Shown here: positions 1 through 64,000 of the stretch, one piece after another | Layout: every line of letters begins with the position of its first letter | Position numbering within the stretch: the first letter of the stretch is position 1 | DNA from: Ignavibacteriaceae bacterium | Lineage (GTDB): Bacteria; Bacteroidota; Ignavibacteria; Ignavibacteriales; Ignavibacteriaceae | Reading direction: 5' to 3' | DNA length: 64,000 bases | Assembly (NCBI GenBank): GCA_013042995.1 | Contig: JABDPB010000105.1 | Location: 1-64,000 of the forward strand | Program-made: the position numbers and the translations under genes | Notes under the pieces: generated by a model | The model's input: the letters and a program-made list of their open reading frames with translations, nothing else | Database searches by the model: none | What the model was told of the DNA's origin: nothing

Positions 1-240
1 TTCAATCCAAGTACAACAATTGAGTTTTCCGTTCCTGAATTGAGTGAAGTGAATATTTCCGTTTACTCAATTATTGGAGAAAAGGTTGCTACAGTTGTCA
101 ACAAAACTTTTGAAGCAGGTTACCACAACGTTAATTTTAATGCTGTTGACTTACCCTCGGGAACATATATTTACACAGTTAATGCTGTTGGTGAGAATGA
201 CACTTTTTCTGAGAGTAAAAAAATGATGCTATTAAAATAA
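1..240 (+). CDS. C-terminal fragment of a secreted protein with T9SS type A sorting domain (truncated by window start)
   Basis: Frame 1 is open from base 1: FNPSTTIEFSVPELSEVNISVYSIIGEKVATVVNKTFEAGYHNVNFNAVDLPSGTYIYTVNA...KKMMLLK, which closely resembles the CTD of the protein at 60199-63801. Confidence 0.9.
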   Translation, partial: FNPSTTIEFSVPELSEVNISVYSIIGEKVATVVNKTFEAGYHNVNFNAVDLPSGTYIYTVNAVGENDTFSESKKMMLLK

Positions 241-261
241 TATCTTAATATAGAGTATCTC

Positions 262-295
262 AAAAAGGCGATTCTGATTGAATCGCCTTTTTTAT
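262..295 (+). terminator. Rho-independent terminator
   Basis: aaaaaggcgattc-tgatt-gaatcgcctttttt stem-loop with T-run directly after the T9SS CDS. Confidence 0.85.
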
Positions 296-343
296 TTCAA
301 GTATTCTTATATTTACTTTTAAATTAAGAATTAAGGAATACTT

Positions 344-607
344 ATGAGAACTAAAATTATTTTCATTGCCCTTCTCTTTTTACTCTTTGCAATTCTGGCT
401 GTGCAGAACACAGTTTCAACTGAATTAAAATTTTTCCTCTGGTCAATAAATACACCCTTAATTGTGATGATAGTGGTTATATTTATTTTAGGATTGGTAA
501 TTGGCTTAATTTCATCCAGTATGTATGAAAGGAAGACTAAAAAAAATGAGTCAAGCTCAAAGTATGATATTGCAGATAAATCAACCAATACTGTAAATAA
601 AAGCTAA
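344..607 (+). CDS. LapA/DUF1049-like small membrane protein
   Basis: Two hydrophobic helices, ...AVQNTVSTELKFFLWSINTPLIVMIVVIFILGLVIGLI..., typical of the LapA domain. Confidence 0.7.
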   Translation: MRTKIIFIALLFLLFAILAVQNTVSTELKFFLWSINTPLIVMIVVIFILGLVIGLISSSMYERKTKKNESSSKYDIADKSTNTVNKS

Positions 608-676
608 AAACCACTATTCATACCTTCATAGTGCTTTGCTAATTCATTAATTTAGTCTTATCTTTATGTTCGTTCT

Positions 677-705
677 TTTTCGCCCTTTAAGGGCGATTTT
701 TGTTT
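677..705 (+). promoter_or_regulatory. GC-rich hairpin plus T-run in the rimP leader (terminator or attenuator-like)
   Basis: ttttcgccctttaagggcgatttttg lies just upstream of the likely rimP ATG at 708. Confidence 0.45.
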
Positions 706-707
706 GT

Positions 708-1166
708 ATGGACTCTGTAAATAATAAAATACGGCAATTAGCATTTAATTCTGCAAATAATAATAATCTTTTTTTAATTGATATTATTTTTCGCGGAACT
801 CCAAATAATCCTGTTATTGAAGTATTTATTGATGGTGGAGAACATGTGGATGCAAATGTTTGCGCTAAAATAAGCAATGAAATTAAAACAGTAATTGATG
901 GAGAAAAACTTTATAAATCGTACAGACTGGATGTTTCCTCACCTGGTGTTGATAGACCATTGATTTATATTGAGCAGTTTCCTAAACACATGAATAGAGA
1001 ATTTGAAGTTGAATATAAAAAAGATGCTACTGTTAAAAAGATTATCGGAAAGCTTATTAGCGTTGAAGAGGATGTGTTGACATTTTTAGATAAGTCTCAA
1101 ATAAAAATAAAATTCATTGATATAATTAAAGCGAAAGTTTTAGTAAGTTTTAATCAAAGGAGATAA
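708..1166 (+). CDS. rimP: Ribosome maturation factor RimP
   Basis: VEVFIDGGEHV-like and RLDVSSPGVDRPL motifs; immediately upstream of nusA; internal ATG at 708 chosen over 666. Confidence 0.9.
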   Translation: MDSVNNKIRQLAFNSANNNNLFLIDIIFRGTPNNPVIEVFIDGGEHVDANVCAKISNEIKTVIDGEKLYKSYRLDVSSPGVDRPLIYIEQFPKHMNREFEVEYKKDATVKKIIGKLISVEEDVLTFLDKSQIKIKFIDIIKAKVLVSFNQRR

Positions 1167-1172
1167 AATTAA

Positions 1173-2426
1173 ATGAATCGCGAAATTGTTGATTCCTTTG
1201 CCGACATGGTAAAGACAAAAGGTATTGATAAAGATGTTCTTGCTAGCATTCTGGAAGAAATTTTCGGTTTGCTGGTGAGAAAAAAGTATGGCGAAGAGGC
1301 TCACTACGATGTAGTTGTAAATATGGATAGAGGCGATATTGAAATTTATCTTGAACGTGAGATAGTTGATGAAGTTATTGATCCAAATACTCAAATATGT
1401 ATAGAGGAAGTAAATCAAAAAGGAAACGAAGACCAGTTGGAGGTGGGGGAAGACTTTGTAGAAAAAATAAATCTTGCTTCGTTAGGAAGAAGATTAATAA
1501 CTCTTGCAAAGCAAAGCCTTAATCAGAAAATTCGTGAAATGGAAAAGGAAATTGTTTATAACGAGTACAAAGATCAGGTTGGAGAAATAGTAGTTGGTGA
1601 TATCTATCAAATAAGAAAGAGCGATATTTTAATTAACCACAACAAAAATGAGTTACTCCTGCCTCGTGAAGAACAAATTCCGTACGAAAAATATAAAAAA
1701 GGCGAAACAATAAGAGCAATTATAAAAGAGGTTAGAAAATCGAACAGTGGTCCGCAAATAGTTGTATCTCGTGCTGATAATATGTTTTTAAGAAGACTAT
1801 TCGAAATAGAAATACCAGAAATTTACGACGGCATAATCGACATCAAGTCTATTGCCCGTGAGCCCGGTGAGAGAGCTAAAGTTTCTGTTGAATCGCAGGA
1901 TGCTCGAATTGATGCTGTTGGTGCGTGTGTGGGAATGAAAGGTGTTAGGATACATGCAATTGTTAGAGAGCTTAACAACGAGAACATAGATGTAATTAAT
2001 TTTACTGATGATCCTATACTTCTAATTCAAAGGGCTCTGGCTCCGGCAAAGTTAAAAGAAATTGAAATTGATGAAACTGACAAAAAAGCTGTTGTAACTG
2101 CAGATTCTGATCAGGTTTCTATGATAGTTGGTAGAAACGGGGTGAACATTCGTCTGGCAATGAAATTAACTGGATATCAGATTGAAGTTCTTAGAGAAGA
2201 AAAACCATTCGAAGAATATGAAGAAGATATTGAACTGATTGATTTGAAGGAAGAGCTGGGTGAGATTGTTTATGAGACACTAATAAATCATCGTTACGAT
2301 ACAGCTTTAGAAGTTTTAACCGCCGGACCTGAAAAGCTTGCAGAGATAGAAAGTTTTAATTCAGATAAAATTAATGAGATAATTGAATTAATTAAATCCC
2401 AATTTGAGGAAGAAGAGGAAGAATAA
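1173..2426 (+). CDS. nusA: Transcription termination/antitermination protein NusA
   Basis: NusA N domain, S1, KH (VGACVGMKGVRIHAIVRELNNENIDVI), acidic tail; operon context. Confidence 0.97.
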   Translation: MNREIVDSFADMVKTKGIDKDVLASILEEIFGLLVRKKYGEEAHYDVVVNMDRGDIEIYLEREIVDEVIDPNTQICIEEVNQKGNEDQLEVGEDFVEKINLASLGRRLITLAKQSLNQKIREMEKEIVYNEYKDQVGEIVVGDIYQIRKSDILINHNKNELLLPREEQIPYEKYKKGETIRAIIKEVRKSNSGPQIVVSRADNMFLRRLFEIEIPEIYDGIIDIKSIAREPGERAKVSVESQDARIDAVGACVGMKGVRIHAIVRELNNENIDVINFTDDPILLIQRALAPAKLKEIEIDETDKKAVVTADSDQVSMIVGRNGVNIRLAMKLTGYQIEVLREEKPFEEYEEDIELIDLKEELGEIVYETLINHRYDTALEVLTAGPEKLAEIESFNSDKINEIIELIKSQFEEEEEE

Positions 2427-2440
2427 CCCAGGCAAAACTT

Positions 2441-5005
2441 ATGACTGATACTAAGGTTAAAAAATCAAGAGTTTATAAACTGGCAACAGAATACAATTTG
2501 TCATCTGAAAGCCTTATTGAATTTCTAAAAAGCAAGAGCTTCAAAGTTAAAAACCACATGTCTCTGCTAAATGATGAAATGATTGATGCAATTAATTCTC
2601 ATTATAAAAAAGATATTGAAAAAGCAGAAAAACACTATAAAAAAATTGCTGAGTTTCACAAAAAGAGAGCCGAAAAAGCAATTGAAGAAGCAAAAGAAGA
2701 AGGCAAACAAATTACTGTAGAAGAAGCCGTTCAGACAGAAGAATCCGAAGAAATAAAAGTTAAAGACGTTCCCACTGAAGAGGAAAAAGAAACCGCTTCT
2801 GAAGAACCGATTGTAAAGGCGGAAGAAGACAAAGCAGCGGAGGATGATGGTAAGGATGAAACTGTTTCTACCGAAAAAGAAAAATCTACTAAAGTAAAAG
2901 GCTTAAAGGTTATTGGTAAAATGGATTTAGATAAGGATACTAAGAAATCTAATACGCTTGAAAAAGGAAAAACAGAAGAAGAGAAAGAAGAAACTTCCAG
3001 CAAACGTAAAAAGCCTAGAATGAGACGCAAGAAAAGCGAAACTGTTAAAAATGACCAAGAGGCGCCGGCTACAAAGAAAAAACGATCACGCCGTTTTGAA
3101 GTTGATGACCAGGAAGTAAAGGCTGCTATTAGAAAAACCCTTTTGAGTATGGATGATGCGGGCGTGTCTGGTCGAGCTACAGTTAGGAAAAAGAAACGTA
3201 AAGAACGTGAAGCTGAAGAAGAAAAGAAGTTAGAACAAAGAGTTCTTGAGGGCAAAAAGATTAAAGTAAATGAATACATTGCCGTAAACGAACTTGCAAA
3301 CTTGATGAATACTTCCGTAAACGATGTAATATCTAAATGTATTGAGCTTGGACTTATGGTTTCAATTAATCAGCGACTGGATTTTGAAACCATTACTCTT
3401 GTAGCCGATGAATTTGGTTTTGAAGTAGAACTGCAGGAAGAATACACCGCCGATGTCCTCGAAGATACTGAAGATTCTGAAGATACACTTCAACCGCGCC
3501 CTCCGGTTGTTACAATTATGGGACACGTTGATCACGGCAAAACATCACTTCTTGATTATATAAGACGGACAAACGTTGTTGCTGGTGAATCAGGGGGAAT
3601 TACTCAGCACATTGGCGCATACAGAGTTGAAGTGGATGGAGATCGTTCCATTGCATTTTTAGATACTCCAGGACATGAAGCTTTCACTGCAATGCGAGCA
3701 AGAGGTGCACAACTCACGGATATTGTTGTACTTGTTGTTGCTGCCGATGATGCCGTTATGCCGCAAACCATTGAAGCTATTAATCATGCACAGGCTGCCG
3801 GCGTTCCAATAGTCGTAGCAATTAATAAAATTGATAAACCGGGAGCTAATCCGGAAAAAATAAAGCAGCAGCTTGCAGATAGAAACATATTAGTTGAAGA
3901 TTGGGGTGGTAAAAATCAATCTGTAGAACTTTCTGCAAAACAAGGGTTGAACGTAGAACAGCTGCTTGAAAAAATCTTGCTGGAAGCAGAACTTCTTGAT
4001 CTCAAAGCTAATCCTGATAGAATGGCAAGGGGTGCAGTAGTTGAAGCTGAACTTGATAAGGGAAGAGGAATAACCGGATCAATATTAATTCAGAAAGGAA
4101 TGCTTAAAATTGGAGATCCGTTTGTTGCAGGAATTTACCAGGGAAGGGTTCGTGCAATGTTTGATGAAAGAGGGAAAAAAGTGATTGAAGTTGGACCATC
4201 AACACCTGTACAGGTCTTAGGCTTTGAAGGAGTTCCCCAGGCTGGTGATACATTTGTTGTTGTAGAATCTGAGAGAGTTGCTCGTGAGATTGGATTAAAA
4301 CGGCAGCAGTTAAAACGTGAGCAGGATCAAAAACAGGTTCATCATGTTACATTAGATGAAATAGCCAAGCAAATAAGTATTGGTGGTGTAAAAGATTTAC
4401 CGCTCATTGTTAAAGGTGATGTTGATGGTTCTGTTGAAGCTCTCGCCGATTCACTAATGAAACTTTCCACTGAAGAAGTTGTTGTCAAGGTTATTCATAA
4501 AGGTGTTGGAGGAATTTCCGAAGGCGATGTTCTGCTTGCAGATGCATCAAAAGCAATTATAATCGGCTTTCATGTAAGGCCCAATTTAAATGCACGAAAA
4601 CTCGCTGAAAAGCAATCGGTTGATATAAGACTTTACAGCGTAATTTATGATGCAATAAATGAAGTTAAATCGGCATTGGAAGGACTTCTTTCACCTGTTA
4701 TTTCTGAAGAAGTAACCGCGACTCTAGAAGTTCGCGATATATTCAAAGTTCCTAAATCAGGAACTGTTGCAGGCTGTTATGTTGTTGAAGGAAAGATTAC
4801 AAGAAACGATAAAATAAGGCTAATTAGAGAAGGAATTGTAATTTTTGATGGCGAAATAGGAACGCTGCGGAGGTTTAAAGATGATGTTCGTGAGGTGGAT
4901 TCGGGTTACGAATGCGGATTAAACGTTGCAAATTATAACGACGTAAAGGTGGGAGACATAATCGAATCATACAAAATTGTAGAAACGAAAAAGAGCCTGT
5001 CTTAA
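2441..5005 (+). CDS. infB: Translation initiation factor IF-2
   Basis: [23 protein letters not shown] GTPase domain, IF2_N, long charged N-terminal region. Confidence 0.98.
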
Positions 5006-5047
5006 TCTTATTTAAATACCACATAAATAATCAAGTAAATACTTACC

Positions 5048-5410
5048 ATGGCGTCCTATAGAGTTGATAAAGTTGAGCAGTTAATAAAAGAACAGATAAG
5101 CCACATCTTTTTAAATAAGCTAAACAATTTACAGCTTGGTTTTGTAACTATAACTAATGTTAAAGTCAGTTCTGATTTGAAAACTGCAAAAATTTATTTT
5201 TCTGTTTTGGAAAAAGAAAGAAGACATGTTGTTTTGGAAAAGCTAGAATTTAATAGAGGACAAATAAGAACTGAACTTGCACATCGAATTCAAATAAAAT
5301 TCGTACCAGAATTAAAATTTTTTATTGATGATACCCTAGACTACGTGGAAAAAATTGAAGGGCTGCTGAACAAAATTCATAAGCAAAATGATAGACAATC
5401 GAACAAATAG
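5048..5410 (+). CDS. rbfA: Ribosome-binding factor A
   Basis: RbfA fold sequence (RVDKVEQLIKEQISHIF...VTITNVKVSSDLKTAKIYFSV) between infB and truB. Confidence 0.93.
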   Translation: MASYRVDKVEQLIKEQISHIFLNKLNNLQLGFVTITNVKVSSDLKTAKIYFSVLEKERRHVVLEKLEFNRGQIRTELAHRIQIKFVPELKFFIDDTLDYVEKIEGLLNKIHKQNDRQSNK

Positions 5411-6107
5411 TTTTACTGCTTTGGATTTTGCCAATGGCGAAGTGATACTTGTTGATAAACCTTCCGGCTGGACTTCGTTTAAAGTTGTTCATCAAATAAG
5501 AAAAGCCGTTAAAGTAAAAAAAGTTGGTCACGCGGGCACGCTCGATCCATTGGCTACGGGATTATTAATTATAGCAACAGGAAATAAAACAAAAGAACTT
5601 AGCAAATATCAATCTTTAAATAAAACATACACAGGAAGTTTTTTACTCGGTAAAACCTCTGCTTCGATGGATACAGAAACTGATTTAACTGATCACCCGG
5701 TTCCCGAAAAACTAGATAAAGAATTAATCCTTTCAATTCGAGATGAATTTTTAGGCGAATGCAAGCAAGTTATACCAATGTATTCCGCGGCAAAGATTAA
5801 TGGTAAAAAACTTTACAATCTTGCACGAAAAGGGATAGAGGTAGAAAGAGAACCGAGAAAAATTCTAATTGAAAAATTCGATATAATAGAAATCAACATT
5901 CCCAAAATTAAATTTGAAATAACCTGCTCAAAAGGAACTTACATAAGAGCAATTGCACATGATTTTGGTGAAAAACTTGGCAGCGGTGCGGTGCTAAGCA
6001 AATTGAGGAGAACAAAAATAGGTGAGTTCAACATTGAAAATGCCTTGCGCGTCGAGGATTTCCTAGAAAAAGTTTTAAATTCAGAAACTGTATCAGCATA
6101 TAATTAA
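5388..6107 (+). CDS. truB: tRNA pseudouridine(55) synthase TruB
   Basis: LVDKPSGWTSF...VGHAGTLDPLATGLL motif. Confidence 0.97.
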   Translation: MIDNRTNSFTALDFANGEVILVDKPSGWTSFKVVHQIRKAVKVKKVGHAGTLDPLATGLLIIATGNKTKELSKYQSLNKTYTGSFLLGKTSASMDTETDLTDHPVPEKLDKELILSIRDEFLGECKQVIPMYSAAKINGKKLYNLARKGIEVEREPRKILIEKFDIIEINIPKIKFEITCSKGTYIRAIAHDFGEKLGSGAVLSKLRRTKIGEFNIENALRVEDFLEKVLNSETVSAYN

Positions 6108-6189
6108 AAGAAACATTTAAAAAGGTAAAATTGTTTTATTTAGAATTTCAATGATTTAAATTTAAAGACTTTAAATAGCAATAATTGAT

Positions 6190-7125
6190 ATGGTAATAAT
6201 TAAATCCCTGGATGAAATAAAGCACAACAAAAACACAGTGGTAACGCTGGGAACGTTTGATGGATTTCATTTGGGGCATCAGCAAATTTTAAAAAGCGTT
6301 GTTGAAAAAACGAAACAATACAGCGGTAGAAACATACTTATCACATTCGATCCGCATCCTCGAAAGATCGTTTCTACAAAAAACCATATTAAAATACTAA
6401 GCACTTTGGATGAAAAGAAGGAAGTTTTAAGTAAGCTTGGAATAGAGAACCTATTCGTTATAAACTTTACGAAAGAATTTTCACAGCAATCACCCAAACA
6501 GTTTGTAACTAAATACTTGCTCGAAGGAATTGGTGTTAGGGAAGTGGTTATCGGCTATGATCATCACTTTGGCAAAGGCAGAGGCGGCAATTTTGATTTG
6601 CTTAACTCACTTGGAGAGAAATACAAATTTAAAATAACACCGATTCCAGAATATAAAGTTGGGGACGAAACGGTAAGCAGCACTAAAATCAGAAATGCGC
6701 TGATTGACGGTGATATTGCAAAAGCAAATAAAATGCTTGGAAGATATTATTCATTTAAGGGTAAAGTAATTAAAGGTGATGGCAGAGGAAAGCAATTGGG
6801 CTATCCAACTGCAAATCTTATGATTGAAAATGAAGATAAACTATTGCCTGCAATAGGCATATATGCAGCACAGTGTGAAATTGATGGAGAAAAACACAAA
6901 GCTTTACTTTCTATAGGAAGCAGACCAACTTTTAGCAATGATGGCAAAGTCGTGCCCGAGATTTACATATTGGATTTTGATAAAGATATCTATAATCAAA
7001 AATTGCAAATAATTGTAATTCAACGAATTCGGGGAGAAGAAAAATTTAATTCTGCTGAAGAACTAATTAAACAAATGGACAAAGACAAAGAAGCAGGGTT
7101 AAAGATATTTAAAGAAGTAAACTAA
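6190..7125 (+). CDS. ribF: Bifunctional riboflavin kinase/FAD synthetase
   Basis: TLGTFDGFHLGHQ, SSTKIRNAL, GDGRGKQLGYPTANL motifs. Confidence 0.97.
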   Translation: MVIIKSLDEIKHNKNTVVTLGTFDGFHLGHQQILKSVVEKTKQYSGRNILITFDPHPRKIVSTKNHIKILSTLDEKKEVLSKLGIENLFVINFTKEFSQQSPKQFVTKYLLEGIGVREVVIGYDHHFGKGRGGNFDLLNSLGEKYKFKITPIPEYKVGDETVSSTKIRNALIDGDIAKANKMLGRYYSFKGKVIKGDGRGKQLGYPTANLMIENEDKLLPAIGIYAAQCEIDGEKHKALLSIGSRPTFSNDGKVVPEIYILDFDKDIYNQKLQIIVIQRIRGEEKFNSAEELIKQMDKDKEAGLKIFKEVN

Positions 7126-7182
7126 TTAATCCCGGTTGTTTCTGGGGTTATATTTTATAAAATAAATTAAAGGTTAACTAAA

Positions 7183-7446
7183 ATGACTAAGGAAGAAAAA
7201 ATTGAAATAATTAAAAAGTATGGTCAAAGCGAGAATGATTCAGGTAGACCCGAAGTGCAGATCGCTCTTTTAACAAAGAGGATTAACGATCTCACAAATC
7301 ATTTCGACAATCATAAAAAAGACCATCATTCAAGAAGAGGATTAATGATGATGGTTGGTAAAAGACGAAGACTGCTCGACTATCTTGTAAAAAAAGATAT
7401 TGAAAGATACAGAGCTATAATTAAAGATTTGAACATTAGAAAGTAA
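7183..7446 (+). CDS. rpsO: 30S ribosomal protein S15
   Basis: [49 protein letters not shown]. Confidence 0.98.
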
Positions 7447-7455
7447 GGAACTGAA

Positions 7456-9552
7456 ATGATTATTAAAAAGGAAGTTGAAATAGGCGGAAAAACATTTTCA
7501 ATTGAAACTGGCAGATATGCAAAACAAGCTAATGGTTCTGTTATGGTTAGATATGGTGATACTATGGTCCTTGTTACCGTAGTTGCTTCAAACCAAGCCG
7601 ATGAAGGAAAGGATTTTTTTCCATTGCAGGTTGAATATAGGGAAAAAACCTCCGCAGCGGGAAAATTCCCGGGTGGATTTATTAAACGGGAAGGAAGACC
7701 TACGGAAAAGGAAATCTTAAGTGCGAGATTAATTGATAGACCAATCCGCCCAATGTTTCCAGATGATTTTATGAATGAAACACAGGTAATATCCCTCGTA
7801 CTTTCGTACGATGGTAAAAATGATGCTGATGTACTTGGAGCAATTGGAGCCTCTGCTGCATTAACAATATCCGATATTCCGTTCAATGGTCCTGTTGCAG
7901 AAGTTCGAATAGGACGAATGGATGGAAAATTAATTGTTAATCCTTCACATGCAGAAATTGAGCAGAGTGATTTGGAACTTGTAGTAGCAGGAAGTGCCGA
8001 TTCTATAATGATGGTCGAAGGTGAAGCAAAAGAAGTAAGCGAAGATGATTTATTGAGTGCATTAAAATTTGCACAGGAAGAAATAGCCAAGCTTGTAAAA
8101 ATTCAATTCGAGCTGAAAGAAGAAGCAGGAAAACAAAAATGGGATGTGGAAAAACCAGCAGTAGATGAAGAACTGGAAAAAGAAGTACTGGAAATTGGTG
8201 CTAATAAATTAAAAGAGATAGTTTATTCAGTTTTAGCAAAAGAAGAACGTGCTGCAAAAAATAATGAGCTGAATGAAGAAGTTATTGATGCCCTTGCTGA
8301 AAAATATCCTGAGCAGGAGAAAGCAATAGGTGGAATTCTTCATGATCTTGAAAAAGCATTGATGCGGGAGAGAATTATAAATGAAGGTGTTCGTTTGGAT
8401 GGCAGAAGCACAACGCAGGTAAGACCCATTACAGTTGAATTGGGGCTTCTTTCGAGGACTCATGGCTCTGCACTTTTTACGCGTGGTGAAACCCAGAGCC
8501 TAACCACCGTAACACTTGGCACAAAAAGCGACGAACAAATTATAGATGGTTTAAGAGAAGAGTATACAAAAAAGTTTATGCTGCACTACAATTTTCCACC
8601 GTTTAGTGTTGGAGAAGTTGGCAGAATGATGGGTGTGGGAAGAAGAGAGGTGGGGCATGGCAATCTTGCAGAAAGAGCATTAAAAATGATCTTCCCGGAT
8701 GACGAGATATTCCCGTACACTGTTCGTGTAATCTCCGATATTTTAGAATCTAACGGTTCTTCTTCAATGGCAACAGTTTGTGCAGGTTCGCTGGCTATGA
8801 TGGATGCGGGAGTTCCTATTAAAGGTGCCGTTTCTGGAATAGCTATGGGATTGGTAAAAGAAGGTGATAATTTTGCTGTTCTTTCTGATATACTGGGAAA
8901 TGAAGATCACCTTGGAGATATGGACTTTAAAGTTGCGGGAACGGCTTCTGGGATAACAGCCTTTCAGATGGATATTAAAATTCAAGGTGTTTCTTTTGAA
9001 ATTATGCAAAAAGCTCTACAGCAAGCTAAAGATGGCAGGCTGCACATTCTAGAAAAAATGAATGGGGCCATAAACCAGCCGAGAGAAAATCTTTCAGAAT
9101 ATGCGCCCAGACTCATTTCAATGAAAATTGATACTGAACAAATTGGGCTCGTGATTGGTCCTTCTGGTAAAACCATACAGGGAATGCAGCGTTTGTTTGG
9201 AGTTGAAATTAATATTCAGGAAGATGGAACTGTAAGCATTGCTTCGCCGAATAAAGAGAATGCACAAAAGTGCAAGGAATATATTAAAAAAATGACAGCT
9301 ACACCTGAAGTTGGTGAAATCTACGAAGGGGTTGTTACCAAGTTAATGGATTTTGGTGCATTTGTTGAAATACTTCCGGGCAAAGAAGGTCTTATGCACA
9401 TTTCGCAGATAGATAACAAACGTGTTGAAAAAGTAAGCGACTACTTTAAACCCGGAGATAAAGTCACAGTAAAATTGATAAAAATAGAGAACGGTAAATT
9501 CTCGCTTAGCAGAAAAGAACTGCTTAAAGGGAATGACAACAAAAAAGGATAG
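7456..9552 (+). CDS. pnp: Polyribonucleotide nucleotidyltransferase (PNPase)
   Basis: Two RNase PH domains, KH (IGPSGKTIQGMQ) and S1 C-terminus. Confidence 0.98.
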   Translation: MIIKKEVEIGGKTFSIETGRYAKQANGSVMVRYGDTMVLVTVVASNQADEGKDFFPLQVEYREKTSAAGKFPGGFIKREGRPTEKEILSARLIDRPIRPMFPDDFMNETQVISLVLSYDGKNDADVLGAIGASAALTISDIPFNGPVAEVRIGRMDGKLIVNPSHAEIEQSDLELVVAGSADSIMMVEGEAKEVSEDDLLSALKFAQEEIAKLVKIQFELKEEAGKQKWDVEKPAVDEELEKEVLEIGANKLKEIVYSVLAKEERAAKNNELNEEVIDALAEKYPEQEKAIGGILHDLEKALMRERIINEGVRLDGRSTTQVRPITVELGLLSRTHGSALFTRGETQSLTTVTLGTKSDEQIIDGLREEYTKKFMLHYNFPPFSVGEVGRMMGVGRREVGHGNLAERALKMIFPDDEIFPYTVRVISDILESNGSSSMATVCAGSLAMMDAGVPIKGAVSGIAMGLVKEGDNFAVLSDILGNEDHLGDMDFKVAGTASGITAFQMDIKIQGVSFEIMQKALQQAKDGRLHILEKMNGAINQPRENLSEYAPRLISMKIDTEQIGLVIGPSGKTIQGMQRLFGVEINIQEDGTVSIASPNKENAQKCKEYIKKMTATPEVGEIYEGVVTKLMDFGAFVEILPGKEGLMHISQIDNKRVEKVSDYFKPGDKVTVKLIKIENGKFSLSRKELLKGNDNKKG

Positions 9553-9762
9553 CCTGTTCTCAATAGTTAAATAGTAATTATTCAAAATTAATTAATTGCC
9601 TGAGCATGTTTATTGTTTTTAAGTTTTTAAAACAGATATACTTTTTTCTGTTAATGCCATTTAATTATTTAAATTTTATAAATAAGCAGAAAGAAATATG
9701 CTTCGGCTCCATGAACAGTTTTTCAATGAAATACTTTATTTCATTAAGAGAGTTTTTACAAA

Positions 9763-11316
9763 ATGTTAAAGGAAATTATAATCAATTCCACTTCCACTCA
9801 AACGCGCGTGGCTATTACGGAAGATGGAAATTTAGTAGACTTCTTTGTAGATTATCCTGAAAACCGCAGGATGGTGGGGGACATTTATTTGGGGAGAATT
9901 GCCAGGGTGCTCCCTGGTATAAGAGCTGCATTTATTGATATTGGAATGAAGCACGATGCTTTTCTGCACTTTTCGGATATAGGTGAAAGAACTCAGCAGC
10001 TTCAGGATATGCTAGGCGATGAGGACTCAGAAGTAGATGATGAAGATGAAAACAACCATTCCGGATCAACATCGGAAACAACACAAACCACAATTCCTAC
10101 CCTAAAAAAGGGTCAGGATATTCTTATTCAAATAATTAAAGAGCCTGTTAATAATAAAGGAGTTAGAGTTACCTCATCAATTTCTTTACCCGGAAGATTT
10201 TGTGTATTACTTCCGTATGACAACAAAGTTGGAGTTTCGAAAAAACTAACAGACTATCGTGAAAGAAAGAGGCTCCGTTACATTGCACGTCAAATAATTC
10301 CACAGAACTGCGGTTTAATCATTCGCACAGTTGCACAGGGGCAGCCGGAAGATGCACTTAAAGATGATTTAACCCAACTTCTGAAAAAATGGAAAGAAAT
10401 TGAAAAGAGGGCTAAAAGCACCTCCCCACCGGAGCTTGTTTATCAAGATTTGAATACAACTGTAAGTGTAGTACGCGATTTATTCAATTCAGATGTATCT
10501 AAAATTTTTGTTGATTCTAAAAAACTGTACAAAGAAATAAAGAATTATTTGGGATTAGTTCAGCCCGATATGGCTGAAAAAGTTGAACCTTACAAATCGT
10601 CACACTCAATATTCGATTCCTTTAAAATTGATGAACAAATAAAAACTTTAATGGGGCGAAAAGTTCCACTGCCAAGCGGCGGCTATTTAATTATTGAACA
10701 CACTGAGGCAATGATTGTAATTGATGTGAACAGCGGAAGATATGCCAAAAGCAAGGAGCAGGAACTAAATTCACTTAAAACAGATCTTGAAGCAGCACGC
10801 GAAATTGTGCGCCAAACACGTTTACGTGATATTGGCGGAATTATAGTAGTAGATTTTATTGATTTGGAAGATGATAAAAATCGTAAAAAAGTTTACGATG
10901 AATTGAGAAAAGAATTTAGAAAAGACAGGGCCAAAGTTTCTATTTTACCTATGTCTGATTTTGGATTAATTCAAATTACAAGACAGCGAATTAGACAAAA
11001 TATCGTTCAGGCATTAAAAGAAACCTGTCCCGTTTGTCATGGAACAGGATTGCTTACAAAAAGCTCTCACGTAGTTTACGATTTGGAAACTCTTTTACGA
11101 AAACTTAAAATGCGTACGGGCGAAAGAAATTTGATTATAAAATGTCATCCCTCAACGGCAGCGAAGCTTAGGGAGGGAAAGATAAAATCTTTAATGAAAT
11201 TGCAGCTAAAGTTTTTTATTCGTATTAAACTGCAGGAAGATGAAGGTGTTGCACCTGATAGTTTTGTGTTTATTTCTGGCAAATCCGGTGATGATTTAAC
11301 TAAAGAGATTGAGTAG
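9763..11316 (+). CDS. rng: Ribonuclease G/E family protein
   Basis: [41 protein letters not shown] motifs. Confidence 0.95.
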
Positions 11317-11354
11317 TTTTAAGTATTATCAAGTATTTTTTTTGGAGATGCATA

Positions 11355-11999
11355 ATGAAGTTTTTTATCGACACAGCAAACTTAAATGAAATAAAAGAAG
11401 CTGCGGCTCTGGGAATTTTAGATGGTGTGACAACTAATCCTTCGCTGGTTGCAAAAGAGAGAAAAGATTTCAAAACACTCTTGGATGAAATCTTAAAACT
11501 TGTTGATGGTCCAATAAGTGCTGAAGTTATTTCAACTGATTATGACGGTATTTTAAAAGAAGCCAAGGACCTCGCATCAATTCATGATAATATTGTAGTA
11601 AAGGTTCCATTAATAAAAGAAGGTTTAAAGGCAGTTAAAACTTTAAGTGATGAGGGCGTGAAAGTAAATGTAACGTTGTGTTTTTCTCCTACCCAAGCAC
11701 TGCTTGCTGCGAAGGCAGGTGCCGCTTACATAAGTCCATTTATCGGTAGACTTGATGATATAAGTTCAAATGGAATGGAACTAATTTCGCAGGTTGTCCA
11801 GATTTACAACAATTATAATTTCGATACCGAAGTTCTCGTTGCAAGTGTTCGGCATCCGATGCACGTTGCAGAAGCAGCACTAATTGGTGCAGATGTTTGT
11901 ACAATACCTTTCGCTGTAATAAATAAACTTTTCAATCATCCGCTTACAGATATTGGATTGGATAAGTTCTTAAGTGATTGGAAGAAATTAAAAACTTAA
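11355..11999 (+). CDS. Transaldolase / fructose-6-phosphate aldolase family
   Basis: [35 protein letters not shown] ... [14 protein letters not shown]. Confidence 0.95.
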
Positions 12000-12034
12000 A
12001 CCGGACTATTTTTGAAAAACTTCAAGCTTAATAA

Positions 12035-13117
12035 ATGAAAAAAACTGCGTTTTATAATATTCATAAAAAACTTGGTGCAAAGCTGGTAGATTTTGCCGGG
12101 TTTGATATGCCAATTCAGTATTCATCAATCATTGCAGAGCATAAAGCTGTGCGCACTTCGGTTGGAATATTCGATGTTTCACACATGGGGGAGGTTTTCA
12201 TTTCCGGCAACAAAGCACTTGAGTTTGTTCAGCATATAACTGTGAACGATGCATCAACCCTTTCTCCCGGTAGAGTGCAGTATTCGGCAATGTGCTATCC
12301 TGATGGGGGAATTGTCGATGATTTACTTGTTTATAAATTAAGTGATGATGAATTTATGCTTGTCGTTAATGCTTCCAATATTGATAAAGATTACAAATGG
12401 ATGATAGAGAACAATAAACTTGATGTTAAAATTGATAATCAAAGCAGTGACTATTCACTTATTGCTGTTCAAGGGCCGAATTCACATAAAGTAGTACAAA
12501 AAGTTGTTAATGATAACATTGATTTGGAATACTATCACTTTAAGAAAGAAAAAATAGCAGGGACAGATGTAATTCTTTCGAGAACAGGATACACAGGGGA
12601 GATTGGATACGAAATCTACTTTAAAGGAAATGAATTTGAAGCAGAAAAAATCTGGACAGAAATATTTGAAGCTGGAAAGGAATTTAATATTCAGCCAGCA
12701 GGATTAGCTGCAAGAGATTCACTCCGTTTGGAAATGGGGTTCTGTTTGTACGGAAATGATATTGATAAAACAACAAACACAATTGAAGCCGGACTTGGTT
12801 GGATTACCAAACTAAAGAAAGGTAATTTTATTGGTCGTGAAGCTCTGCAGAAGTTTAAAGATGATGGGGTAATAAGAAAATTAGTTGGGATGATTTCCGA
12901 TGAAAAAATTTTTCCCAGAAAAGACTATCCAGTTTATGTAAGTGGAAAAGGTGTTGGATCTGTTACCAGCGGAACTGTTAGCCCTATTCTTGAAAAACCG
13001 ATTGCTCTCGGCTACGTGGAAAAAGAGTATAGTAATCATGATACAGAAATAAGCTTCTTGATTAGAGGAAAAGAGATTTCTGCTAAGGTTGTTAAACTTC
13101 CATTTATAAAAAAATAA
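12035..13117 (+). CDS. gcvT: Glycine cleavage system T protein (aminomethyltransferase)
   Basis: GAKLVDFAGFDMPIQY...FDVSHMGEV...LSRTGYTGEIGYEIY. Confidence 0.97.
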   Translation: MKKTAFYNIHKKLGAKLVDFAGFDMPIQYSSIIAEHKAVRTSVGIFDVSHMGEVFISGNKALEFVQHITVNDASTLSPGRVQYSAMCYPDGGIVDDLLVYKLSDDEFMLVVNASNIDKDYKWMIENNKLDVKIDNQSSDYSLIAVQGPNSHKVVQKVVNDNIDLEYYHFKKEKIAGTDVILSRTGYTGEIGYEIYFKGNEFEAEKIWTEIFEAGKEFNIQPAGLAARDSLRLEMGFCLYGNDIDKTTNTIEAGLGWITKLKKGNFIGREALQKFKDDGVIRKLVGMISDEKIFPRKDYPVYVSGKGVGSVTSGTVSPILEKPIALGYVEKEYSNHDTEISFLIRGKEISAKVVKLPFIKK

Positions 13118-13132
13118 ATCTCAAATTGCTGT

Positions 13133-13855
13133 ATGAAATTAAATGTTCTGTTCTCCCCGGGTAACACAGATGAATTATATTTTACTGGTAAAACCACTGT
13201 TGTAATTGATGTATTAAGGGCTTCCACAACTATTGTTGAAGCATTAAAAAATGGAGCAAAAGATGTTGTCCCTGTTGCAACAGTAGAGTTTGCAGTTAAA
13301 ATATCGGGTGGAATGTTTTGCGGACAGACACTATTGGGCGGGGAAAGAAATACAAAAAAAATAGAAGGCTTCGCTTTAGGAAATTCTCCACTTGAGTATA
13401 AAAGCGAAATCGTGAACGGAAAATCAATTGTCTTTTATTCAACTAACGGAACAAAGGCAATTGTAAAAGCAAAATTTTCCGAACATTTATTTATAAGTGC
13501 TTTAACTAATATGAATGCAGTTGCTAAACATCTGCTTGAACTTGGAAGCGACTGTGTTATTTTGTGTGCAGGCAATAATAATTTATTCAGTTTAGAAGAT
13601 TCTGTTTGTGCGGGAGCTTTAATTGAAGAAATAATTAATCTTGAAAAAACTGTTCTACTTTCCGATTCTGCTAAAGCAGCGCTTGGGTTAAATAAATCAT
13701 TTGGGAAAAATAAATTCAACACCCTTACAGAATCAGAACACGGAAAAATTCTAATTAAAAATGGTTTCAATAAGGATTTGGAATTTTGCAGTAAAGAAAA
13801 TAATGCCAATGTTGTTCCTGTTTATTCCAACAGTGTCATAAAAACTTTGGGCTGA
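13133..13855 (+). CDS. 2-phosphosulfolactate phosphatase (ComB) family protein
   Basis: VVIDVLRASTTIVEALKNGAKDVVPV, LLGGERNTKKIEGFALGNSPLEY, FYSTNGTKAI. Confidence 0.88.
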   Translation: MKLNVLFSPGNTDELYFTGKTTVVIDVLRASTTIVEALKNGAKDVVPVATVEFAVKISGGMFCGQTLLGGERNTKKIEGFALGNSPLEYKSEIVNGKSIVFYSTNGTKAIVKAKFSEHLFISALTNMNAVAKHLLELGSDCVILCAGNNNLFSLEDSVCAGALIEEIINLEKTVLLSDSAKAALGLNKSFGKNKFNTLTESEHGKILIKNGFNKDLEFCSKENNANVVPVYSNSVIKTLG

Positions 13856-13862
13856 TTATTAA

Positions 13863-16280
13863 ATGGCTGTAAGGCGAAAGAAAAATACTCTTAAAAAAAG
13901 TAATAACAGCGAGGGTAAGTACTTTAGTATTTCTGCCGATAAAAAGAAAAAAATTATTGGCATATTTTTAATACTGTTTTCAATTTTTCTTTTTCTTTCC
14001 ATCGTTTCTTACGACAGAAGAGATGAAGTATATATTGCGTACTCTATTTTTCATGGGGGTATTGATACTTATAACTGGCTTGGAATAGTTGGAGCAAAAT
14101 TTTCACATTTCTTTATTAAGCTTACTATCGGATTTTTTTCTGTCGTTTTCCCCGCGGTGCTGTTTCTTTGGGGAGTTTCTCTCTTCAAAAAAGTATCGTT
14201 TAAGGTTCTAATTCATTCAACTAATCTATTAATTCTTTTTGGACTGATATTAGCCACATTTTTTACTGTTATAAAGTCGAGTTTCAACCTCTTTCTAGCA
14301 ACTTATGAATTAAGGGGAAATATTGGGGAGTCAATTGGTGAACTGCTGATAGGACTAATTGGCGGGATTGGCAGTGTGCTTTTGCTTCTGTTTATTTCGA
14401 TATCCATTCTAATTTTTGCATTCGATATAAAATTTGAAAAAATATTTAATTTTATTAAAAGTGTATTTGAAAGAAAACCTGAAGACAAAGTAAAAATTAT
14501 AAGAAAAGATGAACAATCATCTAATCTTGAAAAGATCAAAAAACTAAGATCGAAGAAGAAAAAAGATGGTAAAGATGAAACATCCCTGCCTACCGCAGAA
14601 GATCTAATGCAGGAAGAAGCCGATTCACAAACAAGTATTCGAATCATCAGAAAAGATGAACCAGATGCTCCGGAAGATGATGAAGTTATTGTAGAAGAAA
14701 GAAAAAAAGTTGATCTCAAAAAAACCGGTGAAGCACCGCAAAAAGAGGCAACTGAAAGTAAAGAAGACAAACTTCCGGAACCATGGGAAGAAGAAATTGA
14801 ATATGAACTACCCAAACTAGACCTGCTGCAGCCTGCTGTAAATGAAGATATCAAAGTAGAAGAAAATGAATTAACGACAAACGCAAATCTGCTTAAAGAA
14901 AAACTGAAACTTTTTGATATTGATATTCAGGATATTTCTGTAACACCAGGCCCTGTTGTTACGCTTTATGAAATTGTTCCAGCGCCTGGAGTTAAAATTA
15001 GCAAGATAGTAGGATTGGAAAATGATATCGCTCTTGCGCTTGCTGCAAAGGGAATTAGAATTATTGCACCAATTCCGGGTAAAGGAGCCATTGGCGTAGA
15101 AATTCCAAACGCGGAGCCTGCAATTGTAAAAGCGAGATCGGTTTTAAATAAAGTTATTGATACAAAGATGCAACTTCCTCTTTCACTGGGTAAAACAATA
15201 AGCGGAGATGTTTATCTGACCGATTTATCATTAATGCCGCATTTGCTTATAGCGGGTTCAACTGGAAGCGGAAAAAGCGTTGGGATAAATATGATTATAA
15301 GTAGTTTGCTTTATTCCAAAATTCCTGCAGATGTAAAATTCATTTTAATTGATCCGAAAAAAATTGAGCTGTCGTTTTATAACAAACTAAGAAGACACTA
15401 TTTAGCAGTATCACCCGATCTGGATGAAGACATAATTACAGTTCCACAAAACGCCGTACTTGCATTGAAGTCAGTAGAGATTGAAATGGAAAAAAGATAT
15501 GATAGACTTGCAAAAGCCGGAGTACGCAACATAGTTGATTACAACAAAAAAATAGACAATCCTAAAACAAAACCTCACGATACAGAAACAATCAAACATC
15601 ATCATCTGCCATACTTAATTGTAATAATAGATGAGCTTGCCGATTTAATGATCACTGCAGGTAAAGATGTTGAAGGACCGATTACGAGGCTTGCACAGCT
15701 TGCACGTGCAGTTGGAATTCATCTTGTGCTAGCTACGCAGAGACCATCGGTTAATGTTATTACTGGTGTGATTAAAGCAAACTTCAGTTCAAGAATTGCG
15801 TATCAGGTTGCAACTAAAATCGATTCGCGTACAATACTAGATACAAACGGTGCGGAGCAACTACTTGGTAGAGGGGATATGCTCTTTCTGCCAACTGGTT
15901 CACCAAAACCAATTAGAATACAAAATGCTTTTATTACTACGGAGGAAGTTGAGGATTTAACTAATTATGTTTATTCTCAGCAGTCATATTCAAAACCGTA
16001 CTATCTACCTTCAATTTATGACAAGAAAAAAGACACGTCAACTGGTTTTTATGCTGATTTAGATCCGATGTTTGAGGAGGCAGCACGCGTTATTGTTCGC
16101 CATCAGCAGGGTTCTGTTTCTTTACTGCAAAGGAAGTTAAAACTTGGATACTCCAGGGCGGCAAGAATTGTTGATCAGCTTGAAGATGCAGGCATTGTTG
16201 GACCAAACGACGGAAGTAAAGCACGCCAGGTTTTAATTGAAAATGACGAACAACTTGAATCTGTTCTAAGAACAATATAA
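13863..16280 (+). CDS. ftsK: DNA translocase FtsK
   Basis: N-terminal TM helices, LIAGSTGSGKSVGINMI Walker A, C-terminal gamma winged-helix. Confidence 0.97.
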   Translation: MAVRRKKNTLKKSNNSEGKYFSISADKKKKIIGIFLILFSIFLFLSIVSYDRRDEVYIAYSIFHGGIDTYNWLGIVGAKFSHFFIKLTIGFFSVVFPAVLFLWGVSLFKKVSFKVLIHSTNLLILFGLILATFFTVIKSSFNLFLATYELRGNIGESIGELLIGLIGGIGSVLLLLFISISILIFAFDIKFEKIFNFIKSVFERKPEDKVKIIRKDEQSSNLEKIKKLRSKKKKDGKDETSLPTAEDLMQEEADSQTSIRIIRKDEPDAPEDDEVIVEERKKVDLKKTGEAPQKEATESKEDKLPEPWEEEIEYELPKLDLLQPAVNEDIKVEENELTTNANLLKEKLKLFDIDIQDISVTPGPVVTLYEIVPAPGVKISKIVGLENDIALALAAKGIRIIAPIPGKGAIGVEIPNAEPAIVKARSVLNKVIDTKMQLPLSLGKTISGDVYLTDLSLMPHLLIAGSTGSGKSVGINMIISSLLYSKIPADVKFILIDPKKIELSFYNKLRRHYLAVSPDLDEDIITVPQNAVLALKSVEIEMEKRYDRLAKAGVRNIVDYNKKIDNPKTKPHDTETIKHHHLPYLIVIIDELADLMITAGKDVEGPITRLAQLARAVGIHLVLATQRPSVNVITGVIKANFSSRIAYQVATKIDSRTILDTNGAEQLLGRGDMLFLPTGSPKPIRIQNAFITTEEVEDLTNYVYSQQSYSKPYYLPSIYDKKKDTSTGFYADLDPMFEEAARVIVRHQQGSVSLLQRKLKLGYSRAARIVDQLEDAGIVGPNDGSKARQVLIENDEQLESVLRTI

Positions 16281-16290
16281 GGGCAAAATT

Positions 16291-16899
16291 ATGAAAAAGA
16301 TTAGTCTATTAGTGGTATTTATTCCATTTATCTTTTATAGTATAGCATTAGCCCAGCCGGATGCACAACAAAAATTAGATGAGCTTCAATCAAAATTTGA
16401 TTCAATTAAAGACTTATCAGCAGACATCACGCAGTCGATTGGTGGCAAAGCAAACCTCACCGGCAAAATATTTTATCAAAAAGAAAACAAGTTAAGGTTT
16501 GAATTTAAAAATATTTTAATTGTATCGGATGGCGAGACTTCGTGGAATTATAATAAAAGAGACAACAAAGTTATTGTTACAAACTTTGAAAACGAAGGAA
16601 CAAACATTCTTTCAATTGAAGAGTTGATTTACGAGTATCCCAAAGAATGTGATATTAGCTCTTACGAATTTGAAGGGCAGACAGTTCTGGAATTTGTTCC
16701 GAACAGTTCAACGCTAAATTTCAGTTCAATTAAACTTTGGATTAATGAAGAACACTTAGTAACCCGTGCACTGTTTGAAGACCCTGCAACAGGTTTAGTT
16801 CAGATTGATCTTTCAAATTATCGACTAAATTCAAATTTACCTGCAAACTACTTTTCATTTAAACCACCAGTAGAGAGCGAAATTATTGACCTCAGATAA
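16291..16899 (+). CDS. lolA: LolA-like outer membrane lipoprotein carrier protein
   Basis: Signal peptide; LQSKFDSIKDLSADITQSIGGKANLTGKIFYQKENKLRFEF... Confidence 0.85.
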   Translation: MKKISLLVVFIPFIFYSIALAQPDAQQKLDELQSKFDSIKDLSADITQSIGGKANLTGKIFYQKENKLRFEFKNILIVSDGETSWNYNKRDNKVIVTNFENEGTNILSIEELIYEYPKECDISSYEFEGQTVLEFVPNSSTLNFSSIKLWINEEHLVTRALFEDPATGLVQIDLSNYRLNSNLPANYFSFKPPVESEIIDLR

Positions 16900-17932
16900 T
16901 ACAAAAAAAATACCAGCGCTAAGAGGCATTTTTAATTTTGTTATTTCTATCGGATTAGCTGCGCTTTTTCTTTACCTTGCTTTTTATGACGTAGACTTTA
17001 GCGAGGTTTTACAAATAGTTTCACACGCATCTATTTTTTGGATGATAGGATTTATTCTTTTATCAATGTCTGGTCACGTTGTTAGGACTGTTAGGTGGAA
17101 AGTAATTCTACATTCAGTAAAACCTGATGCTAAAATCAAGCATCTTTTTGGTGCTTTAATGGTGGGATACGGAGTAAACTGTATTACACCAAAACTCGGA
17201 GAAGTTACACGTGCAATGCTAATCGGTAAGTGGGAAAACTTATCACGCTCTTCAATGTTCGGAACTGTTATAGTTGAAAGAGTAATTGATATTTTGTCAT
17301 TAGGTGCAGCTGTCTTGGTCTCTGCATTTATTTGGAGCTCAAGTTTGTACGAAAGTTTTCCTTGGCTTAAATCTACACTTTATGTCTCTGCAATTTTGAT
17401 GATTATTGTTTTGACTCTCATTTATCTTTCCGTGAAGTTTAAAGAAAAATTTTATGGTGCGATTCTAAAAATTATCGGCAAGCTTTCAGTTAAATTATCC
17501 GATCGCTTGGGTTACATTTTTGAAATGCTGATTCAAGGATTTACAAGTTTAAAAGGAGCTCGCAATTATTTGTTGACTGCTTTGCTTTCCATTCTTTTGC
17601 TTATTGTTTATGCCTTGGCTGCTTTTGTAGGATTTTATATGCTTGATATGCAAAACGTTACATTAACAATGGGATGGGTCCTAATGAGTATAAGCGCAAT
17701 TGGTACTGTTATTCCCACACCGGGTGCAACCGGCTCGTATCATGCACTTGCAAAAAGTACACTTGTTTTATTGTTTGGATTTGGAGAAACAATTAGTGCA
17801 GCTTATGCTTTTCTAACTCACATCATATCATACATTTTATTTATTTTAATTGCTTTAATAATGTTTTTGATACTAAATAAGCAACACATAAATCTTTTCA
17901 AATATTTAAAAACAAACAATGATAAAAAATGA
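16886..17932 (+). CDS. Lysylphosphatidylglycerol synthase TM region / UPF0104-like flippase-type membrane protein
   Basis: Polytopic, VRTVRWKVIL...GYGVNCITPKLGEVTRAMLIG...TPGATGSYHALA. Confidence 0.85.
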   Translation: MTSDNTKKIPALRGIFNFVISIGLAALFLYLAFYDVDFSEVLQIVSHASIFWMIGFILLSMSGHVVRTVRWKVILHSVKPDAKIKHLFGALMVGYGVNCITPKLGEVTRAMLIGKWENLSRSSMFGTVIVERVIDILSLGAAVLVSAFIWSSSLYESFPWLKSTLYVSAILMIIVLTLIYLSVKFKEKFYGAILKIIGKLSVKLSDRLGYIFEMLIQGFTSLKGARNYLLTALLSILLLIVYALAAFVGFYMLDMQNVTLTMGWVLMSISAIGTVIPTPGATGSYHALAKSTLVLLFGFGETISAAYAFLTHIISYILFILIALIMFLILNKQHINLFKYLKTNNDKK

Positions 17933-18591
17933 AAAAAATAGTTTTACTTCTCTCATTTATTGTTTTCAATTTTAATATTCTTGCACAAGTTGAATTAAAA
18001 GGATCGATGGGAATTAATTTTTTAAGTATTCCATCTTTACAGGATTATATTAATCAAAACTTTGCCCCATCAAACTCACAATTGGCAACTTTTAATTCTG
18101 CAGTTATTTTTGCGGGAGAAATCGGAACCTTTGTTAATAATAATTTTGAAGTTTCACTCGAAGTCCCGTATCAAATTTATTCTTATACAGAAAACATTGG
18201 GTTAGGACAATACGAATTAGCTTATAATTTAATCCCTCCTTCTGTTTTAGCGTACTACGTAATTAACGGAAATGGTTACAACTTCAAATTCGGGGGTGGA
18301 GTAGGGCCACGTTTTGTTAGTGTAACTGAAAAGAAAAAATGGCAGGGCTCTGAGGTATCGTTTAGTACTATCGGTTTTGGCGGATTGCTGCGCATTGAAG
18401 GAAATACTGCTCTGAGTGATAATGTTTATGCAAATATCGGTGTTGATTTACGGTATGATGTAAACGGCGAACCCGAAGACGGTAGTGGTAACAAACTTCC
18501 AAATGTTGTTCAAAATGAAGTGGTAAACATTAACACCTTATCAATGGGTTTGCGTTTGGGCATTTCATATTTAATCGGTGGAACTAATTGA
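17929..18591 (+). CDS. Outer membrane beta-barrel protein, unknown function
   Basis: Signal peptide plus alternating amphipathic strands with C-terminal LGISYLIGG. Confidence 0.6.
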   Translation: MKKIVLLLSFIVFNFNILAQVELKGSMGINFLSIPSLQDYINQNFAPSNSQLATFNSAVIFAGEIGTFVNNNFEVSLEVPYQIYSYTENIGLGQYELAYNLIPPSVLAYYVINGNGYNFKFGGGVGPRFVSVTEKKKWQGSEVSFSTIGFGGLLRIEGNTALSDNVYANIGVDLRYDVNGEPEDGSGNKLPNVVQNEVVNINTLSMGLRLGISYLIGGTN

Positions 18592-19436
18592 GTATTATCG
18601 AATCAATTCTTTTAGGAATAGTTCAGGGTTTATCTGAGTTTCTTCCGATCAGCAGCACCGGACATGTAACTCTCGTTGGAAAACTTTTAAATCTTGTACC
18701 TGAAGATCATCCGGAGAGTTGGACAGCCTTTATTGCGGTTATACAGCTTGGCACAATGGCTGCAGTACTTGTTTATTTTGCAAAAGATATAATAAATATT
18801 ATAAAAGATTTCTTCAAAGAAAATCTATTTGAAAGAAAAAAATTTTCAGCACAAAATATTAATGCTCGGCTTGGCTGGCTTGTAATTATTGGAACAATTC
18901 CAGTTGTAATTATAGGGTTATTGTTTGAAGATATCATTGAGGGTTCGCTGACAAAAAATCTTTATGTAATTTCTTTTAGTCTTATCGGATTGGCAATTAT
19001 TCTGGCTGCTGCCGAAAAATTTTCAAAACTAAAAAAAAATATGAACGATATTACAGTAAAGGATTCAATAATCATTGGAATCGCACAGGCTTTTGCCCTA
19101 ATCCCCGGTTCATCAAGATCAGGGACAACAATTACCGGTGGTTTGTTTTTAGGTCTGAAAAGAGATGTTGCCGCAAGGTTTTCTTTTTTGCTAAGTATTC
19201 CTGCAGTGCTAGCCAGCGGATTATTCGAGCTGTTTGATTCATTAGACTATTTAACCGCTTCGATGATGATAAATCTCGCTGTTGCAACAATTGTTTCAGG
19301 AATAAGTGGTTATCTTGCAATTGATTTTCTACTTAAATATTTAAAAAAGCATACAACTTTTCTTTTTGTGTATTACCGAATTGCAATTGGAGTTTTTATT
19401 TTAATTTTATTATTTACAAATACAATAAAATCATAA
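18588..19436 (+). CDS. uppP: Undecaprenyl-diphosphate phosphatase
   Basis: [16 protein letters not shown] and [21 protein letters not shown] start overlapping upstream stop. Confidence 0.97.
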
Positions 19437-19446
19437 AGGAGAAACT

Positions 19447-20055
19447 ATGATTAAAATTTCTTTTGTGCTGTTATTTTTCATTGGAGTTTTGGGATGTCAA
19501 GGTTCCGAAACAGTAAAAGATGAATCAAATCAAACTGATAATAAAGAAGAGGAAATAAAAGTGAGCAAAGAAATGACTGTAGCCGTAGTAAATACAAACA
19601 TGGGAGAAATTGAGATTGAACTTTATGCAGAGCAAACTCCAAAGACAGTTGAAAACTTTGTTGGTCTTGCCGAAAAAGGATATTACGATGGTATAATTTT
19701 CCACAGGGTTATTGCAGATTTTATGATACAGGGCGGTGATCCAACAGGAACAGGAAGAGGAGGAAACAGCCTTTGGGGTGCACCTTTTGCAGATGAAATA
19801 GTTCCTTCATTAAAACACGAAGAGGCGGGCATTCTTTCAATGGCTAACGCAGGCCCAAATACTAATGGCAGCCAGTTTTTTATAACTGTTGTTCCTACTC
19901 CATGGTTGGATGGAAAGCATACAGTATTTGGAAAAGTTTTAAACGGAATGAATGTTGTTTATGATATTGCTAAAGTAAAAACTGCAGCAGGCGATAAACC
20001 TGTGAATGATGTTGTTATGGAAAAAGTAACGGTTGAAAAAAGAACAACACAATAG
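19447..20055 (+). CDS. Peptidyl-prolyl cis-trans isomerase, cyclophilin type (lipoprotein)
   Basis: Lipobox-like [40 protein letters not shown]. Confidence 0.95.
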
Positions 20056-20076
20056 CAATTTTTTATTAGAAGAAAT

Positions 20077-21564
20077 GTGAAACAGCCGGAAGGTAAACCG
20101 GAATTTTTCTCCTCCCGCTGGGCATTAGTTATAGCATCGATTGGAATTGCAGTTGGTACTGGAAACATCTGGCGATTCTCACGGATTGTTGCCCAAAACG
20201 GAGGAGGATCATTTCTAATTCCCTGGGTCATTTTTCTTCTCATCTGGTCTGTTCCCTTAATCATTGCTGAGTTTGCAATTGGCAAATCCAGCAGGATGGG
20301 ACCAGTTGGTGCAATCACAAAAACCGCAGGTAATAAATTTGGATGGATGGGTGCATGGATTGTTTTTGTTTCAACAGCAATAATGTTTTACTATGCTGTA
20401 GTAACCGGATGGTGTCTTAAATATTTCATTACATCAGTTTCGGGAAATCTACTAGGCACATCTGAGCATTTAGTTTACTGGAACAATTTTTCTTCAAGCT
20501 TTCAGCCGCTTTTATTTCATTTTATTGCAATTTTCTTAGTCGTATTAGTTGTAATTAAAGGTATTACCAAAGGTGTGGAAAGAGTTACAAAGCTTTTAGT
20601 CCCATCATTATTAATAATACTGTTCATTCTCTTCATTCGTGCGATTACACTTCCGGGAGCAATGGATGGAATAAATTATTTTTTCACCCCTGATCTTGAA
20701 ATAATTTTAGATTACAAAGTTTGGTTGAATGCACTTACACAAAATGCCTGGGACACAGGTGCAGGCTGGGGATTAATTTTAACATATGCTATTTATATGC
20801 GGAAGAAGGAAGACATTTCTCTAAACGCTGCGTTAATTGGTTTTGGAAACAATACAATTTCACTCGTTGCAGGTATAACTATCTTTTCAACGGTTTTTGC
20901 ACTAAGTTCAATTGATGCAATGCAGCAGATTTCACAGTCCGGACCGGCTAACACAGGATTAACGTTTATTTATTTACCGATTTTATTTTCAAAAATGTCA
21001 GATAGCCAAGTAATCAATAACTTCTTGGCATCAATTTTCTTTTTAGGATTATTTTTTGCTGCTTTTACTTCACTAATTTCTATGGTTGAACTTTCAACAA
21101 GGACACTAATTGATTTTGGATTTAGACGAAAACGTGCAATTGTTATTGTTTCGGTTTTAGGTTTTTTGCTTGGACTACCCTCTGCGCTCAGTGTGAACAT
21201 TCTAATTAATCAGGATTGGGTTTGGGGAGTAGGTTTAATATTAAGCGGTGCGTTTATTTCGTTCTCTGTTATTAAGTATGGGATAGATAAGTTTAGAACA
21301 GAAATAGTAAATGGATACGGCAGTGATGTTAAAATTGGGAGATGGTATAATTATGTTATAGGAATATTAATCCCAATTCAGGTTATTGTATTAATTGTCT
21401 GGTGGCTTGTTTCATCAATTGGATGGGATCCGCAATGGTGGAATCCATTACATGCAGAAAACTTTGGAACAGTTATTTTTCAGTGGGTTGTTGTGCTAGG
21501 ACTATTAATTATGCTTAATAAATATATTGTAAAAAGGGTTTTAAGTAGTAATCAACTGGGATGA
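20077..21564 (+). CDS. Sodium-dependent transporter, NSS/SLC6 family
   Basis: SSRWALVIASIGIAVGTGNIWRFSRIVAQNGGGSFLIPW; GTG start. Confidence 0.95.
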   Translation: MKQPEGKPEFFSSRWALVIASIGIAVGTGNIWRFSRIVAQNGGGSFLIPWVIFLLIWSVPLIIAEFAIGKSSRMGPVGAITKTAGNKFGWMGAWIVFVSTAIMFYYAVVTGWCLKYFITSVSGNLLGTSEHLVYWNNFSSSFQPLLFHFIAIFLVVLVVIKGITKGVERVTKLLVPSLLIILFILFIRAITLPGAMDGINYFFTPDLEIILDYKVWLNALTQNAWDTGAGWGLILTYAIYMRKKEDISLNAALIGFGNNTISLVAGITIFSTVFALSSIDAMQQISQSGPANTGLTFIYLPILFSKMSDSQVINNFLASIFFLGLFFAAFTSLISMVELSTRTLIDFGFRRKRAIVIVSVLGFLLGLPSALSVNILINQDWVWGVGLILSGAFISFSVIKYGIDKFRTEIVNGYGSDVKIGRWYNYVIGILIPIQVIVLIVWWLVSSIGWDPQWWNPLHAENFGTVIFQWVVVLGLLIMLNKYIVKRVLSSNQLG

Positions 21565-21565
21565 A

Positions 21566-21688
21566 ATGAACACTGAAACTATAATAACAATGATTTTGAT
21601 TCTTGGAATAGTATGGGGTGGATTGATTTTATTTTTATTCAAAGCATACAGATCTGAAATAAGAAAGACTCACAATGGCAATGGCTAA
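21566..21688 (+). CDS. MetS-like NSS transporter small subunit (40 aa, not in supplied ORF track)
   Basis: Manual translation MNTETIITMILILGIVWGGLILFLFKAYRSEIRKTHNGNG; single TM helix; begins 2 bp after the NSS transporter stop codon. Confidence 0.75.
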   Translation: MNTETIITMILILGIVWGGLILFLFKAYRSEIRKTHNGNG

Positions 21689-22682
21689 GGCAACATCGAT
21701 ACTTGATACACTGAAAGAAATTAAAAAGGGAAAGCTGCTTCCGCTTTATTATCTGTTTGGCGAAGATGCATACAATCTTTCATTCACCTTAAAATCAATC
21801 GCAGAAAAAGTTCAGCCGTTACTATCCTCAGATTTCGACAAGGAAACTTTTTACGGCGATAATATAACGATTAATCAGGTTCTTGATCTTGCCTCTACTT
21901 TTCCTTTTGGCTCAGAGAAAAAGTTAATTATTGTAAAAGAAGCCGAAAAAATTAAGGATAAAAAACCACTGAAAGATTATGCACTTTCACCGACTGAATT
22001 TACAATTCTCGTTTTTATACACAATGGGACAATCACAAATTTAAAATCAGAGCCGTTTAAAACTTTACTTGCACATAATTTTCTTTTTGAAGCAAAGGAA
22101 TTAAAAGGCAGGCACTTAATTAATTGGTTGATTAACTATTGCGAATCCAAGGGCAAAAGCATATCGGAAGAGAACGCTCAGGTTTTAGTTGATATGGTTG
22201 GAGAAAACAGGAATCTTTTAGAAATGCAAATTGAAAAACTTATAACGCACGAAGGTAATAAAAAAGGAATAACAATTGAAGCAATTCAGCAGGTTTCTTC
22301 ATCATTAAAACAAAATACAATATTCGATTTGCAAAATGCAATCGGGTTAAAGGACAAACCTAACGCATTAAAAATTGCATACAACCTTTTAGAAAACGGC
22401 ACCGAACCTGTATTTATGGTTGCTATGCTTACTCGTTATTTTATAGCGATTTCAAAAATTAGTGAACTTAGATCAAAGAAAATTCCCGACGCAACAGCTG
22501 CTCGTACAATAGGTGTTCATCATTTTTTCTACCCAGGCTACGTAAAAGCCCGCAGCTTGTTTTCCGATAAAAAACTGATCGAAGTTTTCCGTGCATTGCT
22601 TAAGTCTGATGTTTCCATCAAAACAACTTCTACTGGTGGCAAAGAAATTATCACAATTTTGATTGCTGAAATCCTCCAGTAA
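21675..22682 (+). CDS. holA: DNA polymerase III subunit delta
   Basis: LPLYYLFGEDAYNLSF...; length and pattern of the HolA family. Start may be ATG at 21675 or 21681. Confidence 0.88.
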   Translation: MAMAKATSILDTLKEIKKGKLLPLYYLFGEDAYNLSFTLKSIAEKVQPLLSSDFDKETFYGDNITINQVLDLASTFPFGSEKKLIIVKEAEKIKDKKPLKDYALSPTEFTILVFIHNGTITNLKSEPFKTLLAHNFLFEAKELKGRHLINWLINYCESKGKSISEENAQVLVDMVGENRNLLEMQIEKLITHEGNKKGITIEAIQQVSSSLKQNTIFDLQNAIGLKDKPNALKIAYNLLENGTEPVFMVAMLTRYFIAISKISELRSKKIPDATAARTIGVHHFFYPGYVKARSLFSDKKLIEVFRALLKSDVSIKTTSTGGKEIITILIAEILQ

Positions 22683-22783
22683 TTAAATCAGTTCATTTTC
22701 CCAAAGATTTTATTTGATTTTTGGTTAATTTACCCCTGTCTAATGGAAACAAATTTCACTTTCTTCAGGTATAAAAACAGCTA

Positions 22784-23368
22784 ATGGTTAAAAACCTCAG
22801 AGAACTTTCGGATGAGGAGTTAATTTTAGAATTTCAGCAGAACGGTACCGAAAGTGCTTTTGAGATTATAATGCAGCGTTATAAGAATCCTTTAACTAAT
22901 TATGTTTTTAGATTTTTAGGCGATTACGAAGCTTGCAATGATGTGGTGCAGGAAACAATGATTAAAGTTTACAGGTATAAGGACACATACAGTTCGGTTG
23001 CTAAATTTTCAACCTGGATTTATACAATAGCCGGTAACCTTGCACGAACAGAATACCGGAGAAGAGGTAGAAGAAAGTTTTTTTCAATAAGCGATTACGG
23101 CGAAGAACATAAGCAATTCGATTTGCCGGATGAAGTTTACAGACCGGATGTGATGACCGATAGCGGAATAAAAGATGAAATAATTCAAGATGCATTACTA
23201 AAAGTAAAAGATGCCTATCGTGAAGCTGTACTTCTTAGAGATATTGAAGGAATGTCCTACGAAGAAATAGCAGAGATTCTAAGAGTTAATGAAGGAACAG
23301 TTAAATCAAGAATTAACAGAGGAAGAGCACAGCTACAGGAATTATTAAAAGATATTTACAAAGAGTAA
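22784..23368 (+). CDS. RNA polymerase sigma-70 factor, ECF (RpoE-like)
   Basis: Sigma70 region 2 (YKNPLTNYVFRFLGDYEACNDVVQETMIKVYRY) and region 4 (MSYEEIAEILRVNEGTVKSRINRGRAQL). Confidence 0.95.
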   Translation: MVKNLRELSDEELILEFQQNGTESAFEIIMQRYKNPLTNYVFRFLGDYEACNDVVQETMIKVYRYKDTYSSVAKFSTWIYTIAGNLARTEYRRRGRRKFFSISDYGEEHKQFDLPDEVYRPDVMTDSGIKDEIIQDALLKVKDAYREAVLLRDIEGMSYEEIAEILRVNEGTVKSRINRGRAQLQELLKDIYKE

Positions 23369-23391
23369 AAAGCTCTTAAACAGGTGAAAGT

Positions 23392-24114
23392 ATGGAAACG
23401 AACGAAAAAAAATATGAAAAACTGATTAGCGATCTGAAAAGTCTTCAGCAGGTTAAAGCGCCTGCAAACTTCGAAGCAGATTTAAAGAGAAGAATTAATC
23501 AGGAAAAATATAAAGACGAAGAAAAAAGTTTTTGGGGAAAATTATTTTTACCTTCGAGACTAATTCCATCGCTTGGATTTGTAACTACTGCAGCAGTTAT
23601 TTTCTTGGTTGTTAATGTTAATTCCGAAGAAATAGACAATCCGTTTTTAATTGAACCAAGATTGCGTGAAGATGTTATTGCTGTAACCGATTATGATTCA
23701 TTTGAAGAAAAAACACAGGAGTTGAACAAAGAACAGCCTGTTGGCAGAAGAGATGAATTATCAGACAAAAAAATGAAAAGCTCGGATAAAACCAAAACAA
23801 CAGAAAGAGAAATGATTACTGGCAGAGAGGAAGTTTCAGAAACGGACTTAATGGTTGAACAACCTCCTGTAGAAACTGAAGGTAGAGTTGGAGAAGTGGA
23901 ATCAGCGCCGCCAGAATCTACTCTCGCAGAACTGACAGACGAAGTCGAATCCGCAGAAACTTCCTCAGAAATGGCTACCGGATTAGCTATCACCAAAGAA
24001 GAATTGAATTTCCGCCAGGTGCAGTTATCGGAAGAGGAACAGCAAGTTGTAGATGAATTGAGAACTAAAGTCCAATCGCTGCAAAACGTTAAAAAAGAAG
24101 AAGATATAAAGTAA
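23392..24114 (+). CDS. Single-TM protein downstream of ECF sigma; putative anti-sigma or regulatory partner
   Basis: Operon with sigma factor; cytoplasmic N-terminus, one TM (LGFVTTAAVIFLVVNV), Glu/Ser-rich exported tail. Confidence 0.5.
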   Translation: METNEKKYEKLISDLKSLQQVKAPANFEADLKRRINQEKYKDEEKSFWGKLFLPSRLIPSLGFVTTAAVIFLVVNVNSEEIDNPFLIEPRLREDVIAVTDYDSFEEKTQELNKEQPVGRRDELSDKKMKSSDKTKTTEREMITGREEVSETDLMVEQPPVETEGRVGEVESAPPESTLAELTDEVESAETSSEMATGLAITKEELNFRQVQLSEEEQQVVDELRTKVQSLQNVKKEEDIK

Positions 24115-24220
24115 AAACTCAAAAAATTATACCTATTAAAGCTTTTGCACTTCTAGACAAAATCTTTATATTTAAAGCTTAAATTTTTGAGATAAATGTA
24201 GAAAAACAAAGGAATTACTA

Positions 24221-24481
24221 ATGAAAAAAGGCATTCATCCGGAATACAGACCAGTAGTGTTTCAGGATCCGTCTTGCGATTTTGCCATTTTATCAAAATC
24301 AACAATTAAATCATCTGATACGATTAAATGGTCGGATGGAAATACGTACCCGCTTATTAAGCTGGAGATTTCCAGCGGCTCACATCCCTTTTTTACAGGG
24401 AAGCAAAAGCTTGTTGATACCGCTGGACGTGTTGAGAAATTCCAGAGAAAATATTCTAAAAAGAAAACTGAGAAAAAATAA
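24221..24481 (+). CDS. rpmE: 50S ribosomal protein L31 type B
   Basis: [78 protein letters not shown]. Confidence 0.97.
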
Positions 24482-24507
24482 ACTAATAGTAAAATTATTT
24501 TTGTAGA

Positions 24508-24533
24508 AGAGCCAGTTTACTCTGGCTTTTTTG
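24508..24533 (+). terminator. Rho-independent terminator after rpmE
   Basis: agagccag-tttact-ctggctttttt. Confidence 0.8.
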
Positions 24534-24636
24534 CTTTTAAACGAAGTCAATAATGGTGTTTTATTTCAGTTTGGGAATCTTACTACAAAAAACATTAAAT
24601 TGACTTTCGAAATTTCTTAATATCCTTTTTATTTAT

Positions 24637-25884
24637 ATGCAAATCTGCGTTTTTGAAGACGAACGATATATTAATTTTGAACCGCTTATTTATTCACGAC
24701 CTGTTTACGATTTAATATGCGGAATGACCACTCTGAAGGAGAAAATTATTCGTGCATTTCCAAAAGAGAAAGTCGTACTGAAATGCCGGAGTTACTTGGA
24801 TTATTTTGTAAAAGAGGAGAATTCTAATTGTAAAGTAAATCGATTTAGTAAAGATGATTATTTGTTTATCAATGGACGGATTCTTGAACCTGCAAATTTG
24901 AAAAACATCTTAAAGATAGACTCTTCCCATGATAAAGCTTTTGTTTCAAAAGGAGTTATTGTTGCTGCAAAAGTTTCGTGGGAAAAAGTTAAAAAATTAA
25001 AGTTAGATAACGTAGAAATTATCGATACAAATTTATTCCGTAACCTACCTGCAGAAGAAGTTGAAGTTGAGTGTGTGAATTATTTGTGGGATCTTGTTTA
25101 TCTGAACAGCAAAGAAATTCAGAATGATTATAAGATTAACACCAAGGGTAAAACCACTTCAAAAAAGAAATACTCTGGCGTGAACTTTGTAAACAGAAAA
25201 AATATTTTCATCGGGAAAAATGTTGATATAAAACCAGGAGTTGTTTTAGATGCTTCCACCGGACCAATTTACATAGATAAAAATGCAACAATTTTTCCAA
25301 ATGCAGTAATACAAGGACCTTTCTACGCAGGCGAATCATCGCAAATAAAAAGCTGTGCAACTATTTATCCGAATGTCAGTATCGGCAAGGTTTGCAAAAT
25401 CGGTGGAGAAGTTGAAGATACGATAATTCATTCATATTCCAATAAACAACATTCTGGATTTCTTGGTCATTCTTATTTAGGGAGTTGGATAAACATAGGT
25501 GCAGATACAAATAACAGCGACCTTCAAAATAATTACGGAACAATTAAAATTCAGGTGAATGGTAGACACATTGATTCTGGAAAACAATTTGTCGGTTTAT
25601 TGATGGCGGATCATTCCAAAACTGCAATCAACACAATGTTCAATACTGGAACTGTCGTTGGATTTTCGTGCAATATTTACGGAGCCGGTTTTCCGCCAAA
25701 ATATATTCCTTCATTTTCCTGGGGTGGAAGTGATTCAGTAAGAGAGTATAAATTTTTAAAAGCAACTGAAACCGCAAAAGCGGTCTTTAAAAGAAGACAA
25801 AAAGAATTTACAGAAAAGGATGAAAAATTATTTAAGGAAATTTTGGAAATAACAAAAGAAGAGAGATCAAAGAGAGGATTTTGA
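24637..25884 (+). CDS. GlmU-like sugar nucleotidyltransferase with left-handed beta-helix
   Basis: N-terminal NFEPLIYSRPVYDLICGMTTLKEKI; hexapeptide-repeat C-terminus with GTVVGFSCNIYGAGFPPKYIPSFSWGG. Confidence 0.85.
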   Translation: MQICVFEDERYINFEPLIYSRPVYDLICGMTTLKEKIIRAFPKEKVVLKCRSYLDYFVKEENSNCKVNRFSKDDYLFINGRILEPANLKNILKIDSSHDKAFVSKGVIVAAKVSWEKVKKLKLDNVEIIDTNLFRNLPAEEVEVECVNYLWDLVYLNSKEIQNDYKINTKGKTTSKKKYSGVNFVNRKNIFIGKNVDIKPGVVLDASTGPIYIDKNATIFPNAVIQGPFYAGESSQIKSCATIYPNVSIGKVCKIGGEVEDTIIHSYSNKQHSGFLGHSYLGSWINIGADTNNSDLQNNYGTIKIQVNGRHIDSGKQFVGLLMADHSKTAINTMFNTGTVVGFSCNIYGAGFPPKYIPSFSWGGSDSVREYKFLKATETAKAVFKRRQKEFTEKDEKLFKEILEITKEERSKRGF

Positions 25885-27266
25885 TGGAACAGGAACAACA
25901 TAATGTCACGCTCGAAGCTCATGAAATAAAAGACCTTTACCAGGGTGTACGCGGTCTTGCAATAAAAATATTAAATAGAATTGATAGAACAGATGCATAT
26001 TTAGAACGAATGCTCGATAGCGAAATGAAAAGTGCCGAACTTAAAGGGCAGGATAAAGCCTTACTTTATGAAATAGTGCATGGTGTTGTCAGATGGCAGG
26101 GAAGATTAGATTGGATTCTTAACGGATTTTACAAGGGAACATTTTCCAAAGCAATTCCAAACTTAAAAAATGCGCTGCGGGTTGCTCTTTACCAGATTTT
26201 ATTTTTAGACCGAGTTCCTGATTATGCAGCAGTTAATGAAGTAGTTGAGTTCGTAAAAAGATTACAGGGGCAGAAACCCGCAGATCTTGTAAATGCCGTT
26301 CTTCGAAACATCATAAGAAGTAAAAATGCAATTCGCTATCCTGAGCCTGATGAAGATTTAATTGGGTATCTTGCAGCTTATTATTCCCATCCTTCGTGGC
26401 TCGTAAAAAGATATGTGCAAAGATTTGGAAGGGAAGAAACGGAGCAACTTCTTTTTACAAATAATGAAAAACCGTTTCTTACTCTTCGTATAAATGCTTT
26501 AAAGACTAAACCGGATGAATTCAAACAATTACTTGAAGCGGTTAATTTAAAATACAGGCAGGGGGCATATCTGCCTGAATTCTTTAAGTTGCAGAATCTT
26601 ACAAACATTACCGCATGGGAATTTTACGGTAAGGGTTATTTTAATATTCAGGATGAAAGTGCAGGATTAGCTTGCAGGCTATTGGATGTTCAGGAAGGTT
26701 TTAGAATATTAGATATGTGTGCTGCCCCTGGTGGAAAGACAGCTTACATTGCTGCACTAATTCATTCACGCGGTGAAGTAGTTGCACTTGATCGTTTTGA
26801 AAGCCGTTTAAGACTTCTGCAGAAAAATATGGAAAGGCTTGAAGTAGACTGTGTTAGAATCGTTGCGATTGATGCCCTCGAATACACCAGTTTACCTTTT
26901 GATCGCATTTTAGTTGATGTTCCATGTTCGGGAACAGGCACACTTTCAAAGAAGCCCGATATTAAGTGGAGGCGGGACATATTTGACATCAGGGATTTAA
27001 ATAAAATGCAGCTCAATTTGCTTACAAAAGCAGCAACTCTGGTGAAAACAGATGGAGCCCTAGTGTATAGCACATGTTCAATTGAGCCCGAAGAAAATTT
27101 TGAAATAGTAAAGCAGTTTTTATCTGCACATACTAACTTTAAATTTGAAAGTGCAAAAGATAAGTTTCCCGACGAGATCATTGATGAAAACGGATGCATT
27201 CAAACTTTACCACAGAAGCATAAAATGGATGGTGCATTTGCGGCAAAGCTCGTTAGAGTTTCTTAA
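25884..27266 (+). CDS. rsmB: 16S rRNA (cytosine(967)-C(5))-methyltransferase
   Basis: NusB-like N-domain, ILDMCAAPGGKTAYIAAL, DVPCSGTGTLSKKPDIKWRR, VYSTCSIEPEEN. Confidence 0.95.
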   Translation: MEQEQHNVTLEAHEIKDLYQGVRGLAIKILNRIDRTDAYLERMLDSEMKSAELKGQDKALLYEIVHGVVRWQGRLDWILNGFYKGTFSKAIPNLKNALRVALYQILFLDRVPDYAAVNEVVEFVKRLQGQKPADLVNAVLRNIIRSKNAIRYPEPDEDLIGYLAAYYSHPSWLVKRYVQRFGREETEQLLFTNNEKPFLTLRINALKTKPDEFKQLLEAVNLKYRQGAYLPEFFKLQNLTNITAWEFYGKGYFNIQDESAGLACRLLDVQEGFRILDMCAAPGGKTAYIAALIHSRGEVVALDRFESRLRLLQKNMERLEVDCVRIVAIDALEYTSLPFDRILVDVPCSGTGTLSKKPDIKWRRDIFDIRDLNKMQLNLLTKAATLVKTDGALVYSTCSIEPEENFEIVKQFLSAHTNFKFESAKDKFPDEIIDENGCIQTLPQKHKMDGAFAAKLVRVS

Positions 27267-27307
27267 ATTAATAACTAAATAATTCCACAAAAAATTTTGT
27301 TTAGAAT

Positions 27308-30257
<2,950 letters not shown>

Positions 30258-30262
30258 TTGTA

Positions 30263-30793
30263 ATGATTGAAGCGATAAAAGAACAAGCTGCAAAATTTAT
30301 TTTAAGGCAAAGAACATCTCAGAGGGAATTCAACCAAAGAAATTTTTCTTCTGTATTTAAAAAATCTTTTTCTTTTTTAGTGCTTATGCCAGTTGATGAC
30401 AAGGATTTTCGGCTTGCTGGCCCGATTTTAGAATATCTAAAAGAACAGAAGAAAAGCGTTGTTGTTCTTACTAATGACTTTAAAGTAAGTCTTCTTCCAA
30501 CCTATCTTAAAGCAAATGCCATGGGGCATGGAATAAAAGATGTTACAAAACTAAAGTTACCTGCCCGCAGCATTATTACCAAGCTCTCGAACATGAGGTT
30601 TGATGTGATAATTGATTTGAATAGGCAGCAAGAAATCTTTTATACGTATTTAACAAAAGCACTAAGTGTGCCTCTAAAAATTGGTTTTGTCTACTCGGAA
30701 TCTGACAATTATTTTAATATGCAAATTGCTAATTCTAGGAATGAACCTGAAATTTCTTACAAGAATTTACTAAATTGCTTAAGGATGTTTTAG
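30263..30793 (+). CDS. Short GT9/heptosyltransferase-like N-domain protein
   Basis: FLVLMPVDDKDFRLAGPILEYLKEQKKSVVVLTND...FDVIIDLNRQQEIFYTYLTKALSVPLKIGF resembles the N-terminal half of GT9 enzymes. Confidence 0.45.
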   Translation: MIEAIKEQAAKFILRQRTSQREFNQRNFSSVFKKSFSFLVLMPVDDKDFRLAGPILEYLKEQKKSVVVLTNDFKVSLLPTYLKANAMGHGIKDVTKLKLPARSIITKLSNMRFDVIIDLNRQQEIFYTYLTKALSVPLKIGFVYSESDNYFNMQIANSRNEPEISYKNLLNCLRMF

Positions 30794-30802
30794 AGATTTA
30801 GT

Positions 30803-31153
30803 ATGAACTTCGAAATAAAAAAACAAGATGATATAACAATTTTTAAACTCAATGAGCAAAGGCTCGATACAAATATTTCGGGATTGCTTAAAGGCGAGTT
30901 TACTATGCTGCTTAAGGTGGAGGAAGCAAAAAAGTTTGTTTTAGATTTAAGCGATGTTGAAAGCTGCGACAGCTCTGGTTTAAGTGCAATACTTGTTGCC
31001 AATAGAATTTTAAATTCAACCAACGGACATATGAGGATTGCATCTCCCTCCGAAAAAGTTCTTTCGTTAATTAAAATTACCCAGCTTGATAGAGTACTGC
31101 CTGTTTGCGAAACTGTTGATGCAGCATTTGAAGATTTAAAAAAGCTAAACTGA
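30803..31153 (+). CDS. STAS-domain (anti-sigma factor antagonist-like) protein
   Basis: KKFVLDLSDVESCDSSGLSAILVANRILNS. Confidence 0.92.
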   Translation: MNFEIKKQDDITIFKLNEQRLDTNISGLLKGEFTMLLKVEEAKKFVLDLSDVESCDSSGLSAILVANRILNSTNGHMRIASPSEKVLSLIKITQLDRVLPVCETVDAAFEDLKKLN

Positions 31154-31179
31154 TTTAAACCAAAATCTGTAAACTTTAA

Positions 31180-31213
31180 ATAAGCATCCATTATGAAACG
31201 GATGCTTTTTACT
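31180..31213 (+). terminator. Rho-independent terminator
   Basis: aagcatcc-attatgaaac-ggatgctttttac. Confidence 0.8.
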
Positions 31214-31248
31214 TTTAAATAAAATTTCAAAAGCAATTGTTTTACTGA

Positions 31249-32697
31249 TTGGAAAGTAGATTACTTGACTATATAATTATAGCTGCTTATTTGCTCGCTG
31301 TTGCTTTTATCGGAATATTTTCCGGCGGCAGGCAAAAATCAGTTAAAGATTATTTTTTAGGGGCAAAAGAAATTCCCTGGTGGGCTGTTTGTTTTTCAAT
31401 TGTTTCTGCAGAAACCAGTGCTCTCACTTTTATTTCAATTCCGGGACTTGCATATTTAACAAATCTTAATTTCCTCCAGGTTGCTTTTGGATTTTTGATA
31501 GGAAGAATTTTTGTTGCACTTTTCTTTTTGCCCGCATACTTCAAGGGCGAGCTTGAAACTGCTTACAAATATCTCGACACAAGGTTTGGAAAAACGACAA
31601 GATCATTTGCATCAATTGTTTTTTTATTAACTCGTCTTGCAGCAGATGGTGTAAGACTTTTCGCAACTGCTATTCCGATATATTTAATGCTGCAAATAAA
31701 TCCGGTTGCAGCAATAATTTTAGTTGCGTTTATTTCACTCATCTACACTTACACCGGAGGAATAAAAGGAGTTATCTGGGTAGATGCAATTCAAATGTTT
31801 ATTTATATCGGTGGTGCAATTGTAGCGAGTATTTTTTTGTTTAATTTATTACCTGACGGTTGGAATTCAGTTATAAATGCCGCTTCAGTTGATTCTAAAT
31901 TATCAGTTTTTAATACAGGTGCAAATTTAAGTTTAATTGATTTTTTTGATGAGCCATACACTATGTTTGCAGGAATTATAGGCGGTGCATTTTTATCAAT
32001 GGCTTCCCATGGAACAGATCAACTTATTGTACAAAGGTTGCTTGCAACTAAAAATTTAAAGAGTGCAAAGAAAGCTGTTATTGGAAGCGGAATAATAATT
32101 GTATTTCAGTTCGCATTTTTTTTGGTTGTTGGAATTTTATTGTACGCTTACTACGGCTCTATGGATATTCGTTCAGATGAAATTTTTCCTAAGTTTATAA
32201 TTGAAGTTTTGCCTGCAGGTATTTCAGGATTAATTATAGCAGGATTACTCGCAGCGGCAATGTCTACTATTGCAGGATCTATTAGCTCACTTTCATCATC
32301 CGCAATGATGGATATTTTCGTTCCGTTCTTTGGAAAAAACCTAAATGAAAAGAAGAAGCTGCTCATTTCCAGAATTCTTACAGTTGGTTTTGCATCTCTA
32401 TTAATTCTGTTTGCACTAATTTTTATTGAAAGTTCTCAGGCTGTAGTAGAAGTTGCGTTGAGCATTGCATCATTTACTTACGGTGGTTTACTGGGTGCAT
32501 TTTTATTAGGCTTACTAAATAAAAATGCAAAAGAGAGAGAAGCAATAATTGCGTTTACAGCAGGAATTGCAGTTATGATTCTAGTAATTTCATTCAACTT
32601 AGTCGCATGGACTTGGTTTACTTTAGCAGGGGTAATTACAACTGTTTTTGTCGGCTCAGTGCTGACAATGATAAGGACTAAAGAATTGAAGACTTAA
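31249..32697 (+). CDS. Sodium:solute symporter (SSS family)
   Basis: RQKSVKDYFLGAKEIPWWAVCFSIVSAETSALTFISIPG. Confidence 0.93.
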   Translation: MESRLLDYIIIAAYLLAVAFIGIFSGGRQKSVKDYFLGAKEIPWWAVCFSIVSAETSALTFISIPGLAYLTNLNFLQVAFGFLIGRIFVALFFLPAYFKGELETAYKYLDTRFGKTTRSFASIVFLLTRLAADGVRLFATAIPIYLMLQINPVAAIILVAFISLIYTYTGGIKGVIWVDAIQMFIYIGGAIVASIFLFNLLPDGWNSVINAASVDSKLSVFNTGANLSLIDFFDEPYTMFAGIIGGAFLSMASHGTDQLIVQRLLATKNLKSAKKAVIGSGIIIVFQFAFFLVVGILLYAYYGSMDIRSDEIFPKFIIEVLPAGISGLIIAGLLAAAMSTIAGSISSLSSSAMMDIFVPFFGKNLNEKKKLLISRILTVGFASLLILFALIFIESSQAVVEVALSIASFTYGGLLGAFLLGLLNKNAKEREAIIAFTAGIAVMILVISFNLVAWTWFTLAGVITTVFVGSVLTMIRTKELKT

Positions 32698-32708
32698 GTT
32701 ACTTCAGA

Positions 32709-33533
32709 CTAATTTTCGCACATTTCTTTTATGTAATGATAAGCTTCGAGATGTCCAAGCTCATATGCTGCCTTTAAATCACTACAGCATCCGTCTTTAT
32801 CACCGTTTTTTTCTTTAGCCAATGCCCTTTCAAAATAAGCTGCTTCATGCCGCGGGTTTTTACTAATTGCAACAGAAAAATTTTCAATTGCTACTTCAAG
32901 ATTATGGTTGTCTTTGCTAATTAATCCAAGCATATAATAACCTTCAGCAAAGTTTGGTTCTGACTTTAAATAGCTTCGTAAATCCATTTCGGCACCATTG
33001 TAATCTTTAGTATTATAACGAGCAACGCCTCGGTAGTAAAGTGTATTGGCTTCTTTCATTTGCAATCTTATCGCTTCAGTAAAATCTGGTATTGAACTAT
33101 CATAGTTTCTGAGCCGCAATTTTGTTAGTGCACGGCAGTAGTGCCCTATTGGGTCCAATGCTTTTAACTCAATTGCATTACTGAACTCCCCTATTGCCCC
33201 TTTAAAATCGCTGTGATTGCATTTGTCAATTCCGTTTCTAACTGTTTTTGTTAAGCGATCATTTTCAATATCAAAGTATGTTTTAAACCTCATTATTTCG
33301 AGTTTAGGATCTCTTTGCGGCGGACTGTTTTTTACATGTAGTTCTGCAGTTTTTTTCGGCTGTTCTTCCTCTTCTGTTTCCTCTTCAATTGTTTCACCGC
33401 CAACGCCTTGTTCAAGAACCGCTCTTTCGCGGTAACTTAAATGCGGCTGAAGTTCTTTGCTTCCGCTTTTATATAACTTATAAAATAATACAGCAGCTGC
33501 AACAACAAGCACTGCAATAATTAACTCAAACAT
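32709..33533 (-). CDS. Tetratricopeptide-repeat membrane-anchored protein
   Basis: N-terminal TM followed by TPR units (AIGEFSNAIELKALDPIGHYCRALTKLRL...). Confidence 0.85.
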   Translation of the reverse strand: MFELIIAVLVVAAAVLFYKLYKSGSKELQPHLSYRERAVLEQGVGGETIEEETEEEEQPKKTAELHVKNSPPQRDPKLEIMRFKTYFDIENDRLTKTVRNGIDKCNHSDFKGAIGEFSNAIELKALDPIGHYCRALTKLRLRNYDSSIPDFTEAIRLQMKEANTLYYRGVARYNTKDYNGAEMDLRSYLKSEPNFAEGYYMLGLISKDNHNLEVAIENFSVAISKNPRHEAAYFERALAKEKNGDKDGCCSDLKAAYELGHLEAYHYIKEMCEN

Positions 33534-33689
33534 AATTTACCGGTATTTTTAAGTGTAATTAATAATTAATATCAGCAATTTATATGCCTGAATGAATTAA
33601 ATTAAAAATGTAGAATATTTTTATTTTTTGAGCTATTTAGTAATGTTAATTCACCTATAATTTAAGATTATTTCAGGTATTATTTTCAG

Positions 33690-35429
33690 TTGCACTATTT
33701 AGACATTATTATAATTGCAGCCTATTTTATTGTTTCAATTGGTATTGCTTTATACTATTCAAGGCGTGCTGGCAAGAGCATTAACGAGTTTTTCCTTTCC
33801 GGCAGAAATCTGCCTTGGTATCTTGCGGGAATATCAATGGTAGCTACTACCTTTGCTGCTGATACACCACTCGCTGTAACCGAGCTTGTTGCAAATAATG
33901 GAATTGCAGCCAACTGGCTTTGGTGGAATTTCGCAATAGGTGGATTACTAACCGTTTTCTTTTTTGCAAAGCTTTGGAGAAGAGCAGGTATTTTAACGGA
34001 AGTTGAATTTGTCGAAATACGATATTCAGGTAAACCGGCAAAATTTTTAAGAGGATTCAGAGCTGTCTATCTCGGTTTATTTATGAACGTGATTATCATA
34101 GGCTGGGTAAATAAAGCAATGTCTTCTATTTTAGTTGGAATGTTTGGTGTAGAAGAATCAACGGTTTACTTGTATGTGTTTGGATGCATGACGGTTGTAG
34201 CAATTTACTCGGCGCTTTCAGGTTTATGGGGGGTTGTAGTTACAGATGCTTTTCAATTTGTCTTAGCAATGACCGGCTGTATAATTCTAGCCGTAATAAT
34301 TGTAAACCTGCCGCAAATAGGTGGCATAACAGGTTTAAAAGCTAGTCTGCCGGAGTCAGCCTTTGATTTCTTTCCTAATATATCGGATGCCAGCTCAGTT
34401 GCAGGTACACTGACATTAACCGTTTCATCATTCTTAGCATACATTGGTATTGTTTGGTGGGCTTCATGGTATCCGGGTGCTGAACCCGGCGGCGGCGGCT
34501 ATGTTGCACAAAGGATGATGTCAGCAAAAAATGAAAAGCATTCGCTTCTAGCAACTCTGTTTTTTCAAGTAGCCCATTATGCAATAAGACCTTGGCCATG
34601 GATAATTGTTGGGTTGTGCAGTTTACTCTTGTATCCGGAACTTGCCGAAGATGAAAAACGAATGGGCTTTATTTACGCTATGAATGATTTTCTTCCAATC
34701 GGTTTAAAGGGAATGTTAATAGCAGCGTTTTTTGCGGCTTATATGAGCACAATTGCAACACAATTAAACTGGGGGGCCTCCTATTTAATAAATGATCTTT
34801 ACAAGCGGTTCATTAATACAGATGCTGATGAAAAACACTATGTCAGTTCTTCCCGTTTCACAACCTTACTTTTAATGTTGATCTCAATTGTTGTTACGCT
34901 TTTTATTAGCAGGATTGCAGGGGCATGGGAGTTTATTATTGAGTGTGGAGCTGGAGTAGGACTGGTTTTAATTTTAAGATGGTTTTGGTGGAGAGTTAAT
35001 GCTTGGTCTGAAATTTCTGCAATGATAACGCCTTTTATTGTTTATCCCCTTGCAATTACTTCAGGTTTAGAATTTCCTGATACTATTTTTATCATAGTTC
35101 CTTCAACCACTATTATTTGGTTAACCGTTACATTCTTAACAAAGCCAACAGATAATGAGGTGCTTCTCTCATTTTACAAGAGAGTTTACCCGGGTGGGAA
35201 ATTGTGGAAACCGATTTCTTTACAATTGCCTAAAATTAAAGAGCAAAAAACATTCCTTAAAATGTTTGTTAACTGGATATTTGGAGTTCTACTTGTTTAT
35301 TCTATATTATTTGGAACAGGCAAATTGATATTTGCTGAATATATCGGCTTCGGAATTTATACAGCAATTGCCCTGTTTTCTGCGATAGTTGTAGTTAAAA
35401 ATTTATCCATTTTGCAGGAAGAAAATTAA
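33690..35429 (+). CDS. Sodium:solute symporter family protein
   Basis: AGKSINEFFLSGRNLPWYLAGISMVATTFAADTPLAVTELVA; TTG start. Confidence 0.92.
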   Translation: MHYLDIIIIAAYFIVSIGIALYYSRRAGKSINEFFLSGRNLPWYLAGISMVATTFAADTPLAVTELVANNGIAANWLWWNFAIGGLLTVFFFAKLWRRAGILTEVEFVEIRYSGKPAKFLRGFRAVYLGLFMNVIIIGWVNKAMSSILVGMFGVEESTVYLYVFGCMTVVAIYSALSGLWGVVVTDAFQFVLAMTGCIILAVIIVNLPQIGGITGLKASLPESAFDFFPNISDASSVAGTLTLTVSSFLAYIGIVWWASWYPGAEPGGGGYVAQRMMSAKNEKHSLLATLFFQVAHYAIRPWPWIIVGLCSLLLYPELAEDEKRMGFIYAMNDFLPIGLKGMLIAAFFAAYMSTIATQLNWGASYLINDLYKRFINTDADEKHYVSSSRFTTLLLMLISIVVTLFISRIAGAWEFIIECGAGVGLVLILRWFWWRVNAWSEISAMITPFIVYPLAITSGLEFPDTIFIIVPSTTIIWLTVTFLTKPTDNEVLLSFYKRVYPGGKLWKPISLQLPKIKEQKTFLKMFVNWIFGVLLVYSILFGTGKLIFAEYIGFGIYTAIALFSAIVVVKNLSILQEEN

Positions 35430-35437
35430 TTTAGCAG

Positions 35438-36286
35438 ATGATTGAAAAAAAAATAGCCCGAGATATAAAACTTATTGTATCTGACCTTGACGGCACATTG
35501 CTAAGTGATGATGGCAGTTTAGGAGTTGAAACGAGAAATTTAATTAAGGAATTAATTAAAGAAGGGATAAATTTTTCAATCGCCAGCGGAAGGCTTCATT
35601 CAGCTGTAGTTCCTACGGCTGAAGCGCTAAATTTAAACGGTCCCCTTATTTCACTCGATGGTGCATTAGTTAAGTATCATTCAAATGGAAAAACAATTTT
35701 TAAATTGCCGCTTGGAAGAAGACAAGTAAGCAAGGCAGTAAATTATTCAGAAGAAAATCTTATAAATATTGTTCTTTGCCATGCAGATGCAATTTATTAT
35801 ACCGATTTTAATACTGTTATTCCTTCACTTTTAAGTAAGTTTGGCGCCGAATACAAAAAGGTGGATTCGTACGAAGAATATATTAAAAACACTTTAGAAA
35901 TTGTTTGCGCAAGCGATATGAAAGATTCAATAAAAAGAATGGATGAAGCTTTTACTTTTCCTGCAGCAATCGGGTGTACCACTTCATTTTTTAAAAGTCG
36001 TAGCTACGATAATATCTATTATCTTGAAATAAGAAAATCTGGATGCAGCAAAGGGAAAGGATTAAAAAGAGTTTTAAAGCATCTAAATCTAAAGCCTGAA
36101 AACGCAGTTGTAGTTGGCGACTGGTATAACGACATAAGCTTGTTTAAAACAAAAGCTTTTAAAGTAGCCGTTGCAAATGCAATTCCAGAACTTATACATT
36201 TATCTGATTATGTTACGAAAGGCACTAACAATGAAGAAGGAGCTGCAGAAATTTTTGAAATGATTTTAAAGGCAAAAAGGAACTAA
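35438..36286 (+). CDS. HAD-superfamily Cof-type hydrolase
   Basis: IVSDLDGTLLSDDGSLG ... VVVGDWYNDISLFK. Confidence 0.93.
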   Translation: MIEKKIARDIKLIVSDLDGTLLSDDGSLGVETRNLIKELIKEGINFSIASGRLHSAVVPTAEALNLNGPLISLDGALVKYHSNGKTIFKLPLGRRQVSKAVNYSEENLINIVLCHADAIYYTDFNTVIPSLLSKFGAEYKKVDSYEEYIKNTLEIVCASDMKDSIKRMDEAFTFPAAIGCTTSFFKSRSYDNIYYLEIRKSGCSKGKGLKRVLKHLNLKPENAVVVGDWYNDISLFKTKAFKVAVANAIPELIHLSDYVTKGTNNEEGAAEIFEMILKAKRN

Positions 36287-36289
36287 AAT

Positions 36290-38494
36290 ATGAGCTCAGA
36301 AATGGAAAGAACCAAACGTGGATTCTTCATAAAAATTATTATTGGCTTTATTACCGTTGTCCTTATTGTTTTAATGTTTCCTAAAGGCGAATCAATTGAG
36401 TTTGAAGTTTCTGAAGGAGCAATTTGGCTTTATGATGATTTAATTGCACCATTCAGTTTTCCTGTAAAAAAGGCAGAAAGCATATACCAAGCTGAACTAA
36501 ATCAAGCAAGGGTTAGTGTCTATCCTGTTTTTCTGAATAAACCTGAGAACAAAAATGTTAGTATTGATTCTTTGAGAGCTTACAGCTTACTATTAATTAA
36601 AACAATTGATTTTTACATAGATGCTGATTCTGTTCCATCCATTAATCCTACTTTCTTAAGCACCACTTCATTTTCCAAATTTTTGAACCTTCGTGTGCAG
36701 GAGAGAAATTTAATTACCGGCAGGATTCCCGGTTTAAATAAGTTATTTAGCTCTGTTGAATCTATTATCCTTTATATCTATTCAATTGGAGTTCTTGATG
36801 TTGAGGAAGGGTCAATTATGCGTGACAGTATTGCAGTCAGAACCGGTAACTTTGATCGTATTGAACCGATAAGTAAATATTTCTCACTTGGGAATGCCAA
36901 AGACGAAGTTGAAAAAGAAATTAAAAAATTAAATTATCCCAAAGATGTTGAAACGGCAGCTATTGAATTTGCAGTGCATTTTGTTTTTTCGAATATAGCT
37001 TACAGCAAAGAATTAACAGAGGAAGAAATTCGCTACGCAGAAGGCAATGTATCAAGCTACTCAGGTATCGTAAATGAAAATGAAAGAATAATCGCCCGCC
37101 ACGATAGAATCACAAAAGATGTAAAACTTAAAATCGAATCATACAAAGATGCAAAGGGAGATATGATTGGAAACGAGAGTCTTTTCTTACAGGCTCTCGG
37201 AAAGTTTATTCACATTTCACTCATTCTTTCACTTCTCGTTGCTTACATTTTTCTTTTTAGAAAGAAAATTTATTACGATAATAATAAAATTATTTTATTC
37301 GCACTTGTAATTTTATTTGTTTCGCTGATAACGTTTTTAATTAACCAGGTTGAAGTGCAGGCACCAATGCAATATTTGATTTTTATACCTGCGGCTTCAA
37401 TGCTAATAACAATAATGTTCGATTCACGAATTGGATTTTATTCAACTGTAATTTTAACTTTAATTACAGGAGCTTTAAGAGGAAACGATTACACTTTTAT
37501 GGCAATGAATTTAATTGCAGGTGGGATTGCAGTTTATTCTGTTCGGGATATAAAAAACCGCTCACAAATTTTCCGATCCTTTTTATTTATTCTTTTAGGT
37601 TATCTGCTTGGAATAATTGCATTCGGATTGGAGAGATTTGCACCTTGGTCCACAATTCTGGTTGAATCAGCATTTGCAGCATCAAACGCTCTTATTAGTC
37701 CGGCATTAACATACGGCTTGCTGATATTCTTTGAACGATTATTTAATATAACAACTGACCTGACTCTTTTGGAACTTTCAAACTTCGACAAACCATTGCT
37801 TAAAGAACTTTCGCGTAAAGCACCAGGCACCTTTAATCATTCAATGACTATGGGAACAATTGCGGAAGCTGCTGCTGAAAAAATTGGTGCAAATCCTTTG
37901 CTCGCAAGAGTCGGGGCGTACTACCATGATGTTGGAAAAACTATAACACCACATAACTTTGTTGAAAATCAGTTAAACAATCAAAACGTGCACGAAAATT
38001 TAACATCCGAAGAAAGCGTAAAACTAATTGCGCGCCATGTTAATGAAGGAATAGCTCTTGCTAAGGATCATAATCTTCCGCAGGAAATAGTAGATTTTAT
38101 TCCTATGCACCATGGCACTATGGCAATGACATATTTTTATGAGCGCGCAAAAAAGATTTATGGAGAAGAGAAAGTTAATGCTGAAGATTTTAGGTACCCG
38201 GGTCCAAAACCAAACACTAAAGAAACTGCGATTGTCATGCTTGCCGATGGTTGTGAGTCGGCAGTTCGCTCAATTGAAAATCCCGACCCGGATAAAGTTG
38301 AAAATATTATTAAGAACATATTTAAGGGCAGAATTTCTGATGGACAGCTTGATGAAGCACCGATTACTTTTAAGGATATCGCCCAAATGAGAGAAGAGTT
38401 TTTAAACATTCTACTGGGGCAACATCATAAAAGAATAAAATATCCCAAGCAGGATGAAACCGAAAAAGGAATTGAAACAGCAGAAAAAGAATAA
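36290..38494 (+). CDS. PgpH-like 7TM-HD phosphohydrolase (7TMR-HDED + HDIG)
   Basis: GTFNHSMTMGTIAEAAAEKIGANPLLARVGAYYHDVGK. Confidence 0.93.
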   Translation: MSSEMERTKRGFFIKIIIGFITVVLIVLMFPKGESIEFEVSEGAIWLYDDLIAPFSFPVKKAESIYQAELNQARVSVYPVFLNKPENKNVSIDSLRAYSLLLIKTIDFYIDADSVPSINPTFLSTTSFSKFLNLRVQERNLITGRIPGLNKLFSSVESIILYIYSIGVLDVEEGSIMRDSIAVRTGNFDRIEPISKYFSLGNAKDEVEKEIKKLNYPKDVETAAIEFAVHFVFSNIAYSKELTEEEIRYAEGNVSSYSGIVNENERIIARHDRITKDVKLKIESYKDAKGDMIGNESLFLQALGKFIHISLILSLLVAYIFLFRKKIYYDNNKIILFALVILFVSLITFLINQVEVQAPMQYLIFIPAASMLITIMFDSRIGFYSTVILTLITGALRGNDYTFMAMNLIAGGIAVYSVRDIKNRSQIFRSFLFILLGYLLGIIAFGLERFAPWSTILVESAFAASNALISPALTYGLLIFFERLFNITTDLTLLELSNFDKPLLKELSRKAPGTFNHSMTMGTIAEAAAEKIGANPLLARVGAYYHDVGKTITPHNFVENQLNNQNVHENLTSEESVKLIARHVNEGIALAKDHNLPQEIVDFIPMHHGTMAMTYFYERAKKIYGEEKVNAEDFRYPGPKPNTKETAIVMLADGCESAVRSIENPDPDKVENIIKNIFKGRISDGQLDEAPITFKDIAQMREEFLNILLGQHHKRIKYPKQDETEKGIETAEKE

Positions 38495-38510
38495 ACTCGT
38501 GTTTGCTTAA

Positions 38511-39401
38511 ATGGAAATTTTTTTGCGTGAATATATCTCTTCTCTCGAGCTTGAAAGAAACCTTTCCATCAATACAATAAAATCATACCAAAACGATTTA
38601 AACTCTTTAATTGGGTTTTTAAAAGAAATTAAAATTAATGATCCGGCGGACATCAATTATCAGCACCTATCAACTTTTTTTAAAACTTTAAATAAACTAG
38701 GACTAAGTAGCCGTTCAGCTGCGCGATATTATTCTTCAATAAAAGGATTTTTCAAATACTTATTTGCAAGCGGTTATCTACAGAAAAACCCAATGGAGAA
38801 ATTATCTGCACCTAAAGTGAGTAAAGGATTGCCTGTTGTTCTAAATGTAAATGAAGTCGAAAAAATTTTGGACTTCCCAAATACCTCAACCAAACTTGGA
38901 TTAAGAGATAAAGCACTGCTTGAAACTTTTTACGCATGCGGTTTAAGAGTTTCAGAATTAATAAACTTAAAAGTAGCAGATTTGTTTTTACAAGAAGGCA
39001 TAATACGAGTATTGGGGAAAGGATCGAAAGAAAGATTGGTCCCGATCGGTTCTTCTGCTATTCAATGGATTGAAGAATACTTAAGTAAAAGCCGTCCACT
39101 ACTCGTAAAAAAGGCGATCAGTGAAAACTTTCTTTTTTTAAATAACCGTGGCACAAGACTGTCACGTATGGGCATATGGAAAATTGTAAATCAAAGCAAG
39201 TTAGGGGCAGGAATAAAAAAAGAAGTTCATCCGCACACTTTCCGCCATTCATTTGCCACACACCTGCTTGAAGGAGGTGCCGATCTGCGAGCTGTGCAAG
39301 AAATGCTTGGACACGCTGATATTTCAACCACTCAAATTTACACACATCTCGACAGGGATTACATTAAACAAGTTCACAAGGAATATCATCCCAGGGGGTG
39401 A
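38511..39401 (+). CDS. xerD: Tyrosine recombinase XerD/XerC
   Basis: RVSELINLKVAD, HPHTFRHSFATHLLEGGADLRAVQEMLGHADISTTQIYTHLD. Confidence 0.93.
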   Translation: MEIFLREYISSLELERNLSINTIKSYQNDLNSLIGFLKEIKINDPADINYQHLSTFFKTLNKLGLSSRSAARYYSSIKGFFKYLFASGYLQKNPMEKLSAPKVSKGLPVVLNVNEVEKILDFPNTSTKLGLRDKALLETFYACGLRVSELINLKVADLFLQEGIIRVLGKGSKERLVPIGSSAIQWIEEYLSKSRPLLVKKAISENFLFLNNRGTRLSRMGIWKIVNQSKLGAGIKKEVHPHTFRHSFATHLLEGGADLRAVQEMLGHADISTTQIYTHLDRDYIKQVHKEYHPRG

Positions 39402-39477
39402 AATATTGTATTAGCCTCGGAAATGTAAGAAAATCATTGGATGAAGATTTTATTATTTTTAATGTTCAATTAATTAA

Positions 39478-40521
39478 ATGCAAAACTCTGCAGGAAAAAT
39501 GAAAGCATCTTTTCTTTCTTTTCTTTCTTTTATTTTAATTTTGTTTTTTCTATTTGCTTTGACAGGCTGCAATAAAAAGTATGAGGAACAAACAGTCCCC
39601 CAAAATGTGCCCGATACAACTGCAGTAGAAACTACAAAGCATTTTTTATTTGTTGGAAAATGGTACGGGAAAGCAGGAGTTTATAAATATGATTTGAATA
39701 CAAAAAAGCACGAAACCGTTTGGTGGCATCCAAGGGAAAATGTAAAGCTGCTTATTTCTAAAACTGAAGTTAATCCTGCATTTTTTTTTACTCTGAGAAA
39801 AACAGGATTTCAAGGTGGTTTTCCATATTTTGAAAAAGTTAAAATCTACAGAATTAGCAAAGATTTTAGCAAAACCGAATTTATTTATTCAATAAAAGAC
39901 GGAATGCAAATAACAGCACGCTGGAACAACGATGAAAATTTTGAAGTTGTATTTACAGAAATTGATAAAACTGATCCAATTTACATTAATAGACATATAA
40001 AAACCTTCGATGGCTACGGAAAATTAATTAATGATGAAATTGAAACCTTCAATCTTGTTGCTGATGGTTTTCCCGAACTGCTGCCTGAAAGAAATCCAAC
40101 TGTCTCTGCATCCGGAAGGTACGGAATTTCTGTTGTTGGAGATTCCGTTTATTTAAAAACCGCTGATGGTGACAGCTTAAAATTTATAATAGATGTAAAT
40201 CATTACTTAAAAAAAATTGAATGGAGTATTGACGAGCAGTTTGTTTTTATCTCAACCCTCGATCTTGAAAACGAATCGTTAAAAACTCAAAAGCCAGAAA
40301 CCTCTGAATTGTTTGTATATTCTATAGTAAAAGACTCGGTTGTTGCAAGCTGGAGTGGGGCAGGGATAAAAAACTTTTTTACACTCGACAGCCTGCTGGT
40401 TTTTGATAATGGTTTTGGCAGAAATTCATCTATTTTTATCTATAATTATTTAAACGAAGAATTATTCAAGAAATTTAACATAAAGGGAGAATGCGGACTA
40501 TTTTATATTCCAGAATTATAG
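39478..40521 (+). CDS. Putative lipoprotein, beta-propeller-like, unknown function
   Basis: LFALTGCNKK lipobox; true start possibly ATG at 39499. Confidence 0.65.
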   Translation: MQNSAGKMKASFLSFLSFILILFFLFALTGCNKKYEEQTVPQNVPDTTAVETTKHFLFVGKWYGKAGVYKYDLNTKKHETVWWHPRENVKLLISKTEVNPAFFFTLRKTGFQGGFPYFEKVKIYRISKDFSKTEFIYSIKDGMQITARWNNDENFEVVFTEIDKTDPIYINRHIKTFDGYGKLINDEIETFNLVADGFPELLPERNPTVSASGRYGISVVGDSVYLKTADGDSLKFIIDVNHYLKKIEWSIDEQFVFISTLDLENESLKTQKPETSELFVYSIVKDSVVASWSGAGIKNFFTLDSLLVFDNGFGRNSSIFIYNYLNEELFKKFNIKGECGLFYIPEL

Positions 40522-40528
40522 TTAAAGT

Positions 40529-42388
40529 ATGAAGACTTACCTAAGAATTCTTTCATATGTTAGGCCATACTGGAAGCATCTTTTATTTGCAATTTTGCTT
40601 TCAATTCTTTACGCGGTTTTTAACGGTGTTTCAATTTATCTTGTTATTCCTCTACTTGATACTTTGTTCCAGGAATCATCAGTTCAAACAACTACTGAAA
40701 GTACAACCAGTACCGATTCAATATCTTCCATTATACCAGATTTTCTATTAGACCTTAAAGACAGTGTTGTTTCGTGGTTTGTAGATTTCGTCTACATCGG
40801 TGACAAGATAGAAATTTTGATGAAGATATGTATAGTAATTCTTATTGTTTTTATGTTAAAAAATGTTTTTGGGTACCTGCAGGCATATTTTATGGCTTAC
40901 ATTGAATACGCCTCAATGAATGAATTAAGAAACGCTGCTTACAAACACCTTCACAAGCTACCCTTAAGTTTTTTTAAGAAAGAAAAGGTTGGGGATATTA
41001 TTTCAAGAATTACGAACGACATTGTCAGAATACAGGAAAGTATCTCGGCAACATTTAGCAATCTTATTAAAGAACCTTTTACAATCATTGTTTTTCTTGT
41101 AATTGCATTAAGCATCAGCTGGGAACTTACATTATTGGCTGTAATAATTCTTCCGTTATCAATGCTGGTAATAGGATGGATCGGACTTAAAGTAAGAGCA
41201 CAGAGTACAATTGTTCAGGAAAAACTGGCAGACATAACCAGTGTTTTACAAGAAACAATTTCAGGTGTGAAAGTAGTCAAAGCATTTGGAATGGAACAGT
41301 ACGAGAACAATAAGTTTTTTGCGGAGACAAAGAGTTTTTTAAGGACAGTTTTAAAAGTTGTTAGAATCAGAAATTCTTCTTCGCCTGTTACAGAAATAAT
41401 TAGTGTTTTTGTGGGAGCGGTTATTATTTATTATGGCGGTGTTTTAGTTCTTGCAGAATCAACACTTACTGCAAGCCTTTTTATGGGATTTTTACTTGCA
41501 ATATTCCAAATGATGCGCCCCATAAAAGAACTTAGCACCGTGAACAACAGAATTCAGGAAGCAAGTGCAGCGGCGGATAGGGTTTTTGAAATTTTAGATA
41601 TTGTGCCAGATATAAAGAATAAAACCTATGCCGAAACTCTTAGCGATTTTAAAAATACAATTAAGTTTGAAAATGTTTCTTTTAAGTATGAAGATTCAGA
41701 TGAATTGGTACTAGACAATATTAACTTTCACGTAAAGAAGGGTGATATATTAGCTCTTGTTGGGCCAAGCGGTGGCGGCAAATCTACTTTAGTAGATTTG
41801 ATTCCGAGGTTTTATGATCCTGCAAGCGGTCGGTTATTAATTGATGGTGGAGATATCCGTGAGTTCACACTTGAATCGTTGCGGAGCAAAATGGGAATTG
41901 TAACGCAGGAAACTTTTTTATTCAATGCTTCAATTAAGCAGAACATTGCATATGGTTTAGATGACTATCCTTTAGAAAAAATAATTGAAGCCGCAAAGAC
42001 CGCTAACGCACATAATTTTATTATGGAGTCTACCAAAGGATACGATACGGTGATAGGCGAACGCGGAGTCAAGCTTTCGGGTGGTCAGCGCCAAAGAATT
42101 ACAATTGCACGTGCTCTTCTTAAAAATCCCGAAATAATGATTTTTGACGAAGCAACTTCTGCACTCGATAGTGAATCTGAGATGCTTGTACAGGAAGCTA
42201 TTGAAAGGTTAATGAAAAACCGAACAACTTTTGTAATTGCGCACAGGCTTAGCACTATAAGGAACGCAACAAAAATAATGGTTATTGATTACGGAAAAAT
42301 TATTCAGTCCGGCACACACGATGAACTGATTAAAGTTGATAAGGGGTTATACAAAATGCTTTACGATATGCAGTTCAGGGATAGTTAG
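40529..42388 (+). CDS. ABC transporter ATP-binding/permease protein (MsbA-like)
   Basis: ABC TM domain plus GPSGGGKSTLVDLIPRFYDP, LSGGQRQRITIARALLKNPEIMIFDEATSALD. Confidence 0.95.
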   Translation: MKTYLRILSYVRPYWKHLLFAILLSILYAVFNGVSIYLVIPLLDTLFQESSVQTTTESTTSTDSISSIIPDFLLDLKDSVVSWFVDFVYIGDKIEILMKICIVILIVFMLKNVFGYLQAYFMAYIEYASMNELRNAAYKHLHKLPLSFFKKEKVGDIISRITNDIVRIQESISATFSNLIKEPFTIIVFLVIALSISWELTLLAVIILPLSMLVIGWIGLKVRAQSTIVQEKLADITSVLQETISGVKVVKAFGMEQYENNKFFAETKSFLRTVLKVVRIRNSSSPVTEIISVFVGAVIIYYGGVLVLAESTLTASLFMGFLLAIFQMMRPIKELSTVNNRIQEASAAADRVFEILDIVPDIKNKTYAETLSDFKNTIKFENVSFKYEDSDELVLDNINFHVKKGDILALVGPSGGGKSTLVDLIPRFYDPASGRLLIDGGDIREFTLESLRSKMGIVTQETFLFNASIKQNIAYGLDDYPLEKIIEAAKTANAHNFIMESTKGYDTVIGERGVKLSGGQRQRITIARALLKNPEIMIFDEATSALDSESEMLVQEAIERLMKNRTTFVIAHRLSTIRNATKIMVIDYGKIIQSGTHDELIKVDKGLYKMLYDMQFRDS

Positions 42389-42389
42389 A

Positions 42390-44423
42390 ATGAGTGAATC
42401 CAGCAGCCGTCCGGTAAAAATTTTAGATATTCTTACCTACATTTTTTTCACAATATTTTTACTCTCTCTTGGCAATTCTATTTTTGCTAATCAGGTTGGT
42501 TTTTTTGGAGCACTTTTTTTTATACTTATTAGGATTGCAATTACAAGAAAAAATCAATTTTATAAAACTGGACTCGAGCTTCCGTTTCTGCTCTATATTC
42601 TTGCCGAAACACTTTCATTGATTTTTTCAGAATACCCATCGGAAGCATTTAGAAACCTTACTAAAAGATTCGCAGTTATATTGGTTTTTTATACAACCAT
42701 TGCTGCTGTAACAAATTTAAAGTGGGGGAAAAGATACTTTTATATCTATTTAGGAGGAATGCTCGCTACTATTTCAGTTTATCTTTTCTTTTCGGCAGAG
42801 CATTACCTGAACAATCTCTATGGCACAGTCCAATCTGGTCCATCAGTTTTTCAATTTCCAATTACAACTAGTGAGATTATAAGTTTTACGGTAATATTTT
42901 TATTTGCTTTTTTAATTAACGAGAAAACATCCTTACGCGTTAAGCTTTTTACACTTGCTGGATTTTTAATTTCATCCGCTGCACTAATTGCAACCTTTAA
43001 AAGAACTGGCTGGATTGGTGCGATGTTCGGAATTGTCTTAATCCTTATTCTCACAAAAAAATGGAAGGCTCTCACTGCTGCAGTTATCGTTGCCGCGTTG
43101 CTTTTTGTTATTGAATCAAATAAAAGTGAAGTTTTGATTTTCAATACCGGCGAAGACAAACTAGAAAAAATTCATTCATTTGAAACAGAAGGCAGGGCTT
43201 ACAATTTTACCACAATAGACAGCATGATTGTTGTGGTTGATTTTGACAACGGACTGCTGTTTTTTAAAGACGATAGATTTGTTAAGAATGTTAAACTAAC
43301 CGCTCCAATTGGATCCATTACGCATTTAAAAGATGATTATCACATTGCTTCGCTTTACGATACAAGGTTTATTGTATTAAAAAGAAACGGACTGAAGTTT
43401 ACCGAAGTAAATGAACTTCTTTCGCCCGGCTATACTAAAGTTTTCAAAATTGAAAATGAAATGCTTTACGTACTTGATGCTGACAGCGGACTTACTGTTT
43501 TTACCAATCCAATTAAAAGTGACAAACACCGGAGATTTCCCGAACTGAAGTTTGCAGACAATATTTTTATAGATTCATCAAAATTCTATATTGATTACGA
43601 TCGTGGTTTGCAAATTCGTGAATTAAATAATTTTATCCCATCAGAAAAAATCAATCGTGAGCTAGATGGTTCATTTAAAATATTAAAAACAGAAAATGGA
43701 AGAATCTTAATCAGTAAATCAAATAAAGTCGAACTGCTGGATCTCAATTTTAATATGATTGACTCTGTAACAATTGGTTCGTATGTAAAACAGATTGTGA
43801 GAGACAAAGATAATATATACCTGCTGACTGCAGAAAATGATATTTTAAAGTTAACCAATCCATTTAATGACTCATTAAAAGTTCTAAACAAGTACAACCT
43901 TGCTTTTACACCTAGGACATTATTTGCAAACGATAATAAAATCTACACAAGTATAGTTATTCGAAGCAGGCTGATGAGCATTTTCGATCCTTATGTCCAG
44001 ACTAATTTTTCGCGGCTTGCCCTCTGGCGAGCAGGTTGGGAGATGTTTAAAAACAACCCGATTTTTGGCTTAGGTGATATTGATCTTGCTAAATACTACT
44101 TAAAATATAAGCGACCAATTGACAAAGAGATTCACGGTCACCTGCATAACAATTACATTCACTTTTTAGCTACGCTTGGTTTATTTGGATTTCTAGCACT
44201 TACTTTTCTCTTTGTAAAAATGTTTATGGTTATGGGTTCACACTTTAAAGCAACTAGAGAGAAGCCGTTTATAAATTCTTATGCTCTTGGAGCAATTGCC
44301 GGTTTGGCGAGCATGCTCACTGCAGGCTTAACAGAACTTAATTTTTGGGACCAGGAAATTACCACGCTTGTTTATTTTACAGTTGGACTTAGTATTGCTC
44401 TATTTAAACATTATAAAGCTTAA
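42390..44423 (+). CDS. O-antigen ligase/polymerase (Wzy_C-like) with large repeat-rich insertion
   Basis: Polytopic TM N-terminus; RLALWRAGWEMFKNNPIFGLGDI...HGHLHNNYIHFLATLGLFGFLAL motif; about 285 aa of soluble repeats in between. Confidence 0.85.
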   Translation: MSESSSRPVKILDILTYIFFTIFLLSLGNSIFANQVGFFGALFFILIRIAITRKNQFYKTGLELPFLLYILAETLSLIFSEYPSEAFRNLTKRFAVILVFYTTIAAVTNLKWGKRYFYIYLGGMLATISVYLFFSAEHYLNNLYGTVQSGPSVFQFPITTSEIISFTVIFLFAFLINEKTSLRVKLFTLAGFLISSAALIATFKRTGWIGAMFGIVLILILTKKWKALTAAVIVAALLFVIESNKSEVLIFNTGEDKLEKIHSFETEGRAYNFTTIDSMIVVVDFDNGLLFFKDDRFVKNVKLTAPIGSITHLKDDYHIASLYDTRFIVLKRNGLKFTEVNELLSPGYTKVFKIENEMLYVLDADSGLTVFTNPIKSDKHRRFPELKFADNIFIDSSKFYIDYDRGLQIRELNNFIPSEKINRELDGSFKILKTENGRILISKSNKVELLDLNFNMIDSVTIGSYVKQIVRDKDNIYLLTAENDILKLTNPFNDSLKVLNKYNLAFTPRTLFANDNKIYTSIVIRSRLMSIFDPYVQTNFSRLALWRAGWEMFKNNPIFGLGDIDLAKYYLKYKRPIDKEIHGHLHNNYIHFLATLGLFGFLALTFLFVKMFMVMGSHFKATREKPFINSYALGAIAGLASMLTAGLTELNFWDQEITTLVYFTVGLSIALFKHYKA

Positions 44424-44514
44424 TTGGTAACGACAAAAGATGAGATAAAATAATTCTGCTTGCTTATTTTAAATGCAGTCGAAGAAAATCTTTTTAAATT
44501 AATTGTCTTTTAAG

Positions 44515-46020
44515 ATGAAAAACAACAACAAAAATGAAATTATAAAAAAAGCTAAAAAATTTTCCACACGGTTCAATTCAAGCAGTAAAGAACTGGCGAT
44601 AATTCTTGCAGCAGGACATGGAAAGCGGATAAAATCGCAGCGCTCAAAAATGCTGCATAACATTTGGGGTGTGCCTACAATTGAGCGTGTTTACAATGCC
44701 TGCGCTAATGCGGTTAAAGGAATTAACACAATTGTTGTTGTTGGAATTAAAGCGCTCGATGTGCTGGAAGTTTTTGGAAAACAAACAAATACCTCGTACG
44801 CATATCAGCAGGTGCAAAACGGAACGGGACACGCGGTGCAAGTTGCTTTACAAAACGTAAAACGCTTCCCGCCAAATGGGATTGTTTACATTATGCCTGG
44901 AGATATGGGTTTAATTGATGAGGAATCAATTTCAAGTTTCAGGAAAAGCTTTAAAGATTCACATGCACAGATGATTGTGCTTACAGGAATATTTACAGGT
45001 GATCCAAATGAAAACAACTACGGAAGAATTTTGCGTGTAAAAGATTACGATACAAATGAGGTTAGCTCAAGAGTGGATGAAGGAAAAGTAATTAAAATAA
45101 TGGAGCAAAAAGATATTCTTGCATTGCCCGATAACAAGCCCTATCTCGCAGAATACAAAGGAAGATATTACTCTTTTACAAAAGAGGAGCTTATAAACAA
45201 CAACGAATACAACTCCGGGGTGTTTGCTTTTCGCTACAGCAAGCTTAGAGAACTGATTGGCGAACTTAAGAGCGATAATGTGCAAAAGGAAATTTACTTA
45301 ACCGATCTCATTTCTTTGTTTAATGAAAAAGATTACAGTGTCGCTGCAGTTAGCCCTGAAAAAAATTACGTTGTAATGGGCTTTAACAACAAATCTGTTT
45401 TGAAAGAGATGGAAGCAATTGCCCGCAAAAATGTTTACGAAAAGCTGAAAGACATAATTGAAATTGAAGACCCGGACGATTTCTTTATAGATGAAAAAGT
45501 TGTTGAAGACATTTTAAAGATGGATATAAAATATCCGGCACTGGATATTACAATCAGTAAAGGTGTTTACATTGGCAGAGATGTAAAACTGAACTTAAAC
45601 CTCTCGCTTGGCAAAAATGTTTTTGTGGATGGACACGTATTTATTGGAAAGAACGTTTCCATAAGCCACAATGTGCATCTTTCCTGCTATCCTGAGCAAA
45701 CACTTAAAATTGGTAACAATGTCCAGATTTTGTGGGGCGATATAATTAAAGGCAATATTGTAATAGGCGATGGTTCTTGCATTGAATCCAGTGTTAATAT
45801 GACCGGCAGCGATGAGTTTCCTTTGAAGATTGGAGAAAACGTTTTAATTAAAGGCACCTCTTATATCTTTGGTTCTAAAATAGCGAGCAATGTAACTGTT
45901 GAGCATAGCATACTTGTAAAAAAGAAAGTACGTGCTGTTAAAAATGAAAAAGGAGAAGTGCAGCCTGTTAGATATTATGTACCTGAGAGTGAGGGGGAGA
46001 AAGCTTTAAGCGATATTTAA
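44515..46020 (+). CDS. GlmU-like bifunctional sugar nucleotidyltransferase
   Basis: LAIILAAGHGKRIKSQRSKMLHNIWGVPTIERV pyrophosphorylase motif, GDMGLI, beta-helix C-terminus. Confidence 0.87.
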   Translation: MKNNNKNEIIKKAKKFSTRFNSSSKELAIILAAGHGKRIKSQRSKMLHNIWGVPTIERVYNACANAVKGINTIVVVGIKALDVLEVFGKQTNTSYAYQQVQNGTGHAVQVALQNVKRFPPNGIVYIMPGDMGLIDEESISSFRKSFKDSHAQMIVLTGIFTGDPNENNYGRILRVKDYDTNEVSSRVDEGKVIKIMEQKDILALPDNKPYLAEYKGRYYSFTKEELINNNEYNSGVFAFRYSKLRELIGELKSDNVQKEIYLTDLISLFNEKDYSVAAVSPEKNYVVMGFNNKSVLKEMEAIARKNVYEKLKDIIEIEDPDDFFIDEKVVEDILKMDIKYPALDITISKGVYIGRDVKLNLNLSLGKNVFVDGHVFIGKNVSISHNVHLSCYPEQTLKIGNNVQILWGDIIKGNIVIGDGSCIESSVNMTGSDEFPLKIGENVLIKGTSYIFGSKIASNVTVEHSILVKKKVRAVKNEKGEVQPVRYYVPESEGEKALSDI

Positions 46021-46029
46021 TAGGAGACT

Positions 46030-47898
46030 ATGGAAAAGGGACAAATAATTGAATTCATAAAAAAGATTGAGCTGTTTAAAGAATTAGCAGACGATGAACT
46101 GCAGTTAGTTGCGTCTGGCTTGCAGGAAAAAGTTTACGAAAAAGGGGAGCTGCTCTTTAGAGAAAACAATCCGCGCAAAGAGCTTTACTTAATTTACGAT
46201 GGTGAAGTAGAGCTTTTCAAAAAAAATCCTTATGGGGAAGAAAACCGTCTTTCATTCTTCAGCAAATACGACTTTTTGGCAGAAGGCTCCTTAGTCGATG
46301 ATTCTCCTCATTCAACTTCTGCACGTGCACTTTTAAAAACTAAAGTGTTTTTAATTAACCGCGATAAATTCACTGAAATTATAAAAACTAAAGGAGAAAT
46401 TTCTCTTAAAATATATTCACAGATTTCACGTGTAATTTCACGCCGCATGCGTCACGCAAATATCAGGGGCTCAGATGTTGGTGCACAGTACGATTCCGGC
46501 AGAACTCGTATAGAACACGATCTGCTTGGAGACAGAGATGTTCCTTTTGAACGATACTACGGTGTTCAAACTTTGCGGGCAACAGAAAATTTTAATATCA
46601 GTGGTGTAACATTAAACTTTTATCCGGATCTTGTTAATGCACTTGCAATAGTTAAAATGGCAGCTGCAAAAGCTAATCACGATTTGGGCTTGCTATCAAA
46701 ACCAATCACCGATGCAATAGTGCAGTCTTGCAACGAAATAATAAACGGAAAGCTTCACACTCATTTTGTAGTGGATATGATACAGGGCGGAGCGGGCACA
46801 TCAACAAATATGAATGCAAACGAAGTAATAGCAAACCGTGCTTTAGCAATTCTTGGTTACGAAAAAGGCGAGTACAAATACTGCCATCCGAATAATCATG
46901 TTAATTTATCTCAATCAACAAACGATGCGTATCCAACCTCAATTAAACTTGCTTTAATCAACAGTAATAAAAAACTGATTGATGTTTTAAAGATTCTAAT
47001 AAAATCTCTGCGCCAAAAAGCAGATGAATTTTCGAATATAATTAAAATGGGAAGAACTCAGCTGCAGGATGCAGTTCCGATGACACTCGGACAATCATTC
47101 GAAGCTTATGCAGTAACATTTGAAGAAGAAGTTGATCGGCTGGAAGAAAACGTAAGTTTATTTTTAGAAGTGAATATGGGTGCAACTGCAATAGGGACAG
47201 GAATAAATGCACCGGATGGTTATAGTGAAAAATGCATTCATCATCTAAAGGCAATAACCGGATTCGATATAAAACTTGCTTTAAATCTTGTTGAAGCAAC
47301 GCAGGATACGGGTGCTTTTGTAATGTATTCTTCAGCAGTAAAAAGACTTGCAGTAAAGCTTTCAAAAATGTGCAACGATCTACGTTTGCTCTCTTCAGGA
47401 CCACGTGCAGGTTTAAATGAAATTAATCTACCGCCTATGCAACCGGGTTCATCAATTATGCCCGGAAAAGTAAATCCCGTCATACCGGAAGTTGTAAATC
47501 AAATTGCCTTTAAAGTTATTGGTAATGATTTTACTGTAACACTTGCAGCAGAAGCTGGACAGTTGGAGTTGAATGTTTTTGAGCCTGTAATCGTTCAAAG
47601 TTTATTTGAATCAATTGAAATGCTGAAGAATGGAATGGAAACTCTCGTCCATAAATGTATCGAGGGAATCACTGCCAACAAAGAGTATTGCAGGTTGTTA
47701 GTTGAAAACAGTATTGGGTTGGTTACTGCTTTAAATCCAGTTTTAGGTTATGAAACTTCTACCGCACTTGCAAAAGAAGCATTGGAAAATAATCGGGGTG
47801 TGTACGATCTTGTTTTAGAAAAGAAGCTGCTATCTAAAGAAGAGCTTGATAAAATTCTTTCTCCCGAAAATATGATTAAGCCAAATAAGCCTTCATAA
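46030..47898 (+). CDS. aspA: Cyclic-nucleotide-binding domain fused to aspartate ammonia-lyase
   Basis: Residues ~1-145 cNMP_binding (LYLIYDGEVELFKKN...YDFLAEGSLVDDSPHSTSARA); residues ~155-622 aspartase (TRIEHDLLGDRDVPFERYYGVQTLRA, GSSIMPGKVNPVIPE). Confidence 0.93.
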   Translation: MEKGQIIEFIKKIELFKELADDELQLVASGLQEKVYEKGELLFRENNPRKELYLIYDGEVELFKKNPYGEENRLSFFSKYDFLAEGSLVDDSPHSTSARALLKTKVFLINRDKFTEIIKTKGEISLKIYSQISRVISRRMRHANIRGSDVGAQYDSGRTRIEHDLLGDRDVPFERYYGVQTLRATENFNISGVTLNFYPDLVNALAIVKMAAAKANHDLGLLSKPITDAIVQSCNEIINGKLHTHFVVDMIQGGAGTSTNMNANEVIANRALAILGYEKGEYKYCHPNNHVNLSQSTNDAYPTSIKLALINSNKKLIDVLKILIKSLRQKADEFSNIIKMGRTQLQDAVPMTLGQSFEAYAVTFEEEVDRLEENVSLFLEVNMGATAIGTGINAPDGYSEKCIHHLKAITGFDIKLALNLVEATQDTGAFVMYSSAVKRLAVKLSKMCNDLRLLSSGPRAGLNEINLPPMQPGSSIMPGKVNPVIPEVVNQIAFKVIGNDFTVTLAAEAGQLELNVFEPVIVQSLFESIEMLKNGMETLVHKCIEGITANKEYCRLLVENSIGLVTALNPVLGYETSTALAKEALENNRGVYDLVLEKKLLSKEELDKILSPENMIKPNKPS

Positions 47899-47903
47899 AA
47901 ATA

Positions 47904-47937
47904 AAAAAGGCTCTTCGTATTTGAAGAGCCTTTAAAA
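47904..47937. terminator. Convergent (bidirectional) terminator between aspA fusion and rpsT
   Basis: aaaaaaggctcttc-gtattt-gaagagcctttaa, A-run on one side and T-run on the other. Confidence 0.8.
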
Positions 47938-47954
47938 TCAAATTATATAATAAA

Positions 47955-48233
47955 CTATTCTTTAGCTTCTGTTTCGGCTGGTTTTAAGCTGTTTAAGTGC
48001 TTTGTTAATTGAGATTTATTTCTAGATGCTGTATTCTTTTTAATTACACCTTTTACAGTGCCTTTATCCAGAGTTTTAATAGCAGTTTTGTAAAGTTTTT
48101 CCGCTTCTTCTCTATTTTCGCTTGCTAATACTTTTTTAATGCTTGATTTAATTTTTGAAGTGTAGGTTTTATTATTTTCTTTTTTTCTCTCGTTCGTTCT
48201 AATTCTTTTCTTTGCCGATTTATGAGTTGCCAT
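47955..48233 (-). CDS. rpsT: 30S ribosomal protein S20
   Basis: MATHKSAKKRIRTNERKKENNKTYTSKIKSSIKKV. Confidence 0.97.
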   Translation of the reverse strand: MATHKSAKKRIRTNERKKENNKTYTSKIKSSIKKVLASENREEAEKLYKTAIKTLDKGTVKGVIKKNTASRNKSQLTKHLNSLKPAETEAKE

Positions 48234-48363
48234 TAAACGTAAATCCTATTTTTTGTCTAAAAATGAGTGCCAAATATAGGCTATAAAGGGTTTGAAATCA
48301 ACCTGTGCTTGAGTAACTTTTTTACTGAAATCGTACTAGTTTTGAACAAAGTGTTGCTTTTCT

Positions 48364-48427
48364 AGTCACACTGAACGAGGTCGAAGTGTGATTGCTGGTT
48401 AGTCTTCGACAGGCTCAGACTGACAAT
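48364..48427. repeat. REP-like imperfect palindromic intergenic element
   Basis: gtcacactgaacgaggtcgaag ... cttcgacaggctcagactgac: arms are imperfect inverted repeats. Confidence 0.6.
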
Positions 48428-48445
48428 TTATAATTATAATAGTGA

Positions 48446-49084
48446 ATGTTAAAAATCAACCAAATATATCATTCAATCCAGGGTGAAAGCACTTACGCGG
48501 GAAGACCGTGCGTTTTTGTCCGATTAACAGGCTGCAATTTACGCTGCACATACTGCGATACAGAACATGCTTTTTACGATGGCAAAAAAATGTCCGTGCA
48601 GGAAGTAATTGATCAAATTAAAAGCTATGATAGCAAGCTTGTGGAAATAACAGGTGGTGAACCATTACTACAGGAAGAATGTATAGAGCTGATGAAAAAT
48701 TTGTGCAATGAAGGTTTTGAAGTTTTGATTGAAACTGCAGGTAATATGCCAATAAAAAATATTGATGAAAGAGTGAAAGTAATAATGGATTTAAAATGTC
48801 CATCAAGCGAAATGATGGATAAAAACCTGTATGAAAATGTAAACCATCTTAAAAAAGATGATGAAGTTAAATTTGTTATCGGCACAAAAGAAGATTACAA
48901 TTGGTCCAAAGAAACAATACAGAATTACAAGTTAAGTGATACATGCATAGTACTGTTTTCTTGCGTGTTCGATAAACTTGAACCCTTAAAATTAGTCAAC
49001 TGGATTTTAGAAGATAAACTGGATGTAAGATTTCAATTGCAGATGCATAAGTACATCTGGCACCCGGAAATAAAAGGAGTATAA
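48446..49084 (+). CDS. queE: 7-carboxy-7-deazaguanine synthase
   Basis: IQGESTYAGRPCVFVRLTGCNLRCTYCDTEHAF radical SAM motif; adjacent queD. Confidence 0.95.
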   Translation: MLKINQIYHSIQGESTYAGRPCVFVRLTGCNLRCTYCDTEHAFYDGKKMSVQEVIDQIKSYDSKLVEITGGEPLLQEECIELMKNLCNEGFEVLIETAGNMPIKNIDERVKVIMDLKCPSSEMMDKNLYENVNHLKKDDEVKFVIGTKEDYNWSKETIQNYKLSDTCIVLFSCVFDKLEPLKLVNWILEDKLDVRFQLQMHKYIWHPEIKGV

Positions 49085-49497
49085 TGAAAATAGCAAAAGA
49101 ATTCGGATGGGAAATGGGACACAGGCTGCCCGAACATTTTGGTTTGTGTAAAAACATTCACGGACACTCTTACAAAATGATTGTCGAGCTGGAAGGTAAT
49201 TTAAATGAGCAGGGAATGGTGATTGATTATTACGAAGTTGAAAAAATTATTGATCCCATTATTGAAAAATTAGATCACGCTTTTATGGTAAATAAAAATG
49301 ATAATGTTGTCTTAGATTTTTTAGAAAAGATGAACTCAAAAAAAGTTGTTGTAGATTTTGAATCAACTGTAGAAAACATCTCCAAATATTTACTGAACGA
49401 AATCAGCAATGCAAATCTTCAATCAAATGTAAAGAAATTAGCTGTTAGAATTTACGAAACTGCAGGAGATTATGCAGAGGGAGAAAAAGAAATATAG
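49084..49497 (+). CDS. queD: 6-carboxytetrahydropterin synthase
   Basis: GHRLPEHFGLCKNIHGHSYKMIVELEG; LDHAFM. Confidence 0.95.
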   Translation: MKIAKEFGWEMGHRLPEHFGLCKNIHGHSYKMIVELEGNLNEQGMVIDYYEVEKIIDPIIEKLDHAFMVNKNDNVVLDFLEKMNSKKVVVDFESTVENISKYLLNEISNANLQSNVKKLAVRIYETAGDYAEGEKEI

Positions 49498-49544
49498 TCG
49501 CGAGTCTGTGTACCATTAGACAAATTCCCGAAATCGCAGCAATA

Positions 49545-51557
49545 TTATTTTAATAATTTTTCCAGCTTAGTAATCTCATCTCTCAATGAAGCGGCTTTTT
49601 CGAATTCCAGATCTTTTGCGGCGTTGTGCATTTGTTCACGAATCTGTTCGATCAAGTCTTTCTTCTGATCATTATCCATGTATTTTAGAACAGGCTCTGC
49701 AACTTTGGAAAAGCTGTAATATTCTTTTTCCTCTTTTTTTCTTACATCTGCAATAGAAGTTGATGCCATAATTTCTTCCATGCTTTTATAAATTGTTGCA
49801 GGAGTGATATTGTTCTCATCGTTATATTTTCTCTGAAGTATTCTTCTCCTGTTGGTTTCCGTTATTGTCTTTTGCATAGATCGGGTTATAACATCACCAT
49901 ACATAACAACTTTACCGTTTACATTACGTGCAGTTCTACCAGCAACCTGCATTAAAGACTTCTCGCTGCGAAGAAAGCCTTCTTTATCTGCATCTATAAT
50001 CGCAACTAGTGAAACCTCCGGTAAATCTAACCCTTCTCTTAAGAGATTAACTCCAACTAACACATCAAACTCACCCAATCTCAGATCTCTTAAAATCTCA
50101 ACTCTTTCTAAAGAATCAATATCACTATGAATATATCGTACCTGAATATTAATTTTATCGAGATAGTCCGCAAGATCTTCCGCCATCTTTTTTGTTAATG
50201 TTGTAACAAGTGTTCGTTCTTTTCTTTTAACTCTTGTTCTTATTTCATCGATCAAATCATCAATTTGTCCTTTTATTGGACGCACTTCAATTTCAGGATC
50301 GAGCAAGCCGGTTGGACGAATAATCTGTTCTACAACTTTACCATTGGTTTGTTCTGCTTCATAATCACCCGGAGTGGCACTAACAAAAATAACCTGGTTA
50401 ATCTTTGACGAAAATTCTTCAAATTTCATTGGACGGTTATCTAATGCTGAAGGAAGTCGGAATCCATGCTCAACTAAAGTTTCTTTTCTTTTTCTATCGC
50501 CGTTATACATTGCACGAAGCTGGGGAACAGTGACATGTGATTCATCAATTATCACTAAAAAATCTTCCGGGAAATAATCAAACAATGTGTACGGACGTGT
50601 GCCTGCGGCTCTGCCATCCATGTGGCGTGAGTAATTTTCAATTCCTGAGCAGTAACCGATTTCTTTCATCATTTCGATATCAAATCTTGTGCGCTGTTCT
50701 AAACGCTGTGCTTCTAAATATTTTTCATTTTCTCTAAAAACATCAAGTTGTTCTTTCAACTCAGTATCTATATTATAAACTGCTTTTTGCAATTTTTCAC
50801 GATCAGTTACAAAATATTTTGCAGGATAGATTGGTGCAGATTCTATTTCTTCAATTACTTTTCCAGTCGTTGAATCAATTACAGATAAGCGCTCAACTTC
50901 ATCATCCCAAAGCTCGATACGATACGCTTCTTCGTACTGGTAAGCGGGAATAATTTCAACAACATCCCCTCTGGCTCTGAATGTTCCCCTGGAAAAATCA
51001 GAATCGTTTCTTACGTAATAAATATCAATTAAATCCCTCAGCAATTTTTTGCGCTCTATCTTTTGTCCCTTTTTAATAAAAATAATTTGATCAGCATACT
51101 CCTGCGGTGCACCGATTCCGTAAATGCAGCTCACACTTGCAACAACAATTACATCTCGTCTTCCTTCAATTAAAGATGTAGTTGCCTTTAAACGGAGGCG
51201 GTCAATTTCTTCATTTATTGAAAAATCTTTTTCGATATAGAGATCGCTCGAAACAACATATGCTTCCGGTTGGTAGTAATCGTAGTAGCTTATAAAAAAT
51301 TCAACAGCATTGTTTGGGAAAAATGATTTAAACTCAGAGTAAAGCTGTGCCGCGAGTGTTTTGTTATGCGATATAACAAGTATAGGTTTATTAAATTTTT
51401 CGATAACATTTGAAATTGTAAATGTTTTTCCGCTGCCGGTCACACCAAGCAGAGTCTGGAATTTTTCTTCTCTCTTTAACCCTTCAGTTAACTTTTCAAT
51501 TGCCTTAGGCTGATCACCCGATGGTTTGTAGGTAGAAACTAATTTATACTTATTCAT
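49545..51557 (-). CDS. uvrB: Excinuclease ABC subunit B
   Basis: [30 protein letters not shown]; start set to MNKYKLVS at 51557 rather than the track's 51587. Confidence 0.98.
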
Positions 51558-51561
51558 CCAA

Positions 51562-51906
51562 TTACTCAAGCAGTACATCGTGTGCATGAAAGCTATTATT
51601 CTGGCTCATATGTCCCCTCAGAGTTACAATTTGTGAAGATTCAATTCCTTCTGGAACTTTGTCTGCATTAATTGCAATTACACTATTGTTTTTATCAGCG
51701 GCATAAAATTGCGCACCACCCTGCGAAGTTCTTTCAAATCCCCTCTCAGCAACAATTTTAACTCTTATATCTTTTACTGCACTGTTGTTTGGATCGAAAT
51801 CAGAAAATGAACCAAGTCCTTTTTTGGGGGAGAAGTATATATTATAAATAAGTAGAACTGCAGCAACAATTAAAACTGGAAGAATTAATTTTTGTACGTA
51901 TTTCAT
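51562..51906 (-). CDS. Small membrane-anchored OB-like protein, unknown function
   Basis: N-terminal TM, then [66 protein letters not shown]. Confidence 0.6.
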
Positions 51907-51987
51907 TTTAGTTCTTTTGTTATTTGCAAAAGGTAAATTTAGTAATTTTGATTTTAACTATTCAATGTATTTTAAGGATGACACGCA

Positions 51988-52362
51988 ATGAAGAATAATA
52001 AAACCTGGATTATTATTGCAGGATTTTCAGGCTTTTTAGGAGTTGCTCTAGGTGCATTCGGAGCACATGGTTTAAAGGACGTGCTCTCATCAGAAATGCT
52101 AGAGACATATAAAACAGGAGTGTTTTATCATTTAATTCACGCGGTTGCAATGCTTGCGATTGCGCTTTCTTCAAAAAGAGAATTTATTAAAGCAGCATTC
52201 TTCTTTTTTGCAGGGATAGTTCTTTTCTCTTTTTCGCTTTACATTTATTCCTATACACAGGTAAAAGTGTTTGCAATCGTTACTCCGTTCGGAGGAGTTT
52301 CATTTTTAATAGGATGGGCATTTTTAATTTTCGAAGGTATAAAAAGAGATAAGAAAAAGTAG
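51988..52362 (+). CDS. DUF423 family membrane protein
   Basis: GFSGFLGVALGAFGAHGLKDVLSSEMLETYKTGVFYHLIHAVAMLAIAL. Confidence 0.92.
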   Translation: MKNNKTWIIIAGFSGFLGVALGAFGAHGLKDVLSSEMLETYKTGVFYHLIHAVAMLAIALSSKREFIKAAFFFFAGIVLFSFSLYIYSYTQVKVFAIVTPFGGVSFLIGWAFLIFEGIKRDKKK

Positions 52363-52364
52363 AA

Positions 52365-52919
52365 TTACTTTATTGCACGCAGTTTGAAGTATACTTCTTC
52401 CGGAGAAAAAATTCCCGCAAAGAACCGTTCATATATAACCGGTTCGATATTTACAAAAATATCCAACCACTTTAAAAGTTTGAAATGGGATGTAATGAAC
52501 TTTTTATCAATCATTTCAAACTGAGCCTTGCCTTCGTAATTTGTTCGGTGATTTAATTTCCACTTTTCATAGAATTTCAAATTTCTGTTGTCTATGTACT
52601 CGTAATTATCGAACGTTCTGATTGAAAACGGAATTTTATGATCAGGCTCCCCGAAGTATTTTGTGTTTAAAAAGAAAGGCGCATAAACAATCAAAATTCC
52701 ATTGGGTTTTATAATGCGGTAAAGTTCTGTAATTGAATCGTGAAAATTATTTAAGTGTTCTAAAATGTGTGATGCATAAATCTCATCAAAATAATTTTCA
52801 TTAAAAGGGTAGGGGAAACTATTTAAATCATGAATCTGGTTGCCGTCGTAATCAACAACATCTAAATTAGTATAGTCTTCTTTTATGTCATTTCCGCAGC
52901 CAAGATTAAGTTTTTCCAT
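52365..52919 (-). CDS. Class I SAM-dependent methyltransferase
   Basis: LNLGCGNDIKEDYTNLDVVDY...EIYASHILEHLNNFHDSITELYRIIKPNGIL. Confidence 0.9.
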   Translation of the reverse strand: MEKLNLGCGNDIKEDYTNLDVVDYDGNQIHDLNSFPYPFNENYFDEIYASHILEHLNNFHDSITELYRIIKPNGILIVYAPFFLNTKYFGEPDHKIPFSIRTFDNYEYIDNRNLKFYEKWKLNHRTNYEGKAQFEMIDKKFITSHFKLLKWLDIFVNIEPVIYERFFAGIFSPEEVYFKLRAIK

Positions 52920-52992
52920 TTCAATTTTTAATTTAATTGATAGTGCTGTTCAAATTTAATAAAGAAAGTTAAATTACTTAGCCGAAGTACAT

Positions 52993-53019
52993 AAAAAAGC
53001 CCGGCATTTATCTGGGCAG
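52993..53019 (-). terminator. Rho-independent terminator of rlpA (minus strand)
   Basis: On minus strand: tctgcccagataaatgccgggcttttttat. Confidence 0.75.
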
Positions 53020-53039
53020 AATAGGAGTGCTACGAAATT

Positions 53040-53534
53040 TTAATTCACCAAAACATTAGGTTTGCTGTCCGATCCCAGCTTAATCTCTTCGACCTGCAGT
53101 CGAGCAACACCATTGTGCATCATCCCAAGTTCTATTGCCACAGCTTTGGAAACATCAAGCTGACGTCCCGGAATGTAAGGACCTCGGTCATTTATTCTTA
53201 CTATAACTGATTTATCGTTCTTTTTATTCGTTAATTTTAATAGAGTTCCGAATTTTAATGATTTGTGAGCGGCAGTAAATGCCATCTGATCATAAACCTC
53301 ACCGTTTGCGGTAATCCTACCGTGAAACTTTGGACCATACCACGATGCTCGCATTGTTCCACGTTCTATATATTGTACAAATGAAGTATTAACGGTGTTT
53401 TCCTTCACGGTAACTGGAACGAATTCTTCAATCAAAAAACGCTCTTCTACATCACTGTTCTCATTTTTTATTACTGTAAAGCCAACCAAACCACCTACAG
53501 CTATTGCAAAAAACACTATGCTTAATAACTTCAA
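53040..53534 (-). CDS. rlpA: RlpA-like septal ring lytic transglycosylase family
   Basis: GTMRASWYGPKFHGRITANGEVYDQMAFTAAHKSLKFGTLLKLTN...VRINDRGPYIPGRQLDVSKAVA. Confidence 0.9.
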   Translation of the reverse strand: MKLLSIVFFAIAVGGLVGFTVIKNENSDVEERFLIEEFVPVTVKENTVNTSFVQYIERGTMRASWYGPKFHGRITANGEVYDQMAFTAAHKSLKFGTLLKLTNKKNDKSVIVRINDRGPYIPGRQLDVSKAVAIELGMMHNGVARLQVEEIKLGSDSKPNVLVN

Positions 53535-53787
53535 GTAACACCTCTTAACTTGTTTTAAGACTAATATTTGCTAACCAAATATATTTATTCTGCTAAGTGC
53601 AGCAAATTTTATCTGACCTGAATTTACACTTAATCGTATATCCCAAATTACCGACTAATATCGTCTTCTGTTCGAATCCATCTTGTTTTCTAATTAACAC
53701 GAGCAGTTTAGATGCACAATCAGCAAAAAGGTTCAGTAATAAGACTGGACTATTCAATCAATTCTTTTTTTTAATTACATTTAGAAT

Positions 53788-55875
53788 ATGTTTGAAAAGA
53801 AAAGGCTTAAAAAAGAGCTTTCCCTGTTTCATGTTTATGCCATTGCAACAGGAACTACACTAAGTGCAGGTTTTTTCCTTCTACCGGGTATTGCGGCTGC
53901 TGAAGCAGGACAGGCACTTCCCTTGGTATATATAATTGCTGTTATTCCACTCATACCGGCTATGTTGAGTATAATTGAATTAGCTACTGCAATTCCAAGA
54001 GCTGGTGGTGTATACTATTTCTTAGATCGAACTATGGGACCTATGATTGGAACCATTGGAGGAATTGGTACCTGGCTGGCTTTGGTTTTAAAGGTGGCCT
54101 TTGCCTTAATAGGAATGGGTGCCTATGTCCATCTTTTCTTTCCCAAAGTTGAAATAATACCTTTTGCAATTATTACTGCTTTTATTCTGGGTCTGTTTGG
54201 CCTGTTTGGTGCAAAGCGAAGTGGTCATCTTCAAATATTTTTAGTGTCTTTTCTTTTAATCTTTCTACTAATATTTGTCACTGGTGGTGTACCTCAGATA
54301 GATAAGAGTCATTTTCAGAATTTTTTTAGTTCTGGATGGGGCTCAATCCTTTCTGCTGCGGGGCTGGTTTATATTAGTTACGTGGGTGTTACAAATATTG
54401 CTAGCCTTTCAGAGGAAGTAAAAGATCCTGAACGAAATCTTCCCCTTGGTATTTTCTTGGCAATTGGAACTGCTGTTGTGATTTATACTTTTGGTACTGC
54501 TGTTATGGTCGGTGTTTTACCAATTGATAAATTAATGGGTAACTTCACCCCGGTTGCTTCTGCAGGTGAAGTATTATTTGGAAAGTTTGGTGTTATTGCC
54601 CTGTCAATTGCTGCTATGATCGCTTTTATCTCAGTAGCAAATGGCGGCACACTTGCGGCATCACGTTATCCGCTTGCACTCAGCAGAGATCATCTTATAC
54701 CGGGAATTTTTCAAAAACTCAGCCGATGGGGTACACCTTTTCTTGCAATCTTCTCAACGGTAGCAATAATCGTTCTTATACTTTTATTTTTGGATCCAAC
54801 AAAAATTGCAAAATTGGCGAGTGCATTCCAGCTGATGGTGTTTTCGTTTATTTGTCTCGCGGTTATAATTATTAGAGAAAGCAAAATCGAAGCGTACGAT
54901 CCGGGATTTAAATCGCCGCTTTATCCCTGGCTGCATTTGCTTGGAATAATTCTGCCATATATTCTCATCTATCAGATGGGAATCCTTCCATTGCTTTTCA
55001 GTTTAGGACTAATTTTACTTGGTGGTTTGTGGTATTGGTATTATGCAAGAAAAAAAGTGGTGAGAAGCGGTGCGATTTATCATTTATTTGAAAGATTGGG
55101 AAGATCGAGATTTGATGGACTGGATATTGAAATGAGAGGAATTCTTAAAGAGAAAGGCTTGCGTGAGTCCGATCCCTTTGATGAAATTGTGATTCGCAGC
55201 CACGTAATCGATTACCATGAGAAGGATGAATTCAATAATGCAGTACGTAATGCATCCGAATGGATATCACAATTTGTTGAGGAACGACCGCAGCAAATTG
55301 AGAAGCAATTTTTAGATGGTACAAGAATGGGCGCAACTCCTGTAACGCATGGAATTGCACTTCCACATTTACGGCTCAGTGGTCTCGAACAGGCTGAAAT
55401 GGTTTTAGTGAGGGGTAGAAATGGTATTCATATAAAGTACAAAGATCCGATGAAAGATTTAGAACATGAAGAGGAAGCCGAAGTGAATGCAATATTCTTT
55501 TTAGTCAGTCCTCAAAAAGATCCGACACAGCATTTAAGAATACTTGCGCAGATTGCAGGCAGAGTGGAAGAGGGAGGTTTTGCACATGAGTGGCAAGATG
55601 CGAAAGATGATCAGGAAATAAAAGAGGCTTTACTGCACGAAGATAGAAGTTTATCACTAATAATTGACAGAGAAACAGCAAGTAAAGACTTTATTGGTAA
55701 AGCACTTAAAGAAGTTAAAATTCCAGACGATTGTTTGGTTGCCATTCTACGCAGAGCCGGACAGACAATCGTTCCTAAAGGAAATACAATCATAGAAGAG
55801 GGAGATCGCATTACAATTATCGGCGCACCAAAAGGGATGACTGATTTTAAGAAAAAGTTCGGCGGAATTTATTAA
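53788..55875 (+). CDS. APC-family permease fused to PTS EIIA-like and TrkA-C (RCK_C) domains
   Basis: ATGTTLSAGFFLLPGIAAAEAGQALP (APC); TRMGATPVTHGIALPHLRL (EIIA His motif); IVPKGNTIIEEGDRITIIGAPKGM (RCK_C). Confidence 0.85.
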   Translation: MFEKKRLKKELSLFHVYAIATGTTLSAGFFLLPGIAAAEAGQALPLVYIIAVIPLIPAMLSIIELATAIPRAGGVYYFLDRTMGPMIGTIGGIGTWLALVLKVAFALIGMGAYVHLFFPKVEIIPFAIITAFILGLFGLFGAKRSGHLQIFLVSFLLIFLLIFVTGGVPQIDKSHFQNFFSSGWGSILSAAGLVYISYVGVTNIASLSEEVKDPERNLPLGIFLAIGTAVVIYTFGTAVMVGVLPIDKLMGNFTPVASAGEVLFGKFGVIALSIAAMIAFISVANGGTLAASRYPLALSRDHLIPGIFQKLSRWGTPFLAIFSTVAIIVLILLFLDPTKIAKLASAFQLMVFSFICLAVIIIRESKIEAYDPGFKSPLYPWLHLLGIILPYILIYQMGILPLLFSLGLILLGGLWYWYYARKKVVRSGAIYHLFERLGRSRFDGLDIEMRGILKEKGLRESDPFDEIVIRSHVIDYHEKDEFNNAVRNASEWISQFVEERPQQIEKQFLDGTRMGATPVTHGIALPHLRLSGLEQAEMVLVRGRNGIHIKYKDPMKDLEHEEEAEVNAIFFLVSPQKDPTQHLRILAQIAGRVEEGGFAHEWQDAKDDQEIKEALLHEDRSLSLIIDRETASKDFIGKALKEVKIPDDCLVAILRRAGQTIVPKGNTIIEEGDRITIIGAPKGMTDFKKKFGGIY

Positions 55876-56913
55876 TCAGGCTAGTACCTTTTTAAGTGAA
55901 TGTCCTTTCGTTTTTCCAACTTGTCTTCCAAGCAATTCAATCATTAACGTTAAGCACGAACCGCACGCCAGCGGATCATCAGAAATACACTTTTTATCAG
56001 GATAAATTTGATAATTCTGTCTGTAGGGATTCGGTGTGTAATTCGGCATTATAATATTTGCTCCGACTTTCAATCCTTTTTCTCTTCCAATTTCATCAAG
56101 CGTACCCAAAGCAGTGGTCGCAGGAATGTGTACATCTTTTAAAACAATTCTTGCTGTTGCCATGCCCTTCAGAGTCAAATCAACGTTTGCTTTTGTTTCA
56201 TTACCGTACGGAGTTTGGGGTGAAGGAATAAATGGACTGATTGATGCCATATCAACATCGAGCTTTTTCAGCAGCATCAAATCATCTGCAATATCTTCCA
56301 AAGTTTGTTTGGGCAAACCAATAATGTTTCCGCTTCCTATTTGGTAACCGATTGATTTTAAGTAACGAAGATGAACGAGACGATTTTCTAAATCATCTCC
56401 TTGATGATAAATCGAATATAATTTAGGATTTGCAGTTTCGTGTTTTAAAAGATAACGGTCTGCACCTGCATCTTTCCATATTTTATATTCTTCAAAACTT
56501 CTTTCTCCTAAGCTTAAAGTGATAGCAACATTGAGTTCATTTTTAATTTCTTTTATTATTGATTCAATTTCACTGCAATCGTATAAAGAATCTTCACCTG
56601 ATTGTAATACTATGGTTCTGATTCCGGCTTTATAAATAAACCGGGCTGTGTTTAGTATTTCATCTTTGCTCATTCGGTAGCGAGGAAGATTTTTATTGTG
56701 CAGTCTTAATCCACAGTAAAGGCAATGTTGATCGCAGTGGTTGGAAAACTCTATTATTCCGCGCAGGTGAACTTCATCGCCGCAGTATTTTTTTCGCACC
56801 TTATCTGCTTTTGCAAAGAGCAGCTTAGTTTCAAATTCATCTCTAAGCGAAAGTAGATGAATAATTCCCTGCTTGTTTAGGTTTTCTATATTTAAAAGTT
56901 CTGTAAGCTTCAT
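55876..56913 (-). CDS. hydE: [FeFe] hydrogenase H-cluster radical SAM maturase HydE
   Basis: GIIEFSNHCDQHCLYCGLRLHNKNLPRYRMS; GSGNIIGLPKQTLEDIADDL. Confidence 0.95.
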   Translation of the reverse strand: MKLTELLNIENLNKQGIIHLLSLRDEFETKLLFAKADKVRKKYCGDEVHLRGIIEFSNHCDQHCLYCGLRLHNKNLPRYRMSKDEILNTARFIYKAGIRTIVLQSGEDSLYDCSEIESIIKEIKNELNVAITLSLGERSFEEYKIWKDAGADRYLLKHETANPKLYSIYHQGDDLENRLVHLRYLKSIGYQIGSGNIIGLPKQTLEDIADDLMLLKKLDVDMASISPFIPSPQTPYGNETKANVDLTLKGMATARIVLKDVHIPATTALGTLDEIGREKGLKVGANIIMPNYTPNPYRQNYQIYPDKKCISDDPLACGSCLTLMIELLGRQVGKTKGHSLKKVLA

Positions 56914-56919
56914 TTTAAT

Positions 56920-58311
56920 TTAGAGGTAAATATCTCTTTCTCCTTTATCAACACGTTCGATCATTTCTGTGGTTTTCTTTTTTGTGACGCCGTTGATTTT
57001 GTCTAATTCATCAAATAAAAATTTTTTACCGATTTCCTTTGTTCCATCTGAAGCAAAATCGTTTAAATATTCTTCAAATGTCGCAATTGCATTGGGCACA
57101 CAAATTTTACCAATTTTGCCAGATTTTGCGAGTTCCATAAACCTGTCGCCTGTGCGCTTTGAGCGGTAACAAGCAGTACAAAAGCTTGGCATATAACCAA
57201 GTGAAGTTATATCTTTTACAACCTCATCGAGTGAGCGATGATCGCCAAGTTGAAATTGCTCGAGGGCATGCTCATCTAAACTTTGCTGTGATTCTTTATA
57301 AGCGCCCGGTGATGTTCTGCTTCCGGCACTTATTTGCGAAACACCTGCCTCAAATAATTCTCTTCTAAGTTCTGCTCTTTCACGTGTTGAGAGAATTATT
57401 CCTGTGTAAGGAACAGCAAGTCGAATTACTGCGATTAATTTTTTAAAGGATAAATCATCAACCACATGCGGAGGATTAAGTGCTACCGGGGCATTTAATG
57501 CAGGCTCCAATCTTGGAATTGAGATTGTGTGCGGACCGATTCCATATTTATGATCAAGATCGAAAGCGTGCATAAGTAAAGCAAGAGTTTCAAATTTGTA
57601 ATCAGTTAATCCGAACAATGCACCTATTCCCACATCGTCAATTCCAGCTTGCAGTGCACGATCCATTGCATATAATCTCCATGAATAATTTTTTTTGGGT
57701 CCATCTGAATGCATCTGCTCGTAAGTGTTATAATGATATGTTTCCTGGAAGCACTGATAAGTTCCTATTCCATAACTATTAAGTTCTTTAAATTGTTCAA
57801 CAGAAAGCGGAGCAGTGTTTACATTCAAGCGTCGTATGTTGTTCCCATTAAAATTGATGCTGTAAATTCTATCAATCGCTTCGCCTATAAACTCCACATT
57901 GGATTTTTTTGGATGTTCACCTGCAACAAGTAAAATCCTTTTCTGCCCGGTTAAAACAAGATAACGTGCTTCTTCTTCAATTTCATCCAATGTTAAAGTT
58001 TTTCTCTGCAGTTCTTTGTTATCTTTTCTGAATGCGCAATACAAACAATTATTTACACAAAGATTGGTTACATAAAGCGGTGCAAAAAGAACCAAACGGT
58101 TTCCGTAGATTTTTTCCTTTACACTTTTTGCTGTCTGAAATAATTCATCTAAAATTTCAGGCGAATTTATGTTTAATAGTGTGGCAGACTCTTTTAGACT
58201 TAAACCTTTTGCATCAAAACCTTTTGCAATAATATCCCTTTGATAATTTTCATTCAGCAGTTCATCACTTTGTAGCAGTGAGTTTATATAATTTTCATTT
58301 ATAAATTCCAT
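56920..58311 (-). CDS. hydG: [FeFe] hydrogenase H-cluster radical SAM maturase HydG
   Basis: FAPLYVTNLCVNNCLYCAFRKDNKELQRKTLTLDEI; C-terminal SFCTACYRSKRTGDRFM. Confidence 0.96.
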   Translation of the reverse strand: MEFINENYINSLLQSDELLNENYQRDIIAKGFDAKGLSLKESATLLNINSPEILDELFQTAKSVKEKIYGNRLVLFAPLYVTNLCVNNCLYCAFRKDNKELQRKTLTLDEIEEEARYLVLTGQKRILLVAGEHPKKSNVEFIGEAIDRIYSINFNGNNIRRLNVNTAPLSVEQFKELNSYGIGTYQCFQETYHYNTYEQMHSDGPKKNYSWRLYAMDRALQAGIDDVGIGALFGLTDYKFETLALLMHAFDLDHKYGIGPHTISIPRLEPALNAPVALNPPHVVDDLSFKKLIAVIRLAVPYTGIILSTRERAELRRELFEAGVSQISAGSRTSPGAYKESQQSLDEHALEQFQLGDHRSLDEVVKDITSLGYMPSFCTACYRSKRTGDRFMELAKSGKIGKICVPNAIATFEEYLNDFASDGTKEIGKKFLFDELDKINGVTKKKTTEMIERVDKGERDIYL

Positions 58312-58499
58312 TACATTTGCCCTCGTTCAGCATTTAATTACATTCAAAACTAACATCTATAAGATTCAAGTAATATACCATCTGTGCGCATTCAAATTCG
58401 TTATGAATTAAAGAATTATGAAATCTGATTCTTAAAAAAGAGAAATATTTTTTTATAAATGATATGTGCGGTGCTAGAATCGGAGCTTATTTGAAAGCT

Positions 58500-58580
58500 C
58501 ATTTTTGATTTTTATCACATTTCAAATTTGAATTTTCGTGGAATGCTTTTTGAGTCCTGTGAAATATTATCACATAAATA
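58500..58580. promoter_or_regulatory. Candidate regulator binding sites in the hydG-hydF divergent intergenic region
   Basis: TGTGA-N7-TCACA at 58558-58574, another TTATCACAT half-site near 58513, and a TTCAAATTTGAA palindrome just after. Confidence 0.35.
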
Positions 58581-58625
58581 AAACAAAAAAACATTTGCAA
58601 ACAATTTAAATAGCAGGGAATAGAC

Positions 58626-59858
58626 TTGAACCAGGTAGCAAAAGCAGAACGCGCACACATAGCAATTGTCGGTAAAAGAAACGTTGGCAAATCTTCCTTA
58701 ATTAATAGCTTAACAAATCAGGAACTTTCAATTGTAAGTGAAGTTGCAGGTACAACTACAGACCCGGTCAGTAAAGCCGTGGAGCTTCTTCCTTACGGAC
58801 CGATTGTTATTGTTGATACAGCAGGAATTGATGACATAGGTGATCTTGGTCAGAAAAGAATAGGTAGAACAATTAAATCCCTTTCAAGTGCAGATTTTGC
58901 AATTCTTGTTTTAGATGCAACTGAGCAAATTGATAATTGCGAAGTAGAATTAATTATGCATATAAAAAAGATTGGAGTACAGCTTATTGCAGTTGTGAAT
59001 AAAATAGAATTAGGAACTAATCCTACACTCTTAGATGAGTTAAGGGCATTAGAAGTTATTCACTTCGAAGTTTCGTGTAAGGAGAGTGTTGGTATAAATT
59101 CTTTGAAAAGAAATCTAATCCAACTTCTACCTGCAGATGTTGAATATCCGTTAATCGATGACTTGGTTGGAGTAGGCGATGTAGTTGTAATGGTAGTTCC
59201 GATTGATTTGGGTGCACCGAAAGGAAGAATTATTAAACCTCAGGTTCAGGCAATAAGGGAGGCTTTGGATGAAAACACAATTTGTATTGTTGTGAAAGAT
59301 AGTGAATTAAAATCTGCTCTGGGAAAATTAAAGTCACCTCCTGATTTAGTTATTACAGACAGCCAGGCAATTATGCGGGTCGCAAAGGATGTTCCAAAAA
59401 ATATTAAGTTAACTACATTTTCAATTTTAATGGCTAGACAAAAAGGAGACCTAACTGAGCTTGTAAAAAGTTTAAAAATAGTTGATGAACTGAAAGAAGG
59501 TGATAAAGTTTTAATTGCGGAAGCATGTACTCACCATGCACAAAAGGATGATATAGGAACTGTAAAAATTCCACACTGGTTAAAAATGCATACACAAAAA
59601 GAATTAATAATTGATGTAAAACATGGATTAGACTTTCCGGAAAATCTTTCAGAATACAAACTCATTGTTCACTGCGGGGCTTGCATGTTTACACGCAAAA
59701 CTATGAACGTAAGAATTAAACAAGCGAAAATAATGGATGTGCCCATAGTCAATTACGGTATGTTAATTTCTTACATGCATGGAGCAATTCCAAGAGTTTT
59801 AAAACCATTTCCAGGTGCATATACCGAATGGCACAACTCAAGTTTGACAGAGGTTTAA
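58626..59858 (+). CDS. hydF: [FeFe] hydrogenase H-cluster maturation GTPase HydF
   Basis: IAIVGKRNVGKSSLINSLTNQELSIVSEVAGTTTDPV; CTHH and HCGACMFTRKTM cluster ligands; TTG start. Confidence 0.96.
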   Translation: MNQVAKAERAHIAIVGKRNVGKSSLINSLTNQELSIVSEVAGTTTDPVSKAVELLPYGPIVIVDTAGIDDIGDLGQKRIGRTIKSLSSADFAILVLDATEQIDNCEVELIMHIKKIGVQLIAVVNKIELGTNPTLLDELRALEVIHFEVSCKESVGINSLKRNLIQLLPADVEYPLIDDLVGVGDVVVMVVPIDLGAPKGRIIKPQVQAIREALDENTICIVVKDSELKSALGKLKSPPDLVITDSQAIMRVAKDVPKNIKLTTFSILMARQKGDLTELVKSLKIVDELKEGDKVLIAEACTHHAQKDDIGTVKIPHWLKMHTQKELIIDVKHGLDFPENLSEYKLIVHCGACMFTRKTMNVRIKQAKIMDVPIVNYGMLISYMHGAIPRVLKPFPGAYTEWHNSSLTEV

Positions 59859-60005
59859 TTTAATTCCGAATATCCTCATAAAAATTCTAACAAAATATTT
59901 TTTCAGATTGAAAAAAAATCTCATTTTAAAGCGAAGAAAATTCTAATTTTCTTATTGCTTTTATAAAAAATAGCATCAATCGCAAGCATTAAAGAAATTT
60001 TAGAA

Positions 60006-60021
60006 TGGCATATTAAATGCA
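60006..60021 (+). promoter_or_regulatory. Possible sigma-54 (-24/-12) promoter upstream of C25 protease
   Basis: TGGCATATTAAATGCA: GG-N10-GC spacing, two deviations from TGGCACRNNNNTTGCW. Confidence 0.3.
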
Positions 60022-60198
60022 GATAATACTTGCTAAAGGCAACGAAGCTTGGCATTGGGCAAATATTGTGAAATAGACAGAATTAAGAATATTACTTGTT
60101 ATTAAAATTCTAATAGGCTTTATTTACCAACTGCTTTTTTATTAACTTCTTTGCAATGCGGAAAAAACTATTTCGCCAATAAAAAACAAGGGGCAACA

Positions 60199-63100
60199 AT
60201 GAGAGCACTCTACGCGTTCTTCTCGCTTATACTGTTCACACTCTTATTTTTCTTCAATTTTACTTTTGCTTCCGTCCCGGAAGGAATAACGGTAACTAAA
60301 AATATTTCAGGCTATCAACTAAACTTTAACTTACCATCTTATGAAATGAGTCCGATTTATGCCGAAGGAGATGAATACATAAACTTAACAATTCCTGGAT
60401 ACGGTGTAACGCCGGAAGTTGGACTGCCGACTTTGCCGCTTATATCATTTAATTTATTTATTGCCTATGATGAAGAGCAGCCTGAATTTGAGATTACAAA
60501 TTTGAATTACGAAGAGGAAACTCTTCCGCATAAAATTTTTCCGTTTCAAATACCATGGGAAAAAAATAAATCGCTGTCTGATAGACCCTTTACTATTAAC
60601 AGAGAATATTATAATTCAAAAGGAAAATCAAATCTACCTGCCATTTCTATTTCGGAACCGTTTATAATTGCCGGCGTTAAAGGTGTAGTTGTTACTGTTT
60701 ATCCCTTCAGCTACAACCCAGTGGAGAACAAGTTGAAAGTTTTGGAATCGGGTACTTTCAGAATATTGCTTGACAAGCCTGTTGTACCTGCTGTAAACAA
60801 ATCAAAAAACCTTCTGAATTTTTGTGAGAAGATATTTATCAATTTCGATGGAACTCCCAATAGCACAGTAGTAAGATATTTAATTATAACCGCTCCTGAG
60901 TTTGAAACAGGAATGCAGCAATATGCTAATCATAAAACCGTCAAAGGTTTTGAAGTTGCAATGTTTAATACTAATGCTACCGGAACAACTAATACTTCTA
61001 TTAAGAATTTCATACAGCAGCGTTACAACGATCTGCAAACAAGACCTGAATTTATTTTACTTGTTGGAGATGTAATCCATATCCCTGCCTGGACAGGTTC
61101 AGGAAGTGGAACACCAACTACAGACCTAAATTATGTTCAGCTTGAAGGTGGGGATTATTTTGCGGATGCTTTCATTGGCCGATTTTCTGTTACAGGTACC
61201 GATGAATTACAGAATGCAATTGATAAATCAATTTTTATGGAGAATTATATCGGGACGTTAAACAAGAAAAATGTTTTTATGGCATCAACTGATAACTGGC
61301 AAATTTCAGAAGGAACTCACAATCACGTGATTGATAATTATTTTGGACCAGCCAACTATACTAATCTTAAATTATATACTTATACTTACAATGCCACAAC
61401 TCAACAGCTAATTGACGCTTTAAATGATAATCAGGTGTTGGCTGTTTATTCAGGACACGGTGGCACCTATTCGTGGGCAGATGGACCCCAGTTAAGTCAA
61501 TCGCAGGTAGAAGCATTAACAAACACATGGTATCCCTTTGTTTATTCATTTGCTTGTGTAACAGGTTCATATCACGTTAGCGAGTGCTTTGGTGAAACGT
61601 GGCTCCGGACTGAAAACGGTGCATCAACTTTTTATGGCTCTTCCGTAAATTCTTACTGGGATGAAGATGATGTGCTTGAAAAAAATATCTTTAAAGCTAT
61701 GTTTGTTGATGATTTAACACTTATGACACCAATGTTTGTAAAGGGTATGATTTATCTTGTTAATCACTACGGCGGTATTACCGGAACAACGTTAAGATAC
61801 ATGGAAATGTATAACTTAATGGGTGATCCCTCTATGCCTGTTATTCAGCAGATTCCTCCCGACACCACACCACCTGATCCGATTACCGATCTTACTGCTG
61901 TAAATCCAACTTCAAATTCAATTACACTTAACTGGAGCGCACCATTCGATTCGACTTTTGGCGGAATAGAAACATACGATATTCGTTACTCTTTGACCAT
62001 GATTAATAATGACAATGATTTTAACAGCGCCCCGCAGAAATTATTAACAGGACAATCTGATACTGCTGGAACACCTAAAGCTTTTGCTATTGATGAATTG
62101 GGATTCAACACAACTTATTATTTTGCAGTTAAAGCAAAAGATATTTGGGGCAACACTTCAGAGATGTCCAATGTTCCAAATGAAATAACTTACTCAGCGC
62201 CCGAACTAGCACTAAGTATTGATTCCTTGCACTGTGTTGTACTTCCGAACAGCACACACACCGACAGTATTCTGATTTCGAATGTTTCTGTGCAAAACTC
62301 AACGCTTGATTATTCAATTGAGCTAACGAACAATACTTTTCCTGATGAGGTGTTTTTAAAACTGGTGGGATTAATAAGGGAAAGTCAGTCCTCAGGCAAA
62401 ACTAAAGAGAATCCACTACATTTTGGAGGATTTAGTTTTAAAGGCAGCGGCGGTCCTGATCTCTTTGGCTATGAATGGATTGATAGCAATGAGCCAAATG
62501 GTCCGGAATATCTTTGGAATGACATTTCTTCAACTGGAAATGAAATTACTAATTGGCTTCCAACGGGCAGCTTTGATCCGAAAGATGAAGGAACAGCAGG
62601 ACCGATTCCAATTGGATTTGACTTTAAATTTTACGGTGAGACGAAATCACAAGTGTATGTAAATACAAACGGTGTAATATCGTTTATCAATATAACAGAA
62701 AATATTTTTTCAAATGATGCTATTCCAACAGCTGGAATTCCGGATGCTATGATTGCTCCGTTCTGGGATGATCTTGATGGAAGAACACAAGGAAATGTAT
62801 ACTACAAACAAGAGAGCGATAAGTTTATTATTCAATTTACAAACTGGCAGAAATATTCTGGAACGGGATCCCTTACTTTTCAGATTGTACTAAAATCAAA
62901 CAACAGGATTTATTTGTATTATGAAAACATGGCTGCAAGTTTAAATTCCTGCACAGTTGGAATTGAAAACTACAATGGGACTGACGGACTGCAAATTGCG
63001 TACAATGCAGGATATATTGAAAATCAGCTTGCTGTTCTGATTGCTTCAGATCCTGAGTGGCTTACACTCAGCGATTATGCGGGTAGATTGTATAATGGAA

Positions 63101-63801
63101 ACACCTCAGCCATTGTTTTAAATATTGTCACCGATGAGCTTCAGATGGGTGATTATTCAATGGATATGGAAGTTGTAACAAATGATCCGAACAATACATT
63201 TGTAGTTATTCCGATTACGATGACAATTACAAATGAAATTCCGGTTGAGCTTGCTTCTTTAAACGCTGAAAATTATGAAGATGAAATTGTTATAAGTTGG
63301 CAGACAGCAACGGAAACTAACAACTTAGGATTCGCAGTAGAAAGAATATACCTCTCAAATTCTGATTGGAACGAGATTGGCTTCGTTCCAGGATTTGGTA
63401 CTACAACAGAGCCCAAATCTTATTCTTTTACGGATGATATAATTTCATCAGGTACTTATAAATACAGATTAAAACAAATTGATTTAGACGGTACAGTTTC
63501 ATATAGTTCTGAACTAGAAGTAGAAGTTAACGGTCCGAATAAATTTGCACTTTATCAAAATTATCCTAACCCGTTTAATCCAAGCACAACGATAAAATTT
63601 GCCATACCGGAAAAGACAAGTCTTGAACTTTCTGTTTATAATTCCCTAGGTGAAAAAGTAGTTGAAGTCTTTAAAGGTGAACTTGATGAAGGTTACCATC
63701 AGATTGAATTTTCAGCTACAAATTTTTCATCAGGCATATACTTGTATAGGTTGGAAAGCAAAAATTTTGTAAGTGTTAAGAAAATGATTCTTATTAAATA
63801 G
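60199..63801 (+). CDS. Secreted C25 (gingipain-like) cysteine peptidase with T9SS type A sorting domain
   Basis: Signal peptide MRALYAFFSLILFTLLFFFNFTFA; YSGHGGTYSWADG and FACVTGSYHVSECFGE catalytic-type motifs; FN3 domain; CTD YQNYPNPFNPSTTIKFAIPE...KKMILIK. Confidence 0.92.
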   Translation: MRALYAFFSLILFTLLFFFNFTFASVPEGITVTKNISGYQLNFNLPSYEMSPIYAEGDEYINLTIPGYGVTPEVGLPTLPLISFNLFIAYDEEQPEFEITNLNYEEETLPHKIFPFQIPWEKNKSLSDRPFTINREYYNSKGKSNLPAISISEPFIIAGVKGVVVTVYPFSYNPVENKLKVLESGTFRILLDKPVVPAVNKSKNLLNFCEKIFINFDGTPNSTVVRYLIITAPEFETGMQQYANHKTVKGFEVAMFNTNATGTTNTSIKNFIQQRYNDLQTRPEFILLVGDVIHIPAWTGSGSGTPTTDLNYVQLEGGDYFADAFIGRFSVTGTDELQNAIDKSIFMENYIGTLNKKNVFMASTDNWQISEGTHNHVIDNYFGPANYTNLKLYTYTYNATTQQLIDALNDNQVLAVYSGHGGTYSWADGPQLSQSQVEALTNTWYPFVYSFACVTGSYHVSECFGETWLRTENGASTFYGSSVNSYWDEDDVLEKNIFKAMFVDDLTLMTPMFVKGMIYLVNHYGGITGTTLRYMEMYNLMGDPSMPVIQQIPPDTTPPDPITDLTAVNPTSNSITLNWSAPFDSTFGGIETYDIRYSLTMINNDNDFNSAPQKLLTGQSDTAGTPKAFAIDELGFNTTYYFAVKAKDIWGNTSEMSNVPNEITYSAPELALSIDSLHCVVLPNSTHTDSILISNVSVQNSTLDYSIELTNNTFPDEVFLKLVGLIRESQSSGKTKENPLHFGGFSFKGSGGPDLFGYEWIDSNEPNGPEYLWNDISSTGNEITNWLPTGSFDPKDEGTAGPIPIGFDFKFYGETKSQVYVNTNGVISFINITENIFSNDAIPTAGIPDAMIAPFWDDLDGRTQGNVYYKQESDKFIIQFTNWQKYSGTGSLTFQIVLKSNNRIYLYYENMAASLNSCTVGIENYNGTDGLQIAYNAGYIENQLAVLIASDPEWLTLSDYAGRLYNGNTSAIVLNIVTDELQMGDYSMDMEVVTNDPNNTFVVIPITMTITNEIPVELASLNAENYEDEIVISWQTATETNNLGFAVERIYLSNSDWNEIGFVPGFGTTTEPKSYSFTDDIISSGTYKYRLKQIDLDGTVSYSSELEVEVNGPNKFALYQNYPNPFNPSTTIKFAIPEKTSLELSVYNSLGEKVVEVFKGELDEGYHQIEFSATNFSSGIYLYRLESKNFVSVKKMILIK

Positions 63802-63850
63802 ATAAAAATTTGATGATTCCAATTTTGAAACACAGCATAATTAGTTACAG

Positions 63851-63877
63851 GCCCCGATTTATTCGGGGCTTTTTTTA
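63851..63877 (+). terminator. Rho-independent terminator
   Basis: gccccga-tttat-tcggggcttttttt. Confidence 0.88.
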
Positions 63878-63924
63878 TATTTTTAAAAATGTAATTGCAA
63901 TAAATTTTTATAAGAGAGCAATCA

Positions 63925-64000
63925 ATGAATAAAATATTTTCTCTTTTATCACTGCTTATTTTTTCTTTACTGATTTACACATCAGTAGATGCACAGATTC
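63925..64000 (+). CDS. N-terminus of exported protein (truncated by window end)
   Basis: MNKIFSLLSLLIFSLLIYTSVDAQI signal peptide in an open frame to the end of the window. Confidence 0.65.
   Translation, partial: MNKIFSLLSLLIFSLLIYTSVDAQI

Follow-up and report, generated by a model that had tools for sequence, protein, structure and literature searches.

We found that one gene in the window (the whole stretch of Ignavibacteriaceae DNA that was analysed, 64,000 nucleotides) encodes a 677-residue ligase of the Wzy_C family whose domain is interrupted by an insert of about 285 residues, and that this insert is predicted to form a seven-bladed beta-propeller. Fold, insertion site, single origin, conserved catalytic residues and gene linkage were all obtained by computation. 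On balance we lean towards the view that the protein is a WaaL-type ligase in which a once-inserted propeller would act as a cap, turned to the active site, for the handling of a glycan or a partner.

Domain layout and fold of the insert

The open reading frame is uninterrupted and starts one base past the msbA stop codon (Table 1). The sole Pfam family found on the protein was Wzy_C (PF04932; 72.4 bits against a curated cut-off of 31.7), and its profile was split in two, with positions 2–58 aligned at nt 42960–43118 and positions 75–148 at nt 43986–44201, on either side of the insert. An AlphaFold2 model built from an alignment of 60 orthologues taken from the fetched loci (mean pLDDT 91.6, pTM 0.84) contained nine long helices in the N-terminal part and three in the C-terminal part, a count taken from the predicted structure. 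The WaaL O-antigen ligase has twelve transmembrane helices. Both the predicted helices and the split profile bear out the order given in a preliminary description of this DNA, which had read a polytopic membrane part, then a soluble insert and then the Wzy_C motif. A Lys/Arg-rich cytoplasmic loop before the ninth helix (TM9) and the position of the Wzy_C periplasmic motif would place the propeller in the periplasm. In NCBIfam no specific enzyme name was found above cut-off for the protein; the only match, to the IctB-like bicarbonate transporter (TIGR00947), was rejected at 52.1 bits against an equivalog cut-off of 366.4.

Table 1. Coordinates of the ligase gene, its parts and its neighbours in the window.
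Feature	Position	Strand	Basis
Lipoprotein with its own, different beta-propeller, msbA-linked	39478..40521	+	AlphaFold2 (AF2) mean pLDDT 88.2; Foldseek
MsbA-like ABC exporter, directly upstream	40529..42388	+	TIGR02203 6.9e-164, 546.5 bits against cut-off 602
677-aa Wzy_C-family ligase with inserted beta-propeller, complete gene	42390..44423	+	One ORF; PF04932 4.6e-20, two stretches
N-terminal membrane part, residues 1–243	42390..43118	+	Nine membrane helices in AF2; PF04932 profile 2–58
Inserted seven-bladed beta-propeller (predicted), residues 245–524	43122..43961	+	AF2, Foldseek, 41-aa periodicity, propeller families in orthologous inserts
Blade 7 strands C and D, the N-terminal strands 245–265, closing the ring	43122..43184	+	AF2
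Blade 1 (270–301), conserved B–C turn V-D284-F-D-N-G288-L	43197..43292	+	AF2 strands, conservation
Blade 2 (307–343), conserved B–C turn D324-T-R326-F	43308..43418	+	AF2, conservation
Blade 3 (349–383), conserved B–C turn D363-A-D365-S366-G367-L-T369	43434..43538	+	AF2, conservation
Blade 4 (391–420), poorly conserved	43560..43649	+	AF2, conservation
Blade 5 (430–461), poorly conserved	43677..43772	+	AF2, conservation
Blade 6 (466–503), least conserved	43785..43898	+	AF2, conservation
Blade 7 inner strands A and B (510–524)	43917..43961	+	AF2
Ancestral linker 525–541 (R-x-R-L-x-S-I-x-D-P-Y-x-x-x-N), right edge of insertion	43962..44012	+	Junction alignment; also in insert-less orthologues
Catalytic periplasmic loop 542–588: Arg542 (44013–44015), G-H-x-H-N with His586 (44145–44147)	44013..44153	+	Invariant columns
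C-terminal membrane helices, residues 589–677	44154..44420	+	AF2 helices 589–621, 626–649, 655–676
GlmU-like nucleotidyltransferase with left-handed beta-helix, downstream	44503..46020	+	Best NCBIfam GlmU 5.6e-52, below cut-off

Between the membrane helix at residues 225–241 and the helix at 537–555 the model has 28 strands. These are arranged in a ring of seven four-stranded blades, six of them complete and the seventh closed from two plus two strands; in blade 1 the strands are residues 270–276, 279–284, 288–293 and 296–301. A Foldseek search with the model returned 1053 PDB matches at E ≤ 0.001, with propellers at E of about 1e-8 and probability 1.00, and each of the best 50 of the 1053 seems to be a chain with a propeller, among them beta-TrCP, BamB and RACK1. 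When the sequence profile of the insert was compared with solved structures, propellers were again the main matches. The profile also resembled itself at a spacing of about 41 residues, with z values of 4.6 and 3.9 at offsets 41 and 79; the maximum z that column shuffles gave over offsets of at least 25 was 3.3 (95% level) or 3.9 (99.9% level). Roughly seven units of about 40 residues had been read in the insert beforehand, and the seven peptides listed at the time map to blades 1 to 7, in order. The earlier span of 43115–43990 does contain the propeller, but it also includes linkers, and the propeller proper is the shorter interval in Table 1. A high-confidence structure prediction and matches to solved propellers thus stand behind the propeller reading, and the model supports a seven-bladed beta-propeller at residues 245–524.

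Distribution and origin of the insert

The same protein is encoded, free of stop codons, in about 54 of 97 related genomes at 26–49% identity. A single-sequence query of genome contigs gave no matches, whereas an alignment query returned 74 loci, mostly from Ignavibacteriales or Ignavibacteria MAGs and including the named genome Stygiobacter electus and one Ignavibacterium sp. chromosome. The earlier concern that an assembly error or a frameshift had joined two genes has next to no probability and can be regarded as refuted, since a single stop-free ORF is conserved, at 24–49% identity, in about 50 independent genomes from several families.

In a class-wide search the full-length insert-bearing form was found only in families f1, f2, f3 and f13. 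Other families, among them f8, f14, f15, f18–f20, f22 and f24, have forms of 386–450 residues in which the profile breaks at about 238–245 and resumes at about 526–541, with few residues between. Of the 17 insert-less loci compared, 12 also have the gene downstream of msbA, either immediately or at a distance of up to about 1 kb. Because other families of the class have an insert-less orthologue of about 390 residues behind msbA, the insertion site can be fixed within a few residues. Alignment of the junction places it after TM9 ends and before an ancestral linker, R-x-x-S-I-x-D-P-x-x-x-x-N-x-x-R, that leads into the catalytic helix; S526, R527, D533 and N539 are conserved in this region.

We found that all 49 insert-bearing proteins fell on one branch (100/99) of a maximum-likelihood tree of the enzyme parts, with insert-less class members as sisters of this branch and no insert-less protein within it. 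Since all outgroups are without the insert, a single gain in the ancestor of an Ignavibacteriales clade is the simplest reading of the tree. No insert-bearing protein was found outside the group in a phylum sample of 396 genomes. The long Wzy_C ORFs (560–833 aa) of other families that were checked for similar inserts had C-terminal extensions instead, and one 615-aa Wzy_C ORF was extended N-terminally by a doubtful choice of start. The preliminary description had allowed that most family members might carry the insert as a described domain; it is confined to one clade, and the sister clade and the other Wzy_C proteins examined are without it. As a separate observation, the orthologous ligase in a complete Ignavibacteriota genome (L083:5944-8066, CP053447.1) is split into two ORFs, which points to a disrupted or frameshifted copy.

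Mean identity of the orthologues to the 677-aa protein is 26% in the insert and 43% and 50% in the enzyme parts, and the insert keeps a nearly constant length of 285–303 residues across families. Because insert-less versions occupy the same slot, the propeller seems, by this comparison, to be an add-on to a working ligase and dispensable for the basic reaction. Fast divergence and functional insert-less forms would also be expected of a passenger domain that is merely tolerated and has no specific role. We consider such a passenger quite improbable given the lack of any insert-less protein inside the insert-bearing clade, the near-constant length of the insert and its focused set of conserved loop residues.

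With regard to the source of the insert, the LVIVD repeat was matched by 13 of 49 orthologous inserts (best 1.8e-14), and others match NHL, WD40-like or PQQ-type propellers. The insert of the 677-aa protein itself gave no significant match to LVIVD (PF08309) or to another propeller family. Since the LVIVD profile misses this insert but finds 13 of its orthologous counterparts, we describe it as related to LVIVD and do not file it there; to judge from the profiles, it has diverged below LVIVD detection. The insert profile also matched a stand-alone LVIVD lipoprotein of a related genome (L151:6653-7669; PF08309 1.2e-29) at 2.8e-10 and further non-ligase ORFs of the class at up to 3e-15. Taken with the LVIVD matches among orthologous inserts, this makes a secreted LVIVD-like propeller the likely donor. 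Duplication of the neighbouring lipoprotein was considered as a source and rejected, at an hhalign probability of 4% and with the lipoprotein having lactonase/DPP4/TolB-like matches of its own.

Ligase identity and gene neighbourhood

R542, H584, H586 and N587 were invariant in the 60 orthologues. In a profile search the best solved-structure match was WaaL of C. metallidurans (7tpg, E 7.1e-7), in an alignment spanning the C-terminal third only, where R542 and H586 align with the Arg and the HN histidine of that enzyme. In WaaL the N-terminal half has a conserved arginine on an amphipathic periplasmic helix; R205 (K-R-T-G-W, nt 43002–43004), in the N-terminal half of the 677-aa protein and outside this alignment, is at least 90% conserved. 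Roles for the catalytic His and Arg have been described in WaaL and its relatives (PMC12800693, PMC10449877), the histidine being His338 in WaaL (PMC10449877) and H324 in PglS (PMC12800693). From the alignment we infer that H586 corresponds to the published His338.

The PF04932 family spans ligases, polymerases and O-oligosaccharyltransferases, so the domain by itself does not decide the type of enzyme. Four observations favour the LPS ligase WaaL: the link to msbA, the other ligase type found at msbA where this gene is lacking, the setting of the remaining Wzy_C genes and the presence of lipid A genes. MsbA flips lipid A-core, and of 66 checkable loci 48 have msbA immediately upstream; in about a quarter of relatives the gene is away from msbA. 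The source genome has LpxB and KdtA, thus lipid A and Kdo are likely made. Its other three Wzy_C genes adjoin glycosyltransferases, two of them also Wzx/MurJ-type flippases and one with Wzz, and by these surroundings they sit where polymerases do. As these three lie beside glycosyltransferases, the gene described here is probably the genome's best candidate for WaaL, the lipid A-core ligase. A Wzy-type polymerase or a protein O-oligosaccharyltransferase, with a propeller that recognises the growing glycan or the acceptor protein, would suit the mixed membership of PF04932, the missing NCBIfam name and those relatives whose gene adjoins polysaccharide genes. We judge it unlikely, because most genomes, and the sister clade too, keep the linkage to msbA, the genome has separate Wzy_C genes in polysaccharide clusters and the closest solved structure is WaaL.

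The examined members of the same families without the propeller ligase mostly have another, insert-less Wzy_C clade beside msbA (L166, L167, L168, L169, L172, L173, L175 and L180-L182), and at L170, L171, L174 and L176-L178 neither ligase type was found within the available DNA. It is possible from this pattern that the two msbA-linked ligase types replace each other. By inspection of the sequence, the propeller ligase of some relatives (L066, L071, L074 and L105) lies away from msbA, beside initiating-sugar-transferase-like, GT9-like and MurJ/Wzx-like flippase genes.

The neighbours named in the preliminary description, an MsbA-like exporter, a GlmU-like gene and a lipoprotein that might be propeller-like, were each recovered by profile or structure searches (Table 1). 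We found that the lipoprotein matches propellers in Foldseek, including lactonase, DPP4 and TolB, and that five of its relatives also match a SPOR domain. Profile comparison of the lipoprotein with the insert was negative; it is a second propeller, unrelated to the insert. The downstream GlmU-like gene scores well below every GlmU cut-off and may therefore have another sugar-nucleotide role. Elsewhere in the window, a second GlmU-like nucleotidyltransferase/beta-helix gene was read by eye at 24637-25884, and the translation of 46030-47898 reads as an aspartase/fumarase-like enzyme, apparently with a fused N-terminal cyclic-nucleotide-binding-like domain. A 1216-aa protein at 60151-63801 resembles a C25-type peptidase in its body, and its end (PNPFNPSTTIKF...) reads as a type-A sorting domain of the T9SS; a T9SS is probably present in the source genome.

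Conserved face, proposed role and comparison with known systems

Conserved residues of blades 1–3 lie in the B–C turns (D284, G288, D324, R326, D363, D365, S366 and G367) and in the D–A loops between blades (T266, G268, P306 and G347), and blades 4–6 have almost none. In a canonical propeller the B–C and D–A loops are on one face. The chain enters at strand C and exits at strand B of blade 7, through linkers of 3–12 residues. Since entry and exit are both at the B–C loop of blade 7, canonical geometry would put both linkers on the face of the conserved loops, and this face should then turn toward the ligase active site. By this geometry the catalytic loop and the membrane domain would lie opposite the conserved face, which may be kept only because it packs against the membrane part.

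From these observations we infer that the protein catalyses the ligase reaction, that its conserved surface faces the active site and that it binds a ligand. A WaaL-type ligase would transfer Und-PP-linked polysaccharide onto lipid A-core, an acceptor that the neighbouring MsbA would supply by flipping it across the inner membrane. The complete LVIVD-like propeller, gained in a single insertion after TM9 and just before the catalytic periplasmic helix, would form a fixed cap in the periplasm. Through contact with the acceptor, the donor glycan or a delivery partner this cap would select or position the substrate, and the faster-evolving blades 4–6 would adapt to each lineage. We favour this substrate-handling cap with moderate confidence because only some blades are conserved and the rest evolve fast. 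A more speculative extension, which we put forward tentatively, is a receptor-bearing ligase, in which the built-in propeller would read the acceptor, the donor chain or a secretion partner in the periplasm and, as a sensor or selector, gate O-antigen ligation accordingly; one use could be a special LPS form that anchors surface proteins. If true, this would be a mode of control undescribed for the WaaL family in the open-access literature searched.

Protein binding is common among propellers, and the insert could be a docking platform for a protein partner, such as the linked propeller lipoprotein or an Lpt or T9SS component, and not a sugar-binding module. A second propeller lipoprotein does lie beside msbA in many genomes, and in Porphyromonas the beta-propeller protein PorZ passes A-LPS to the T9SS sortase (PMC8545088). 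We nevertheless find docking doubtful: the lipoprotein is retained where the msbA-linked ligase has no propeller, and so is not tied to the insert, and PorZ is absent among the solved structures that the insert profile matched.

The cap that we favour can be set beside several known systems. PorZ of Porphyromonas gingivalis is likewise a beta-propeller that binds LPS glycan (PMC8545088), but it is located at the cell surface and has a CTD besides two propellers, whereas the 677-aa protein has one propeller inside a membrane enzyme and no T9SS domain; homology of the insert to PorZ or the T9SS had no sequence support, with no PorZ match when the insert profile was compared with solved structures. 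The O-oligosaccharyltransferases PglL and PglS also have a periplasmic domain in addition to their RfaL/Wzy_C core (residues 438–548 in PglS; PMC12800693), but theirs is C-terminal and not a propeller. Similarly, TPR-tailed Wzy_C proteins of the same class (e.g. L157, L158 and L159) join the enzyme to a soluble domain, TPR-like by reading, which follows the last membrane helix and does not precede the catalytic loop. LVIVD propellers (PF08309) and choice-of-anchor B secreted proteins (TIGR04312) share with the insert a repeat of about 42 residues, but their known members are secreted or surface proteins and not parts of membrane glycosyltransferases.

A literature search for a propeller within a ligase found no description; it covered open-access papers, limited evidence, and the architecture is thus provisionally undescribed. 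Little is understood of the way in which O-antigen ligases select their glycans and acceptors, and no extra recognition domain is known in the solved WaaL. The protein clearly exemplifies the insertion of a whole propeller into a polytopic enzyme, in a loop beside the active site, and opens the question of whether such enzymes can recognise substrates or partners via an added receptor. WaaL of Cupriavidus metallidurans (PDB 7tpg/7tpj) shares the membrane family, the R...W...P..G.G periplasmic helix and the HN histidine motif, but it is a ligase without a propeller, whereas here about 285 residues are inserted just before the R...W helix. The insert-less msbA-linked orthologues of the sister clade in other families of the class (e.g. 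L134:6748-7908, 387 aa; L138:5650-6810) have the same slot and the same N- and C-terminal parts but no propeller, with mostly 0–9 residues between the two profile segments. Matched ligases with and without the propeller thus occur in one msbA-linked slot, and the insertion site is located almost to the residue, which makes the role of the module directly testable by its removal.
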